Source of the DNA: Dehalococcoidia bacterium
GTDB lineage: Bacteria > Chloroflexota > Dehalococcoidia > Lucifugimonadales > Lucifugimonadaceae
Assembly (NCBI GenBank): GCA_002728715.1
Contig: PBVQ01000029.1
Span: 1-64,000 of the forward strand
Length of the DNA: 64,000 bases
Direction: 5' to 3'
Shown here: one piece after another, positions 1-64,000 of the stretch
Numbering within the stretch: position 1 is the stretch's first letter
How the letters are laid out: every line of letters begins with the position of its first letter
Position numbers and translations under genes: made by a program
The notes under the pieces: model-generated
Told to the model about the DNA's origin: nothing
The model's input: the letters and a program-made list of their open reading frames with translations, nothing else
Database searches by the model: none

Positions 1-148
1 AATTATGAAAAATGTTTGTGTAAAACTCCCTAAATATTAGAACGAATACACTTGCGAAAAGTATCTAAATAGGTGCAAAATTAACAAGTGTTTAAAAATA
101 TAATAAACTATATAATAAAATCAAGAAGTAATTTAAAAGAAAATAATA

Positions 149-373
149 ATGCCTCCATTACCCAAAAAAAAACATACTCGAGCAAGAAAAGGTAACAGAA
201 ACGCGCACAATGCTGTGAGTTTGCCATCTATCGCCTCAAATTGCCCAAGATGTCCAACCACTCACGTACAGCCTCATAGAGCCTGCACACAATGTGGTTA
301 CTATAATGGTAGAATACTACCTGGAAACTGGCCGGTTCAATTAGATGAAGAAGTAACTACGCAAACTACATAA
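149..373 (+). CDS. rpmF: 50S ribosomal protein L32
   Basis: Basic N-terminus MPPLPKKKHTRARKGNRN and CPRC...CTQC zinc ribbon; upstream of fabD. Confidence 0.9.
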   Translation: MPPLPKKKHTRARKGNRNAHNAVSLPSIASNCPRCPTTHVQPHRACTQCGYYNGRILPGNWPVQLDEEVTTQTT

Positions 374-386
374 GAGTAATAATCCA

Positions 387-1322
387 ATGAATGAAAAAAA
401 TAATAAAATAGCATTTGTATTTCCTGGTCAAGGTTCTCAATCCGTTGGTATGGGTAAAGATCTATTCTTGAATTCTATAGCTGCGCGAGAAGTTTTCGAG
501 GAAGTTGACCAAACCTTAAATAAAAAACTATCAGATATTATTTTTAATGGCCCTCAGGATGAATTAACAAAAACCGAGAATACTCAACCTGCAATCCTTG
601 CTACCTCTATTGCCACATGGAGAGCCATGGAGGAGGCATCTGGTGTTATACAAATACCTCAAGTAACTGCTGGGCATAGTTTAGGAGAATATGCATCATT
701 AGCTGTTTCCGGTGTACTAAATATTAATGATACCTTTAGGCTCGTATTTGAACGTGCCAGACTAATGGAAATGGCGTGTGAACAAGTACCAGGTGGTATG
801 GCTGCACTAATTGGATTAGATGAAATTACCGCTGAAGAGATATGTACCGAATCTGGAGTAGAATTATCTACAATAAATACATCAGAGCAAATTATTATCG
901 CAGGAGAGAAACAGAATCTTAATCATGCAATTGACATAGCATCATCTCGTGGTGCTAAAAAAGCTATACTGCTACAAGTTGGAGGCGCTTTTCATTCAAA
1001 ATTAATGGGCCCTGCCCAAGAAGGACTTAATAAAATTATTGATTCCCTTGAGTTTAATAATCCACTTATACCCCTAATTGGCAATGTTACAGCAGAACCA
1101 CTAGTTACCGCGGACGAGGTAAAATCTGAATTAAAAATGCAACTCACCTCATGCGTTCAATGGAATAATTCAATTAAGCATATGATAGATGATGGTATTA
1201 ATTCTTTTATTGAAATAGGAAATGGAAAAATTCTCTCTGGTATGATAAAGAGAATTAATAGAGAAGCAAAAATAACAAATGTATCTGATTTTGACTCTGT
1301 TTTGGAATATGTAGCATCCTAG
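387..1322 (+). CDS. fabD: Malonyl CoA-acyl carrier protein transacylase
   Basis: FPGQGSQSVGMG and GHSLGEYASL motifs, 311 aa. Confidence 0.95.
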   Translation: MNEKNNKIAFVFPGQGSQSVGMGKDLFLNSIAAREVFEEVDQTLNKKLSDIIFNGPQDELTKTENTQPAILATSIATWRAMEEASGVIQIPQVTAGHSLGEYASLAVSGVLNINDTFRLVFERARLMEMACEQVPGGMAALIGLDEITAEEICTESGVELSTINTSEQIIIAGEKQNLNHAIDIASSRGAKKAILLQVGGAFHSKLMGPAQEGLNKIIDSLEFNNPLIPLIGNVTAEPLVTADEVKSELKMQLTSCVQWNNSIKHMIDDGINSFIEIGNGKILSGMIKRINREAKITNVSDFDSVLEYVAS

Positions 1323-1324
1323 CA

Positions 1325-1828
1325 ATGGATAAAAATAACAATCTAATTGATTTTATACCTAACAAACTAATAAAAACTTATTCATTACAGAATGATGGCG
1401 TTGAGGTTATACCATCTATTGAAAAAAAATATAAATTAAAACACAATAAGACTAAATCAAGAGCGATTGTCATACAATCATTGTATGAATCAGATGTATC
1501 AGGAAAAAATCCATTGGATATATTAAAGAGAAATTATCAAGGGAAAAAATTAGATAAAGAACATACTGATTTTATGGAATTATTAGTAAAAACTTTCATT
1601 GATAAAAAACATATGATAAACGATAGAATAAATTCAAAATTGTTGAATAAAAATTCAGTATTATTCCCAATTGATAAATGCATAATTCAACTTGCAATTG
1701 TTGAAAGCATATCAACTAAAAGCTTAAATAAAAAAATTATTATTAATGAAGCCGTCGAATTAGCTAAATATTTTGGTGAAGATTCGTCTTCAAAATTCGT
1801 TAACGGTATATTATCATCTCTGATATGA
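1325..1828 (+). CDS. nusB: NusB-like transcription antitermination factor
   Basis: C-terminal IIINEAVELAKYFGEDSSSKFVNGILSSL is NusB-like; N-terminal region SRAIVIQSLYESDVSG; N-terminal extension of about 45 aa. Confidence 0.8.
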   Translation: MDKNNNLIDFIPNKLIKTYSLQNDGVEVIPSIEKKYKLKHNKTKSRAIVIQSLYESDVSGKNPLDILKRNYQGKKLDKEHTDFMELLVKTFIDKKHMINDRINSKLLNKNSVLFPIDKCIIQLAIVESISTKSLNKKIIINEAVELAKYFGEDSSSKFVNGILSSLI

Positions 1829-1912
1829 TATATATAATAATGTTTTAAGAATCAAAACAACTAACAATTTATAGCGGGACTATTTCCCATGATTTGAGAG
1901 GTTAATTTTAAT

Positions 1913-2167
1913 ATGGCTAGCGTACTAGATAAAGTAAGAGAAATTGCAGCGGACAAACTAAGTGTAAATATTGATGATATTTCAGGAGAATCATCATTTA
2001 CTGAAGACTTAGACGCCGATTCTCTTGATATAGTTGAGTTAATAATGGCTATCGAAGAAGAGTTTGGAAGCGACGACAATCCCTTAGAGATATCTGATGA
2101 AGATGCCGAAAAAATCCTAACTGTTAATGACGCAGTAAAATACCTAAGTGATAACGGTATATCTTAA
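1913..2167 (+). CDS. acpP: Acyl carrier protein
   Basis: 84 aa with the DADSLD phosphopantetheine site. Confidence 0.95.
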
Positions 2168-2179
2168 AATATCAAACAA

Positions 2180-2216
2180 AAAATACCCTCATTTAATAAC
2201 TTGCTGAGGGTATTTT
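2180..2216 (+). terminator. Rho-independent-like terminator after acpP
   Basis: Perfect 11-bp inverted repeat aaaataccctc / gagggtatttt with a 15-nt loop. Confidence 0.8.
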
Positions 2217-2249
2217 CTTAACTAAATTTTTGAAAGATAAAAATAATTA

Positions 2250-3923
2250 TTGAAAAGTAAAAATTCTCCATATGTGAAAATCATACCTATTGGAGGACTT
2301 GGTGAAGTTGGAAAAAATATGACTATCATCGAATCTGACAAAGACATAGTAATAATAGATGCAGGTATTGGTTTCATTAAGAAAAATGAAATTCCTGGAA
2401 TAGAAATTGTTATTCCAGACATAACTTGTTTAGAAGAAAAAAAGCAAAAGATCAAAGGTATAATTGTTACCCATGGTCACGAAGATCATATAGGTGCAAT
2501 CCCGTTTATACTTGATAGTTTTAATATTCCAGTATATGCCCCAGGAATGGCATGTGAATTGATTAGAAAAAAACTTTATCGAAGTAGTAATAAAATTTCT
2601 CCAAAGATTTTTCCTACAAAAGAGAATAATAAATATAAATTAGGCGATATAGTTTTTGAATTATTCCCTGTATGCCATTCAATACCCGATTCTTACGGTT
2701 TGTTGATTAATACTCCTTGTGGAAATATTGTTCATTCAGGAGATTTCAAGTTTGATAAAAATCCAACAATAGGTAATGAATATAAAAACAATATAAATCA
2801 TCTGAAAAAAATACTTAAAAATGAAGTCATGATTCTAATGTCAGATTCTACTAACGCAGAAGAGGATGGATATTCCATTTCAGAAGAAGAGGTAAAAAAA
2901 TCTATAAGTTCTATTATCAAGTCACATAATAATAGAATTATTGTTTCGACATTTGCATCTCAAATCTCAAGAAATAAAATTATTTCAGATGCATGTATAA
3001 AATATAATAAAAAATTATGTATTGTTGGTAAAAGTATGATTGAAAATACAAAAATAGCCAAAAATCTTGGACATATTAGCTCTTATGAAAAATTAATGAT
3101 AAGACCAGATCAGATAAATAATATAAATCAAAATAATCTTGTAATTTTAACTACTGGTAGCCAAGGAGAAAGGCAATCAGGATTAGTAAGAATTGCTAAC
3201 AATGATCATAAAAATATACAAATTAGAGATGGAGATACCGTCATTATTTCAGCCAGTACGATACCGGGAAACGAAGTTCAAGTAAATGATACAATAAACA
3301 AATTGCTCAAACTGGGTGCGGAAGTTATAACCGATAAGAATCATACAATTCATGCATCTGGTCATGCATATAAAAACGAACTTAAGGAATTCATTAAGAC
3401 TGTTAATCCAAAATTTTTTGTACCTATTCATGGTGAGATTAAAATGCAAATAGCCCATGGTAAAATTGCAGAAAGCGAAAATATCAATCAAGAGAATATA
3501 TTTATATTAGAAAACGGTGAAGTTTTATTGTTAAAAGATGAAAAGTTAGATACAAATGGTAAAGTTCCTGCAGAAAATATTCTTATCGATGGAAAAAACT
3601 TAATTTATGAAGATGATGAAATCATTAAAGAAAGAAATCAAATTTATAAAAATGGATTAATTCTAGTTACGATTTTATTGGATTCAAAATATGCGGTCAA
3701 CAAAATAGTTGATCTAATATCATATGGTGTTATTATAGATGACTCATATGAAAATATTAAATTTATCAAAGATTCTCTAGAAAAAAATATTAATAGTGGT
3801 TTAAAAAAACAACCGAAAAATAAAAACATCAAAAATTTTATAAAAGAATATTCTTCAAACTTTTTGAAACAAAAACTTGATGCAAAATCAAAAATTATTG
3901 TCCGATTGGTGAATAATGACTAA
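2250..3923 (+). CDS. rnj: Ribonuclease J (metallo-beta-lactamase fold, beta-CASP)
   Basis: VTHGHEDHIGAIPF, LMSDSTNAEEDG and HASGHA motifs; TTG start. Confidence 0.92.
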   Translation: MKSKNSPYVKIIPIGGLGEVGKNMTIIESDKDIVIIDAGIGFIKKNEIPGIEIVIPDITCLEEKKQKIKGIIVTHGHEDHIGAIPFILDSFNIPVYAPGMACELIRKKLYRSSNKISPKIFPTKENNKYKLGDIVFELFPVCHSIPDSYGLLINTPCGNIVHSGDFKFDKNPTIGNEYKNNINHLKKILKNEVMILMSDSTNAEEDGYSISEEEVKKSISSIIKSHNNRIIVSTFASQISRNKIISDACIKYNKKLCIVGKSMIENTKIAKNLGHISSYEKLMIRPDQINNINQNNLVILTTGSQGERQSGLVRIANNDHKNIQIRDGDTVIISASTIPGNEVQVNDTINKLLKLGAEVITDKNHTIHASGHAYKNELKEFIKTVNPKFFVPIHGEIKMQIAHGKIAESENINQENIFILENGEVLLLKDEKLDTNGKVPAENILIDGKNLIYEDDEIIKERNQIYKNGLILVTILLDSKYAVNKIVDLISYGVIIDDSYENIKFIKDSLEKNINSGLKKQPKNKNIKNFIKEYSSNFLKQKLDAKSKIIVRLVNND

Positions 3924-6078
3924 TTCAAAATATACTTTTTTAGCTAAATTATTAATATTTTCAACTATAAGTTTTGCCTTAACATACTTATATATCTTTA
4001 GAAACATAGAAGAAATGAAGGAATTTTTTGGCTGGTCATTTGTTCCGTCCATTCTAGCTACCTTTCCAATAATAATAAATATTTTTTTTAGAAAATTTAT
4101 TCGTTTTTGGAAGTACCAAATTAGTTTTATATTATTATGCGCGAGTTTATCTGGTACTTTAGGTATTTTCTATGCTCCAATTGGTTCATTTTCAGGTGAA
4201 TCTATAGGAGGAGAATTAGGTATATTTGTATCTAGGTCATACATGAACTGGAACAGATTTGATGTTTCATTATTAGATTATCTGATTTCTTGGATGAGAG
4301 TAATATTATTTATATTATTAGCAATATCCTTAATAAAACCAAAGTTGATAAAAATCACTACCTATTATATCTATAATTTCTCTAGCAAATTCATAGTTAA
4401 GTTTTTATTACTTGTAACAAAATTATCTAAATATACAGGAATTAATATTATTAACTCAATTATAAAAAAAAATAATATACCAAATGACACTGAAGAAGAA
4501 ATAGAAATAAACGAAAAAGATATGAATAATAAAAAAGAGTTATCTAAAAGTGAACCAATGATAGCATCAAATAAATCTAAGGATCAAGAGATTCCTAAAA
4601 ATAATTTCATTTCAAATAACTCCGAAACAGATAGTACAAAACCTGAAGAATTACTAACTTCTCATAACTATGAATGGATTATTCCAAGCCTAGATAACCT
4701 CAAGATACCTTTACCCGGAGGCATATCTGAAGCAGAAGTTCAATTAACAAGTAAAAAAATAGAATCCTCGTTGAAGCAGTTTGGCATTGAAGTTACTGTT
4801 GACCAAGTAAAAAAAGGACCCACTGTAACTATGTATGGTCTAAGTCCAGGATGGAAAGGAAAAACAGATGACAAAATTGGTCAAAGAGTTAGAGTTGACA
4901 CAATATTAAATCGAGAAAAAGATATAGCACTATCATTAGCTTCTCCAAACCTAAGATTTGAAGCTCCTGTGCCTGGAGAATCCGTAGTAGGTATTGAAGT
5001 ACCTAATAAGTCTCCTAATGAAGTAACATTGAGATCAATAATGGATACAAATGAATGGAAAGAATTTGCAAAAGACAACCCCTTACCTGTCCCATTAGGT
5101 CTCGGTTCAGGTGGAGAACCCGTAATGACTGATTTGTCAAAAATGCCTCATACTTTAGTTGCAGGATCTACAGGATCTGGTAAAAGTGTTTGTATGAATA
5201 GCATTATTACAGGATTAATAATGACAAAAACTCCTGATGAACTAAGAATAGTCATGATAGATCCTAAAAGAGTAGAACTAACACCATACGAGGGAATACC
5301 ACATCTTTATACGCCAGTTGTAGTAGAATCAGACCAAGCAGTGATTGTCTTAAAATCATTAGTTAAAGAAATGATGGAAAGGTTTAAAATTTTAGAAAAC
5401 TTCGGTGTAAAAAACATATTAACTTTTAATAAAAAATCAGATTATAAAATGCCTTATCTAGTTATATTAGTAGATGAACTTGCAGACCTAATGCTTAGCG
5501 CATCAGGTGAAGTAGAAAGACTATTAGTAAGACTTGCACAATTAGGGCGAGCTACTGGTGTACATTTAGTTTTAGCCACACAAAGGCCATCAGTAGATGT
5601 AGTTACAGGGCTAATTAAAGCTAATTTTCCAAGCAGAATATCATTTGCTGTGATGTCACAGATTGATTCAAGAACAATTTTAGATAGTGTTGGAGCAGAT
5701 AAATTATTAGGTAAGGGTGATATGTTATTTAAGCCTATAGATAAGCCTAAACCATCTAGAGTTCAAGGTGCTTTTGTTTCAGACATAGAAGTTGATTCAG
5801 TAGTTAATTTATGGAAGAAAAACACTTATCCAAATATGAAATTCTTAGAATTAAGTAATGAAGAAGAGAACGGAATTAATAATATAGAAATATCTGATAA
5901 TGATTCATTATTTAATAATGCCTTAGAACTTAGTAAATCTCAAAAAACTTTATCAGTATCTTTTCTTCAAAGAAGACTTAGAATTGGATATCCTAGAGCA
6001 GCAAGATTAATGGATGAGTTAGAAGAAGCTGGAGTTGTAGGTCCAGGTGAACCAGGTAAAGCTCGTCCAGTAATTTAA
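3916..6078 (+). CDS. ftsK: DNA translocase FtsK/SpoIIIE
   Basis: N-terminal TM segments, Walker A AGSTGSGKS, C-terminal gamma domain FLQRRLRIGYPRAARLMDELEEAGVVGP. Confidence 0.95.
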   Translation: MTNSKYTFLAKLLIFSTISFALTYLYIFRNIEEMKEFFGWSFVPSILATFPIIINIFFRKFIRFWKYQISFILLCASLSGTLGIFYAPIGSFSGESIGGELGIFVSRSYMNWNRFDVSLLDYLISWMRVILFILLAISLIKPKLIKITTYYIYNFSSKFIVKFLLLVTKLSKYTGINIINSIIKKNNIPNDTEEEIEINEKDMNNKKELSKSEPMIASNKSKDQEIPKNNFISNNSETDSTKPEELLTSHNYEWIIPSLDNLKIPLPGGISEAEVQLTSKKIESSLKQFGIEVTVDQVKKGPTVTMYGLSPGWKGKTDDKIGQRVRVDTILNREKDIALSLASPNLRFEAPVPGESVVGIEVPNKSPNEVTLRSIMDTNEWKEFAKDNPLPVPLGLGSGGEPVMTDLSKMPHTLVAGSTGSGKSVCMNSIITGLIMTKTPDELRIVMIDPKRVELTPYEGIPHLYTPVVVESDQAVIVLKSLVKEMMERFKILENFGVKNILTFNKKSDYKMPYLVILVDELADLMLSASGEVERLLVRLAQLGRATGVHLVLATQRPSVDVVTGLIKANFPSRISFAVMSQIDSRTILDSVGADKLLGKGDMLFKPIDKPKPSRVQGAFVSDIEVDSVVNLWKKNTYPNMKFLELSNEEENGINNIEISDNDSLFNNALELSKSQKTLSVSFLQRRLRIGYPRAARLMDELEEAGVVGPGEPGKARPVI

Positions 6079-6134
6079 TCTTAACTTAATGTATATATAC
6101 TTATAGACTACAGATTACATTAAGGAATTGATTT

Positions 6135-7916
6135 ATGAATAACGTAACTGATCTCTTTCCAGAAAAAGAACCAAAAAAAGAAAAGCAAATCCCTCTCGAA
6201 GAGTTGTTAGAATCTTGCATGCATTGTGACTTTGAATTAAAAAGCTCAAAAATTTACCAAAGATATAGAATATGTCCTAACTGCAATTATCACTTTTCAA
6301 TATCAGCTAGACGAAGATTAGCTACTTTGATTGACAAAAATAGTTTCCATGAAACAAGTAAATGGATTCAATCACTAGACCCTATAGAGTTTTCGCCAAG
6401 AGTTTCATATCGAGTTAGACTTGTACAAGATAGAATTCGCACAGGACTTAATGAAGCTATTATAACTGGGACTTGCAAAATAGATGATAAAGATGTTGTG
6501 ATGATTGTAATTGATTCAAGTTTTTTAGGAGGATCGATGGGAGTTGTAGTAGGAGAAAAAGTAACATTAGCTCTAGAATTGGCAAAAAGAAAAAAAATAC
6601 CTTGTATTTGTACTGTAAGTTCAAGTGGTACTAGATTGCAAGAAGGTATTTTTTCATTATTGCAGATGGCAAAAACATCTTTCGCTGTACGCTCACTAAA
6701 GGATGCAAATATTCCTTTTATAACAATCCTAAGCAACCCAACAACAGGACAAATTTTTAGTAGTTTTGCATCTTTATCTGACATAATTATCTCAGAGCCT
6801 AATGCCCAAATTGGTTTTTCATCTCTAGGAGAAATAACTGAATTTGATAAAAATAAAAAAGACCTTCCACATACATCAGAAACTTTTATTCAGTTTGGGC
6901 AAATTGATAAAATATTAAATCGGGACAAAATTAAAACAAACTTAAGTCTATTACTTGATTTGCTTTATCCAAATCATAAAGTTAATTCCATTAAAATTGG
7001 CAAAGAATATTTAAAAAAGAATTTACCTTATAAAAATCCAGAAGAAATTATAAAATTATCCAGAAACAAAAATAGACCAAAAGCAAGATATTATTTAGAA
7101 AATATTTTTACAAATTTTTTTGAAATACATGGAGATAGAATTTCCTATGATGACACTTCAATAATAACTGGTATAGGAAAAATTTCTGGTCAAAGTGTAA
7201 TGATTATTGCGCAACAAAAATCTGAAAAAAATATTAAGCGTAAAAGTTCATCAGGGTCTCAATCTGGAGAAATTACTCCATCGGGATTTAGAAAAGCAAC
7301 CAGAGCAATTAACTTGGCAGAATTATTCAAGATACCTTTGGTAAGTTTTGTTGATACTCCAGGACCTGCTTTAGGAATGGAAATGGAAAAATTAGGTTTA
7401 TCTAATTCAGTGTCAAATATGATAGACCAAATTGGGAAAGTAAATACTCCTTCTATTTCTCTAATTATTGGTGAAGGAGGATCTGAAGCCGCATTAGCAT
7501 TTTCGATAACAGATAAAGTTTTGATGCTTGAAAATGCTATATATACACCAATTATTCCTGAAAAAGGTGCAAAAACAGAAATGAAAGATCAGAATAAGAT
7601 TTCTGAAATAGCTGAATCACTCAAATTAACCGCCTCAGATTGTTTAAACTCAGGTATTATTGATAAAGTTATACCTGAACCTAAGGGTGCAGCGCATCAA
7701 AACCCTACAGAGACTGCAAAGCTAATAAAGAAAATCTTAAGTAATGAACTTTTTGAAATAAATAAAATTCACATCAACACCTTAAAAAATAGAAGAAGGA
7801 AAAAATATAGAAACATAGGAGAATTCGGCAGTAAATTCTTAAAGACTGTAAAACATGAATCTAAAATTTTTCAAGCAGGAATCAAAGCAAGCATAAAATC
7901 TCTAAGAGAAAATTAA
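6135..7916 (+). CDS. accDA: Fused acetyl-CoA carboxylase carboxyltransferase, beta (AccD) plus alpha (AccA)
   Basis: AccD zinc ribbon CMHC..CPNC and beta-subunit core followed by AccA core (FFEIHGDR..., FVDTPGPALGMEME, GEGGSEAALA) in one 593-aa ORF. Confidence 0.9.
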   Translation: MNNVTDLFPEKEPKKEKQIPLEELLESCMHCDFELKSSKIYQRYRICPNCNYHFSISARRRLATLIDKNSFHETSKWIQSLDPIEFSPRVSYRVRLVQDRIRTGLNEAIITGTCKIDDKDVVMIVIDSSFLGGSMGVVVGEKVTLALELAKRKKIPCICTVSSSGTRLQEGIFSLLQMAKTSFAVRSLKDANIPFITILSNPTTGQIFSSFASLSDIIISEPNAQIGFSSLGEITEFDKNKKDLPHTSETFIQFGQIDKILNRDKIKTNLSLLLDLLYPNHKVNSIKIGKEYLKKNLPYKNPEEIIKLSRNKNRPKARYYLENIFTNFFEIHGDRISYDDTSIITGIGKISGQSVMIIAQQKSEKNIKRKSSSGSQSGEITPSGFRKATRAINLAELFKIPLVSFVDTPGPALGMEMEKLGLSNSVSNMIDQIGKVNTPSISLIIGEGGSEAALAFSITDKVLMLENAIYTPIIPEKGAKTEMKDQNKISEIAESLKLTASDCLNSGIIDKVIPEPKGAAHQNPTETAKLIKKILSNELFEINKIHINTLKNRRRKKYRNIGEFGSKFLKTVKHESKIFQAGIKASIKSLREN

Positions 7917-8918
7917 GTTTTCCGGCTGAATACCATTTAATGTTTTATTAGCGTTTTCAAAAGCAAACATTATTCTTCTATCTACACTTTCCCTTGATGA
8001 TCCCGCAAGATGAGGAGTTACAACACAATTATCCAACTTCAGTAAATCAGAATTTTTACTAATTGGTTCAATTTCTGTAACATCAAGAGCTGCACCTAAA
8101 ATTTCATCAGTCTTAAGAGCATTAATTAGCGCCTGTTCATCGTGTACAGGACCTCTACATGTATTTATAAATATAGAATCTTTTTTCATTAATCCAAATT
8201 CTTTAGCACTGAACATACTTTTTGTTTCATCTGATAAAGGGACGTGAACAGAAACAATATCAGAAATTTTTAACAATTCTTCAAAGGATAATTTTTTTAT
8301 ATTTAATTCGTCTTCAAAATTGGAAAATTCCTTTATATCATTATAGAAAATATTAACATCAAAACCTTTCAATAATTTAGCTACTTTTGACCCTATGTTA
8401 CCTAAACCAACTATACCTATATTCTTTCCTGTGATTTCACGAACATTTCCATAAGGGCCTGTAATTGCTTTTTTCATCCATTCGCCTGATTTTACTCCTT
8501 CAACAGCCTGAGACAATCTTTTATATAAGGTCATAATAAGTGCTATTGTATGCTCTGCAACTGAATTTGAAATTGCAGGCGAATTACCGCAAATATTTAT
8601 ATTTAAATCATTAATTGCATCAATATCCCATCCGTCAAAGCCGGCACTTAGTAATTGTATATGACGTAGATTTGGTAATTTTTTTAACATTTCTATACTT
8701 AGTAATTCACCATTGCAAATTATTACCTCTGCATCAATCATCTTTTCAAGATTTTTTTCAAAACCATCCCTTATTTTTGCAGAATTGGAGTAGTCCTCTT
8801 CTCCGGAAAATAAAAATTCACACCTCAGATCATCCAAGCATAACTCCTTTGCTCTATCACTTCTACTAAGAGTTCTACCTTTATCATTTTTACTGTAGAA
8901 TACTAATTTTTCACCCAT
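7902..8918 (-). CDS. D-isomer specific 2-hydroxyacid dehydrogenase
   Basis: GLGNIGSKVAKLL NAD site, INTCRGPVHDEQALI, VVTPHLAGSS. Confidence 0.88.
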   Translation of the reverse strand: MGEKLVFYSKNDKGRTLSRSDRAKELCLDDLRCEFLFSGEEDYSNSAKIRDGFEKNLEKMIDAEVIICNGELLSIEMLKKLPNLRHIQLLSAGFDGWDIDAINDLNINICGNSPAISNSVAEHTIALIMTLYKRLSQAVEGVKSGEWMKKAITGPYGNVREITGKNIGIVGLGNIGSKVAKLLKGFDVNIFYNDIKEFSNFEDELNIKKLSFEELLKISDIVSVHVPLSDETKSMFSAKEFGLMKKDSIFINTCRGPVHDEQALINALKTDEILGAALDVTEIEPISKNSDLLKLDNCVVTPHLAGSSRESVDRRIMFAFENANKTLNGIQPENLIFS

Positions 8919-9078
8919 AATTGAAACCTCTATACTTTTTTTGATAATAAACCTTAAATAATTTATTATATAATTATTATAACTTTGAATAACTAAACTT
9001 GCTTAGAAAAATTTTTATCAACAACTAACAACAAAAAACTCCCGATAAAGTTAGGATATTATTTAGAAAAAATAAATT

Positions 9079-9849
9079 ATGAATGATCAATTAATTATTG
9101 CAGGGAAAAAATTTAATTCTCGACTTATGACTGGTACAGGAAAGCATAAGTCTAAAGAAGATCTACTAAAATCTATAGAAAGTTCTGAAACTGAAATCAT
9201 AACAGTAGCCATTGGTCGCATTGACTTGAACGACCCACAGAAAAAAAATTTGCTAGATCATATAAACTGGAATGATTATCAAATTTTACCCAATACTGCT
9301 GGCTCTAAAACATTCGAAGAGGCTGTGTATATAGCAAAACTTGCTAGAGAAGTCACTGGATCAAATTGGATAAAGATTGAAGTTATACCTGATTCAAAAT
9401 ATCTTCTACCTGATCCAATTGGAACATTAAAAGCAGCTGAAATATTAATTAAAGAAGGATTTATCTGCCTCCCATATATTGGGGCTGATCCAGTTTTGGC
9501 AAAAAGATTAGAAAACATTGGTTGTGCCACCGTTATGCCATTAGGATCTCCTATTGGATCAGGTAGAGGTGTTTTAGCACTAGAAGAAATCCAAATAATT
9601 ATTGAACAATCGAAAATTCCTGTGGTAGTCGATGCGGGCTTAGGTGTGCCATCAGATGCTTCAAAAGTCATGGAAAACGGAGCTGATGCAGTCCTAGTAA
9701 ATACAGCTATATCAAAATCCAATGATCCTGGATTAATGGGAGAAGCATTTAAATTGGGAGTAAAAGCAGGAAGAAAATCTTTTCTTGCAGGAAGAATACC
9801 CAAAACCTTAATTGCAAATCCAAGTAGCCCTCAAGAAGGAATAAAATAA
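9079..9849 (+). CDS. thiG: Thiazole synthase
   Basis: ThiG core (FNSRLMTGTGKH, LPNTAGSKTFEEAV, PLGSPIGSGRGV, VDAGLGVPSDA). Confidence 0.95.
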   Translation: MNDQLIIAGKKFNSRLMTGTGKHKSKEDLLKSIESSETEIITVAIGRIDLNDPQKKNLLDHINWNDYQILPNTAGSKTFEEAVYIAKLAREVTGSNWIKIEVIPDSKYLLPDPIGTLKAAEILIKEGFICLPYIGADPVLAKRLENIGCATVMPLGSPIGSGRGVLALEEIQIIIEQSKIPVVVDAGLGVPSDASKVMENGADAVLVNTAISKSNDPGLMGEAFKLGVKAGRKSFLAGRIPKTLIANPSSPQEGIK

Positions 9850-9852
9850 TAA

Positions 9853-10482
9853 TTGAAGCAACTTAGTTTTCCTATAGTGTCCTTAATTACTAATACATCA
9901 GTTTATCAAACCAAAGAAAAAATGTTAGATAATATAATATATGCCACTAAAGTCGGCATTAATATGATTCAAATTAGAGAAAAAAATCTCTTAAATGAAG
10001 ATAAAAAAAAACTTATTGAAAAAATTCAATCTAAAACAGATAATAAACCAATAATCATTATTAATGATGGATACGAATTATGTAAAGTTTTTCATATGGA
10101 TGGGATCCACCTTCCTGAAAAAAAAATCCACCAAATAAAAAATTTAAAATCAATATTGAATGATGATCAAATAATTGGCTGTTCTATTCATTCTCTAAAA
10201 TCTGCTATTTTAGCTGAAAAACTTGGTGCTAATTATTTACAGTTTGGAAGTACGTTTAAAACAAAATCCCATCCTGGACAAAATCCTTTAGGTTTAAAAG
10301 AACTTAAGAAAATTACTGCTAATATAAATTTACCAGTAATTGCAGTGGGGGGTATAAATGAAAAAAATTGTTTATTACCATTCCAAAATGGGGCATCTGG
10401 AATAGCCTCCATAAGATCTTTTTCTGAAAAAGCAACATCAAAAAAAATTATTGAAAAATTAAATAATGGAGAAATAATATGA
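9853..10482 (+). CDS. thiE: Thiamine phosphate synthase
   Basis: TIM barrel with IQIREKN, IIINDGYELC, DGIHLPE, VIAVGGI; TTG start. Confidence 0.9.
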   Translation: MKQLSFPIVSLITNTSVYQTKEKMLDNIIYATKVGINMIQIREKNLLNEDKKKLIEKIQSKTDNKPIIIINDGYELCKVFHMDGIHLPEKKIHQIKNLKSILNDDQIIGCSIHSLKSAILAEKLGANYLQFGSTFKTKSHPGQNPLGLKELKKITANINLPVIAVGGINEKNCLLPFQNGASGIASIRSFSEKATSKKIIEKLNNGEII

Positions 10483-10682
10483 TAGAAATATTAATTAATG
10501 GTGAAAAAAATAATTTTGAAAATTCTATTTCTATTTCGGAATTAATTGTTATGAAAAACCTGGAAAATTTATCAGTCGCTGTAGCCTTAAACTCGGAGAT
10601 CGTAAATAAAAAAGATTTTAAAGTAACTTTCATAAAAAACGGAGATAAACTAGATATAGTAAAACCTGTCGGTGGTGGATAA
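10479..10682 (+). CDS. thiS: Sulfur carrier protein ThiS
   Basis: 67-aa beta-grasp protein ending in VKPVGGG; overlaps thiE by 4 nt. Confidence 0.9.
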   Translation: MIEILINGEKNNFENSISISELIVMKNLENLSVAVALNSEIVNKKDFKVTFIKNGDKLDIVKPVGGG

Positions 10683-11936
10683 TTGAATATAACAAAAATT
10701 CTATCATTATATCCTAAATATTTTTACGATAATTTATACGAACTTTTTTCTATAAATGATTACAAATACCTCGTAGTTGCCAATATAACAATGTTTGCTG
10801 GATATCAGATAAGGGTTATGGCTCTAGCTTGGATAGTTTTAGATCTTACACAATCTGAAACTTCCATGGGTTTAATAAATTCAATAAGTGGCATTGGAGT
10901 AATAGGTATGTCTCTTTTTGGAGGAGCTTTCTCAGATAGATTTGAAAGATGGAAACTTTTATGGATGACTAAATTATCAGTTGCCATTATTTCAATAATT
11001 ACTGGAATACTATTATCAATGAATATTATTAACGAAAATACAGTCTGGATACTAATACCCTTGTCGCTAATAATTGGAATAATATTTGGCATTCATAATC
11101 CTTCTAGCCAGACATTTGTTGTAGATGTTGTTGGTAAAGAAAAATTAGTCCAAGCTGTAAGTTTTAACACCTCTGCAAGTACAATAGCCCAGATAGTAGC
11201 TCCAAGTTTAGGGGGACTATTGATATGGCTTGGATATGACATAAGTTTTTATTTTATTTCATCGTTATACATATTGGGAGCACTTATGATAATTTCTGTT
11301 AAGACTAGAAGCAAGAAAAAAAATCATAAAATAAAAAATGAAAATATATTTATAGAAATAAAAACAGGTATAATTTACTCACTTAATAATCCTATCATTC
11401 GCCCTTTATTAATAATTTCAATTACAGCAATTTTTGGAGGTATGTATCAACCAGTAATCCCAGTAAAAATAAAAAATGATCTTGGGTTAGAAGAATTACA
11501 TTATGGATATACTCTAGCTGCTAGCGGGGTTGGAGCTCTCTTTGGTTCAATTATTTTATTTACTTTAGGCTCAAGAGTAAGAAATTTATATGTTTTGATA
11601 ATCTCTTTTATAGGTTTTGATATAGGTGTAATAATTTTTGGATTTGCTCCTAATTTCCTAATTTCTATTTTATCAAGTTTTATGATGGGCACTGGTTTTG
11701 CATGTTGGATGGTTACAGTGCCAGTAATGCTCCAGCAGTATGCAAGCGATGAAATGAGAGGACGTGTTGTTAGTCTGTATTACATGACAATTTTAACTTA
11801 TCAACTAGGCTGGTTTTTTGGAGGGTATATTTTAGAAAAAACTAGTATTGAATTTTCCGTGTTATTTTCATCTTTATCAAGTATATTGATTGCCATAATT
11901 ACAATTATTTCCTCAAAGGAACTAAGAAAGTTATAA
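10683..11936 (+). CDS. MFS transporter (EntS/drug-efflux-like)
   Basis: About 12 predicted TM segments; directly abuts thiS; TTG start. Confidence 0.8.
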   Translation: MNITKILSLYPKYFYDNLYELFSINDYKYLVVANITMFAGYQIRVMALAWIVLDLTQSETSMGLINSISGIGVIGMSLFGGAFSDRFERWKLLWMTKLSVAIISIITGILLSMNIINENTVWILIPLSLIIGIIFGIHNPSSQTFVVDVVGKEKLVQAVSFNTSASTIAQIVAPSLGGLLIWLGYDISFYFISSLYILGALMIISVKTRSKKKNHKIKNENIFIEIKTGIIYSLNNPIIRPLLIISITAIFGGMYQPVIPVKIKNDLGLEELHYGYTLAASGVGALFGSIILFTLGSRVRNLYVLIISFIGFDIGVIIFGFAPNFLISILSSFMMGTGFACWMVTVPVMLQQYASDEMRGRVVSLYYMTILTYQLGWFFGGYILEKTSIEFSVLFSSLSSILIAIITIISSKELRKL

Positions 11937-12030
11937 ATTTTCATAGATAAATTAAGAAACATAACTTGTGTTATTTAAATTTTTAAATAATAATCGATAA
12001 TATATTTACAGAAATCTAAGGAAATTAAGT

Positions 12031-13188
12031 ATGCCAAAAATAACTAATGTGGAATTTTTAGAATTTTCAGCTAATCATCATAACGCATCTAGAAACTGGT
12101 TAGTAATTAAATTAAATACTGATAATCCGAAATTATTTGGACTTGGGGATGCCTCAGCTATGGAAGATGAAGATGAGGTTAAGTCAATTATTAGTTCATG
12201 GACAGAAAAGTACCTTTCAGGAAAAGATCCATTGGAATCTGAGGTTCTTTGGACAAACCTTTACCATGACCCACATGCTAGAGGCGGAAGACTAGCTACA
12301 ACTTCTCTTTCAGGAATAGATATTGCTCTTTGGGATCTAAAAGGAAAAATCCTTAAGCAACCAGTATGGAGACTACTTGGAGGATCTTTTAGAGAAAAAA
12401 TTAGAGTTTACGCAAATGGCTGGTATACAAACCCTGGTGCCCCTGAACTAAATGCAGAAGAAGCAAAAAAAGTTGTAGATATGGGATACACTGCATTAAA
12501 GTTTGATCCCTTTGGCCAAAATAATTACTACAAAATTTCTCTCAAAGAACTAGACATTGCGGAGAAAAGAGTAGAGTCTGTTAGAAAATCAGTTGGAGAT
12601 AACATCGATATATTAATTGAAGCACATGCAAAATTTAACGTTATGAATGCAATTAAAATTGGAAAAAAATTAGAAAAATATAATCCATTATGGTATGAAG
12701 AGCCAGTTTCTGAGGAAAGAATTTCTGAACTTCTAGAAGTCAGGAGAAAAGTAAATATTCCTATTGCAACAGGAGAAAGATTATATACAAAATTTCCTTT
12801 TTCAGAAATTGTAGATAAGCATGCTGCAGATATTCTTCAACCAGACATTGCAAATGCTGGAGGAATAACAGAATTAAAGAAAATTTCTGCAATTTCAGAA
12901 GCAAAACACATTACTATGGCTCCACATAATGTATGCTCACCTGTTGGGGCTATTGCAGAGATGCATTTGGACAAATCTATTGTGAATTTTGAGATACAAG
13001 AATACCATGCAGAATTTTATACTGAACATTATTTCAGCGTATTTCATGGTTTTCCTAGGCAATCAGGTGGTTATGTCGAATTATCGGATAAACCTGGGCT
13101 AGGTCTTGAAATTAACTATGAAGAAATTAATAAACATCCACCATTGAAAAAAACACATGCAAGAGGTGGAACAATCAAAGGAATATAA
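12031..13188 (+). CDS. Mandelate racemase/muconate lactonizing enzyme family (enolase superfamily, DgoD-like sugar-acid dehydratase)
   Basis: IDIALWDLKGK, LIEAHAKF, WYEEPV, ATGERLY, LQPDIANAGGI, APHN motifs. Confidence 0.88.
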   Translation: MPKITNVEFLEFSANHHNASRNWLVIKLNTDNPKLFGLGDASAMEDEDEVKSIISSWTEKYLSGKDPLESEVLWTNLYHDPHARGGRLATTSLSGIDIALWDLKGKILKQPVWRLLGGSFREKIRVYANGWYTNPGAPELNAEEAKKVVDMGYTALKFDPFGQNNYYKISLKELDIAEKRVESVRKSVGDNIDILIEAHAKFNVMNAIKIGKKLEKYNPLWYEEPVSEERISELLEVRRKVNIPIATGERLYTKFPFSEIVDKHAADILQPDIANAGGITELKKISAISEAKHITMAPHNVCSPVGAIAEMHLDKSIVNFEIQEYHAEFYTEHYFSVFHGFPRQSGGYVELSDKPGLGLEINYEEINKHPPLKKTHARGGTIKGI

Positions 13189-13195
13189 AGTTTAA

Positions 13196-13924
13196 ATGAT
13201 TGAAAATTCAATATTAAAAATTAATAAAACTGGAAATAAAGCTAATGTTTTTGAACTTACCTTTCCATCCTTACAGCTAGTTGAATTAGCTATACATATA
13301 GGATTTGACGCAATCCACCTTGATGGAGAGCATGGCACTTTTAGTGAGACTGATGTTGACAATATTTGTAGAATTGCAAATGGATTTGGTAAATCTGTAA
13401 CAGCTAGAGTCCCAGATAATTCGCCATATCAGATCAACCTTTACCTTGATAGGGGAATTCAAGGAATTATAGGACCACATATCAACTCAAAAGATGACGC
13501 TCAAAAGCTTGTAGACGCTTGTTTGTTTCCTGGATCTGGTGAAAGATCATGGGGAGGAGGAAGAGGAACTGAGTATAATGATGATGTAAAAATTAAAGAA
13601 ATATACCAAGGCAAACTAAATTTTTCAACATGGTCCAATCAAAACATGTTAGTTATTGCACAAATTGAATCTAAAGATGCATCAGAAAATATTGATGATA
13701 TTCTTTCTGTAAAAGGCTTATCTGGAATTACTGGGGGGCCTAATGATTTTGCTGCATCCTTGGGCTTCCCTGGCGAACCTGATAACAAAATAAGAATTGA
13801 ACATACTAAAAAAGTTGAAGAAAAAACTAGAAAAACTGGTAAAGTAGTTTATGATGACATTTGCAATAAATTATCTATTATGGATCTAATGCTCAAAAAT
13901 GCTAGGGATTTTATAATAAAATAA
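13196..13924 (+). CDS. HpcH/HpaI aldolase family protein
   Basis: AIHLDGEHGTFSETD, TARVPDNSPYQINLYLDRGIQGIIGPHIN, IAQIESKDA, GGPNDFAASLG. Confidence 0.85.
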   Translation: MIENSILKINKTGNKANVFELTFPSLQLVELAIHIGFDAIHLDGEHGTFSETDVDNICRIANGFGKSVTARVPDNSPYQINLYLDRGIQGIIGPHINSKDDAQKLVDACLFPGSGERSWGGGRGTEYNDDVKIKEIYQGKLNFSTWSNQNMLVIAQIESKDASENIDDILSVKGLSGITGGPNDFAASLGFPGEPDNKIRIEHTKKVEEKTRKTGKVVYDDICNKLSIMDLMLKNARDFIIK

Positions 13925-13940
13925 ATTCGAGAAATAACTT

Positions 13941-14405
13941 ATGGAAAAAAATATAGATGAAATAAAAATTTCTAGTTCTACAAATCTTCAATTAACTTCT
14001 AGCCACCTTTATATAAAAACTAAAAAAATACCTTATGCATCAATTTTTCTTGATGACATCATTAATATAGAAACCTCAAAGTTAGATAAAATTTTCTCTT
14101 CTGGATTCTGGGCAATTATAGGATTAATTTCATCAATAATATTGTGGCAAATATTACCTGAATCTAATATATTAAATTTTATCCTAATAATTTTAATATT
14201 TTTTTCTATTTTTTTTGTTTTTGATTTTTTCGTAAAACCAGAAGGTATGTTGCTAAAAATTACTAGTTCAAATAGTATTTATGAGATAAAAATGGAAATT
14301 GATAAAAAGAAAATTCTCAACTTCATAAATCAACTGGAAAATAATAGAAAAAACACTATTTATTCTAGATTGAATAATAATTTCAGAAATTATCCATCCT
14401 CATAA
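13941..14405 (+). CDS. Small membrane protein of unknown function (PH-like domain with two TM helices suspected)
   Basis: 154-aa ORF, central hydrophobic hairpin, beta-rich flanks; no confident family. Confidence 0.5.
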   Translation: MEKNIDEIKISSSTNLQLTSSHLYIKTKKIPYASIFLDDIINIETSKLDKIFSSGFWAIIGLISSIILWQILPESNILNFILIILIFFSIFFVFDFFVKPEGMLLKITSSNSIYEIKMEIDKKKILNFINQLENNRKNTIYSRLNNNFRNYPSS

Positions 14406-15425
14406 CTCACCCACTCGAAGATTAGGCTTTACATCAAAATCTTGTGAAAAATTACGTAAATTATAGTTTATAAGACCAGCCATAGCTATCATCGCACCAT
14501 TATCAGTACATAACTTAAATTCCGGAATAGCTACAGGGAGTGGTGAATGTTCTAAAAATTGATTCCTTAATGGCAAGTTAGCTGCTACTCCTCCAGCGAG
14601 TACTATGCCGGAAGATTTTTCTCTCAAAGCAACATTAATTGTTTTGGTATATAATACATCTACCACAGATTCTTGAAATGAATTAGCCAGAATTGGAATA
14701 TATGAGGAAAAATTTTTGTCATTTTGATATTTTTTAACCTTGTTGAACACCGCTGTTTTTAATCCACTAAAAGAAAAATTATCTGAGCCCTTCATCCATG
14801 CTCTAGGCAAACTATCTATTTCATTAGTTTTTTCAGCAACTTTTTGGATTTCTGGACCACCAGGATAACGTAGTCCTAAAATTCTTGCTACTTTATCAAA
14901 TGCTTCCCCAGCAGCATCATCTTTTGTTTCTCCTATCAAATTTATTTCGCCGTATTTTTTCAATATAGCTAAATCAGTATGGCCACCAGAAACAATAAGG
15001 CATGTTATGTTTTGCTCCCCCACTGAATATTGAAAATCTAGTAACTTATTTTGGTCTGTTTTTGCCCAAGCAGCATAAATATGTCCATCCATATGGTTAA
15101 CAGGAAAAACTGGAATACCAAGACTTGCTGACAAACCTTTAGCAAAGTTTACTCCTACAAGTAGCGAGCCTGCTAGCCCCGGACCATTAGTAACTGATAT
15201 TAATTTAATATCTGACCAATCTATTGAAGCTTCACTTAATGCTGCAAGACAAACTTTTTGAATATGACTTATATGTTGGCGAGATGCAACTTCAGGAACA
15301 ATACCTCCATAAAAAGAATGAATATCAACCTGTGAAGAAATGATATTTGATAAAACATTTCCTTCCCGATCAACTATTCCTACTGAAGTTTCATCGCAAC
15401 TTGATTCTATTCCTAAAACAAACAT
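14400..15425 (-). CDS. tsaD: tRNA N6-adenosine threonylcarbamoyltransferase
   Basis: LGIESSCDETSVGIV, FPVNHMDGHIYA, SGGHTDL. Confidence 0.95.
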   Translation of the reverse strand: MFVLGIESSCDETSVGIVDREGNVLSNIISSQVDIHSFYGGIVPEVASRQHISHIQKVCLAALSEASIDWSDIKLISVTNGPGLAGSLLVGVNFAKGLSASLGIPVFPVNHMDGHIYAAWAKTDQNKLLDFQYSVGEQNITCLIVSGGHTDLAILKKYGEINLIGETKDDAAGEAFDKVARILGLRYPGGPEIQKVAEKTNEIDSLPRAWMKGSDNFSFSGLKTAVFNKVKKYQNDKNFSSYIPILANSFQESVVDVLYTKTINVALREKSSGIVLAGGVAANLPLRNQFLEHSPLPVAIPEFKLCTDNGAMIAMAGLINYNLRNFSQDFDVKPNLRVGEL

Positions 15426-15511
15426 ATGTATTATTTATTGTATTTTTTATATATTTATTTTATATCTAAAAGAAATTAATATTGTAAAATAATAGTAATA
15501 AAAAATTATAT

Positions 15512-15530
15512 AAACTTAATTTTTAAGTTT
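15512..15530 (+). promoter_or_regulatory. Hairpin or palindrome directly upstream of the SD of the 69-aa ORF
   Basis: aaacttaa-ttt-ttaagttt, extendable to 9 bp (15511/15531), followed by aggag. Confidence 0.4.
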
Positions 15531-15544
15531 AGGAGTGTGGAAGA

Positions 15545-15754
15545 ATGAGTAATTTTGCATTACCTCCTTGCCCAACACCTTGCGAAAATGGCGTATTAGT
15601 GCCATTATCTGATTTTGGTGGTCATGGAGCATCAGTGTTATATAAGGCATGGGTATGTACTGACCCTGACTGTGGCTATAACATAAAGATTCGTAATGGA
15701 GAAATTCATCTTAATGAAGAAATTCATCAAGGAAGAATTTCTCGAGACAGATAA
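15545..15754 (+). CDS. 69-aa Cys-rich (putative zinc-binding) protein of unknown function
   Basis: CPTPC...CTDPDC pattern; AGGAG SD about 10 nt upstream of ATG. Confidence 0.65.
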   Translation: MSNFALPPCPTPCENGVLVPLSDFGGHGASVLYKAWVCTDPDCGYNIKIRNGEIHLNEEIHQGRISRDR

Positions 15755-15780
15755 TTATTAGTAAAAAAATAAGAACCTAA

Positions 15781-16752
15781 ATGAATTCTACAAAAAATGA
15801 AAATTTAGATATATTTCGTGATAAAGTTCTTATTTTTTTCTTAATTCTCTCCATAATTACCGTTATCTCTCAAATTACACTTGGTGGAATTGTAAGAGTT
15901 ACAGGCTCAGGCGATGGTTGCCCTGATTGGCCAAAATGTTATGACAGCTGGATCCCACCTTTTGAGTATCATGCATTAATTGAATATGCTCACAGGACAC
16001 TAGGAGCATCACTTGGGATATTTATATTTATATCAACTTCAATAGTCTGGATAAAATATCGAAGAAATTCTTCAGTAATAAGACTAGTCACCCTTAGTTC
16101 TGTATTGGTATTCATTGTAGGAATGATTGGAGGAGTGGTTGTTCTTAGTGAATTATCTCCAAGCATAAGAACATTACACCTAACACTAGCTCAAATGGTT
16201 ACAGCTTTAGTAATTTTATCTTATATATATTCCACTTATACTTTTAACCTTCCTATAAATAAATCATCTAAATGGTTATGGAGCAAAATTGATAAAGAGC
16301 ATAAAAGTATACTTAATTTTACCGTATTTGCTGCTATTTTTACATTAGTTGCGTTACTATCAGGTTCATATGCTGTATGGAAAGAAGCTGGAACTGTTTG
16401 TAGTTCATGGCCATTATGTGGTGGAAGTATAATCCCTCAATCTTACCTTGCTTGGATACATATGTTTCATAGATTTATATCTATTGTTTCTGTGTTTGTA
16501 GTATTTTTCGCTTGTTATAAAGTATTAAAAACTGAGAAAATCTCAAAGCATTTAAGATTTGCATCAATCTCAGGAATAGGATTAATTTTTGCTCAAATAA
16601 TTATGGGTGCAGCAAACCCATTAACAACTTTTGAACAGTGGGCTAGGGCTGGACATCTTAGTTTAGCAACTTTAATATGGGTAAATATGGTTTTTATGAT
16701 TGGCTTTTTTCTAAAACCAACAAAAGCAAGTGAAATTAATAATATAAAATAG
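15781..16752 (+). CDS. ctaA: Heme A synthase (COX15/CtaA)
   Basis: GGIVRVTGSGDGCPDWPKCYDSWIPP, EYAHRTLG, CSSWPLCGG, HMFHRF. Confidence 0.93.
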   Translation: MNSTKNENLDIFRDKVLIFFLILSIITVISQITLGGIVRVTGSGDGCPDWPKCYDSWIPPFEYHALIEYAHRTLGASLGIFIFISTSIVWIKYRRNSSVIRLVTLSSVLVFIVGMIGGVVVLSELSPSIRTLHLTLAQMVTALVILSYIYSTYTFNLPINKSSKWLWSKIDKEHKSILNFTVFAAIFTLVALLSGSYAVWKEAGTVCSSWPLCGGSIIPQSYLAWIHMFHRFISIVSVFVVFFACYKVLKTEKISKHLRFASISGIGLIFAQIIMGAANPLTTFEQWARAGHLSLATLIWVNMVFMIGFFLKPTKASEINNIK

Positions 16753-16757
16753 ATTTA

Positions 16758-17651
16758 ATGACTGAAAAACTAGAAAAAAAAAATAATCTAGTAATTGACC
16801 TAATTTATCTAACGAAACCCAAAGTTATGTCTTTACTACTTATGGCTGCTTTGGCTGGAGTATTTATTGGATCAGAAAGTTTCCCTTCTTTCAAAGTTAT
16901 TATTGGAGTTTTTTTGGGTGGTATGTTTGCTTCTGGTGGATCAGGGGCAATTAATATGGGTATTGAGAAGAATATAGATATTAATATGAAACGTACAAAA
17001 AACAGGCCTGTAGCAGAAGGCAGAATATCACCAATAGTTTCAGTAATTTTTGGAATTATTTTGAACTTAATTGCATTTATAATTTTGTTCTATACAACAA
17101 ATTTATTAGCTGCAATATTAGCTATAACCGGAACATTGCTATACGTAATTTTATACACAATTATTCTTAAACCCAATACTGATCAAAACATTGTTATTGG
17201 GGGTGCTTCAGGATCTATTCCTCCCGTTGTTGGATATGTGGCTGCTGGTAACAGTATAGACATAGTTGCAATATATCTCTTTATGATAATATTTTTATGG
17301 ACTCCTCCACATTTTTGGGCGCTAGCTATAATGATAAAAGATGATTATGAAAGAGCAAAAATACCAATGTTACCAAATATTAAAGGAGAAAAAAACACAG
17401 CAATACAAATGATGGTTTATACATTTATACTTACTATATTCGTAATCTCTTTTTCTTTTTTATCTGATAGGGTCAATGAAATTTATCTTTTTGGATCATC
17501 AATACTTTGTACATTATTTATATACTATTGCATCAAACTTATAAAAAATACTAGTAAAGAATCTGCCCTTAAAACTTATAAGTATTCTTTATTATTCTTG
17601 ACCTTGGTATGGGTACTTATGATAGTTAGTTCTACAGAAAAAAACATCTAG
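16758..17651 (+). CDS. ctaB: Protoheme IX farnesyltransferase
   Basis: UbiA-type motif NMGIEKNIDINMKRTKNRPVAEGRISP; TPPHFWALA. Confidence 0.93.
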   Translation: MTEKLEKKNNLVIDLIYLTKPKVMSLLLMAALAGVFIGSESFPSFKVIIGVFLGGMFASGGSGAINMGIEKNIDINMKRTKNRPVAEGRISPIVSVIFGIILNLIAFIILFYTTNLLAAILAITGTLLYVILYTIILKPNTDQNIVIGGASGSIPPVVGYVAAGNSIDIVAIYLFMIIFLWTPPHFWALAIMIKDDYERAKIPMLPNIKGEKNTAIQMMVYTFILTIFVISFSFLSDRVNEIYLFGSSILCTLFIYYCIKLIKNTSKESALKTYKYSLLFLTLVWVLMIVSSTEKNI

Positions 17652-18577
17652 TGATGAATAAAATAATTAATACCTCGAAATTTATAGGGTTTTTAGCAGG
17701 AGCATATCTTGGTGTATCAGGTATTCTACTAAAAAGTCTAATTAAAAATGATATTATAATTTCTCAAAATACACCTAAGGATATCAACTTAGATTATAAA
17801 GAAATTTCATTTTCAAACGGTTATGATGGTTCAAAAATTAATGCTTGGGTTATACCCTATTCAAGAAAATTATCTGAAAGACCCTGGGTAATAATAATAC
17901 CAGATAAGCGTACAAATATGATTGATCCAATCAAAGGCACACTAGGCATAATAAAAGGCCTAAATAAGCAAAAGTATAATATTCTAATTTATGACATAAA
18001 TAGTGATAAATCATATTTTCAAGACTATAAAATTATAGGAGAATTCGAACAAATGCAAACGATTGCAGCAATTAACTTCTTAAAAAATGAGTTAGGTATC
18101 AAAGAAAATAAAATTGCATTATTGGGTTTTGGTTTTGGTGGTTCTTTAGCAATAATAATAGGATCAAAATTTCAAAATATTGGAGCTATAATTTCTGATA
18201 GTGCTTTTGCGGATTTAGAGATACTTTGGAAAAATTCATTAAAAGGTATTATGAAACCTTTTAATTATTTTATTCCAGGTGCAAAATTTTTAGCCAATAT
18301 TTTTTTACAAAATAATATTAATGATATTTCGCCATTTGCATATTTGTCTCAATCTGAAATACCTATTTTGATTATTCATGGTTTAGATGATAAGATCGTA
18401 CCACCTGAACATGGAAGAATGCTTGCAAGAGCTTCAGGATATGATTTTGTAGAAAACAAATCAAAAAAACAAAAAATTATACTAAAAGAAAATATTGGTC
18501 ACCTTGATTATTTTTTATCAAACCCAAAACAATATATAGAAAATATTAGTATTTTTTTGGAAGAAAATCTAACTTAG
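17651..18577 (+). CDS. Alpha/beta hydrolase-fold protein with altered nucleophile elbow (GFGFGG)
   Basis: Alpha/beta fold with IIHGLDDKIVPPEHG and ENIGHLDYF, but GxGxG in place of GxSxG. Confidence 0.75.
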   Translation: MMNKIINTSKFIGFLAGAYLGVSGILLKSLIKNDIIISQNTPKDINLDYKEISFSNGYDGSKINAWVIPYSRKLSERPWVIIIPDKRTNMIDPIKGTLGIIKGLNKQKYNILIYDINSDKSYFQDYKIIGEFEQMQTIAAINFLKNELGIKENKIALLGFGFGGSLAIIIGSKFQNIGAIISDSAFADLEILWKNSLKGIMKPFNYFIPGAKFLANIFLQNNINDISPFAYLSQSEIPILIIHGLDDKIVPPEHGRMLARASGYDFVENKSKKQKIILKENIGHLDYFLSNPKQYIENISIFLEENLT

Positions 18578-18925
18578 AGAATCTTTCGCTAACGAAACAA
18601 TCTCTCTGAATGCATCAGGTTCATTTAGCGCTAAGTCTGATAAAGTCTTTCTATCAATACCAATCCCAGCTAAAGTCATTCCATAAATTAGTTTACTATA
18701 GCTTATATCATTCATTTTTGCAGCAGCATTTATTCTTATTATTTGTAATGATCTATTAGTTCTTTTTTTTAATTTTCTATGTGAAGTTGAATAAGATAAT
18801 GCATGGGTCAACGATTCTCTAGCGACTCTGTATCTTCTACTGAGCGATGATCTATAACCTTTAGTAGCCTTCAATACAGCTTTATGTCTTCTTCGTGTGG
18901 TTGTACCACCCTTAACTCTTGCCAA
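18569..18925 (-). CDS. rplT: 50S ribosomal protein L20
   Basis: RVKGGTTTRRRHKAVLKATKGYRSS..., 118 aa. Confidence 0.95.
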   Translation of the reverse strand: MARVKGGTTTRRRHKAVLKATKGYRSSLSRRYRVARESLTHALSYSTSHRKLKKRTNRSLQIIRINAAAKMNDISYSKLIYGMTLAGIGIDRKTLSDLALNEPDAFREIVSLAKDSLS

Positions 18926-18934
18926 GATAACCCC

Positions 18935-19138
18935 CTATTTAATAGCGCTAATAGCTTGTTTAATCGTCTTGGAAATTGTATTGGAATCTAAACCTACTTT
19001 TGAGCCAAACAAACGTTTTACTCTAGCAGCCTTTCGCCTTCTAAAATGACTTTTTGGACCTTTTGAACGTACTACTTTTCCACTTCCAGTGATATGAAAG
19101 CGTTTTTTTGCACCCTTATGTGTTTTCATTTTTGGCAT
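18935..19138 (-). CDS. rpmI: 50S ribosomal protein L35
   Basis: MPKMKTHKGAKKRFHITGSGKVVR. Confidence 0.95.
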   Translation of the reverse strand: MPKMKTHKGAKKRFHITGSGKVVRSKGPKSHFRRRKAARVKRLFGSKVGLDSNTISKTIKQAISAIK

Positions 19139-19233
19139 ATTTTTACACTCATTTAAAATTTTTCCCAGATATCTATTATCTCGAATTATGGAAGAAATGT
19201 CACGTTAAATTCACATGTTTATTTTTAGTTTTT

Positions 19234-19782
19234 CTAAACTGTTACGTTAATTTGTTTATTTTTAGTACTATTATTTTTACCTAGGTCAGGAACAAGCATA
19301 ACACTAAGCACTCTTCCATCCATAGTGGGCGGTTTTTCTAATTTGGCTATTTCAGAAGCACTTTCAGCTACCCTTCTAAGAACTTTCATTGCAATTTCGG
19401 GATGGGCTCTCTGCCTTCCCTTAAATCTGACAAAAACTCTTACTTTTGCGCCATCTAAAATAAAACTATTAACCTTTTTGATTTTTGTTAATATATCGTT
19501 CTCAGACATCACTGGACTTAGCCTAACCTCTTTTTGCTTACTAAGGTTCCTTGTAGCTTTTCTTGACTCTTTTTCTTTTTTATTTTGAATGAACTTAAAT
19601 TTTCCGTAATCTAAAATCCTACATACTGGAGGTTTTTGATTTGGAGCTACTTCAACTAAGTCTAATCCTAGGTCATCAGCTAGAATCAAAGCATCCCTTA
19701 TTTCCATAACTGTTGATTCAGAATTGTCTGATGACTCGCCACGAATCACCCTAACTTCCTTAGACCTTATTTGCTCATTCAC
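19234..19782 (-). CDS. infC: Translation initiation factor IF-3
   Basis: NEQIRSKEVRVI, DLVEVAPNQKPPVCRILDYGKFKF; GTG start. Confidence 0.95.
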   Translation of the reverse strand: MNEQIRSKEVRVIRGESSDNSESTVMEIRDALILADDLGLDLVEVAPNQKPPVCRILDYGKFKFIQNKKEKESRKATRNLSKQKEVRLSPVMSENDILTKIKKVNSFILDGAKVRVFVRFKGRQRAHPEIAMKVLRRVAESASEIAKLEKPPTMDGRVLSVMLVPDLGKNNSTKNKQINVTV

Positions 19783-19953
19783 ATTAAAATCTTTTGAGAT
19801 GTTTTCCCCCTAAATTGCTATCTTTTGTTCTCTATATTATTTCAATAAATAGAAAATATTATCCATATTATGTTAGGATTAATATATTAGCATGTAAAGA
19901 CCATTTTTTTGAAATTATCAAATTTTAAAAACTTAAGTTAGGAAAGTAAATTT

Positions 19954-21879
19954 TTGAAAAATAATTTTATAGGTAAAAATTTTATATATATAGTGATGGG
20001 ATTAATTCTTATTACTGCATTAATGTTTACTTTTAATAGACCCCTTGAGAACTCTAGGGAAATCGGTTTGAACGAAGTCGTAGAACTGGCCAAAAGTTCT
20101 ACTCCCAACTCTAAATTATTAATTGAAATAGATGGAGAAATAATTAACGTTACTCAAGGTGAGAATAAGTATAAAACTAGAAAAGAACAAGGCTCAAGTA
20201 TAACTGAATTACTTAGTAATGCAGGTATAAACAACAATAACTATACCGTAGTCGTCAAAGGTTCAAGTGGTATCTCTAACCTATTTAATATCATCATTAG
20301 TTTTTTACCATTAATAATTTTCGGAGGAATACTATTATTTATGCTTAGACAAGTTCAAGGTAATAGTAATCAGCAAATGGGATTCGGAAGAAGCAGGGCA
20401 AAACTTTTCATAGGATCCAAAGCAAATGTTACATTTTTTGATGTTGCAGGTGTATCAGAAGCAAAAGAAGAGCTTGAAGAAGTTGTGGAATTTCTTAAGT
20501 TTCCTGAAAGATTTCAGGCTCTTGGAGCAAAAATTCCAAGTGGTGTTTTATTAGTTGGTCCCCCAGGGACAGGAAAAACTCTTTTAGCTAGAGCCGTCGC
20601 AGGTGAAGCAGGAGTTCCTTTTTTTTCTATTTCCGGCTCTGAATTTGTTGAGATGTTTGTTGGTGTAGGAGCTTCAAGAGTAAGAGATTTGTTCGATCAA
20701 GCTAAAAGAAGTTCACCTTGCATAGTTTTTGTTGATGAAATTGATGCTGTTGGAAGACACAGAGGAGCAGGTCTAGGTGGCGGACATGATGAAAGAGAGC
20801 AAACACTAAATCAAATTTTGGTTGAAATGGATGGATTTGATTCTTCAACAAATATTATTATTATTGCCGCAACAAATAGACCTGATATTCTTGATCCTGC
20901 CTTGCTTAGACCAGGTAGGTTTGACAGAAGAGTTGTCCTAGATAATCCAGATATAAAAGGAAGAACTGCAATTCTAGATGTACATGCCAAAGGTAAACCA
21001 TTTAAGGACGGTGTAGAGTTAGAAGAAGTGGCTAGACAAACTCCAGGATTTTCAGGAGCTGATCTTGCTAATTTAATTAATGAATCAGCATTATTAGCTG
21101 CAAGAAACAATCAAAAATTTATTTCAATTGAAAACTTAACAGAATCAATTGATCGAGTATCAATGGGTCCTGCAAGAAAAAGTAAGGTAATTAGTGATAA
21201 AGATAGAAAAATTACTGCTTATCATGAGTCAGGGCATGCAGTTGTTGCTCATTTTATGCCTGAAGGTGCACCGATAGGAAAAATTACAATAATTCCAAGA
21301 GGACAAGCGGGGGGATTCACTAGGTGGCAACAAGAAGATAAAACCTATGCCACTCAGGAACAGCTAGAATCACAAATCGCGGCAGCAATGGGAGGTAGGG
21401 TTGCAGAGGTATTAAAAATTGGTGATGTTACTACAGGTGCTTCAAATGATTTTGAACAAGCTACGAATATAGCTAGAGAAATGGTTATGAGATTAGGAAT
21501 GTCTGATAAATTGTCAAATCGATCTTTTGGTAAAAGGCAAGGTGGTGCTGTATTCTTAGGAAAAGAAATGTCCGAGGAGCGTGATTATTCTCTCAAAACA
21601 GAAGAAATCATAGACAGTGAGATAAATCGAATTCTTAAGGAAGCTGAAAAAAATGCTAAAGATATTTTGACAAAATACGATAAAGAATTAGAGAATATTT
21701 CTAATTTTCTATTACAACATGAAACAATTGAATCTGAGCAATTTTTGGCAATACTTGAAGGTAAAGATCCTTTTCAAAAAAAAGAAACGAAAAAAGAATC
21801 TCAAAACAACTCTGACAACGAACAGAAAAATATAACTAACCAAGAAGATCTGCCAGACGCAGAACCTCAAACAATGTAA
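19954..21879 (+). CDS. ftsH: ATP-dependent zinc metalloprotease FtsH
   Basis: [16 protein letters not shown] core, HESGH zinc site; TTG start. Confidence 0.96.
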
Positions 21880-21883
21880 AAAA

Positions 21884-22747
21884 ATGTATTCGAGTATAAA
21901 ATGGGATTTTTTAGATACTATACTCGCAATTGTTTTATCGACTTTACTAGTAATTTTAGGTTCTATTTTTATTGAAACACTTATTGAATTAAAATTTCCT
22001 GAAAAGGTAAAAGTAAACAATAATGTTTATTTTTCATTTCTAATATTATCTATAATAATTTTTATTATAAAAAAATTTAGTTTACCTTATAAAAATTTAG
22101 TTACATGGCTTTTTATGTGGGTAATTCTTTTAATAATATTTATAAATTTAAGTGTAAAAAAAAATAATAATATTTACTTCTATGATTTTTCTCTAGAAAT
22201 TATTTGTAGTTCTTTATTAACTATATTATTTTTACTACCAGCTATTAATTTATCAATAATAAAATACAAAACGAATTTTAATAGTTTAGGTTTTCAAAAA
22301 GCAAAAATAAAATATTTTTCAATGGGTATATATTACTGGATTACTTGCTTAATAATTGTTGGTTTATGGGGATGGTTGTTAGAGATATTAAAACTCGATT
22401 TCCTACTACCTCCAAATACTGCAAAAGAAGTATTAATTCTAGCATTTGAAAATATTTTTATAACTATAATTTTAGTGAGTATCATAGTACCAATATGTGA
22501 AGAAGTATTCTTTCGGGGGTTCTTGATTAAAGGTTTAGAAAGAAAATTTAATTTAAAAATTTGTTTATTAATTTCATCTGGTATTTTTTCAATCTTTCAT
22601 ATACATATTGGTTCCTTATTTCCAACTTTTATCTTAGGAATTTGTTTGGGGTTGTTATATATTAAATCAAAATCCATATATCCATCAATTTTTATTCACA
22701 GTGTTCATAATTTTTTTGCCGTAATTATTAACAAATTTTACTTATAA
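21884..22747 (+). CDS. CPBP family intramembrane metalloprotease
   Basis: CEEVFFRG, FSIFHIHIG and HSVHNFF motifs in a polytopic membrane protein. Confidence 0.85.
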   Translation: MYSSIKWDFLDTILAIVLSTLLVILGSIFIETLIELKFPEKVKVNNNVYFSFLILSIIIFIIKKFSLPYKNLVTWLFMWVILLIIFINLSVKKNNNIYFYDFSLEIICSSLLTILFLLPAINLSIIKYKTNFNSLGFQKAKIKYFSMGIYYWITCLIIVGLWGWLLEILKLDFLLPPNTAKEVLILAFENIFITIILVSIIVPICEEVFFRGFLIKGLERKFNLKICLLISSGIFSIFHIHIGSLFPTFILGICLGLLYIKSKSIYPSIFIHSVHNFFAVIINKFYL

Positions 22748-22783
22748 TATGCGTATCAGATATTTAACATATAAAATAACATT

Positions 22784-24259
22784 ATGAGTAAAAAAATTAC
22801 ACATACTGACATAATAATAGTTGGTGCAGGAATTGCAGGAATTGCATCAGCTTTTTACTTGAAAACCAAAAGACCGAAATCTAGTTTTTTTATACTTGAA
22901 GCTTTAGATAGTTTTGGCGGGACATGGTACACACATAAATATCCAGGAGTTAGGTCAGATAGTGACTTATTTACCTTTGGCTATAGTTTTAAATCATGGA
23001 ATAACGCACCCATAGCAACTGCATCAGAAATACTAAAGTATATTGGAGAAACAATTTCAGAAAATAATTTACAAAATAACATAAAATATAATCATAAAAT
23101 CATAAAAGCAGATTGGTCCAATTCAGAAAAAAAATGGATTTTATCCGTAGAACACTCAATAACAAAGCAAATTTTACATTTCTCGTGCGATTTTTTACAA
23201 ATGTGCCAAGGTTATTATAAACAAAACCAAGGTTATATTCCTAAATGGAAAAACATAGAAAATTTCAATGGGAAATTCATACATACAGAAGAATGGCCAA
23301 ACAAATTAAATTATTCTGATAAAAAAATTATCGTTATTGGCTCTGGAGCAACAGCAGCAACAACAATACCAGTTCTAGCAAAAAAAGCTAAGCATGTAAC
23401 AATGCTTCAAAGAACTCCTACATTCTATAGAACATCGACAATTGGTACCGAGGAAATTGCAAATACCTTAAGAAAAATTACTGATGATACTGACTGGATT
23501 CATAAAATAGTTAGAGAGCAAATATTAATTAATCAAGAAATATTTATTAAAAGGTGTGTTGAAGAACCTGAAAAAGTTAAGTACGAATTGCTTCAAGAAA
23601 TAAGAGATATACTAGGAGAAAACTTTGATATAGAAAAACATTTTTCACCAAGTTATAGGCCCTGGCAACAAAGAATTGCATTAACTCCTGATGCAGAGTT
23701 GTTTAAGTCTATAGCTAACAAAGATGTTTCTGTTGTTACAGATCAAATAGATAGTTTTAATGAAAATGGAATTTTGCTAAAGTCTGGCGAACAACTAAAC
23801 GCAGATATTATAATTGCAGCAACGGGTTTTAATCTGAGTATCTTAGGCGATATAAAATTTTCTATAGACAAAAAACTGATAAATTTAAAAGATACAATAA
23901 CATATAGAGGAATGATGTTCACATCAATCCCAAATCTAATTTGGACTTTTGGTTATTTCAGGCAAGCATGGACGCTAAGAGCAGAAATGATTGCGAATTT
24001 TATGATAAAGCTACTAGATCACATGGATTATATTGATGTAAAAAAAATTACAGTTAGATTAAGAAAAAAAGACCAAACCATGAAAATTCTTCCATGGATT
24101 GGTGAAGAAGAATTTAATCCTGGTTATTTATCAAGAGCATTAGATAAAATGCCAAAAAGCGGTAGCAATATAGAATGGGTACATAATCAAAATTATTGGT
24201 ACGAAAAAGATATAATTCCTAATATAGATCTAAATAGTGAAGAATTTATTTATGAATAA
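22784..24259 (+). CDS. Flavin-containing monooxygenase / Baeyer-Villiger-type monooxygenase
   Basis: GAGIAGI, FNGKFIHTEEWP (FxGxxxHxxxWP fingerprint), GSGATAAT, ATGF. Confidence 0.88.
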   Translation: MSKKITHTDIIIVGAGIAGIASAFYLKTKRPKSSFFILEALDSFGGTWYTHKYPGVRSDSDLFTFGYSFKSWNNAPIATASEILKYIGETISENNLQNNIKYNHKIIKADWSNSEKKWILSVEHSITKQILHFSCDFLQMCQGYYKQNQGYIPKWKNIENFNGKFIHTEEWPNKLNYSDKKIIVIGSGATAATTIPVLAKKAKHVTMLQRTPTFYRTSTIGTEEIANTLRKITDDTDWIHKIVREQILINQEIFIKRCVEEPEKVKYELLQEIRDILGENFDIEKHFSPSYRPWQQRIALTPDAELFKSIANKDVSVVTDQIDSFNENGILLKSGEQLNADIIIAATGFNLSILGDIKFSIDKKLINLKDTITYRGMMFTSIPNLIWTFGYFRQAWTLRAEMIANFMIKLLDHMDYIDVKKITVRLRKKDQTMKILPWIGEEEFNPGYLSRALDKMPKSGSNIEWVHNQNYWYEKDIIPNIDLNSEEFIYE

Positions 24260-24276
24260 TAGAGAGAGATTATCAT

Positions 24277-25071
24277 ATGAAAAAAAATAATAGAATTAAT
24301 ACAATTTTTGAGAATAATAAAAATAAGAATAAAATAACAAATATAGTTTATATAACAACTGGTTTTCCAGAAAAAAATAGTACTGAAAAAATTGTTGATT
24401 CAGCTATAAAATCAGGTGTAGACATAATTGAATTAGGTATACCTTTTAGTGATCCATTAGGAGACGGGCCAATAATACAAGAAGCCGGACAAATTGCACT
24501 AGAATCTGGTATGAATACCTCAAAATGCCTTGAAATTGCAAAAAATATTAGATTATCTCATAGTGAAATACCCATAATCTTTATGGGTTATTACAATAGT
24601 TTACTATCTTACGGAGTTGAAAATTTCTGTTCAGAAGTACAATCGATTGGAGTTGACGGCCTAATCATTGCTGATTTACCACCCACCGAATCAGAAGAAA
24701 TGCTTAAAATAACTAAAAAATATAATATATCACTAATCCCTTTACTTGCTATAACATCATCTGAAGATAGTATAAGAAAAGCCTGTAAAAATGCTGATGG
24801 ATTTATTTATTGTATATCTTCTCTAGGAGTTACGGGTGTTAGAAATACTATATCTAGTAGAATTAACAGCCTTGTTTCAAAGGTAAGAAAATATACGGAT
24901 ATACCAGTAGCGGTAGGATTTGGAATATCTAATCGTGAACAGATAAAAGATATTGCGGAGTTTTCAGATGGAATAATTATAGGTAGTGCTGTAATAAAGT
25001 CTATAATGAATGGTGAGAGACAAAATGCTTCACAAAATGTAGAAAAATTTTTATCAGATGTAATAAAATAA
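24277..25071 (+). CDS. trpA: Tryptophan synthase alpha chain
   Basis: IELGIPFSDPLGDGPIIQEA, GLIIADLPPTES, VAVGFGISN. Confidence 0.95.
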   Translation: MKKNNRINTIFENNKNKNKITNIVYITTGFPEKNSTEKIVDSAIKSGVDIIELGIPFSDPLGDGPIIQEAGQIALESGMNTSKCLEIAKNIRLSHSEIPIIFMGYYNSLLSYGVENFCSEVQSIGVDGLIIADLPPTESEEMLKITKKYNISLIPLLAITSSEDSIRKACKNADGFIYCISSLGVTGVRNTISSRINSLVSKVRKYTDIPVAVGFGISNREQIKDIAEFSDGIIIGSAVIKSIMNGERQNASQNVEKFLSDVIK

Positions 25072-25092
25072 ATTATTAGGAAAAAATTAAAT

Positions 25093-25473
25093 ATGGCAAA
25101 TTTCATCAGAGGAGTAAAAGGGGCTACTACTGCTACTTCAAACTCACAAGAAGACATTTTAGAAGCAACCGAAGAACTAATGTTAGAACTTATAAAGTGT
25201 AATAACATTCAAGAAAAAGATGTAGCTTCAGTTCAATTTACTACTACAAAAGATCTCAATGCTGAATTTCCTGCAGTAGCGGCTAGAGAAAGAATTGAAT
25301 GGCATAATGTTCCTCTGATGTGCTCTCATGAGTTCGATAAACCTGGAGCATTAGAAAAATGTATAAGGATTCTTATATTATGGAACACAAAAAAACTACA
25401 GAAAGATATTGTTCATATTTACACTAAAAAAGCAAAAGTTCTCAGGCCCGATATATCAAATAAAAATAAATGA
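25093..25473 (+). CDS. aroH: Chorismate mutase (AroH class)
   Basis: RGVKGATTATSNSQEDILEATEEL, FTTTKDLNAEFPAVAAR, VPLMC, HIYTKKAKVLRPD. Confidence 0.93.
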   Translation: MANFIRGVKGATTATSNSQEDILEATEELMLELIKCNNIQEKDVASVQFTTTKDLNAEFPAVAARERIEWHNVPLMCSHEFDKPGALEKCIRILILWNTKKLQKDIVHIYTKKAKVLRPDISNKNK

Positions 25474-25562
25474 CAAATAAATCACAATAAAATTTAAATT
25501 TTTGTAAGATAAATAATTTATACTATTCAAGAAAGTAAAAATTGAAACCATAAGAAAAAAAT

Positions 25563-26600
25563 ATGTCAACATCAAATCTCAGAGTAAAAATGCAACAAAA
25601 TTTACTACCTCCCAAACAATATCTTAATAACCAGCCGATTACAGATGAAATTGCTTCTGTTGTTTCGAATAGCAGGAAAAGTATTGAAAATATACTAGAT
25701 AGAAAAGATGAAAGAATACTCGTTGTAGTTGGTCCTTGCTCAATACATGATGAAGTTGCATGTTTAGAATACGCTAAAAGATTAAAAAAATTATCAGATG
25801 ATGTCAATAATACCCTGCTTTTAGTGATGAGAGTATATTTTGAAAAACCTAGAACTACAGTTGGTTGGAAGGGATTAATTAATGATCCTAATCTCGACGG
25901 AACTTATGATATTGAAAATGGTTTAAAAAGGGCTAGAAATTTTTTCCTTGAGGTTAATAAATTAGGCCTCGGTTGTGGAACAGAATTCCTAGATCCAATT
26001 TCTCCTCAATATTATGCAGATTTAGTTTCATGGGGGGCTATTGGTGCAAGAACAACTGAAAGCCAAACACATAGACAAATGGCTAGCGGGCTATCCATGC
26101 CTATTGGTTTCAAAAATAGCACAGCCGGAGATTGTCAGATAGCAGCAGATGCTATTGTTTCTTGTGGATCAGAACATTCATTTTTAGGGATTGACGATGG
26201 TGGAAAAGCATCAATTATTCATACCACAGGAAATAAGTATGGTCATATTATTCTTAGAGGAGGCAAGGTCCCAAACTACGAAGAAAGTCATGTTAAAGAA
26301 GCAAAAGAATTACTTACTAATAACTCATTACCGGAAAATATAATAGTAGACTGCTCTCATGGAAACAGTAACAAGGATCATAAAAGACAGCCAATAGTTT
26401 TTGAAAGTGTCATAAATCAAAGAATTAATGGTAATAAAAATATTGTAGGCATTATGCTTGAAAGCCATATTAATGAGGGTAATCAAAAACTTAATAATCC
26501 TGCAGATTTAGAATATGGAGTATCTATAACAGACGCATGCATCGACTGGAATACTACAGAAAAAATTTTACTAGAGGCAAATAAAAAGCTAAGTAAATGA
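25563..26600 (+). CDS. aroG: 3-deoxy-7-phosphoheptulonate synthase, AroFGH (type I alpha) subfamily
   Basis: VVGPCSIHD, MRVYFEKPRTTVGWKGLINDP, GARTTESQTHRQMASGLSMPIGFKN. Confidence 0.92.
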   Translation: MSTSNLRVKMQQNLLPPKQYLNNQPITDEIASVVSNSRKSIENILDRKDERILVVVGPCSIHDEVACLEYAKRLKKLSDDVNNTLLLVMRVYFEKPRTTVGWKGLINDPNLDGTYDIENGLKRARNFFLEVNKLGLGCGTEFLDPISPQYYADLVSWGAIGARTTESQTHRQMASGLSMPIGFKNSTAGDCQIAADAIVSCGSEHSFLGIDDGGKASIIHTTGNKYGHIILRGGKVPNYEESHVKEAKELLTNNSLPENIIVDCSHGNSNKDHKRQPIVFESVINQRINGNKNIVGIMLESHINEGNQKLNNPADLEYGVSITDACIDWNTTEKILLEANKKLSK

Positions 26601-26603
26601 AAC

Positions 26604-27518
26604 ATGAAATTAAGAAATTTAACTAACTTAATTAGACCAACCATAGCAACAATAGGAACTTTTGATGGAGTTCATAAAGGCCATAAAGCACTGATAAATC
26701 ATTTGATTGATTTAGCTAGACAATTTGATCAAACACCAGTAGTAATTGTTTTTGAAGAAACACCAAAAAATTTTTTCCTATCAAAAAAGATTAGAAGTTT
26801 ATGTACAGTTAGCGAGAGAGAAAAATTATTAAATTCATTAGGAATAGAGAATATCATCTCATTAAGATTTGATAAGAATATTCAAAAACTTTCATCTGAT
26901 GAATTTATGTCCGAATTAGTTGAAAAAATTGGAATTAAAACTTTTGTATTAGGTTCTGACTCAAAAATTGGATATGACCAGTCAGGATATGAAGAACTGA
27001 AAAACAACTATCCAAATATAAAATTCATAAAATTTCTTCCAAAAAAAAATAAGGGTAAAATTATATCTAGTACATTAGTTAAGGAAGCAATTGAAAAAGG
27101 AAATTGCGAAGAAACAAAAAAATTATTAGGTAGATTTTATAATATAAAAGGAAAAGTAACAAAAGGTAATAATTTAGGAGAAAAACTTGGATTTCCAACG
27201 GCAAACTTGATTCCTTCATCAAAATTAGTTATTCCTAAGGATGGGATTTATGCTTCTATTGTTGAGTATAACGATAAAAAATATTATGCTGCAACAAGTA
27301 TTGGTAAAAGGCCTACTTTTGAAAAAAATGGTCAAAAAATTATTGAAACCTTTATATTGGAATTTAATAAAAATATATATCATAAAAAAATAAACGTTCA
27401 CTTAGTTTCCAAAATAAGAGATGAACAAAAATTTAATTCTCAAAAAGAACTAATTGAAAAAATGAATGAAGATATCAAAAATATAAAATTAATATTAGAT
27501 AAAAAAAACTTATTATGA
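26604..27518 (+). CDS. ribF: Bifunctional riboflavin kinase/FAD synthetase
   Basis: GTFDGVHKGHKAL; flavokinase core GEKLGFPTANL, PKDGIYAS. Confidence 0.93.
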   Translation: MKLRNLTNLIRPTIATIGTFDGVHKGHKALINHLIDLARQFDQTPVVIVFEETPKNFFLSKKIRSLCTVSEREKLLNSLGIENIISLRFDKNIQKLSSDEFMSELVEKIGIKTFVLGSDSKIGYDQSGYEELKNNYPNIKFIKFLPKKNKGKIISSTLVKEAIEKGNCEETKKLLGRFYNIKGKVTKGNNLGEKLGFPTANLIPSSKLVIPKDGIYASIVEYNDKKYYAATSIGKRPTFEKNGQKIIETFILEFNKNIYHKKINVHLVSKIRDEQKFNSQKELIEKMNEDIKNIKLILDKKNLL

Positions 27519-28831
27519 GCAATAAAACAATTTTTAATAACGTAGTTGAAGACATGGAATGGAGAGGTCTATTATTTGACCACACTCCAGAAGCTACTCA
27601 TAATCTAATAACTGAAAAAATTACTTGTTACAATGGTTTTGATCCTACAGCGAGCAGTCTTCATATAGGAAATCTAGTCGCAATTATGGGTCTGGCTAGA
27701 TTACAAAAATATGGTCATACACCTATTATTTTAGTTGGTGGTGGAACAGGCATGATTGGTGATCCATCCGGAAAAAGTGAAGAAAGAATTCTACTAAGTA
27801 AAGAAAAAATTGATGAGAATGTTGATGCTATATATAAGCAAGTGTCACCATTTTTAGATTTTAGCTCAAAAATTAAAAACCCTGCAAAAATTGTTAATAA
27901 CTCGGATTGGTTAAGAAAAATTGATCTTTTGAGTTTTTTAAGAGATATAGGAAAGCATTTTACCGTCAATACAATGTTAAGTAGAGAGTCTGTAAAGAAT
28001 AGACTTGATAGAGATACTGGAATTTCTTTTACAGAGTTTAGCTATCAACTCTTACAAGCATATGATTTTCTAAAATTATATGATGATTATGGCTGCAACT
28101 TTCAATCAGGAGGCAGTGATCAATGGGGTAATATTCTTGGAGGTATTGACCTTATCAGAAGAGTTCATTCAAGAAAAAAATCTAAAAATGACCTAGCACA
28201 TGGTATTATATTTCCTTTAGTTACAACATCTTCAGGAGAAAAATTTGGTAAATCTATAGGTGGTGCCCCTACATTAGACCCTAAAGCAACATCTCCTTAT
28301 AAACTATTTCAATTTTTCTTAAATGTTAGTGATGAAGATGTAATTAATTACTTAAAGATTTTTACTTTCATAACTCCTGAGAATTTATTAAAAATACAAG
28401 AATCTGTTTCGTTAGAACCACAAAAAAGAGTTGGTCAAAAAACCTTAGCCGAAGAAGTTACAAAGTATATCCACGGCACCAATGGACTACAAAAAGCTAA
28501 AAAAATTACAGAAGCATTTTTCTCAAATAATCTTAATACTCTATCATTAGAAGAGTTGGAAGACCTACTAGACAAATCTGAAATTTTTGAGATAAATTAT
28601 GAAGATCTACATAAAAAAAATTTTACCGATATTTGTATAAATAATAACTTCAGAATTTTTTCATCAAAAAATGAACTAAGGAGACTTTGCGAGCAAGGTG
28701 GTATATATATAAATGATAAAAAATTCACTAATTATGAGAATAAGATTAATCCAAATGAACTTATGCAAAATAAATATTTATTAATCAGGAAAGGAAAAAA
28801 GAATTATTTTTTGTTTAAGATAAAAAATTAA
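27515..28831 (+). CDS. tyrS: Tyrosyl-tRNA synthetase
   Basis: CYNGFDPTASSLHIGNL, GGSDQWGNI, KFGKS, C-terminal S4-like region. Confidence 0.95.
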   Translation: MSNKTIFNNVVEDMEWRGLLFDHTPEATHNLITEKITCYNGFDPTASSLHIGNLVAIMGLARLQKYGHTPIILVGGGTGMIGDPSGKSEERILLSKEKIDENVDAIYKQVSPFLDFSSKIKNPAKIVNNSDWLRKIDLLSFLRDIGKHFTVNTMLSRESVKNRLDRDTGISFTEFSYQLLQAYDFLKLYDDYGCNFQSGGSDQWGNILGGIDLIRRVHSRKKSKNDLAHGIIFPLVTTSSGEKFGKSIGGAPTLDPKATSPYKLFQFFLNVSDEDVINYLKIFTFITPENLLKIQESVSLEPQKRVGQKTLAEEVTKYIHGTNGLQKAKKITEAFFSNNLNTLSLEELEDLLDKSEIFEINYEDLHKKNFTDICINNNFRIFSSKNELRRLCEQGGIYINDKKFTNYENKINPNELMQNKYLLIRKGKKNYFLFKIKN

Positions 28832-28836
28832 ATGTT

Positions 28837-30030
28837 ATGATTTTTGAAAATATAAAAAGTGCACCAAAAGATCCAATACTTGGATTAACTTCTGAATTTA
28901 ATAATGATAATAATAAAAGGAAAGTTAATTTATCAGTTGGAGTATATCAAGATAATAATGGAGTAACTACAACTTTTGAATCTGTTTTAACTGCGGAAAA
29001 AATTTTGCTAGATAAAAACTATTCAAAGTCATATAAACCGATTGATGGAGATCAAGAATTTTTATCTGAATCTATAAAATTAGTTTTGGGAGATTCAATA
29101 TATAACAGTAACTTGTCGTTTGGATTAAACACTCCTGGGGGAACAGGAGCACTAAAATTAGTTTCAGAGTTTTTGATTAAATTTTCTCCAGAATCTTCAG
29201 TCTGGTTTAGTAATCCAACTTGGGCAAATCATAAACCTATTTTTGAATCGTCAGGATTTTCAACTAAAGAATATAAATACCTAAATTTTGAAAAAAATAA
29301 TGTAGATTTTTCAAGTATGATTTCATCAATAAATAATATGCCAAATGGAGATATTATTGTTTTACATGGATGTTGTCATAATCCAACAGGAGCAGACTTA
29401 AACTCTGATGAATGGACTGAATTATCTAAAATTATAAATAAAAAAAATATAATTACAATATGCGATTTTGCATATCAGGGATTAGGCTCTGGTATACACG
29501 AAGATGCCGAGGGTGTTAGAATTCTTTCTAAAAATTTAGATGATTTGTTTATATGCTCAAGCTATTCTAAAAATTTTGGTTTATATAGTGAACGAGTAGG
29601 GTGTCTTATTTATACAAGTAGTAAAAATAGAAATATAGATAATCTACTTAGCCAACTTAAGAAAACAGCAAGAACAATATACTCTAACCCTCCTGCTCAT
29701 GGATCGGATATAGTTAGAGAAATATTGCAAGATAGTAATCTAAGAATAATGTGGGAATCGGAGCTTAAGGTACTTAGAGAAAGAATTCAGAATATGCGCA
29801 TATCACTAAATTCAAGCTTAAGAGAACTTAATTGTAGTAAAGATTTTTCATATATTGTTGAGCAAAATGGTATGTTTAGCTTTACAGGCTTAAGTGAAAA
29901 AGATGTTGAAAAATTAAAAAGTGATTACTCTATATATATAGTTAATTCAGGTAGAGTTAATATTGCTGGTATAACAACGAAAAATGTTCAGTACATAGCA
30001 GAAAGTATTAACAAAGTTATAGGTTACTAA
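28837..30030 (+). CDS. Aromatic/aspartate aminotransferase (AspC/TyrB type)
   Basis: VNLSVGVYQDNNG, GGTGAL, HGCCHNPTGADL, SSYSKNFGLYSERVG. Confidence 0.9.
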   Translation: MIFENIKSAPKDPILGLTSEFNNDNNKRKVNLSVGVYQDNNGVTTTFESVLTAEKILLDKNYSKSYKPIDGDQEFLSESIKLVLGDSIYNSNLSFGLNTPGGTGALKLVSEFLIKFSPESSVWFSNPTWANHKPIFESSGFSTKEYKYLNFEKNNVDFSSMISSINNMPNGDIIVLHGCCHNPTGADLNSDEWTELSKIINKKNIITICDFAYQGLGSGIHEDAEGVRILSKNLDDLFICSSYSKNFGLYSERVGCLIYTSSKNRNIDNLLSQLKKTARTIYSNPPAHGSDIVREILQDSNLRIMWESELKVLRERIQNMRISLNSSLRELNCSKDFSYIVEQNGMFSFTGLSEKDVEKLKSDYSIYIVNSGRVNIAGITTKNVQYIAESINKVIGY

Positions 30031-31310
30031 ATCTCAAGATTTTGCAGCACCGAACCTGCAGGAGGCTTTGGAAAAAAGTTTGTAGCTTTCGCAGGCAACC
30101 TCCATCCATTAGAAACAATTTCTGAAAATTCTGATAATGGTAACGGCCTCATAAAGAACACCATATCTATACTATCTTTTTCTATATAATCACTAATCAT
30201 TTTTGAATCACTTATAGGTAATACAACTTTCAATTCTCTATCTGCGTTAAAGGATTTTGAAAAAATTAATTCATGAAGTTTATAGTATTCTGAATTCTCA
30301 AGTACGTTACCATCAAGTGTAATTTGCTTATCTTTTGCAATACCTAATGATCTTGTTTTTGAATTGTAGAAACCAAAAACAATTTCTTTGTTTTTTCTAA
30401 CATCTAAAGTTTTTATAAAATTATCCACAAAAATTTTATCTATTTTACTAGGCATTTCGTAATTTGTAACAGTAAAATGCTGTTGAATCCTAGTATGAAT
30501 ATCATTATATTCTTTTTTGGTTAGGTTACTTAAGACTCTATGATATCCTCTAGTTATAAGTCCTGGTTCGTCATATGACACCAACATCATCATTCTATAA
30601 TCAAAAGATTTATTTGATTTTTTATTTATAGAATTATTTTTATTCCTATAAATTAATGAAGCCTCATACCTATGGTGTCCATCTGCAATAAAAACTTGTG
30701 ATTTAGACATTTTTTTTTGGATTATTGATATAGTTCCTGGATCTGTAATTTTCCAAATACTCAATTTTGGCATATCTGGAGGTGAAAAAACACTCGTTGG
30801 ATTCCCTCCAGAAATTGTTCTTATCAATTTTCCTATGCTAAGAAATTTATCATCCTTGTATATTACTAATAAAGGGCTAAAGTTTGATCTTGACTCAGAC
30901 ATGAGTTGAGCTCTATCCTCTACCCATTCTAATCTTGTTTTTTCATGTGGCAAAATTATTTTTTTACCATACTCTTCTATTTTTACATTTGTAATAAAGC
31001 CTCTTCTGACTTGTTTGACTCCTCTATAATCAAATTCTTCCTTTGTAACATATATTGCAGGCTTATCATCATACTTAAGTATGCCATTATTTATCCAATC
31101 ACTAAGTGTATTTGCTGCATTTTTATAATGATTGATATCTTGGTTTCTTCTAGCTAATTCTAATCTTACAATATTGAAATCTGATCTTTCATGTAAGCTT
31201 TTTTGTAGATCAGGAGTTATAGCATCAAAAGGAGGACAAATGTTTAAACTATTGTCTCCAGCAAATTTTGGATCGTATCTAAGTCCTTTAAAAGGTTGAA
31301 TGTCTACCAT
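30027..31310 (-). CDS. DUF1015 family protein
   Basis: PFKGLRYDP, CPPFDAI, LPHEKT, FIADGHHRYEASL. Confidence 0.88.
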   Translation of the reverse strand: MVDIQPFKGLRYDPKFAGDNSLNICPPFDAITPDLQKSLHERSDFNIVRLELARRNQDINHYKNAANTLSDWINNGILKYDDKPAIYVTKEEFDYRGVKQVRRGFITNVKIEEYGKKIILPHEKTRLEWVEDRAQLMSESRSNFSPLLVIYKDDKFLSIGKLIRTISGGNPTSVFSPPDMPKLSIWKITDPGTISIIQKKMSKSQVFIADGHHRYEASLIYRNKNNSINKKSNKSFDYRMMMLVSYDEPGLITRGYHRVLSNLTKKEYNDIHTRIQQHFTVTNYEMPSKIDKIFVDNFIKTLDVRKNKEIVFGFYNSKTRSLGIAKDKQITLDGNVLENSEYYKLHELIFSKSFNADRELKVVLPISDSKMISDYIEKDSIDMVFFMRPLPLSEFSEIVSNGWRLPAKATNFFPKPPAGSVLQNLEI

Positions 31311-31396
31311 AATGATAAAATATAAATAAATTAATTTTTAATCTATAATATCTATGATAATTGATGTATAAAATAAAACCATTATTTTTTTAGTAA

Positions 31397-34035
<2,639 letters not shown>

Positions 34036-34037
34036 TT

Positions 34038-35291
34038 TTATATTTTTTCCCAACCAGTATATTTAACTAATTCTTCTGGAATTATAATTGATCCATCTTT
34101 CTGCAAACCATTTTCTAATACAGCAATCCATATTCTAGGTAAAGCTAAACCTGATCCATTAAGTGTATGTGGAAAAACAGTCGAACTGTTCTGGGAGGTC
34201 TTGTATCTTGTATTGTTTCTTCTTGTTTGAAAATCTAAACAGTTAGAAACAGAACTTACTTCTAGCCACTCTCCTGTTCCTTTTGACCAAACTTCAATAT
34301 CGTATGTTTTTGCTGACTGAAAACCAATATCACCAGTAGACAACTTCAAAACTCTATATACCAGACCTAATCTTTTACACAAATCTACAACTTCTTCTAG
34401 CATTTCCTCATGTGCAACAATCGAATCTTTAGGTTCTACAAATCTAAATATTTCAACTTTTTCAAATTGATGAACTCTCTTTATTCCTCTAACATCTCTT
34501 CCTGCAGCTGTATGCTCTTTTCTAAAACTTGGAGTTTTTGCAACATATTTTATTGGTAATTTTCCAGGTTTAATAATTTGACCTTGATGCATCCCATTTA
34601 ATGCCACTTCTGCAGTTGGAATAAGCCATAAATCAGTCTCTGAATCCATGTATAAATTTTCCTTAAATTTAGGTAAATTCCCTGAACCAATCATAGTTTC
34701 TTCCTTAACTAAAAACGGAGGATCTATCTCCTCATAATCATTTTCATTAGTATGTACATCTAGCATCCAATCGCCTAGTGCTCTATGTAATTTAGCGCCT
34801 TTTCCTCTTAATACATAGAACCTACTTCCAGAAATTCTTGCACTAGATTCAATATCCAATAGATTTAAGTTTTTACCTATATCCCAATGAGGATTATTGT
34901 GAGTTATTTGTTCTTTTTCAGATGTATAAATTATCTCATTAGCACTATCATCTAAACCTATAGGAACATCATTTAATGGAATATTAGGAATTGTGAGTAA
35001 AATCTTTTCAAGATCTAAATTAATTTTTGAAAGTTCTGATTCATAAGATTTAATCTCTTCACCTAAAACGCGCATATCATTAATCTCTTGTTGGTTGGGA
35101 GGTCGCTTTGAGTCACCTATATCTTTACTGACTACATTTTTTTTATTACGAAGATTATCTACTAAAGTAATTATCTCTTTTCTTCTAGTTTCAAGAGATA
35201 TTATTTCATCTAATGGGGGTTTTTCTCCTCTATCTTGTAATGACTTTTCAACAGATTCTTTTTGGCTTAATATTTTTTCTATAGAAATCAT
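34038..35291 (-). CDS. serS: Seryl-tRNA synthetase
   Basis: Class II core: TPSFRKEHTAAGRDVRGIKRVHQFEKVE, coiled-coil N-terminus. Confidence 0.95.
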   Translation of the reverse strand: MISIEKILSQKESVEKSLQDRGEKPPLDEIISLETRRKEIITLVDNLRNKKNVVSKDIGDSKRPPNQQEINDMRVLGEEIKSYESELSKINLDLEKILLTIPNIPLNDVPIGLDDSANEIIYTSEKEQITHNNPHWDIGKNLNLLDIESSARISGSRFYVLRGKGAKLHRALGDWMLDVHTNENDYEEIDPPFLVKEETMIGSGNLPKFKENLYMDSETDLWLIPTAEVALNGMHQGQIIKPGKLPIKYVAKTPSFRKEHTAAGRDVRGIKRVHQFEKVEIFRFVEPKDSIVAHEEMLEEVVDLCKRLGLVYRVLKLSTGDIGFQSAKTYDIEVWSKGTGEWLEVSSVSNCLDFQTRRNNTRYKTSQNSSTVFPHTLNGSGLALPRIWIAVLENGLQKDGSIIIPEELVKYTGWEKI

Positions 35292-35307
35292 AATTTACTC
35301 TTAATTA

Positions 35308-36828
35308 TTATTGCTTTCTCATAGCAGGGAAAAGCAAGATCTCTCTTATAGAAGACTCTCCAGATAAAAGCATTGTTAATCTGTCAACACCCAATCCAAG
35401 ACCGCCAGTTGGTGGCATCCCATGCTCAATAGCAACTAAAAAATCTTCGTCCAAGCGATCAGCTTCAAGGTCACCTTGTATGGCTCTCATTTTTTCTTGA
35501 TCTTCAAATCTTTTTCTTTGATCAATTGGATCGTTTAATTCGCTAAATGCATTAGCTAATTCAGAACCCATAACAAAAGCCTCAAACCTTTCAACTACAT
35601 TCTCAGAACCAGGTTTTTTCTTTGCTAAAGGAGACATTTCAATAGGATAATCTACGAGAAAATGAGGTTGGATTAAGTCAGGCTCTATAGCCGAAGATAT
35701 AACCTTATCAAGTAATCTTCCCCATGTAGCATTTTCATCTACATGAATCTTTAATTCTTTCATTTTTTGAGCTAATGAATTCCTGTCATTAATTTCGAGA
35801 TAATCAATACCTACCTTATCAATTAGAGTTTTACGCAAATCAACTCTTTTCCAAGGAGGAGTAAGATCTATATCGGGAATATTTTCATTTTCTGATTTTA
35901 TTATCATAGAACCATTAATTTTTTTTGCAATAAAACTTACCATGTTTTCAACCAAATTCATGACATCGTTATAATCCGAATATGCTTCATAGGATTCTAT
36001 AGTTGTAAATTCTGGATTGTGGTTATGATCTATACCTTCATTCCTAAATAGTCTTCCAATTTCAAAAACTTTTTCTATTCCACCTACAATTAGTTTCTTA
36101 AGGTATAGTTCTGTAGCTATTCTAAGATATAATTTTTCACTTAATTGATTATGATAAGTTTCAAATGGTGTTGCTTGAGCGCCAGCAGCAATAGGAACAA
36201 GTATAGGTGTTTCAACCTCTATGAATCCATTTTCATGCATAAACTCACGCATATATCTAACAACATTAGATCTTAATATTGCGTTTTTCATAGCTCGAGG
36301 ATTAGAAATCAAATCTAAGTATTTTTGCCTAAATCTCACCTCATGATCACTCAAACCTCCCCACTTATCTGGTAGTGGCCTTAGAGATTTTGTCAATATA
36401 GATAATTCTTGACAATCAATACTAATTTGACCTCTTCTTGTCTTAAATACAACTCCATTTACTCCTATAATGTCTCCAATATCAACATAATCCAATAGAG
36501 AATAATTTTCTTTCATTTGATCTTTTTTAGAAAAAATTTGTATAACTCCATCTATATCTTTTATGTCTATAAAACAAACACTACCCATATCTCGCTTTGA
36601 CATCACCCTTCCAGAAATAGAAATTTTAGACTCAAGTAATTTACTATCTTTACCTTCTTTTACCATTTTTGTATACAAATTAATAGCTTGTTTTGTGGTA
36701 TGAGTTCTACAAAATCTAGGTGGGTAAGGATCCACACCTAATGATTTCAAAGAATCAATTTTTTTGATCCTATCATCAATTAATTTTTGTTCACCAAATA
36801 GATTTTTTTCATTATTAGAAGATGACAT
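35308..36828 (-). CDS. lysS: Lysyl-tRNA synthetase, class II
   Basis: OB-fold N-terminus, FRNEGIDHNHNPEFTTIESYEAY, GGLGLGVDRLTMLL. Confidence 0.95.
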   Translation of the reverse strand: MSSSNNEKNLFGEQKLIDDRIKKIDSLKSLGVDPYPPRFCRTHTTKQAINLYTKMVKEGKDSKLLESKISISGRVMSKRDMGSVCFIDIKDIDGVIQIFSKKDQMKENYSLLDYVDIGDIIGVNGVVFKTRRGQISIDCQELSILTKSLRPLPDKWGGLSDHEVRFRQKYLDLISNPRAMKNAILRSNVVRYMREFMHENGFIEVETPILVPIAAGAQATPFETYHNQLSEKLYLRIATELYLKKLIVGGIEKVFEIGRLFRNEGIDHNHNPEFTTIESYEAYSDYNDVMNLVENMVSFIAKKINGSMIIKSENENIPDIDLTPPWKRVDLRKTLIDKVGIDYLEINDRNSLAQKMKELKIHVDENATWGRLLDKVISSAIEPDLIQPHFLVDYPIEMSPLAKKKPGSENVVERFEAFVMGSELANAFSELNDPIDQRKRFEDQEKMRAIQGDLEADRLDEDFLVAIEHGMPPTGGLGLGVDRLTMLLSGESSIREILLFPAMRKQ

Positions 36829-37082
36829 AATTTTTCCTAGATAAAATACTCATTAAATAATAACAATTTAAATTTTTTATTACATGAATAAATATATACA
36901 AATATTTATATGATTAGTAGTTTTTTAATTTTTTTATTTTTTTTTCAAATACAAAATCTTAATTTTTATGAAAAAAACACGAAAACCGGTAACAAACAGA
37001 TATGTTAAGTTTTCTCCAATTTAATCAATAATTTTTATATAGTATAAATTTACATATCAATCAATCTAATAAATTTAAATAA

Positions 37083-37625
37083 ATGAAATATAGTTTTAAT
37101 CAGTTACAATCTCCGTTTCGACCAACCACCTCAAAGGTTATTTCGGCGATATTTTCTATGCTTGGACCTAACGGACCAAAAGATATGATTATTTTAGATG
37201 CCTATGCAGGTGAAGGCTCCGTAGGGGTAGAAGCAGTAAAAAGAGGAGCAAAAAAAAGTATTTTCATTGAGCAAAACAATAAAAGATGTAATGAAATTAG
37301 AAAAAAACTAGAAAAATTAAACTTATCTATGAATAGCCAAATAATTCGAGGAACTACTTTGAAGTCAATAAAAAAAATTCCTGAAAAAGTTAATATGATT
37401 TTTGCGGACCCTCCATATAAATTAAATGAGTTTGAAGATTTTTTTAATGAAATTAATACAAATAAAATATTGAGAGAAAATGCAATAATTTTTATTGAAC
37501 ATTCTAAAAAAAACATTCTACCCGAAAATTTTGAAAACTCTCATTTCGCACTTCATAAACTGAAATTATATGGTGATACAGCTATATCAATTTATAAACA
37601 AAACTTGAATGGAGCAATTGATTGA
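37083..37625 (+). CDS. rsmD: 16S rRNA (guanine966-N2)-methyltransferase, N-terminally short
   Basis: RPTTSKVISAIFSML, LDAYAGEGSVGVEAVKRGA, FADPPY. Confidence 0.85.
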   Translation: MKYSFNQLQSPFRPTTSKVISAIFSMLGPNGPKDMIILDAYAGEGSVGVEAVKRGAKKSIFIEQNNKRCNEIRKKLEKLNLSMNSQIIRGTTLKSIKKIPEKVNMIFADPPYKLNEFEDFFNEINTNKILRENAIIFIEHSKKNILPENFENSHFALHKLKLYGDTAISIYKQNLNGAID

Positions 37626-38098
37626 GGAAAGCATTATATCCAGGTACATTTGACCCAATAACAAATGGTCATTTAGATATTATTGAGCGAGCTTCTAAAA
37701 TTGTAGACCACTTAATTGTTGGCGTTGTGGAAAAATCCACTAAAAAAACTCTATTTAACATAGATGAACGTAGTAATTATGTTATCCAAACCACGAAAAA
37801 ATTAAATAACGTAAGCGTGATAAGATACTCAGGACTAACAGTGGATACAGCAAAAAATAATAACGCAGATATCATCATAAGAGGGTTGAGAATCACAAGT
37901 GATTATGAATATGAATCAGAGATGGCATTAGTTAATATGACACTTGATAAAAATATTGAAACCCTTTGTTTATTTAGTTCTTTAAATTATCAAATATTAA
38001 GCTCGTCAAGAGTAAAAGAAATTGGAGCTTTAGGAGGAGATATATCTAAAATGATACCCAAAATAATAATTAAACCTTTATTAGAAAAAATAAATTAG
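37622..38098 (+). CDS. coaD: Phosphopantetheine adenylyltransferase
   Basis: ALYPGTFDPITNGHLDIIERA, IIRGLR, SSSRVKE; TTG start. Confidence 0.95.
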   Translation: MRKALYPGTFDPITNGHLDIIERASKIVDHLIVGVVEKSTKKTLFNIDERSNYVIQTTKKLNNVSVIRYSGLTVDTAKNNNADIIIRGLRITSDYEYESEMALVNMTLDKNIETLCLFSSLNYQILSSSRVKEIGALGGDISKMIPKIIIKPLLEKIN

Positions 38099-38110
38099 AA
38101 TGGAGTTTTT

Positions 38111-38704
38111 ATGAATATTCTAGAAAAAATTGATGAATTAAAAAATTTAGTACAAGGAAATAAAATTCCTGCCACAGGAAGATCAATGATAAATGTAGAA
38201 AATTTCACCGAACAAATTGATGAAATTAAATCACTTATCCCTTCTGAGGTTAGTGAATCTGAAGGAATAATAAGGCAAAAAGAAGCAATTATTAAACAAG
38301 CAGAAGATGAGGCAAAAAGAATTAGGGGATACGCTGACGAAGAAGCTGTTAAAATTAATGATAATGCTACAAATAAAGCTGAATCCTTAATTCAAAATGC
38401 AAAAGAAGAAGCTTATAAAATGATTACTAATACTGAAATTGTAATCGCTTCAAAAAATGCTGCACAGGAAATTGAAGATAAAGCTAACAAAGAGGCAGAA
38501 TCAATAATAGAGCAAGGAAAAAATGAAGCAAATAGTATTATAAATGATGCTGAAAAAATGTCAGACGATAGAAGGAAGGGTGCAGATAATTATGCGAGAG
38601 AAATATTATTTAGTCTCGAAGAAAAAATTGCTGATACTCTTGGTCAAGTAAGAGGCGGTATAGATATACTTGATGTAAGAAAAGAAACAAGCGTAGCAGA
38701 CTAA
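38111..38704 (+). CDS. DivIVA/SepIVA-like coiled-coil protein
   Basis: N-terminal IDELKNLVQ...IDEIKSLIPSEV then Ala/Glu-rich heptads; placed after rsmD-coaD; resembles actinobacterial SepIVA as I recall it. Confidence 0.6.
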   Translation: MNILEKIDELKNLVQGNKIPATGRSMINVENFTEQIDEIKSLIPSEVSESEGIIRQKEAIIKQAEDEAKRIRGYADEEAVKINDNATNKAESLIQNAKEEAYKMITNTEIVIASKNAAQEIEDKANKEAESIIEQGKNEANSIINDAEKMSDDRRKGADNYAREILFSLEEKIADTLGQVRGGIDILDVRKETSVAD

Positions 38705-38773
38705 TTTATATAGATTTATTCCTAAGTCTCAATTTATAATTATCGATAATACTAGAAAGTATTTTGTAGTTTT

Positions 38774-41545
38774 ATGGATGATGGAAATAATAAAGACAAA
38801 CTTTTTCTTATTGTAGACGGCCATGCAATAATTTTTAGAGCTTGGTTTGCAACTAAACAAAGTTTGATTACTAGTTATGGAAAAAACACCACTGGTGCCA
38901 ACGGTTTTTTTAGAATGCTAATCAAGGTAATTAAGGAACAAAAACCTACAAATATAGCTGTTACATTTGATACAAAAGCTACTACTTTCAGAAAAGAAAA
39001 ATTCCCCGACTATAAGGCTCATAGACAAGAAGTTGACCCAGAACTTCACGAACAAATTCCCATTGTAAAAGAAATATTAAATTCAATGAAAGTACCTGTC
39101 TTTGAATTTGATGGATATGAGGCAGATGACCTAATTGGAACATTATCAAAACTTTCTTCAGAAAAAGGTTATAGCAACTTGATTCTTACTGGAGATGCAG
39201 ATCAATTACAATTAGTTGATGAACATACAAATGTCTTAATGTACACAGGATTTGGTGAATCAAAAGTTTATAATCCAATAGAAGTAAAAAAAAGATACGA
39301 TGGTTTAGGGCCAGAATATATTGCAGAAATTAAGGCTTTAGAAGGAGATCCTTCAGATAATATTCCAGGTGTTCCTGGTATAGGAAAAAAATCATCAAGA
39401 ATTATTCTTAATAGCTTGGGACATTTTAATGATCTTTTTACCAAAATTAAGGATATTGAAAAAATTTCAAATTTAAGAAGCGCAAAAAGAATTATGAACA
39501 TTTTAGAAGATAACCAACAAGTAGCCATGCAAGCCTTAGAACTTACAACAATAATAAGAGATGTACCTATTAAGTTTGATATTGAAGAAACAAAACTTGA
39601 AAAATCTATAAGCGAAATTACAAAAAACTGTTTACAAAAATATGAATTAAGTTATGTGTCAAATAGACTAAAAGAGTTATTTAATATTAACGAATCCGAT
39701 CTTTCCAAAAATAATATTTTTAACTATGAAAATAAAAAATATATCACTATTACCGAAAAAAATGAGCTAATTAATATGATTGAAAAAATCAATAAAAAAA
39801 AATATTTTGCTTTTGATACAGAAACATCAGGATTGAATCCTTTATCGTCAAATTTAGTAGGCATTTCAATATCATGTGAAGAAAATAGTGGATGGTATAT
39901 TCCGATTGGACATAATGAAGGTAAACAACTTCAACTTGATGATATAAATTCAGAATTAAGTTCAATTTTTGATAATGAAAAAATAAAAAAATATGCACAT
40001 AATGCGAATTTTGACATTATGGTTCTTAACAACAACAAAATTACCGTAAAAAACTTATCACTAGACACAATGATAGCTGCTGCACTATGTGGGTATAAAA
40101 CTCTAGGATTAAAACAATTATCATTTGAAATATTCAAGGAGATAATGCAAGACATCAAGGAATTAATAGGTGTTGGTCAAAATCAAATTACCATGGCAGA
40201 AGTATCAATTATTGATGCGAGTAATTATGCTATTTCAGATGCAGATTATACATTACGGTTAGCAATTTTTCTTGAAAACGAAATAAAAAAACATAATGCT
40301 GAAAATGTTAATGAAAATATTGAACTACCATTAATACCTGTAATTGTAGAAATGCAAAAAAATGGTTTTAAGATAGATGTCGAATCGTTACAAAAAATGT
40401 CAAAAGATTTGGAAAAAGAAATTGAAATACTTACAAATAATTTAAAAACAATTATCGGTAAAAATGAAATTAATTTATCTTCAAATCAACAGTTGGCTAA
40501 ATTACTTATTGAAGATTTAGGTGCTCCAAAAACAAGAAAAACTAAGACTGGTTGGTCCATGGATGCGAGTTCATTAGAAAAGTTACTATACACAAAAAAC
40601 CTTGATGAAAAAATTTATAAAATTGTCGAAGGTGTTCTAAGGCTAAGAGTAATATCTAAAATTAAATCTACATATGTTGATTCAATACCACAATTACTTA
40701 ATATAAATACAAATAGGGTTCATACATATTTCAACCAAGTAGGTTCATCTACAGGTCGCTTATCAAGTAGTGACCCAAATGTACAAAATATTCCTGTTAG
40801 AACGGAATTAGGGAAAAAAGTAAGAAGTTCTTTCGTAGCAGACAAATCAAATGGATGGCAACTTTTGTCTGCTGATTATTCACAAATCGAGCTTAGAGTA
40901 CTAGCTCATCTTTCAAGAGAGCCCAACCTAGTTCAAGCTTTTAAGAATAATGAGGACATACACTCAGCAACAGCCAAACTAATGTATAGTACAGATGAAA
41001 TAACAACAGAACAACGTAGAGTGGCCAAAATTTTAAATTTTGGCGTAATCTATGGTTTGGGTCCATTAGGAGTAGCTAGGCAAACTGATCTTTCAAGAGA
41101 ACAAGGTCAAATGTTCATTGATATTTACTTTGGTAAATATCCTGGTATAAAAGAATTCATAGAAAATATAAAAATTGGTTGTAAGAATGATGGATTTGTT
41201 GAAACAATCACGGGTAGAAGAAGATACCTTCCAGATATAAATTCAAATAATCCAAGAATTAGGTCATCAGCAGAAAGAGTGGCAGTAAACATGCCTATAC
41301 AAGGAACTGCTGCAGATATTATAAAAATAGCAATGATCAATATTCATAATGAAATTATAAAAAGTAAACTAAGTTCCAAAATGCTCATTCAAGTTCATGA
41401 TGAACTTGTTTTTGAGGTTGCTCCTGGAGAACTTATGGAACTTCAAGCATTAGTTTCTTATCATATGTCTAATGCTGTAAATTTAGAGGTTCCATTAGAA
41501 ATAGAAACAAAGACTGGATATACTTGGGGTGAAATGGATAAATAA
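38774..41545 (+). CDS. polA: DNA polymerase I with 5'-3' exonuclease and intact-looking 3'-5' exonuclease domains
   Basis: DGYEADDLIGT; FAFDTETSG exo motif; DYSQIELRVLAHLS, KILNFGVIYG, QVHDELVFEV. Confidence 0.96.
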   Translation: MDDGNNKDKLFLIVDGHAIIFRAWFATKQSLITSYGKNTTGANGFFRMLIKVIKEQKPTNIAVTFDTKATTFRKEKFPDYKAHRQEVDPELHEQIPIVKEILNSMKVPVFEFDGYEADDLIGTLSKLSSEKGYSNLILTGDADQLQLVDEHTNVLMYTGFGESKVYNPIEVKKRYDGLGPEYIAEIKALEGDPSDNIPGVPGIGKKSSRIILNSLGHFNDLFTKIKDIEKISNLRSAKRIMNILEDNQQVAMQALELTTIIRDVPIKFDIEETKLEKSISEITKNCLQKYELSYVSNRLKELFNINESDLSKNNIFNYENKKYITITEKNELINMIEKINKKKYFAFDTETSGLNPLSSNLVGISISCEENSGWYIPIGHNEGKQLQLDDINSELSSIFDNEKIKKYAHNANFDIMVLNNNKITVKNLSLDTMIAAALCGYKTLGLKQLSFEIFKEIMQDIKELIGVGQNQITMAEVSIIDASNYAISDADYTLRLAIFLENEIKKHNAENVNENIELPLIPVIVEMQKNGFKIDVESLQKMSKDLEKEIEILTNNLKTIIGKNEINLSSNQQLAKLLIEDLGAPKTRKTKTGWSMDASSLEKLLYTKNLDEKIYKIVEGVLRLRVISKIKSTYVDSIPQLLNINTNRVHTYFNQVGSSTGRLSSSDPNVQNIPVRTELGKKVRSSFVADKSNGWQLLSADYSQIELRVLAHLSREPNLVQAFKNNEDIHSATAKLMYSTDEITTEQRRVAKILNFGVIYGLGPLGVARQTDLSREQGQMFIDIYFGKYPGIKEFIENIKIGCKNDGFVETITGRRRYLPDINSNNPRIRSSAERVAVNMPIQGTAADIIKIAMINIHNEIIKSKLSSKMLIQVHDELVFEVAPGELMELQALVSYHMSNAVNLEVPLEIETKTGYTWGEMDK

Positions 41546-41660
41546 CAACTTATTTTTATTAACTTGACTTTACATAATTAATAAAATTATGATTTTCACT
41601 CAATATAACAAATTTTTTTATTACGGAAATTTAGAAATATAAATAAAATATATAATCTTA

Positions 41661-41750
41661 GGAGGGGTGGCAGAGTGGTTGAATGCGCTTGTCTTGAAAA
41701 CAAGTATGCCTGTAAAGGCATCGCAGGTTCGAATCCTGTCCCCTCCGCCA
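41661..41750 (+). tRNA. tRNA-Ser (anticodon TGA), CCA encoded
   Basis: Acceptor ggagggg/cccctcc, anticodon stem-loop cttgt-ctTGAaa-acaag, long variable arm, T-arm gcaggttcgaatcctgt, gcca end. Confidence 0.97.
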
Positions 41751-41776
41751 TTGTTAAAATTATTAAGGTAAGAACT

Positions 41777-42949
41777 TTGAATATCCATGAATATCAAGCA
41801 AAAGAACTTTTTGAAAAATATAATATAAACACACCAACTGGTTATGTTATAGATAGCGCTCAAGAAGTTGAGAGTATAATTAACAAACTTAATGGGAAAG
41901 CAGTTATTAAAGCCCAAGTTCATGCTGGAGGGAGAGGGAAAGTAGGAGGAGTGAAATTAGTAAATTCATCCGATGAAGGTAAAACTATTGCAAAAAATTT
42001 ATTAGGGAGTAATCTTGTAACTCATCAAACAAATAAATCTGGAGTTCCAATAGAAAAATTACTAATAGCTGAAACATTGGATATAAAAAAAGAACTTTAT
42101 ATTTCTATATTAATTGATGGAGACTTAGCTGCACCTGTATTTATTGCAAGTACAGAAGGAGGAATGGATATTGAAGAAGTTGCAGAAACTCAACCTGAAA
42201 AAATATTTAGAGTTAAATGTGATCCATTAATTGGATTAACACCATATCTAGCAAGAGATCTATCATATAAATTGAATATCCCTGAGAATTCAATAAAACA
42301 AAGTACTAATTTATTTATTAATTTATATAAATTATTCATAGAAAATGATTGCAGCTTGGTTGAAATAAACCCATTAATAATTACTAATAACGAAGAAATT
42401 ATTGCTTTAGATGCGAAAATTAATATTGAAGACGACTCTTTATTTCGTCATAAAGATTTAGAGAAATTTTACGACCCAAACCAGTTAGACCCACTGGAAG
42501 AACGAGCTATAAGTGCAAATCTAGCATACGTGAAATTAGATGGAGGAGAAGTGGGGTGTATGGTAAATGGAGCTGGTTTAGCCATGGCTACAATGGACAT
42601 AACAAAAAAAGCTGGGGCTAACCCTGCAAACTTTTTAGATATCGGTGGTTCAGCAGATCAAAATGGAATTGAAGAAGCATTTAAGATAATTACTGATGAC
42701 AGCGAAGTAAAAATTATTTTAGTGAATCTTTTTGCAGGAATAGCTAGATCTGACGTAGTCGCTAAAGGTATTATTAATGCTGCTAAAGAGACAAAATCTA
42801 ACCTGCCAATTGTTGTTACAATGAGGGGGACAAATGCCGATGAAGGTTTAGAACTGCTACAAAATTCAAATCTCAATATTACCACAGCAACTGACCTATT
42901 TGAAGCTGCCAAAATCTTAACAAAAATACTACCAAATTTAGGAGATTAA
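41777..42949 (+). CDS. sucC: Succinyl-CoA synthetase beta subunit (ADP-forming type)
   Basis: MNIHEYQAKELFEKYNI from TTG at 41777; the ORF track start at 41675 lies inside the tRNA; GGRGKVGGVKL. Confidence 0.93.
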   Translation: MNIHEYQAKELFEKYNINTPTGYVIDSAQEVESIINKLNGKAVIKAQVHAGGRGKVGGVKLVNSSDEGKTIAKNLLGSNLVTHQTNKSGVPIEKLLIAETLDIKKELYISILIDGDLAAPVFIASTEGGMDIEEVAETQPEKIFRVKCDPLIGLTPYLARDLSYKLNIPENSIKQSTNLFINLYKLFIENDCSLVEINPLIITNNEEIIALDAKINIEDDSLFRHKDLEKFYDPNQLDPLEERAISANLAYVKLDGGEVGCMVNGAGLAMATMDITKKAGANPANFLDIGGSADQNGIEEAFKIITDDSEVKIILVNLFAGIARSDVVAKGIINAAKETKSNLPIVVTMRGTNADEGLELLQNSNLNITTATDLFEAAKILTKILPNLGD

Positions 42950-42952
42950 GTT

Positions 42953-43825
42953 ATGTCAATTTTAGTCAATGAAAACACCAAATTATTAATACAAGGCCTA
43001 GGAAGAGATGGTAGTTTTCAAGCTTCAAAAACTCTAGAATATGGGACAAATGTAGTTGCCGCTGTGCATCCTGGAAGAGAAGGGACCAAATTTGAAAATA
43101 AAGTTCCTTATTTTTCATCTGTAGAAAAAGCAGTCCAAAAAACAGCAGCTAATACAGGTGTAATATTCGTCCCTGCTCCATTTGCCATGGATGCAATAAT
43201 AGAACAAGTTGATGCAGGTATAGACTTAATAGTATGCATAACTGAAGGTGTTCCTGTTTTAGATATGATAAAAATTATGTCATATATAGAGAACAAGCCG
43301 GTAAGATTAATCGGCTCTAATTGTCCGGGCCTACTTACTCCTTCTACGAAAACTAAAGTAGGAATAATTCCTGGTAACATAGTAAAGCCAGGTAATATAG
43401 GAGTAGTTTCAAGATCTGGAACGTTAACTTACGAAGCGATTGCTCAACTCGTTCAAAATGGATTTGGACAATCTACTTGTGTTGGTATAGGTGGAGATCC
43501 TGTTCATGGCACGACTTTTACAGATGTTCTTCAGATGTTTGAATCAGATGATGAAACAGAAGCAATAGTACTTATCGGAGAGATAGGTGGTACTAGAGAG
43601 CAACTTGCTGCTAAATATATAAAAAACCATGTTACAAAACCAGTTGTATCCTATATAGCTGGACAAACAGCTCCTCCAGGAAAGAGAATGGGGCATGCTG
43701 GAGCGATTATTACAGGAAAAGCAGCTTTAGCCTCTGAAAAAAATAAGGCATTAACTAACGCTGGCGTTCATGTTGTTGAATCTCCTTCAGACATAGGCTT
43801 GCGAATGAAAGAAGTTATGAGATAA
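42953..43825 (+). CDS. sucD: Succinyl-CoA synthetase alpha subunit
   Basis: [45 protein letters not shown] active-site His. Confidence 0.95.
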
Positions 43826-43832
43826 TTTTTGT

Positions 43833-44663
43833 ATGCAAATTATCAAAAAATTTGTACATACAGGCGATGTAGCAATCGACATAAAACAGTATCTACCAGA
43901 TAAAGAATATATTAATTTAGTTTTTATTCATGGATATAGTTCGAGTAAAAATACATGGGATAGAGTCACTAATGAATTATCAAATTGTTATAATATCACA
44001 ACCCTCGATCTAAGAGGCATGGGAAGATCAGGTAGATTTTCAGATAAATTTACTAATGATGTTTGGATTAATGATTTAATAATAGTTTTAGAAAAATTAT
44101 TTGAACAAAAAATAATACTTATTGGACATTCATTGGGTGGCTGGATTGCAACTAATATTGCTTCTAAAAGACCAGATTTGGTAAATAAGTTAGTATTAGT
44201 TGATCCATATACTTCTGCACCTAATGATGTGAGAAAAAAAGTTAGAAGAATCCCTTCAGCAGATATAGAATTTCGAGCAAAACGTAGTAAAAAAATAAAA
44301 AGTGCTAGGACTCCAAAAGACTTAATCATAGAAATAAAAAAAATATATCCAAACGCATCAAAGCGTAGTATAGAAATTTTGAGTAGAATGTGGTTTGATT
44401 TAGATCATATTCTTGAAAAAAATAGAATTAGAGAAAATATAAATATAGATAAATTTATTCAGATATATAAAAAGATAAGTTGTAATATATTATTCATTTT
44501 AGGATCACCGCTCTTGGGAGGTATTGTGACAAAAGAAGAAAAAAAATACATAAAAAATTTAATACCAGATTCTAAATTCCTTGAACTAAAAAACTCAGGA
44601 CACACTCCTCACATTGAAGATCATATAAAATTTATTGATAAAATCAAAAAAGAAATTAAGTAA
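43833..44663 (+). CDS. Alpha/beta hydrolase
   Basis: FIHGYSSSKNTWD, LIGHSLGGWIA, NSGHTPHIED. Confidence 0.85.
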   Translation: MQIIKKFVHTGDVAIDIKQYLPDKEYINLVFIHGYSSSKNTWDRVTNELSNCYNITTLDLRGMGRSGRFSDKFTNDVWINDLIIVLEKLFEQKIILIGHSLGGWIATNIASKRPDLVNKLVLVDPYTSAPNDVRKKVRRIPSADIEFRAKRSKKIKSARTPKDLIIEIKKIYPNASKRSIEILSRMWFDLDHILEKNRIRENINIDKFIQIYKKISCNILFILGSPLLGGIVTKEEKKYIKNLIPDSKFLELKNSGHTPHIEDHIKFIDKIKKEIK

Positions 44664-44667
44664 TTTT

Positions 44668-45135
44668 TTACTTTACAAAGATATTAATTAAATTTAGAAC
44701 AATACAACCAAAAATCCCTGCAGCAATATCATCCATCATTATTCCTAACCCTCCTGGAATTCTTTCAAATTTTTTTATCCCAAAAGGCTTAAAGATATCA
44801 AGATATCTAAAAACTAAAAACCCTACTATAAACCAAGCAAAACTATTAGGCAAAAAAAGTAAAGTAATCCACATTCCTACCCACTCATCAATCACAACTT
44901 TACTTGGATCTTTATCATTCTCAGTAGCAGTAAAATCAGATGACCAAGTCCCTACAATAATAAATACAATAATAACTAGTAATAAATATATGTCATTTAA
45001 AAATATATTACTAAGAAAAAAAAATATTATAACTGAAACAAAAGATGCAACAGTCGCCGGCCCTTTTAATGGCCATAATCCAGTATAAAAACCTGTTGCA
45101 AATAAAAAGGCAAATTTTTCAATTACTCCAGCCAA
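44668..45135 (-). CDS. pgpA: Phosphatidylglycerophosphatase A
   Basis: PLKGPATVAS, KVVIDEWVGMW, FKPFGIKKFERIPGGLGIMMDDIAAG. Confidence 0.88.
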   Translation of the reverse strand: MAGVIEKFAFLFATGFYTGLWPLKGPATVASFVSVIIFFFLSNIFLNDIYLLLVIIVFIIVGTWSSDFTATENDKDPSKVVIDEWVGMWITLLFLPNSFAWFIVGFLVFRYLDIFKPFGIKKFERIPGGLGIMMDDIAAGIFGCIVLNLINIFVK

Positions 45136-45899
45136 TGTTTAGCCCAATCTAAACTGCTTTTTGTATTTGATGAGGGTTTATATTCACATCCTACCCATCC
45201 TTCATAGCCAATTTCATCTAGAAAATTTAATAGGAAATTATAATTTATTTCACCTGTACCGGGTTCATTTCGTCCAGGATTATCAGCCAATTGAATATGC
45301 TTTATATAGGCTAAGTTATGTTTTACATTATGGGCTAAATTACCTTCCATAATTTGCATGTGATAAAAATCATATTGTAAAGCTAAATTTTTATGATTTA
45401 TATGATTTATTAAATCAACAGCTTGATTTGTTCTATGAATAAAATACCCCGGCTGATCCTTAGTATTTATAGGTTCTATGAGGGCATAAATTTTTTCTTT
45501 TGATAACTCTTCAGCTGCAAAAAACAAATTATCCTTAAGAGTTTCATATGCTTCTTTTGAATCTATATCTCCCAATACGCCTATTCCAACATTCACTCCT
45601 ATGCATCCAAGTTCTTGAGCATAATTCTTTGATTGAATAAGTCTTTGTTTATAAATTTCAGTTTTATCAGATCTTAATATTACGTTTGATATTCCTGTAT
45701 CATTATCGATTATATTTGTGTTAATAATTATTTGTTTTAAGTTATTAGTGTTCAATTTTTGTTTAATTTCTTGGATCTTAAAATCGTAAGGACTTTGAAT
45801 TTCTACTCCTTTAAAACCAAGCTTAGCAGCCTCATCATATCTATCCAAAACATCGTACTCATTAAACATCCATTGTAAATTTGCTTCTAATTTAGGCAA
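45123..45899 (-). CDS. Hydroxypyruvate isomerase family (Hyi/OtnI) TIM-barrel protein
   Basis: EANLQWMFNEY, GFKGVEIQSPY, IEPINTKDQPGYFIH, QLADNPGRNEPGTGEINY. Confidence 0.85.
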   Translation of the reverse strand: MPKLEANLQWMFNEYDVLDRYDEAAKLGFKGVEIQSPYDFKIQEIKQKLNTNNLKQIIINTNIIDNDTGISNVILRSDKTEIYKQRLIQSKNYAQELGCIGVNVGIGVLGDIDSKEAYETLKDNLFFAAEELSKEKIYALIEPINTKDQPGYFIHRTNQAVDLINHINHKNLALQYDFYHMQIMEGNLAHNVKHNLAYIKHIQLADNPGRNEPGTGEINYNFLLNFLDEIGYEGWVGCEYKPSSNTKSSLDWAKHWLE

Positions 45900-47318
45900 C
45901 TAATCGTCCTTTTTAATTAAAAAATCTGGTTTAACTTTATAAAACTCTGTTAGGTTTTCATATGCTTGGGCTAGTTCTAACACTGAAAAATCTTTTCTTG
46001 GCTTTCCAATAATCTGTATACCTATAGGAAGCCCTGAGCTAGTAAACCCTGATGGTATAGAAATAGAAGGCAATCCAGTTACAGATATGGTATAGCAGGG
46101 CCACATCCAATCTAGATAAGTATTGAGTTTCACACCATTTACTTTGTCTGGATACTCTTTTTCTACGGAAAATGGAGGAACAGAAGTTACAGGCATAATT
46201 AGATAATCGTATTTTTCAAAAAATAAAATTATGCTTTTCCATAATTTAGTTTTCAGATATTCTGCTTTTGCCATATCATAGGAGGATAAATTTTTACCTT
46301 GATTATAATTCCATATAATAGTATCTTTAACTTTGTCAGCATTTTTTTCTATATGTTTTTTATGCTTTAGAGTATAACTAAAAGCTCTGTATGCTTGAAA
46401 AATCTGATCCGAATCTGATAAATCAGGTTCATCATCAATAATTTCGCATCCAATTTTTTCAAAAATAGTTTTTTGATTCATAAAATTATCATAAATTTCT
46501 GATTCAATTGGCCTATTATTAAGATCTTTTGCCCATGCAATTTTTGTACCATTAAAATTTCTATGTAAGGAATTTTCCAGACTAATAGTTGAATCATCAA
46601 AAGAACTAGGAGAAAATTTTTCATATCCTGAAATAGCAACTAATTGTATTAAAATATCTTCGACTTGCCTTCCCATAGGTCCGCCTGTTGACAAAGTAGA
46701 CCAGCCTAATTCATCGTAAGCTGGAACCCTTCCTAATGATGGCCTAAAACCAACAATATTCGACCAAGCTGCTGGATTTCTTAATGAGCCTCCAAGATCA
46801 GATCCAGTAGCAATAGGAACCATTCCACATGCTAAAGCTACCGCTGACCCACCTGAACTTCCACCACATGTTTTATCTAATGAGTATGGATTTTTAGTAG
46901 AACCAAACACTTCATTAAAAGTTTGAGAACCCGCACCAAACTCAGGAGTATTAGATTTACCAATGATAATGGCACCGGATTCTTTTATATTTTTTACAAT
47001 TAGTGAATCTTTAGTTGGTATATTTTCAGAATATATTCTGGATCCAAAAGTAGTCTTTATACCTGATGTTTCTTCTAGATCTTTCACGGCAACTGGCAAG
47101 CCAGCTAAAATACCACTTTGTTTTTCAGGTTTATTATCAAATTCTTTTGCATTCTCTAGTGCCAAATCGTAGGATAATGTAACCATAGCATTTACATAAG
47201 GATTGTATTTCTCAATTTGATCTATGTGAACCTTAACAAGCTCTTCACAAGAAATTTGTTTTGATGATAATAATTTTTTTTGATTTTTCACAGATAAAAA
47301 ATTAATCTCGTGAGTCAT
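45900..47318 (-). CDS. Amidase (GatA-like signature family)
   Basis: GSTKNPYSLDKTCGGSSGGSAVALACGMVPIATGSDLGGSLRNPAAW. Confidence 0.9.
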   Translation of the reverse strand: MTHEINFLSVKNQKKLLSSKQISCEELVKVHIDQIEKYNPYVNAMVTLSYDLALENAKEFDNKPEKQSGILAGLPVAVKDLEETSGIKTTFGSRIYSENIPTKDSLIVKNIKESGAIIIGKSNTPEFGAGSQTFNEVFGSTKNPYSLDKTCGGSSGGSAVALACGMVPIATGSDLGGSLRNPAAWSNIVGFRPSLGRVPAYDELGWSTLSTGGPMGRQVEDILIQLVAISGYEKFSPSSFDDSTISLENSLHRNFNGTKIAWAKDLNNRPIESEIYDNFMNQKTIFEKIGCEIIDDEPDLSDSDQIFQAYRAFSYTLKHKKHIEKNADKVKDTIIWNYNQGKNLSSYDMAKAEYLKTKLWKSIILFFEKYDYLIMPVTSVPPFSVEKEYPDKVNGVKLNTYLDWMWPCYTISVTGLPSISIPSGFTSSGLPIGIQIIGKPRKDFSVLELAQAYENLTEFYKVKPDFLIKKDD

Positions 47319-48278
47319 TTACCACCATGTCTTTCCTTCTATTTCTTTTTGATCGTACTTAAAATTTTCAGAATATATTCCTGTTGATAAATATTTCCAT
47401 CCACCATCACAAAAAATTGTTACAATCTTCCCAGATTTACCTTCTTTTGACATTTTTTCTGCTATTTTTCTAGCAGTAGCAAAAGTAGCCCCTGAAGATA
47501 CTCCAACAAAAATACCCATATCAACGAGTAGTTTTCTTGTCCAATAAAAAGCCTCTTCGCCTTCAATTAATACTCTACCATCAAGTTTTTCTAAATCAAT
47601 TATAGGCGGGATAAAACCATGTTCAATCGCTCTTAGACCTTGAACTTTTTCATCAGGATGAGGAGCAGTAGCAATAATTTGAATGTTTGAATTATATTCC
47701 TTAAGAAACTTACCGGCACCCATAAGAGTTCCACCTGTTCCTAAACCAGCAATAAATACATCTGTATCTGGTAAATCCTTAATTATCTCCGGGCCTGTAG
47801 TTTCATAATGAGCCTTTGGGTTGGCTTCATTACCATATTGATAAGGCATATAGTAATTTGGATTATCGTTACTTATTTGTTTTGCTAAATTTATGGACTC
47901 ATTCGTTCCTTTACCAGCGTCAGAAAATATAACCTCCGCTCCAAAAGCCTTTAGTATATCGATTCTTTCAGGTGGAACATCTGCTGGCATAACTACTTTT
48001 ATTTTATAGCCTCTAGTACTACCAAGCATCGCTAGACCAATCCCAGTATTTCCTGAAGTAGGTTCAAGAATAGTACTACCTTGAGAAATCTTTCCTTCTT
48101 TTTCAGCATTTAGAATAAGAGATTTTGCTACTCTGTCTTTAACTGATCCAGTGGGATTAGAAGATTCAAGTTTACCAAATATCTGAATTTTAGGATCAGG
48201 ACTTAACTGACTAACATCAATTAATGGAGTGTTACCTATCGAAGTAATTATGTTTGAACTAATTTTATTTAATGCCAT
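47319..48278 (-). CDS. cysK: Cysteine synthase
   Basis: NPTGSVKDRVAK PLP Lys, TSGNTGIGLAM, GTGGTLMGAGKF. Confidence 0.92.
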   Translation of the reverse strand: MALNKISSNIITSIGNTPLIDVSQLSPDPKIQIFGKLESSNPTGSVKDRVAKSLILNAEKEGKISQGSTILEPTSGNTGIGLAMLGSTRGYKIKVVMPADVPPERIDILKAFGAEVIFSDAGKGTNESINLAKQISNDNPNYYMPYQYGNEANPKAHYETTGPEIIKDLPDTDVFIAGLGTGGTLMGAGKFLKEYNSNIQIIATAPHPDEKVQGLRAIEHGFIPPIIDLEKLDGRVLIEGEEAFYWTRKLLVDMGIFVGVSSGATFATARKIAEKMSKEGKSGKIVTIFCDGGWKYLSTGIYSENFKYDQKEIEGKTWW

Positions 48279-48291
48279 TAAAATTCTTTTT

Positions 48292-49125
48292 CTAATTTAC
48301 AATCCCACAGAAAATCTCGTAATCGATTAATTCTTTGACATCAGGATTATCACCACACAATTTACAGTTTTTATCCTTCTTTATATTTATTTCCCTAAAC
48401 TCCATACTTAATGCATCAATCAAAATCATTCTACTAGATAGAACATTTCCAACACCCATAATAATTTTCACAGCCTCTATTGCTTGAATTGAACCTACTA
48501 ATCCAGGTAAAGCACCAATTACCCCCGCCTCGGCACAGTTGGGAACTTGACCTGGCGGTGGAGGGTCTGGAAACATACACCTGTAACAACTTTTTCCAGG
48601 AATATAAGTGGTTGCCTGACCATCAAAGACAAGAATTGCTCCATCTACAAGAGGTTTTTTAGCGAAAAAACTTGCATCATTAACTAAATATCTTGTGGCA
48701 AAATTATCAGCACCGTTTATAACAACGTCATAATCTGGGATGATTTTCATAGCATTTTCTGATGTTATCGGTTCTTCATGTAAAATTACATTAATATCTG
48801 GATTATGAGACATTAGGGTTTCTTTAGCTGAAACAACTTTAGGACGACCTACATCACTATCTGAATGCAAAATCTGCCTTTGAAGATTTGTTACATCTAC
48901 TACATCAAAGTCAACAATTCCGATAGTTCCTACTCCTGCTAGTGCAAGATATAATGCAACAGGTGATCCTAATCCACCAGCACCAATGATTAATACTTTA
49001 GAATTAAGTAGTTTTCTTTGTCCTATGCTTCCTACCCCATTCATGATTAAGTGTCTACTATATCTCTTTACTTGAGAAGGTGTTAAAGGGGGTAAATTTT
49101 CTAGATTGTCCATTACTTTTCCCAA
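48292..49125 (-). CDS. MoeB/ThiF-type adenylyltransferase (no rhodanese domain)
   Basis: GAGGLGSPVALYLALAGVGTIGIVDFDVVDVTNLQRQILH; CYRC and CKLC zinc sites. Confidence 0.9.
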   Translation of the reverse strand: MGKVMDNLENLPPLTPSQVKRYSRHLIMNGVGSIGQRKLLNSKVLIIGAGGLGSPVALYLALAGVGTIGIVDFDVVDVTNLQRQILHSDSDVGRPKVVSAKETLMSHNPDINVILHEEPITSENAMKIIPDYDVVINGADNFATRYLVNDASFFAKKPLVDGAILVFDGQATTYIPGKSCYRCMFPDPPPPGQVPNCAEAGVIGALPGLVGSIQAIEAVKIIMGVGNVLSSRMILIDALSMEFREINIKKDKNCKLCGDNPDVKELIDYEIFCGIVN

Positions 49126-49130
49126 AAAAA

Positions 49131-49562
49131 CTAGAACGTTAATTTTACTGATTTTTTATTATATTTCACTGATAATTCATATATTGAAACAGAACTTAGA
49201 TGTTTCAATAAAATTTGTTCTACTTCGGTCCATAAATCTTTTTGTGAACAATCATGAGACAAAATACAACTTTCAGGTAAATCTACACAATCAAAAGGTG
49301 CAAGGGAGTACTCAACAGCATCTATTACATCCTTAACGGAAACTGATTTAGGATCCTTAATAAGTTTATGACCACCATTTGGTCCTCTTTTTGATTCAAT
49401 AATTTTTGCTTTATGGAGGTCTGCACATATTCTAAGTAAAAAAGGAGCAGGAATATGTTGAGATGAGGAAATATCTTGAGTAGGAATAAACTCATCTTTA
49501 TTGGATTGTGCCAAATGAACTAGAGTTCTTACACCGTAATCAATTTTTATAGGAATAATCAT
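49131..49562 (-). CDS. Rrf2 family transcriptional regulator with three-Cys cluster motif
   Basis: DYGVRTLVHLAQ, HTH, SKRGPNGGHKL wing, CVDLPESCILSHDC (CX6CX5C). Confidence 0.88.
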   Translation of the reverse strand: MIIPIKIDYGVRTLVHLAQSNKDEFIPTQDISSSQHIPAPFLLRICADLHKAKIIESKRGPNGGHKLIKDPKSVSVKDVIDAVEYSLAPFDCVDLPESCILSHDCSQKDLWTEVEQILLKHLSSVSIYELSVKYNKKSVKLTF

Positions 49563-49679
49563 ATTATCTATTATACAATTTTATTTTTTTATTGGAAATT
49601 ATAGTATTTTCTCAATTTACTACAAATATAAACTTTAATAAAGTGTGGTAGAATTACTTTATGCTATTTATAATTCTAA

Positions 49680-50372
49680 TTGGAGAATAGATTGGCCAAG
49701 AATATCATCCTTAACGTAGAAAAAAGAAACACTTTTGGAAAAAAAAATCGTTCACTAAGGCGAAACGGAATCACACCCGTACATGTATACGGGTTAAAAT
49801 CTGATTCCCTTTCGCTACAAGCTAATGAAAGAGATCTAATATCTGTACTGAAAAGTGCAGGTAGAACTACACCTGTAAGTATCAAAACAAAAGATGGCGA
49901 AGAAACTATTACAATTGTGAGAGAAGTCGATAGACATGCTGTATCAGGAAATATACAACATGTTGATTTTTTGAGAGTTGATATAAATGAAGAAGTTGAA
50001 TCACCCGTTCCGGTAATTTTGATTAATCAAGATAAAGCACCAGGAACAGCAGGTGGAGCTGGAGTAGTAACTCAAGGAACTTTTGAAATTACCGTAAGAG
50101 CAAAACCTTTTGATATGCCAAGTGAATTGGAAGCAGATTGTTCAGTCTTAGTTGATTTAGATGCTGCAATTTTATCTAGTGACATAATACTAGGCGATGG
50201 CGTTTCATTATCAAGTTCCAGTGATGATAGAATTGCATGGATTCAACCTCCAAGAGTTGTCGTTGATGAACCTACAGTTTCTGAGGAAGGTACTACTGAA
50301 GAAGGGGATGAATCTGCAGAAGATTCTACTGAATCTGACGAGCAGCAAGCAAGCACTTCTGAAGAATCATAG
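49680..50372 (+). CDS. rplY: 50S ribosomal protein L25/general stress protein Ctc with acidic tail
   Basis: L25 N-domain KRNTFGKKNRSLRRNGITPVHVYG; TL5/Ctc C-domain; Glu/Ser/Asp-rich end. TTG start at 49680 or 49692. Confidence 0.9.
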   Translation: MENRLAKNIILNVEKRNTFGKKNRSLRRNGITPVHVYGLKSDSLSLQANERDLISVLKSAGRTTPVSIKTKDGEETITIVREVDRHAVSGNIQHVDFLRVDINEEVESPVPVILINQDKAPGTAGGAGVVTQGTFEITVRAKPFDMPSELEADCSVLVDLDAAILSSDIILGDGVSLSSSSDDRIAWIQPPRVVVDEPTVSEEGTTEEGDESAEDSTESDEQQASTSEES

Positions 50373-50435
50373 TCAAAAAATAATTTAGAATTCTAGCTGT
50401 AAAAAAATACTTACTAATTACCCTTGGAGGGTAAA

Positions 50436-51965
50436 ATGGATGTTCTTTTAGTCGCTATTTTAGTTGGATTATCAGCTATTTTTATAGGATTTTTCTCGGG
50501 CTTTAAATTTCATAATTTGTACTCATCTCGATCAATAAAAGCAACAAAAGAAGCTGTAGATCAACAATTACAAAGAGCAAATTCTCGTAGCAAAGAAATA
50601 CTTCTTGAAGCTAAAGAAGAAGCTCTCAAAATAAGATCCGAAACTGAAAGAAATATTAATACTCAAAAATTAGAAATTCAGGCTATTAGTAATAAAATTG
50701 ACACAAATAAAGAAGTAATTGAACAAAAACAAAAAGCATTGATTGATGAAGAAAAAATTTTGTCACAGAAGAAAAATCAATTACAGTCTGATCTAAAGTC
50801 TTTGGAAGAAAATAAGAAAGGAATTTCGCTTGAGCTTGAAAAAATAAGTGGTTTATCGATATCAAGTGCCAAAAAAAAATTGATGCAAACAGCAGAAGAA
50901 GAAATTCAATTTGAAGTATCAAAAAAATATAGAGACGCAGATCTAATTGCACAAGATGAATATGAACAAAAAGCTAAAATGATACTTTCAGAAACAATGC
51001 AGAGATATGCAAGCGAAGTGGTTTCAGAAGTATCTGTGACTAGAATAAACCTCCCTAATGAGGAAATGAAAGGTAGACTAATTGGTAGAGAAGGAAGAAA
51101 TATCAAATCAATTGAATCAGCTACTGGGGTTGACGTAATAATAGATGATATACCTGAAACAATTACAATTTCTTGTTTTGATCCTATAAGAAGAGAAATC
51201 GCAAAATTAACTATTGAAAATTTAATTAAAGATGGAAGAATAAATCCTTCTAGAATTGAAGAAACTATGGCTAGAGTGAAGAGAGATCTAGATACAAATA
51301 TAAAAAAAATAGGCCAAAAGGCTACATTTGATATTAATGTAAAAGGATTACATCCAGAATTAATTTATCATATGGGAATGCTAGACTATAGATTTAGTTA
51401 CGGCGAGAATGTGCTTAATCATTCCAAAGAAGTCGGTTCGATAGCAGGAATGCTGGCAAGTCAAATTGGTGCTAGTGTAGAAATAGCAAAAACTGCAGGA
51501 TTTTTACATGATATTGGTAAATCTCTTACACATGAAATAGATGGTCCTCATGCGCTAATTGGCGCTGATTTAGCAAAAAAATTTGGTCAAAATGATAAAG
51601 TAATAACCGCTATTAAGGAGCATCACGACACTGAAATGACGACTATAGAATCGTTTTTAGTTGCAGCAGCAGACGCAATAAGCGCAGCAAGACCAGGAGC
51701 TCGAAATGACTCAATAGAAAATTACATCGAAAGGCTTGAGGCACTAGAAAATATCGCTTTACAATTTCATGAAGTAAGTAATGTTTATGCAATTCAGGCT
51801 GGTAGAGAAGTAAGAATTTTAGTAAATCCAGAAAAAGTAAATGACATTCAAGCTTCAGAACTTGCAAGAAAAATAGTTAAGAAAATTGAGGATGAATTAC
51901 AATATCCTGGTCAAATCAAAATTGTAGTAATAAGAGAATCAAGAATAGAAGAAATGGCAAAATAA
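50436..51965 (+). CDS. rny: Ribonuclease Y
   Basis: N-terminal TM and coiled coil, KH (GRLIGREGRNIKSIESATGVD), HD (FLHDIGKSL). ATG at 50436 preceded by TTGGAGG; ORF-track start 50424 overlaps this SD. Confidence 0.95.
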   Translation: MDVLLVAILVGLSAIFIGFFSGFKFHNLYSSRSIKATKEAVDQQLQRANSRSKEILLEAKEEALKIRSETERNINTQKLEIQAISNKIDTNKEVIEQKQKALIDEEKILSQKKNQLQSDLKSLEENKKGISLELEKISGLSISSAKKKLMQTAEEEIQFEVSKKYRDADLIAQDEYEQKAKMILSETMQRYASEVVSEVSVTRINLPNEEMKGRLIGREGRNIKSIESATGVDVIIDDIPETITISCFDPIRREIAKLTIENLIKDGRINPSRIEETMARVKRDLDTNIKKIGQKATFDINVKGLHPELIYHMGMLDYRFSYGENVLNHSKEVGSIAGMLASQIGASVEIAKTAGFLHDIGKSLTHEIDGPHALIGADLAKKFGQNDKVITAIKEHHDTEMTTIESFLVAAADAISAARPGARNDSIENYIERLEALENIALQFHEVSNVYAIQAGREVRILVNPEKVNDIQASELARKIVKKIEDELQYPGQIKIVVIRESRIEEMAK

Positions 51966-51967
51966 TA

Positions 51968-52747
51968 ATGAAAATATTAATGATCGGAGACGTAGTTGGA
52001 AGAGGTGGTAGAAATACCATAAAAAATATTTTACCTGATTTAATTAATGAATATCAAATAGACTTTGTAACCTTGCAAGGCGAAAATATGGCATCAGGTT
52101 TTGGTCTTACATTAGAAACTGTTATGGAGATGTTGGAGACCGGGGTTGATGTAATAACATCAGGGAATCATGTATGGGATAAAAACGATTTTATACACCA
52201 TCTTGATAATCCAAAAATACCGGTAATTAGACCGATGAATTATCCAATGAATACTCCAGGTAGAGGATATTTGTATGATTCAAGTCCAGTTGGGGTCGTA
52301 AATCTAATTGGTAGAGTTTGGGTGGGAGAATTTGATTCTCCTTTTTCAGTAATAGATGAAGTATTGAGCAATATATACATTGATAAAAAACCAATTATTG
52401 TTGATTTTCATGCTGAAGCTACATCTGAAAAAGCTGCATTAGGTTGGTATTTGGATGGGAGAGTTACAGCTGTTGTTGGCACCCATACACATGTACCAAC
52501 AGCCGATTGTAAAATTCTACCAAATGGAACTGCATTTGTATCGGACCTTGGTATGGTGGGAGCTGAAAACTCAATTTTAGGCGCTGAAATTGAAGGATCA
52601 TTAAACCGCTTTCTGACTAGTCGTAAAAATCGAATGAAACCAGAAACAAAAGGTGTTATGAATTTTAATTCTGTGTTAATCACTACTAATGATACTAATA
52701 ATAGAGCTATTAGCATCGAAAGAATTGATAGAAAAATTGAAATCTAA
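51968..52747 (+). CDS. ymdB: YmdB family metallophosphoesterase
   Basis: MKILMIGDVVGRGGR, GENMASGFGLT, TSGNHVWDK, VGTHTHVPTAD. Confidence 0.93.
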   Translation: MKILMIGDVVGRGGRNTIKNILPDLINEYQIDFVTLQGENMASGFGLTLETVMEMLETGVDVITSGNHVWDKNDFIHHLDNPKIPVIRPMNYPMNTPGRGYLYDSSPVGVVNLIGRVWVGEFDSPFSVIDEVLSNIYIDKKPIIVDFHAEATSEKAALGWYLDGRVTAVVGTHTHVPTADCKILPNGTAFVSDLGMVGAENSILGAEIEGSLNRFLTSRKNRMKPETKGVMNFNSVLITTNDTNNRAISIERIDRKIEI

Positions 52748-52762
52748 GATAATTGAATTTAA

Positions 52763-53680
52763 ATGAATTATCAAAATTATGATAGTAGATATAGTATTCA
52801 TAAAATAACTACTAACTATTCCTGGCCAATACAAATTGACTTGCATTTACACACAACAAAATCGGATGGCAATCTAACTCCATCTCAGTTAATCAAACTA
52901 ATAGATAAAACAAATTTAAAAATAATTTCAATAACTGACCATGACAATATCAATGGCTTAGAAGAAGCTAGAAAAGAAGTAGACTTAAGAGAAAACCTAA
53001 CTTTAATCAACGGAATAGAATTAAGCACAACAAATAATAAAGATGAAATACATATTCTAGGTTATTTTATAGATGTTCATTCAAAAAAACTTATAGATAA
53101 AATTAAAGAACTGAAGATGCAAAGAATAGAATCATCAAAGAAAATTATCAGTTTCTTGAGGAAAAAAAATATATTTTTATCATGGGAAGAAATTTATTCT
53201 AAAACAAGTGGGATAATTGGAAGGCCACATTTAGCCAGAGCTATGATTAAGCAAAATTATGTTAAATCTATTAATGAAGCGTTTGAAAAATACCTAAATG
53301 ATGAAACTATTAAAAATATCATCAAATATAAGATTAATACATTTGATGCTATAAGATTAATACTGGATGCTGGTGGTTTGCCTGTAATAGCTCATCCAAA
53401 AAGTATAAATAGCTTGAATAATCAAATTGATAAATTAGTTGATATAGGATTATCAGGGATTGAAGTCTATGCAGAAAAATATGGAGAAATGACACAAAAC
53501 TATTACCTAAAAATATGCGAAAAATACAACTTAATCCCTACTGGTGGAACCGACTACCATGCAAATAATCAGAAATATGAAATGATGCCAGGTATGAATG
53601 GACCTCCATACTCGACTTATGAAATGTTAATTGAAAAAGCCAAAAGTATACATGGCAAAAATATAGGTCAAAAAATTTAA
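52763..53680 (+). CDS. PHP domain phosphoesterase (RNase AM/YciV-like)
   Basis: DLHLHTTKSDGNLTPSQL, ITDHDNINGLEEA, IAHPKS, GGTDYHA. Confidence 0.87.
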   Translation: MNYQNYDSRYSIHKITTNYSWPIQIDLHLHTTKSDGNLTPSQLIKLIDKTNLKIISITDHDNINGLEEARKEVDLRENLTLINGIELSTTNNKDEIHILGYFIDVHSKKLIDKIKELKMQRIESSKKIISFLRKKNIFLSWEEIYSKTSGIIGRPHLARAMIKQNYVKSINEAFEKYLNDETIKNIIKYKINTFDAIRLILDAGGLPVIAHPKSINSLNNQIDKLVDIGLSGIEVYAEKYGEMTQNYYLKICEKYNLIPTGGTDYHANNQKYEMMPGMNGPPYSTYEMLIEKAKSIHGKNIGQKI

Positions 53681-53684
53681 TATT

Positions 53685-54359
53685 ATGGATATGAACTCAA
53701 TAATAATAATAATTTTTTCATTTTTGATTGGATCAATTCCTTCTGCATATCTTGTTGGTAAAAAACTAAAAAATATTGACCTAACTCAAAAAGGCTCTAG
53801 GAATACAGGTGTTTCAAATTTGACGCAAAATACAACGTTATATACAAGCTTACCTGTTATTTTTTTTGATCTGATTATAAAAGGTTTTTTACCTATATTT
53901 TTATGCTCTGATTTAATTTTTTCGCTAGATATAATTACGAAAATTTTATGTGGAATGGTAAGTTTAATTGGACATAATTGGTCAATTTTTTTAAATTTTA
54001 AAGGTGGAAGAGGAATCGCTACTCTTGTTGGAATAATTCTTGCACTAGATTATAATTTATTTGTGATTTTTACGGGCATAATTGCTATAGGATATCTATT
54101 TTCTCCAATAAAAGATTCTGCGTTTTGGTGGATAATATCAACAATTTGCACACCTTTATACACATTTATTTTGGGCCTTACAATTGAACTAACTCTTTTT
54201 ACATTTATGCTTTCTTTTGTAATAATTCTTAAAAGACTACTTTCAAATAAAGAAGAGACAAAAGCTAAAATTAGTATAAATTTAATTCTACTTAGATTAT
54301 TTTTTGATAGAGATATTTATGATAGAAAAAAATGGATAAATCGGAATATTGATAAATAA
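53685..54359 (+). CDS. plsY: Acyl-phosphate glycerol-3-phosphate acyltransferase
   Basis: GSIPSAYLVGK, GSRNTGVSNL, GHNWSIFLNFKGGRGIAT. Confidence 0.88.
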   Translation: MDMNSIIIIIFSFLIGSIPSAYLVGKKLKNIDLTQKGSRNTGVSNLTQNTTLYTSLPVIFFDLIIKGFLPIFLCSDLIFSLDIITKILCGMVSLIGHNWSIFLNFKGGRGIATLVGIILALDYNLFVIFTGIIAIGYLFSPIKDSAFWWIISTICTPLYTFILGLTIELTLFTFMLSFVIILKRLLSNKEETKAKISINLILLRLFFDRDIYDRKKWINRNIDK

Positions 54360-54887
54360 ATGACCTACTGCAATAAACATAATGATATGATGACAAATCT
54401 AAAATGCTCTAGATGTGATAATTACATATGTACTCGATGCATGAATCAAACACCTGTAGGGATAAAATGTAAAGATTGTGCATCAATTGGAAAGCCACAA
54501 ATTCTAATATTATCTAAAACCGCTACATTTTTTATATTAATAAATTCAATTATCATATCCATAATATTAGGATTATTCTTAAGTTTATTTTTGTGGCTAA
54601 TTTGGAATTTTCTACCAACATCAAACTTTCAAATTGGCAATGTATTTTTTGCAGTTGTAATAGCTATATTAGGTTTACAAGTAGGTGAAATTATAAGAAA
54701 AATTAGTAAAAATAAAATAAATCCTAAAATAAGAATAATTGCTGCTTTTAGCATGTTTTTAATCTGGTTTTCTTCAATAATTTTTTCAAATTTCTTAAGT
54801 TTGCCATTAGGGATTTATTTCAATATCATTAATCTTGTTGGACTTGGAATAGGTTCATACATAGCAATGAATAAAAATAGAAACTGA
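54360..54887 (+). CDS. B-box zinc finger membrane protein without recognisable rhomboid domain
   Basis: CNKHNDMMTNLKCSRCDNYICTRCMNQTPVGIKCKDCA followed by about four TM segments. Confidence 0.7.
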   Translation: MTYCNKHNDMMTNLKCSRCDNYICTRCMNQTPVGIKCKDCASIGKPQILILSKTATFFILINSIIISIILGLFLSLFLWLIWNFLPTSNFQIGNVFFAVVIAILGLQVGEIIRKISKNKINPKIRIIAAFSMFLIWFSSIIFSNFLSLPLGIYFNIINLVGLGIGSYIAMNKNRN

Positions 54888-54897
54888 GCAGGTAAAT

Positions 54898-56034
54898 ATG
54901 GTGTCAAAAACAAAAATTGAAAAAATAGAGCCTATTTTATGGGATAGATGGCTACTCATAAAAATATACTGTGAAGATGGAACAATTGGTATAGGTGAAG
55001 GTGGAGTACACGGATGGCAAAGACCAACAAAAACCATGATTGAAGTAATGTCAGAATACCTATTAGGGAAAAATCCTCACCTTATCGAGCACCACTATCA
55101 ATGGCTATATAGGTCTTCTCATTTTATGGGTTCAATAGTTCAGGGAGCTCTTTCAGCAATTGATATAGCATTATGGGATATCAAAGGAAAAAGATTAAGT
55201 GTACCTATATACGAGCTTATGGGCGGTAAAACTAGAGATAAAGTAAGATGTTATATGCATGTTGGAGGATCAACTAAAGATGAATTAGTTGAAAGTGCGC
55301 TTCAAGCATCAAAAGATGGTTTTACTGCTGTTAGATTTACGCCATATAATCCGACGAATTTTCACATGCACAAATCATATAGTGAGTGGGCTGATGATGC
55401 AGTACAAAGAGTTGGAGCGGTACGGGAAGCTTTAGGAAATGATGTTGATATATGTGTTGAAATTCATAGACAAATGAACCCTGCTGAGAGTATTTCTTTA
55501 GGAAAAAGATTGGAGCAGTTTAATCCTTTTTTCTACGAGGACCCTATGTTACCAGACAGCCCTGCGATAATGGGAGATATTGCAAAACAGTGCAACATAC
55601 CCATTGCTACAGGAGAAAGATTTACAACAATATTTGAATATCAACAATTACTTGAAGCAAAAGCTGCGGCATACATTAGACCAGACTTATGTTTATGTGG
55701 TGGTTTATCTGGATCCAAAAAAGTTTCAGCTATGGCTGAAGCTTATCATGTAAAAGTCATTCCTCATAACCCTTTATCACCTGTGAGTACAGCTACTTGT
55801 ATACAGCTTGATGCTTGCATACCAAATTTTGGATTACAGGAATACACAGGCGAATCAGAACCACCAAAAAGTGAACTACTTAAATCACCCCTCGAGTTAA
55901 AAAATGGTTACTTAACCGTTCCTGATGGAGTTGGACTAGGAATTGAAATAAATGAGAAATCTCTTAATATGCCAGAAAACCCTAAGGTATTAGATACTCC
56001 AATTGGATTTGATGGCAGTGTTCAAGACAGATAA
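54898..56034 (+). CDS. Mandelate racemase/muconate lactonizing enzyme family (DgoD-like)
   Basis: IDIALWDIKGK, CVEIHRQM, FYEDPM, ATGERFTT, RPDLCLCGG, PHNPLSPV. Confidence 0.9.
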   Translation: MVSKTKIEKIEPILWDRWLLIKIYCEDGTIGIGEGGVHGWQRPTKTMIEVMSEYLLGKNPHLIEHHYQWLYRSSHFMGSIVQGALSAIDIALWDIKGKRLSVPIYELMGGKTRDKVRCYMHVGGSTKDELVESALQASKDGFTAVRFTPYNPTNFHMHKSYSEWADDAVQRVGAVREALGNDVDICVEIHRQMNPAESISLGKRLEQFNPFFYEDPMLPDSPAIMGDIAKQCNIPIATGERFTTIFEYQQLLEAKAAAYIRPDLCLCGGLSGSKKVSAMAEAYHVKVIPHNPLSPVSTATCIQLDACIPNFGLQEYTGESEPPKSELLKSPLELKNGYLTVPDGVGLGIEINEKSLNMPENPKVLDTPIGFDGSVQDR

Positions 56035-56037
56035 ATT

Positions 56038-56424
56038 TTACCTACCATAATCGTCTTCAACTCTTACAATATCATCCTCTCCAAGATAGTCGCCAGTCTG
56101 AACCTCAATTATTTCTAGTGGCTCTACAGATGATATATTTTCTATTCTATGGTGACAATTTCTCTCAACAAAAGCGGACTCACCCCTGCCTAAAATCAAT
56201 TCACTTTTGTCAATAATAACTTTTGCTGTGCCTCTAGCTATAACCCATGTTTCATCTCTATGTCTATGCCATTGAAGAGATAATCTAGAATTGATGTTTA
56301 CTGTTAATCTCTTAACTTGAAATCCATGACCGGAACTTAATATTTCATAAGCACCCCAAGGTCTTTTCTCTTTTTTATTTTTAGGCTTAGTATTTTCTAA
56401 ATTTATATTTATTTTATCTGTCAT
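56038..56424 (-). CDS. Cupin, stand-alone type II mannose-6-phosphate isomerase domain
   Basis: RPWGAYEIL, VKRLTVNINSRLSLQWHRHRDETWVI, IIEVQTGDYLGEDDIVRVEDDYGR. Confidence 0.9.
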   Translation of the reverse strand: MTDKININLENTKPKNKKEKRPWGAYEILSSGHGFQVKRLTVNINSRLSLQWHRHRDETWVIARGTAKVIIDKSELILGRGESAFVERNCHHRIENISSVEPLEIIEVQTGDYLGEDDIVRVEDDYGR

Positions 56425-56523
56425 GTGAATAATAATACTGTGGATGTTAATAAAATATTGTACTTGTTAATAATAAATAAGTATAAGATATAAAGAGTTT
56501 AAAAAGGATAAAAGTAAAAATAT

Positions 56524-57756
56524 TTGAAAATAAAAAATACAAACATATATTATGGTTGGATAATCGTAATTGTTATGGCGATATCAACGGCAGCAACAAT
56601 GGGAATGGGTTCGCTAAATTTTGGATTATTTATAAATCCTATGGGCAGTGAACTAAATATTGGTAGATCAACTTTTGGCTTAGCTCAAACGGCAAGACAG
56701 TTCTCAAGTTCATTTACGGCTCCTATAATTGGAAAATTATTAGATAAACATGGGTCAAGAATTTTATTACCTTTTGCTGCATTAATAGTTGGGGTTTGCC
56801 TAATTGGTCTTTCATTTGTTCAATATGCCTGGCAAATCATTTTATTATTCATAATTATGGGTTTTGTTGGTTTAGCCGGGCCAGGAAATTTAGTAACCAC
56901 AATACCGGTGAATAAATGGTTTGTAAAAAAAAGGGCAAAAGCTATTGCATTTTCATCCATTGGAATTCCTATAGGTTCTTTAATATTTCTACCCGCCACT
57001 CAATTATTTATTGATTCTTTTGGATGGAGAAATGCTTGGATATTATTATCCATTATTTCAATGATATTGATAATACCTATATCAATATTGTTCTTACGAA
57101 GGCTTCCAGAAGATATAGGACTTTTACCAGATGGCGAAAAAAAACATTTACAAAAAGATGATAATAATATTGAAATTTCATGGAAAGTTAATGAATCAAT
57201 AAAGACCATTGAATTTTGGAAATTACTAATAATGTTTAGTTTTATTAATCTTGCATTAGGTACAATTGCAATCCACAGAATTCCTGATTTTATAGATAGA
57301 GGAATAGATGCTAAATTAGTTGCTTTCGCCACAGCATTAGATGCTGTGGCTGCAGGTATTAGTATATTCATAATAGGCAATATACAAAAAAAAATACCAA
57401 ATAAAATTTTAACCTCTGTAGGTTTTATACTGATTACTATAGCTAGTGTAATAACAATTTATGCTCAATCATTTTTTCCGGTTCTTATTTCAATGATTAT
57501 ATTTGGATTTGGTATTGGAGGAATGTTATTCTTAAATAACTTTATATGGGCTGATTTTTTTGGAAGAAAATACTTAGGTTCAATCAGAGGGATAGTCATG
57601 CCAGTAACATTAATCATTGGAGGTACAGGAGCACCAATAGCCGGATATTTTTATGACTATTATGGTACATATGATAATATCTGGTGGTGTGGTATCATAC
57701 TAATGTCTATATGTGTAATAATATCAATCACATTAAAAAAACCTAAGAAAAAATAA
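56524..57756 (+). CDS. MFS transporter (OxlT/monocarboxylate-like)
   Basis: YYGWIIVIVMA, GPGNLVTTIPVNKWFVKKRAKAIAFS, 12 TM; TTG start. Confidence 0.85.
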   Translation: MKIKNTNIYYGWIIVIVMAISTAATMGMGSLNFGLFINPMGSELNIGRSTFGLAQTARQFSSSFTAPIIGKLLDKHGSRILLPFAALIVGVCLIGLSFVQYAWQIILLFIIMGFVGLAGPGNLVTTIPVNKWFVKKRAKAIAFSSIGIPIGSLIFLPATQLFIDSFGWRNAWILLSIISMILIIPISILFLRRLPEDIGLLPDGEKKHLQKDDNNIEISWKVNESIKTIEFWKLLIMFSFINLALGTIAIHRIPDFIDRGIDAKLVAFATALDAVAAGISIFIIGNIQKKIPNKILTSVGFILITIASVITIYAQSFFPVLISMIIFGFGIGGMLFLNNFIWADFFGRKYLGSIRGIVMPVTLIIGGTGAPIAGYFYDYYGTYDNIWWCGIILMSICVIISITLKKPKKK

Positions 57757-57760
57757 TACT

Positions 57761-59233
57761 ATGAAAAAAAATAAACCGAATATTCTTTTTATATTAACCG
57801 ACCAACAGAGACGTGATTCAATGAAAGCATATGGAAATAACTGGATTAATACTCCTAATTTAGATAGCCTTTCAGAAAAAAGTTTTGTTTTTGAAAATAC
57901 TTACGTTACACAACCTGTTTGTACTCCTGCAAGAGCATCAATAATGACGGGGCTTTATCCACAAAAAACTGGCTTGCACAGAAACAATATCCCGCTAGAC
58001 AAAAATATAGATACTATTGGAGATCTAATTAATGAGGATTATTATAATGCCCACATGGGAAAGTGGCATCTTGGTGATGATATGATAGCTCAACGTGGCT
58101 TTGACAAATGGATAGGGGTAGAAGATTTTCAAAGGATAAGGTCAACAAAAAAAGAATATAGGTATGTTGAGTCACCATATAATAATTGGTTAAAAAGTTT
58201 TGGTATAAATCCTCCAGAAATTGAAAAAACATATGAAGCATGGGTAGGAAAAGCTAACTTAACAGAAGAACAAACCCAGGCAGGATTTTTGGGACATGAA
58301 TCTTCAAAGTTCATTACTGAATTTCCAAAGTCTGCATATAAGGAAAAACCATGGATGCTTTTTGTTAATTTTTTTGAGCCTCATCCCCCATATACGGGGC
58401 CATTCAATGGACTTTATGATCCTGATAAAATAGAAGTAGGGCCTTCCTTCAGAAAAAGACCTGATAATGGGTCATTAATTAATAAACTAAGATCAGATTT
58501 CTATATGTCTGGTGGGGTAAATCCTCTTGGAGCAGAAGGTGGCGATATACATGACACAACTACTGAAGAAGGTTTTAGGAAATTACGAGCTCAATATTTT
58601 GCAAATGTAACACTAGTGGATAATCAGATAGGAAAAATTTTAAAAGCATTAGATGAATCAGGAGAATCTGATAACACAATAATAATTTTTACAAGTGAGC
58701 ATGGGGAGATGGGAGGAGATCATGGAATGCTAGAGAAAAGATCATTATATGAAGAGTCTTCAAACGTACCATTATTAATTCATGTTCCAGAGCTAAATAA
58801 TAATAAAAAAACTAATATCAAAGGTTCTATAAGTCAAGTTGATCTTGTACCTACTATTTTAGATCTCACTAGTTCAGAAATTCCAAAAACTCTCCATGGA
58901 AATTCTCTAGTTCCAGTCCTCAAAGGTGATGCTAATCTAAAAAATAATGATGTATTTATCCAATGGAATGGAATGAATGATAGAAATCTTGGAAGTCCTG
59001 AAATCAACCGAATGATAGCAGTACCATGGAGAGGTGTAATAACTGGAAATAGATGGAAATTAAATTTATCTCCAGGTGATCAATGTGAATTATACGACCT
59101 TAATACTGATCCTTATGAGATGAATAATTTATTTAATTTTTCTGATCAGAAAGATCGTATAAGAGACATGGCTGCAAGAATTAGAGTTTGGCAAGATTTT
59201 ACCGAAGATGACATGGTTTTGCCAACAGTGTAA
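57761..59233 (+). CDS. Type I sulfatase
   Basis: NILFILTDQQRRD, VCTPARASIMTGLYP (CxPxR formylglycine motif), FTSEHGEMGGDHGM. Confidence 0.93.
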   Translation: MKKNKPNILFILTDQQRRDSMKAYGNNWINTPNLDSLSEKSFVFENTYVTQPVCTPARASIMTGLYPQKTGLHRNNIPLDKNIDTIGDLINEDYYNAHMGKWHLGDDMIAQRGFDKWIGVEDFQRIRSTKKEYRYVESPYNNWLKSFGINPPEIEKTYEAWVGKANLTEEQTQAGFLGHESSKFITEFPKSAYKEKPWMLFVNFFEPHPPYTGPFNGLYDPDKIEVGPSFRKRPDNGSLINKLRSDFYMSGGVNPLGAEGGDIHDTTTEEGFRKLRAQYFANVTLVDNQIGKILKALDESGESDNTIIIFTSEHGEMGGDHGMLEKRSLYEESSNVPLLIHVPELNNNKKTNIKGSISQVDLVPTILDLTSSEIPKTLHGNSLVPVLKGDANLKNNDVFIQWNGMNDRNLGSPEINRMIAVPWRGVITGNRWKLNLSPGDQCELYDLNTDPYEMNNLFNFSDQKDRIRDMAARIRVWQDFTEDDMVLPTV

Positions 59234-59250
59234 AAAATCACAATTAAAGT

Positions 59251-59281
59251 AAAAACCTCCGAAAAACATTCGGAGGTTTTT
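59251..59281. terminator. Bidirectional terminator between convergent sulfatase and iron-binding protein genes
   Basis: Perfect 13-bp inverted repeat aaaaacctccgaa / ttcggaggttttt with 5-nt loop. Confidence 0.9.
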
Positions 59282-59316
59282 GTAGATTAGAAACTGTAAG
59301 TGAAAGGATTTTTATA

Positions 59317-60321
59317 TTATTGCAATGCCCCTACTTCAGTAAGTAAAGCAACCGTTCCTTCTATGTCTTTCAATTCAGCAATATCTATATCAAACTTCTT
59401 AATATCTGCTAAAGGAGTAAGCATTCTATTAGGCTTAGCTCCATCATTGAGTGGATATTCATAAGTTTGAGAAGCAAAGAATTGCTGTCCAACTGGACTT
59501 AATAAGAATTTTAGAAACTTTTCAGCATTATCTTTATTGTCTGATTGTTCTAAAACTCCTGCACCTGCAACTAGGACTATTGAACCAGGATCATCAGCTG
59601 TTGTGTGGTAATTTCTAGCTCCAAACCCCTCACCATTTTCAGCTATAAATCGATGCAAGTAGTAGTGGTTTACAAAACCAACTTCTATTTCTCCTTTACC
59701 AGCAGCTTCTACTGTAGGAGTATTTTTTGCATAGAATTTTGGCTCATTTGCCATAATTTCTTCTAGCCAAGATTTAGTTTTTTCATCACCCCAAGTTAGC
59801 CTCATACCAGTTACCATTGCGTGAAAAGAACTATTTGTTGGAGGAAACCCAATTTTTCCTTTCCATTTTGGATCTGTGAAACCTTCAAGAGAAGCAGGTA
59901 AATCTGATGGTGAAACAGCATCTGTGTTATATACAACTACTCTTGCTCTACCAGATGTTCCTACCCATTTATTTTGAGGATCTCTAGCCCATTCAGGTAC
60001 TAAAGAAGTAACATCGTTAGACAAAGTTGTAAGCATAGCGTCTACTGAACCAAGTCCACCAGGATCTTGAGCAAAGAAAACATCTGCAGGAGTCTTGTCA
60101 CCTTCCTCTAATAAAGTGGAAGCCATAGCTGTTGTCTTACCATAATTAACCTCTACTTCAATTCCGCTCATATCAGAGAACTGATCAATAAGTGGTTGAA
60201 CAAGTGACTCACCTCTTCCAGAGTAGATAACTAGCGGTTTATCAGGAGCTTCTTCCGTAGTGCATGCAAATATCATTACACTTACCAAAGTTAGCATCAT
60301 AAGTAAAATATTTTTTTTCAA
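59317..60321 (-). CDS. Iron(III)-type ABC transporter substrate-binding lipoprotein (FutA/FbpA-like)
   Basis: Lipobox region MIFACTT; VIYSGRGESLVQPLIDQFSDMSGIEVEVNYG; TTG at 60321 preceded by AAGAGG. ORF track gives an upstream TTG at 60348. Confidence 0.85.
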   Translation of the reverse strand: MKKNILLMMLTLVSVMIFACTTEEAPDKPLVIYSGRGESLVQPLIDQFSDMSGIEVEVNYGKTTAMASTLLEEGDKTPADVFFAQDPGGLGSVDAMLTTLSNDVTSLVPEWARDPQNKWVGTSGRARVVVYNTDAVSPSDLPASLEGFTDPKWKGKIGFPPTNSSFHAMVTGMRLTWGDEKTKSWLEEIMANEPKFYAKNTPTVEAAGKGEIEVGFVNHYYLHRFIAENGEGFGARNYHTTADDPGSIVLVAGAGVLEQSDNKDNAEKFLKFLLSPVGQQFFASQTYEYPLNDGAKPNRMLTPLADIKKFDIDIAELKDIEGTVALLTEVGALQ

Positions 60322-60353
60322 TTTAAACCTCTTATATATTTTTTTCAAGAATA

Positions 60354-60422
60354 GTATACTAAATTAGTATACAATTATCTAAACTAACAAAATTTATATA
60401 TTGTGTCAATGTAATTGTATAC
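60354..60422. promoter_or_regulatory. Cluster of three GTATAC-centred palindromes (candidate operator)
   Basis: atagtatactaa, ttagtatacaat and attgtatactaa with GTATAC at 60354-60359, 60367-60372, 60417-60422. Confidence 0.55.
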
Positions 60423-60499
60423 TAAAATGATAAGGAATTATTTTTTAATACTAATTATATATATAATAAACAAATATTAAAATATTTTTTAACAGTTTT

Positions 60500-61255
60500 A
60501 TGAAAATTATTGCACATAGAGGCGCTTCGGCATTAAGACCTGAGAATACAATAGCAAGTTTTGACCTAGCTATTGAAAGTGGTTTCAAGTTGATCGAATT
60601 GGACGTTCACCTTACAAGTGATAATATCCCGGTAATTATGCATGATGAGACTGTAGATCGAACAACTAATGGTACAGGTAATATTAACTCACTTAGCCTT
60701 AAAGATATAAAAAAATTAAATGCTGGTTATAATTTTGATAGTCAAATTAAATATCTAGAGAATATACCTACTCTTTCAGAAATAATTAGTAGGTATAAAA
60801 ATTCTTCTCATATTTTTATTGAAATTAAATCAAGGGATAAAAAAATAATCCCAATAATTAAGGATTTATTAGTCAAGAATAAGTTATACAATGACAAAAT
60901 ATTCGAAACTTTGTATCTTGGAATACCAGGAGTATCAATTATTTCTTTTGATATAAATCAACTTATTCTATCTAAAAGTATTTCTCCACATATAAATCAT
61001 GGCTATCTTGTCAAAATTGCAAGCGAGAATGATATAGAAATCTGCAAAAAATATGGGTTTCTAGGAATTTTTCCCTATATTAATAATATAAGTAAAAAAT
61101 TTGTTGATCATGCTCGATCTAACAAACTATTTATTGGAGCATGGGGAGTAATGAGTGAGGATGAAGTCATTCTTGCTAAACAATTAGGTTTATCTGGAAT
61201 AACGGTTGATAATCCTAGCGAGGTAAATAATCAACTAAAGAGACTTGAAAAATAA
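60500..61255 (+). CDS. Glycerophosphodiester phosphodiesterase
   Basis: IAHRGASALRPENTIASFDLAIESGFKLIELDVHLTSDNIPVIMHDETVDRTTNG. Confidence 0.92.
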   Translation: MKIIAHRGASALRPENTIASFDLAIESGFKLIELDVHLTSDNIPVIMHDETVDRTTNGTGNINSLSLKDIKKLNAGYNFDSQIKYLENIPTLSEIISRYKNSSHIFIEIKSRDKKIIPIIKDLLVKNKLYNDKIFETLYLGIPGVSIISFDINQLILSKSISPHINHGYLVKIASENDIEICKKYGFLGIFPYINNISKKFVDHARSNKLFIGAWGVMSEDEVILAKQLGLSGITVDNPSEVNNQLKRLEK

Positions 61256-62950
61256 ATCTTCATCGTTTTTTGCTGCCCTCATACCTTCTTCAACATTCAC
61301 AAACCTAAGTGAAAGCATACCAACTACAATTAATAAACAAACAGCCATTATTGCGACTCTAGCATCCATAGCTGCAGAAACAGCAACGAAAATCATAGGA
61401 CCAATAACCGATGATGCTTTACCTGCAAATCCAAAAAATGAAAAGAACTCAGCTGTTCTGTGCTTAGGGGTTATTTTAGAAAACAAACTTCTAGCAAGTG
61501 CTTGACTTCCACCCATAACTAACCCAACTGCTGTTCCTAATAAGAGCCATTGATATTCAACAGAAAGCCCTAAAGGATACCAAATATTTTGTCTCATAAA
61601 TTTAGGCCACCAATCAACACTTCCTTCACCTAGAGAACTTGGATGTTTAGGTCCAATAGACTGAATATTATTTAACTGCCCACCCGAAACAATAATTGAA
61701 TATTCAGAAGCTTTATTTTCTGATACAAATTCAACTAAATTGTTAGCTTGTTCATAGGTTAATTTTTCATTTTTTTCAATTGAAGCTGAATAAATTTGAT
61801 TTCTTAACAATAGTTCATTCCAATCGTTAGATTTTTTGTCACTGTCAAATTCAGGAACAGATTCTACATTATAAACACCAGAAAAATATGTAATACTATA
61901 GTCAAATTCAGAGGCTTTTTCAGGTTTCAAAGGAGTAATAGATATGGCAAATATAACTATTACAGTCCAAATTACCAAAGATAAAAATAGAGCATTTTTA
62001 GTATTAATCATCCTACTCAATTTGTTAAATAGCAATGATCCAGCTGCTGCAGTAAATTGAACTAGAAGTATAGTAATAACAGCAAACATTAATGGAAGAC
62101 CCAAAGTATCTGCAGCATATGCTCCTGCTATTGCTAATATAGTTTGAATACCATCATTAAATAATAAATAACTACCAAGATACATTGTCATTGACTTAAA
62201 TTTCTTGATATTTTTGGCAGTTTTAGATAACTCTTGAATAGATAGATTGAAGACTTGTGAAATTTTTAGATTAATCATAGGTTTTTCAATTTTTGGCTCT
62301 GGGATTACCCTTAGAGTCCATATAGACCAGCCAAACCACCACAAGCCAATAGAGGCAATTGACAATCTTGTAATCAAGTCTTCGCTAGATGTATCCTGAA
62401 AAAGGAATATAAGAATAGCATGTATCAGTAATAATAATCCTCCTCCAATATAACCATAAGCAAAACCTATGCCACTCACATCATCTTGAAGTTCATTAGG
62501 CGCTATGTTGGGCAAAAAAGCATTGTATATAACAATAGCTCCAGCAAAACCAATATTACCCATAAAAAAAGATCCCATGACCCAAGCCCAATTAAAATCA
62601 GTATAGACTCCAAAAAAAACTAAAATTGTAAAAAATGACCCTAATAAAGTATATATAAGTAATAATGTCTTTTTTATTGGTATTCTATCTGCAACAACAC
62701 CAAGCACAGGACTTGCAAAGGCGACAATAGCAGTGGAAATAGCTATACCAAAACTCCATGTGGATGTTGGAGTAAAATTCATACCTAAAAAGGTTGCTTC
62801 ATCACCAAAAGCATCTTGAAATACAGCTACAAAATATATTGGAAAAATAGCTGCTACACCACTCGTTGCAAAAGCCGAATTCGCCCAGTCATACATACAC
62901 CATGCCCTAATTATTTTTTGCTTCCTTTTTGATAAATTAGAAATTTTCAT
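61235..62950 (-). CDS. MFS transporter, UMF1 (Atg22-like) family with large inserted domain
   Basis: AWCMYDWANSAFATSGVAAIFPIYF, GGSQALARSLFSKITPKHRTAEFFSFFGFAGKASSVIGP. Confidence 0.85.
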   Translation of the reverse strand: MKISNLSKRKQKIIRAWCMYDWANSAFATSGVAAIFPIYFVAVFQDAFGDEATFLGMNFTPTSTWSFGIAISTAIVAFASPVLGVVADRIPIKKTLLLIYTLLGSFFTILVFFGVYTDFNWAWVMGSFFMGNIGFAGAIVIYNAFLPNIAPNELQDDVSGIGFAYGYIGGGLLLLIHAILIFLFQDTSSEDLITRLSIASIGLWWFGWSIWTLRVIPEPKIEKPMINLKISQVFNLSIQELSKTAKNIKKFKSMTMYLGSYLLFNDGIQTILAIAGAYAADTLGLPLMFAVITILLVQFTAAAGSLLFNKLSRMINTKNALFLSLVIWTVIVIFAISITPLKPEKASEFDYSITYFSGVYNVESVPEFDSDKKSNDWNELLLRNQIYSASIEKNEKLTYEQANNLVEFVSENKASEYSIIVSGGQLNNIQSIGPKHPSSLGEGSVDWWPKFMRQNIWYPLGLSVEYQWLLLGTAVGLVMGGSQALARSLFSKITPKHRTAEFFSFFGFAGKASSVIGPMIFVAVSAAMDARVAIMAVCLLIVVGMLSLRFVNVEEGMRAAKNDEDLFFKSL

Positions 62951-62964
62951 ATGCCATCACCATA

Positions 62965-64000
62965 CTATATTGTTATAGACTGACTAACTATCCATAGACT
63001 CAATATAGTATAACCAATCATTAAAATAAGAAATGGATATTGACTATAATTTGCATCTTTTTCGTTTTTTGATAATCTTACAGCGTAAACATGAGATGTA
63101 AATACTGAGCCAATATGACCAAGTATTATTAGGCCTACTGAAATAGAATGAGCTAATTCTAGGTTGAAATCTCTATTTACCTTAAAGTCACTTGTACCAA
63201 ATAAATTCCATCCATAACCGAATGGATCAGAAATTAGCGCAATAGTTTCTTGCCCAGTAACTATAAAATACCATAAGTAATGTGAGAGATGATAAGCAAC
63301 TGCTATGGGCAATAAAGTTATAACGAATATTGAAGCAATTTCACTCGTAGTAATTTTTAATTTTCCAAATAATTTAATTAATTTACAAAAAGAAAAAAAT
63401 ATAATCACGAAAGACAAAAATAAAAGAATTAGGGATATGAATTGAACAAAGTATCTAAGATAATCATTGCTGGAAAACTCATAAATTACTTCAATCCAAA
63501 TATCGGTCATTGAAATACCATCAAAAGTCACCGTCGATAGCACTAAAATTATAAAAATTACTAAGGGAAAGCTTATTTTGTTACTAATTAAAAGTCCTGA
63601 TGAAGGATATCTTATGAAATATTTATATTTGGATAAATCTTTTTTATCAAATAAATCACTATGACCTTGTTTTTTTATTTTATTACTTTTTTCAATAAAT
63701 GATAACTTTGAAAAAAGTTCAAATACAATGGTAAAAATATCTGATTTTTGAAGCCAAGTATTACTACCATATATATACATACCTAGCCAAATAAAAATTG
63801 AGTAGAAAATTACAAAAAATGATATGTTTCTTGGTTTATCGGATCCTTCAAAAATCAATTCAAAAATAGCAAATATTAAAAATAACATTACAGCCGGCCA
63901 GTAATCAAAATATTTTGGATAAGTATAATTTCGCCTATCTCTAAAACCTAGCAATTTTTCAAAAAATTCGAACAATACTTTTAGAGGATTAATGTAAAAC
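62965..64000 (-). CDS. Integral membrane protein, fenitrothion hydrolase FedB-like, 5' end truncated by window edge
   Basis: VAYHLSHYLWYFIVTGQE..LISDPFGYGWNLFGTSDFKV..GHIGSVFTSHVYAVRL; the reading frame stays open from 63975 to the window end. Confidence 0.6.
   Translation of the reverse strand, partial: FYINPLKVLFEFFEKLLGFRDRRNYTYPKYFDYWPAVMLFLIFAIFELIFEGSDKPRNISFFVIFYSIFIWLGMYIYGSNTWLQKSDIFTIVFELFSKLSFIEKSNKIKKQGHSDLFDKKDLSKYKYFIRYPSSGLLISNKISFPLVIFIILVLSTVTFDGISMTDIWIEVIYEFSSNDYLRYFVQFISLILLFLSFVIIFFSFCKLIKLFGKLKITTSEIASIFVITLLPIAVAYHLSHYLWYFIVTGQETIALISDPFGYGWNLFGTSDFKVNRDFNLELAHSISVGLIILGHIGSVFTSHVYAVRLSKNEKDANYSQYPFLILMIGYTILSLWIVSQSITI

Follow-up and report, generated by a model that had tools for sequence, protein, structure and literature searches.

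Predicted IscR-type operators at the promoter of a ferric-iron uptake gene in a SAR202-type Chloroflexota bacterium

Results

The futA promoter region

The DNA analyzed here is a 64-kb stretch, called the window below, from a marine SAR202-type Chloroflexota bacterium. Of the named relatives, the closest are Chloroflexi MAGs (isolates SAT13 and SAT182), while remoter matches are labeled SAR202 cluster bacterium. The reverse strand carries a gene for a ferric-ion-binding lipoprotein of the futA/fbpA type (59317-60321), which matches the Pfam families SBP_bac_6/8/1. The best PDB match of the product is 7w3w (E = 1.2e-77), and FbpA, HitA and FutA were also matched; the protein keeps the Tyr-Tyr motif of the solved ferric-binding proteins, as members of the FutA/FbpA group do. 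The TTG start at 60321, which an earlier note on this DNA had proposed, is plausible since the sequence AGAGG lies just upstream. A glycerophosphodiester phosphodiesterase gene (GDPD; 60500-61255, forward strand; Pfam GDPD, E = 1.1e-42) is transcribed divergently from futA.

The letters of the spacer between the two genes bear out GTATAC at 60354, 60367 and 60417. The surrounding 12-mers read ATAGTATACTAA, TTAGTATACAAT and ATTGTATACTAA. Across the window GTATAC shows no enrichment (12 copies, with 8.5 expected); the close spacing seen here, however, is not due to chance. When the window was shuffled 400 times with a Markov model, three copies never fell within 69 bp and two copies were never spaced 13 bp apart; when the spacer, which is 86% AT, was shuffled 20000 times, three copies turned up twice.

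The near-palindromic 12-mer, which had been put forward as the motif, did not hold up as the operator unit. Pattern searches of the genome at one mismatch gave 138 matches, fewer than the 222 obtained with a reversed-pattern control. The 1.35-Mb genome has six exact copies of WTWGTATACWAW; three are those of the futA/GDPD spacer and the others lie within reading frames. For these two reasons the 12-mer was rejected; the real conserved unit is a 25-bp dyad of two half-sites.

Read on the gene strand, the spacer contains in order O2 (ATTCCTTATCATTTTAGTATACAAT), TTGACA, 17 bp, TAGTTT, O1 (ATTGTATACTAATTTAGTATACTAT), AGAGG and the TTG start. It follows from this layout that the GTATAC pair with 13-bp spacing forms a single dyad, ATTGTATACT-N5-AGTATACTAT, which we call O1, and that the third GTATAC (60417) is one half of O2. 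O1 (60351-60375, reverse strand) is a 25-bp dyad covering about -1 to +24 of futA; it is placed over the likely transcription start, downstream of the -10 box. O2 (60414-60438, reverse strand) is a 25-mer, less symmetric than O1, just upstream of the -35 box. The putative -35 box TTGACA (60404-60409, reverse strand) was assigned from the sequence and an alignment of three congeners. The putative -10 box TAGTTT (60381-60386, reverse strand), 17 bp away, reads TAATTT in the congeners. The half-site consensus of the 25-bp operators is ATTGTNNACT, with an N5 spacer. O1 and O2 are predicted operators that flank a sigma-70-type futA promoter, TTGACA-17-TAGTTT; the GDPD gene is not necessarily under their control.

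Conservation and genomic distribution of the 25-mer

A comparison of orthologous spacers found O1 kept in congeners and also in the spacers of a paralogous gene. In two congeners both half-sites, their spacing and their position are all retained, and the position of O2 in congener G003 reads ATTGTTGATTTTATTAGTAAACAAT. The paralog is a second futA copy (futA-b) in the genus of the window, g1. Its promoter carries two 25-mers (AAAGTATACTAAATTAGTAAACTTT and TTTGTGTACTTAAATAGTATAGAAT in G003), and the O1-type site is degenerate there. No futA-b was found in the window genome, which is 84% complete. The paralog has a ferrochelatase-like and an MFS gene as neighbors (L068, L069, L071).

The scan of whole genomes for sites near iron genes was run with the 25-mer. 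The pattern TTGTNNACTN5AGTNNACAA, with up to one mismatch, has six matches in four g1 genomes, which as members of one genus are not independent samples, and all six lie at the promoters of futA-a or futA-b. The view that an operator lies at this iron-uptake gene is thus supported, with sites that are conserved and, genome-wide in the genus, confined to futA promoters. The g1 futBC promoter has no convincing site; the best alignment there has 5 mismatches and overlaps a -10-like element.

The matches in the sister genus g6 include the futA promoter in G008 and G018. A separately located futBC operon of g6 has the 25-mer in G018; the site is conserved in G008 and G035, where it departs from the pattern at two positions. 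The left half-site in g6, with its TATACT, coincides with the likely -10 box, which counts against the operator reading, and GGTATACAT in g4 also resembles a -10 element. These overlaps, together with the AT content of the spacer, would fit palindromes that are by-products of an AT-rich promoter with a -10 box like TATACT and have no dedicated regulator. We regard this as very unlikely. The -10 box in g1 lies elsewhere, with O1 downstream of it; half-sites and 13-bp spacing are kept in orthologs and paralogs, the whole-genome matches are confined to futA and shuffles fail to reproduce the GTATAC cluster.

Boxes of the DtxR and Fur families

The earlier statement that the repeats do not look like a canonical Fur or DtxR box is supported; O1 differs from both in sequence and geometry. 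The DtxR/IdeR box measures 14 bp, with 2 bp between its halves, whereas O1 is a 25-mer. DtxR was rejected as the regulator in g1, since the four genomes of this genus (G000-G003, 81-95% complete) contain no protein of the family (PF01325, PF02742). DtxR-family genes occur in 37 of the 60 genomes, with none in the sampled members of g1, g5, g6 and g10 and with copies in most of the remaining relatives; the MAGs are incomplete and these absences are therefore provisional.

In the relatives that have DtxR, the corresponding futA spacers contain TTMGTRNNYACKAA boxes. This 14-mer (TTCGTATATACGAA) is present in one to three copies near futA and rarely elsewhere in the 19-kb loci of DtxR-bearing genera (L022, L025, L029, L032, L033, L039, L044, L048, L051, L055, L058, L059, L064, L065, L077, L078 and L080); variants are TTAGTATATACTAA in L056 and TTAGTGCATACTAA in L076. 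In several genomes the DtxR gene is close to futA, which makes these 14-mers likely DtxR boxes, although G023 and G032 carry them with no DtxR detected. Autoregulation of DtxR via TTMGTRNNYACKAA was discarded, as matches near the dtxR gene were found only in L214, L232 and L241.

Fur/Zur boxes, which have the form TGAGAATNATTCTCA in the relatives, are like O1 dyads at metal-uptake promoters, but they have another sequence and another geometry. They occur at Fur-family/znu promoters in G007 and G026 (both g5), G044, G052 and G059; a 7-1-7 dyad of this type was not found at futA. Such boxes lie between Fur-family and metal-transporter genes in L196, L197, L204, L207 and L208.

The g1 repertoire includes one Fur-family protein (G000:C7), whose gene adjoins one for a ZnuA/MntC-like (Zn/Mn-type) binding protein. 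Fur is the other metal-responsive family present, and this protein could in principle regulate futA via an AT-rich 7-1-7 box inside ATACTAA-T-TTAGTAT. By NCBIfam it is nearer to Fur than to Zur models, albeit below all cut-offs; the Fur-family genes of g1 and g6 both adjoin a rhomboid-type membrane-protein gene, and both genera share the GTATAC operator. We nevertheless consider this explanation unlikely, given that the box at the relatives' Fur-family/znu promoters is unlike the futA operator, that g1 and g6 sites conserve their outer half-sites and vary at the five central positions, which would form the core of a 7-1-7 box, and that the neighboring gene is of the Zn/Mn type.

Similarity to IscR type-1 sites

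O1 agrees with the IscR type-1 consensus ATASYYGACTRWWWYAGTCRRSTAT (PMC6599224) at 20 of 25 positions, and the paralog site at 21 of 25; the IscR sites A and B of P. aeruginosa reach 68% and 76% of the consensus (PMC6599224). The fraction of shuffles in this consensus comparison was 0.01 for G000 and 0.185 for G001. The type-1 sites of E. coli and P. aeruginosa are, like O1, 25-bp dyads with 10-bp half-sites, a 5-bp spacer, an ACT-N5-AGT core and AT ends. The P. aeruginosa sites overlap or flank the promoter (PMC6599224), as O1 and O2 do. They also differ. The TGACT core of type-1 sites is replaced by TATACT in g1, with GACT/AGTC becoming TACT/AGTA in both halves of O1, and the target is ferric-iron uptake here but isc/suf in the IscR systems. 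A bridging site at futA of G022, ATTGTGTACT-CTATG-GGTCAGGTAT, joins a g1-type half-site to a classical one. The exact pattern TTGACTN5AGTCAA was rejected as the g1 operator, with no match at futA; in g5 two of its 12 matches are at futA.

Relatives with DtxR have near-perfect type-1 sites at sufB promoters and at some rrf2 promoters. Examples from sufB are ATACCTGACTAAAACGGTCAGGAAT in G013, where DtxR was not detected and genus mates have it, and ATTGTTGACTAAATTAGTCTGGAAT in G005. Such sites probably show what the Rrf2 protein of the family binds. A matrix was constructed from 14 sufB/rrf2 promoter sites of relatives, picked by resemblance to the E. coli consensus and including no futA site, and was used to scan futA loci of ~19 kb. 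In 19 of the 30 loci of the family it gave its highest score of the whole locus at the futA promoter, as would be expected of type-1 operators. Column-permuted matrices, 300 in all, did so in a mean of 1.3 and a maximum of 6 of the 30 loci, and none of them reached 19; the same matrix gave 0 of 10 loci in other families of the order. Among genera without training sites the count was 11/17 (g1 5/6, g5 3/4, g2 1/1, g10 1/1, g6 1/3, g8 0/2). Genus g9, which has DtxR, is likewise without training sites and stands outside the 11/17; it gave 0/3, i.e., no IscR-type site at futA by the matrix. Over the 64-kb window O2 ranks third and O1 seventh, with stray matches above them.

The sufB promoters of the DtxR-less genera g1, g5, g6 and g10 score at most 2.3 bits, and those of three tested genomes from g3, g11 and g12 score 27-36 bits. 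A search of the g1 rrf2 and suf (sufB) promoters found no convincing site, so that the control of isc/suf and of its own gene that is typical of IscR was not recovered there.

The matrix result also bears on an unlinked regulator of the GntR/FadR, TetR or MarR type, unrelated to Fe-S sensing, that would bind the GTATAC dyads. FadR-type sites have the form TNGT-N-ACNA. The 12-mers fit the pattern TNGTNNACNA, and 25-bp dyads with 5-bp spacers would also suit TetR-type proteins. Yet the sites are found by a matrix trained on suf/rrf2, every g1 match to the 25-mer lies at a futA gene, never at that of a regulator, and the genes beside futA in g1 and the related genera examined include no conserved regulator gene. 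A regulator of this kind is therefore improbable.

A candidate Rrf2-family regulator

The proposed regulator is encoded in the same window, 11 kb from the futA operators, by the sole gene of the Rrf2 family found in this genome (49131-49562, reverse strand). The protein has 143 aa and a C-x6-C-x5-C motif; each g1 genome has exactly one Rrf2 gene, whose product has three Cys. The protein scores 107 bits with the Rrf2 superfamily model, over the cut-off, and falls below the cut-offs of the NCBIfam models for IscR (TIGR02010; 76.6 bits, cut-off 207.6) and RirA (NF008886; 49 bits, cut-off 193). In IscR a His, beside three Cys, ligates the 2Fe-2S cluster; this usual fourth ligand, His107 in E. coli IscR, is replaced by Lys. 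RirA of Rhizobiales, also an Rrf2 protein with three Cys, represses iron uptake while its cluster is present (PMC5863699, PMC6748827). It belongs to a different phylum, its DNA site is not that of O1/O2, and the match of the window protein to the RirA model is weak.

The Rrf2 gene is followed by moeB/thiF-like and cysteine synthase (cysK-like) genes (47319-49562); g1 and g5 share this gene order, which may connect Fe-S sensing with sulfur supply.

Discussion

The 25-bp sites are conserved, are associated almost exclusively with iron-uptake promoters and match a matrix trained on suf/rrf2. The earlier note had assumed an operator for an unassigned metalloregulator. The operator stands; the regulator, judged by motif comparison, is likely an Fe-S-cluster protein of the Rrf2/IscR type and not a metal-binding repressor. 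We infer its identity, the repression and the cluster sensing from this comparison, and we think it likely, on balance, that the IscR/RirA-like protein encoded at 49131-49562 binds O1/O2 and represses futA by Fe-S sensing. With Fe-S clusters plentiful, the cluster-bearing dimer would occupy O1 at the transcription start and O2 upstream of the -35 box, RNA polymerase would be blocked and futA would be off. When iron is short, the cluster would be lost and futA derepressed.

Relatives that keep DtxR have type-1-kind sites at sufB, rrf2 and futA, while in the DtxR-less genera they were found at futA and not at sufB or rrf2. This distribution suggests a rewiring from Fe-S assembly to iron uptake, in which the Rrf2 regulon may have moved from suf/rrf2 to iron uptake in the DtxR-less, mostly small-genome genera. 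The suggested outcome would resemble RirA in Rhizobiales (PMC5863699, PMC6748827). For streamlined Chloroflexota of the SAR202 type in which DtxR was lost, we give an even chance to a broader reading, namely that an IscR-type Fe-S sensor abandoned the sites for Fe-S assembly and autoregulation and turned into a repressor dedicated to ferric-iron uptake, with the half-site changing from ATTCCTGACC to ATTGTATACT, in parallel to RirA and independently of it. In one genus this reading would also place a copper protein under the IscR-type repressor.

Iron is in short supply in the ocean, and the SAR202-type bacteria are a widespread group. To our knowledge they have hardly been studied for gene regulation, and a limited literature search turned up no report of IscR/Rrf2 operators or of iron regulation in SAR202. 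If the proposal is true, it provides a testable iron-response operator for uncultured Chloroflexota, whose iron-stress genes could then be listed from sequence alone. It would also offer a comparative case of a regulon passing between sensors as genomes shrink, for which species that combine DtxR boxes with IscR-type sites at futA can be set against those with IscR-type sites only.

Some further 25-mers were observed at other genes. In G008 and G035, both of g6, the 25-mer precedes a gene for a cupredoxin-like lipoprotein (L248, L249 near 1501), perhaps a copper protein that the cell makes when short of iron, so as to spare it. A one-mismatch 25-mer, TTGTTGACTAGTTTAGTATAAAA, is located upstream of a multihaem cytochrome/alternative complex III-like operon in G034 (L243 near 1501), and a type-1-like 25-mer, ATTGTATATTGAACAGGTCAACAAT, upstream of the DUF454/YbaN-like gene that precedes futA in g6 (L074 near 9277).
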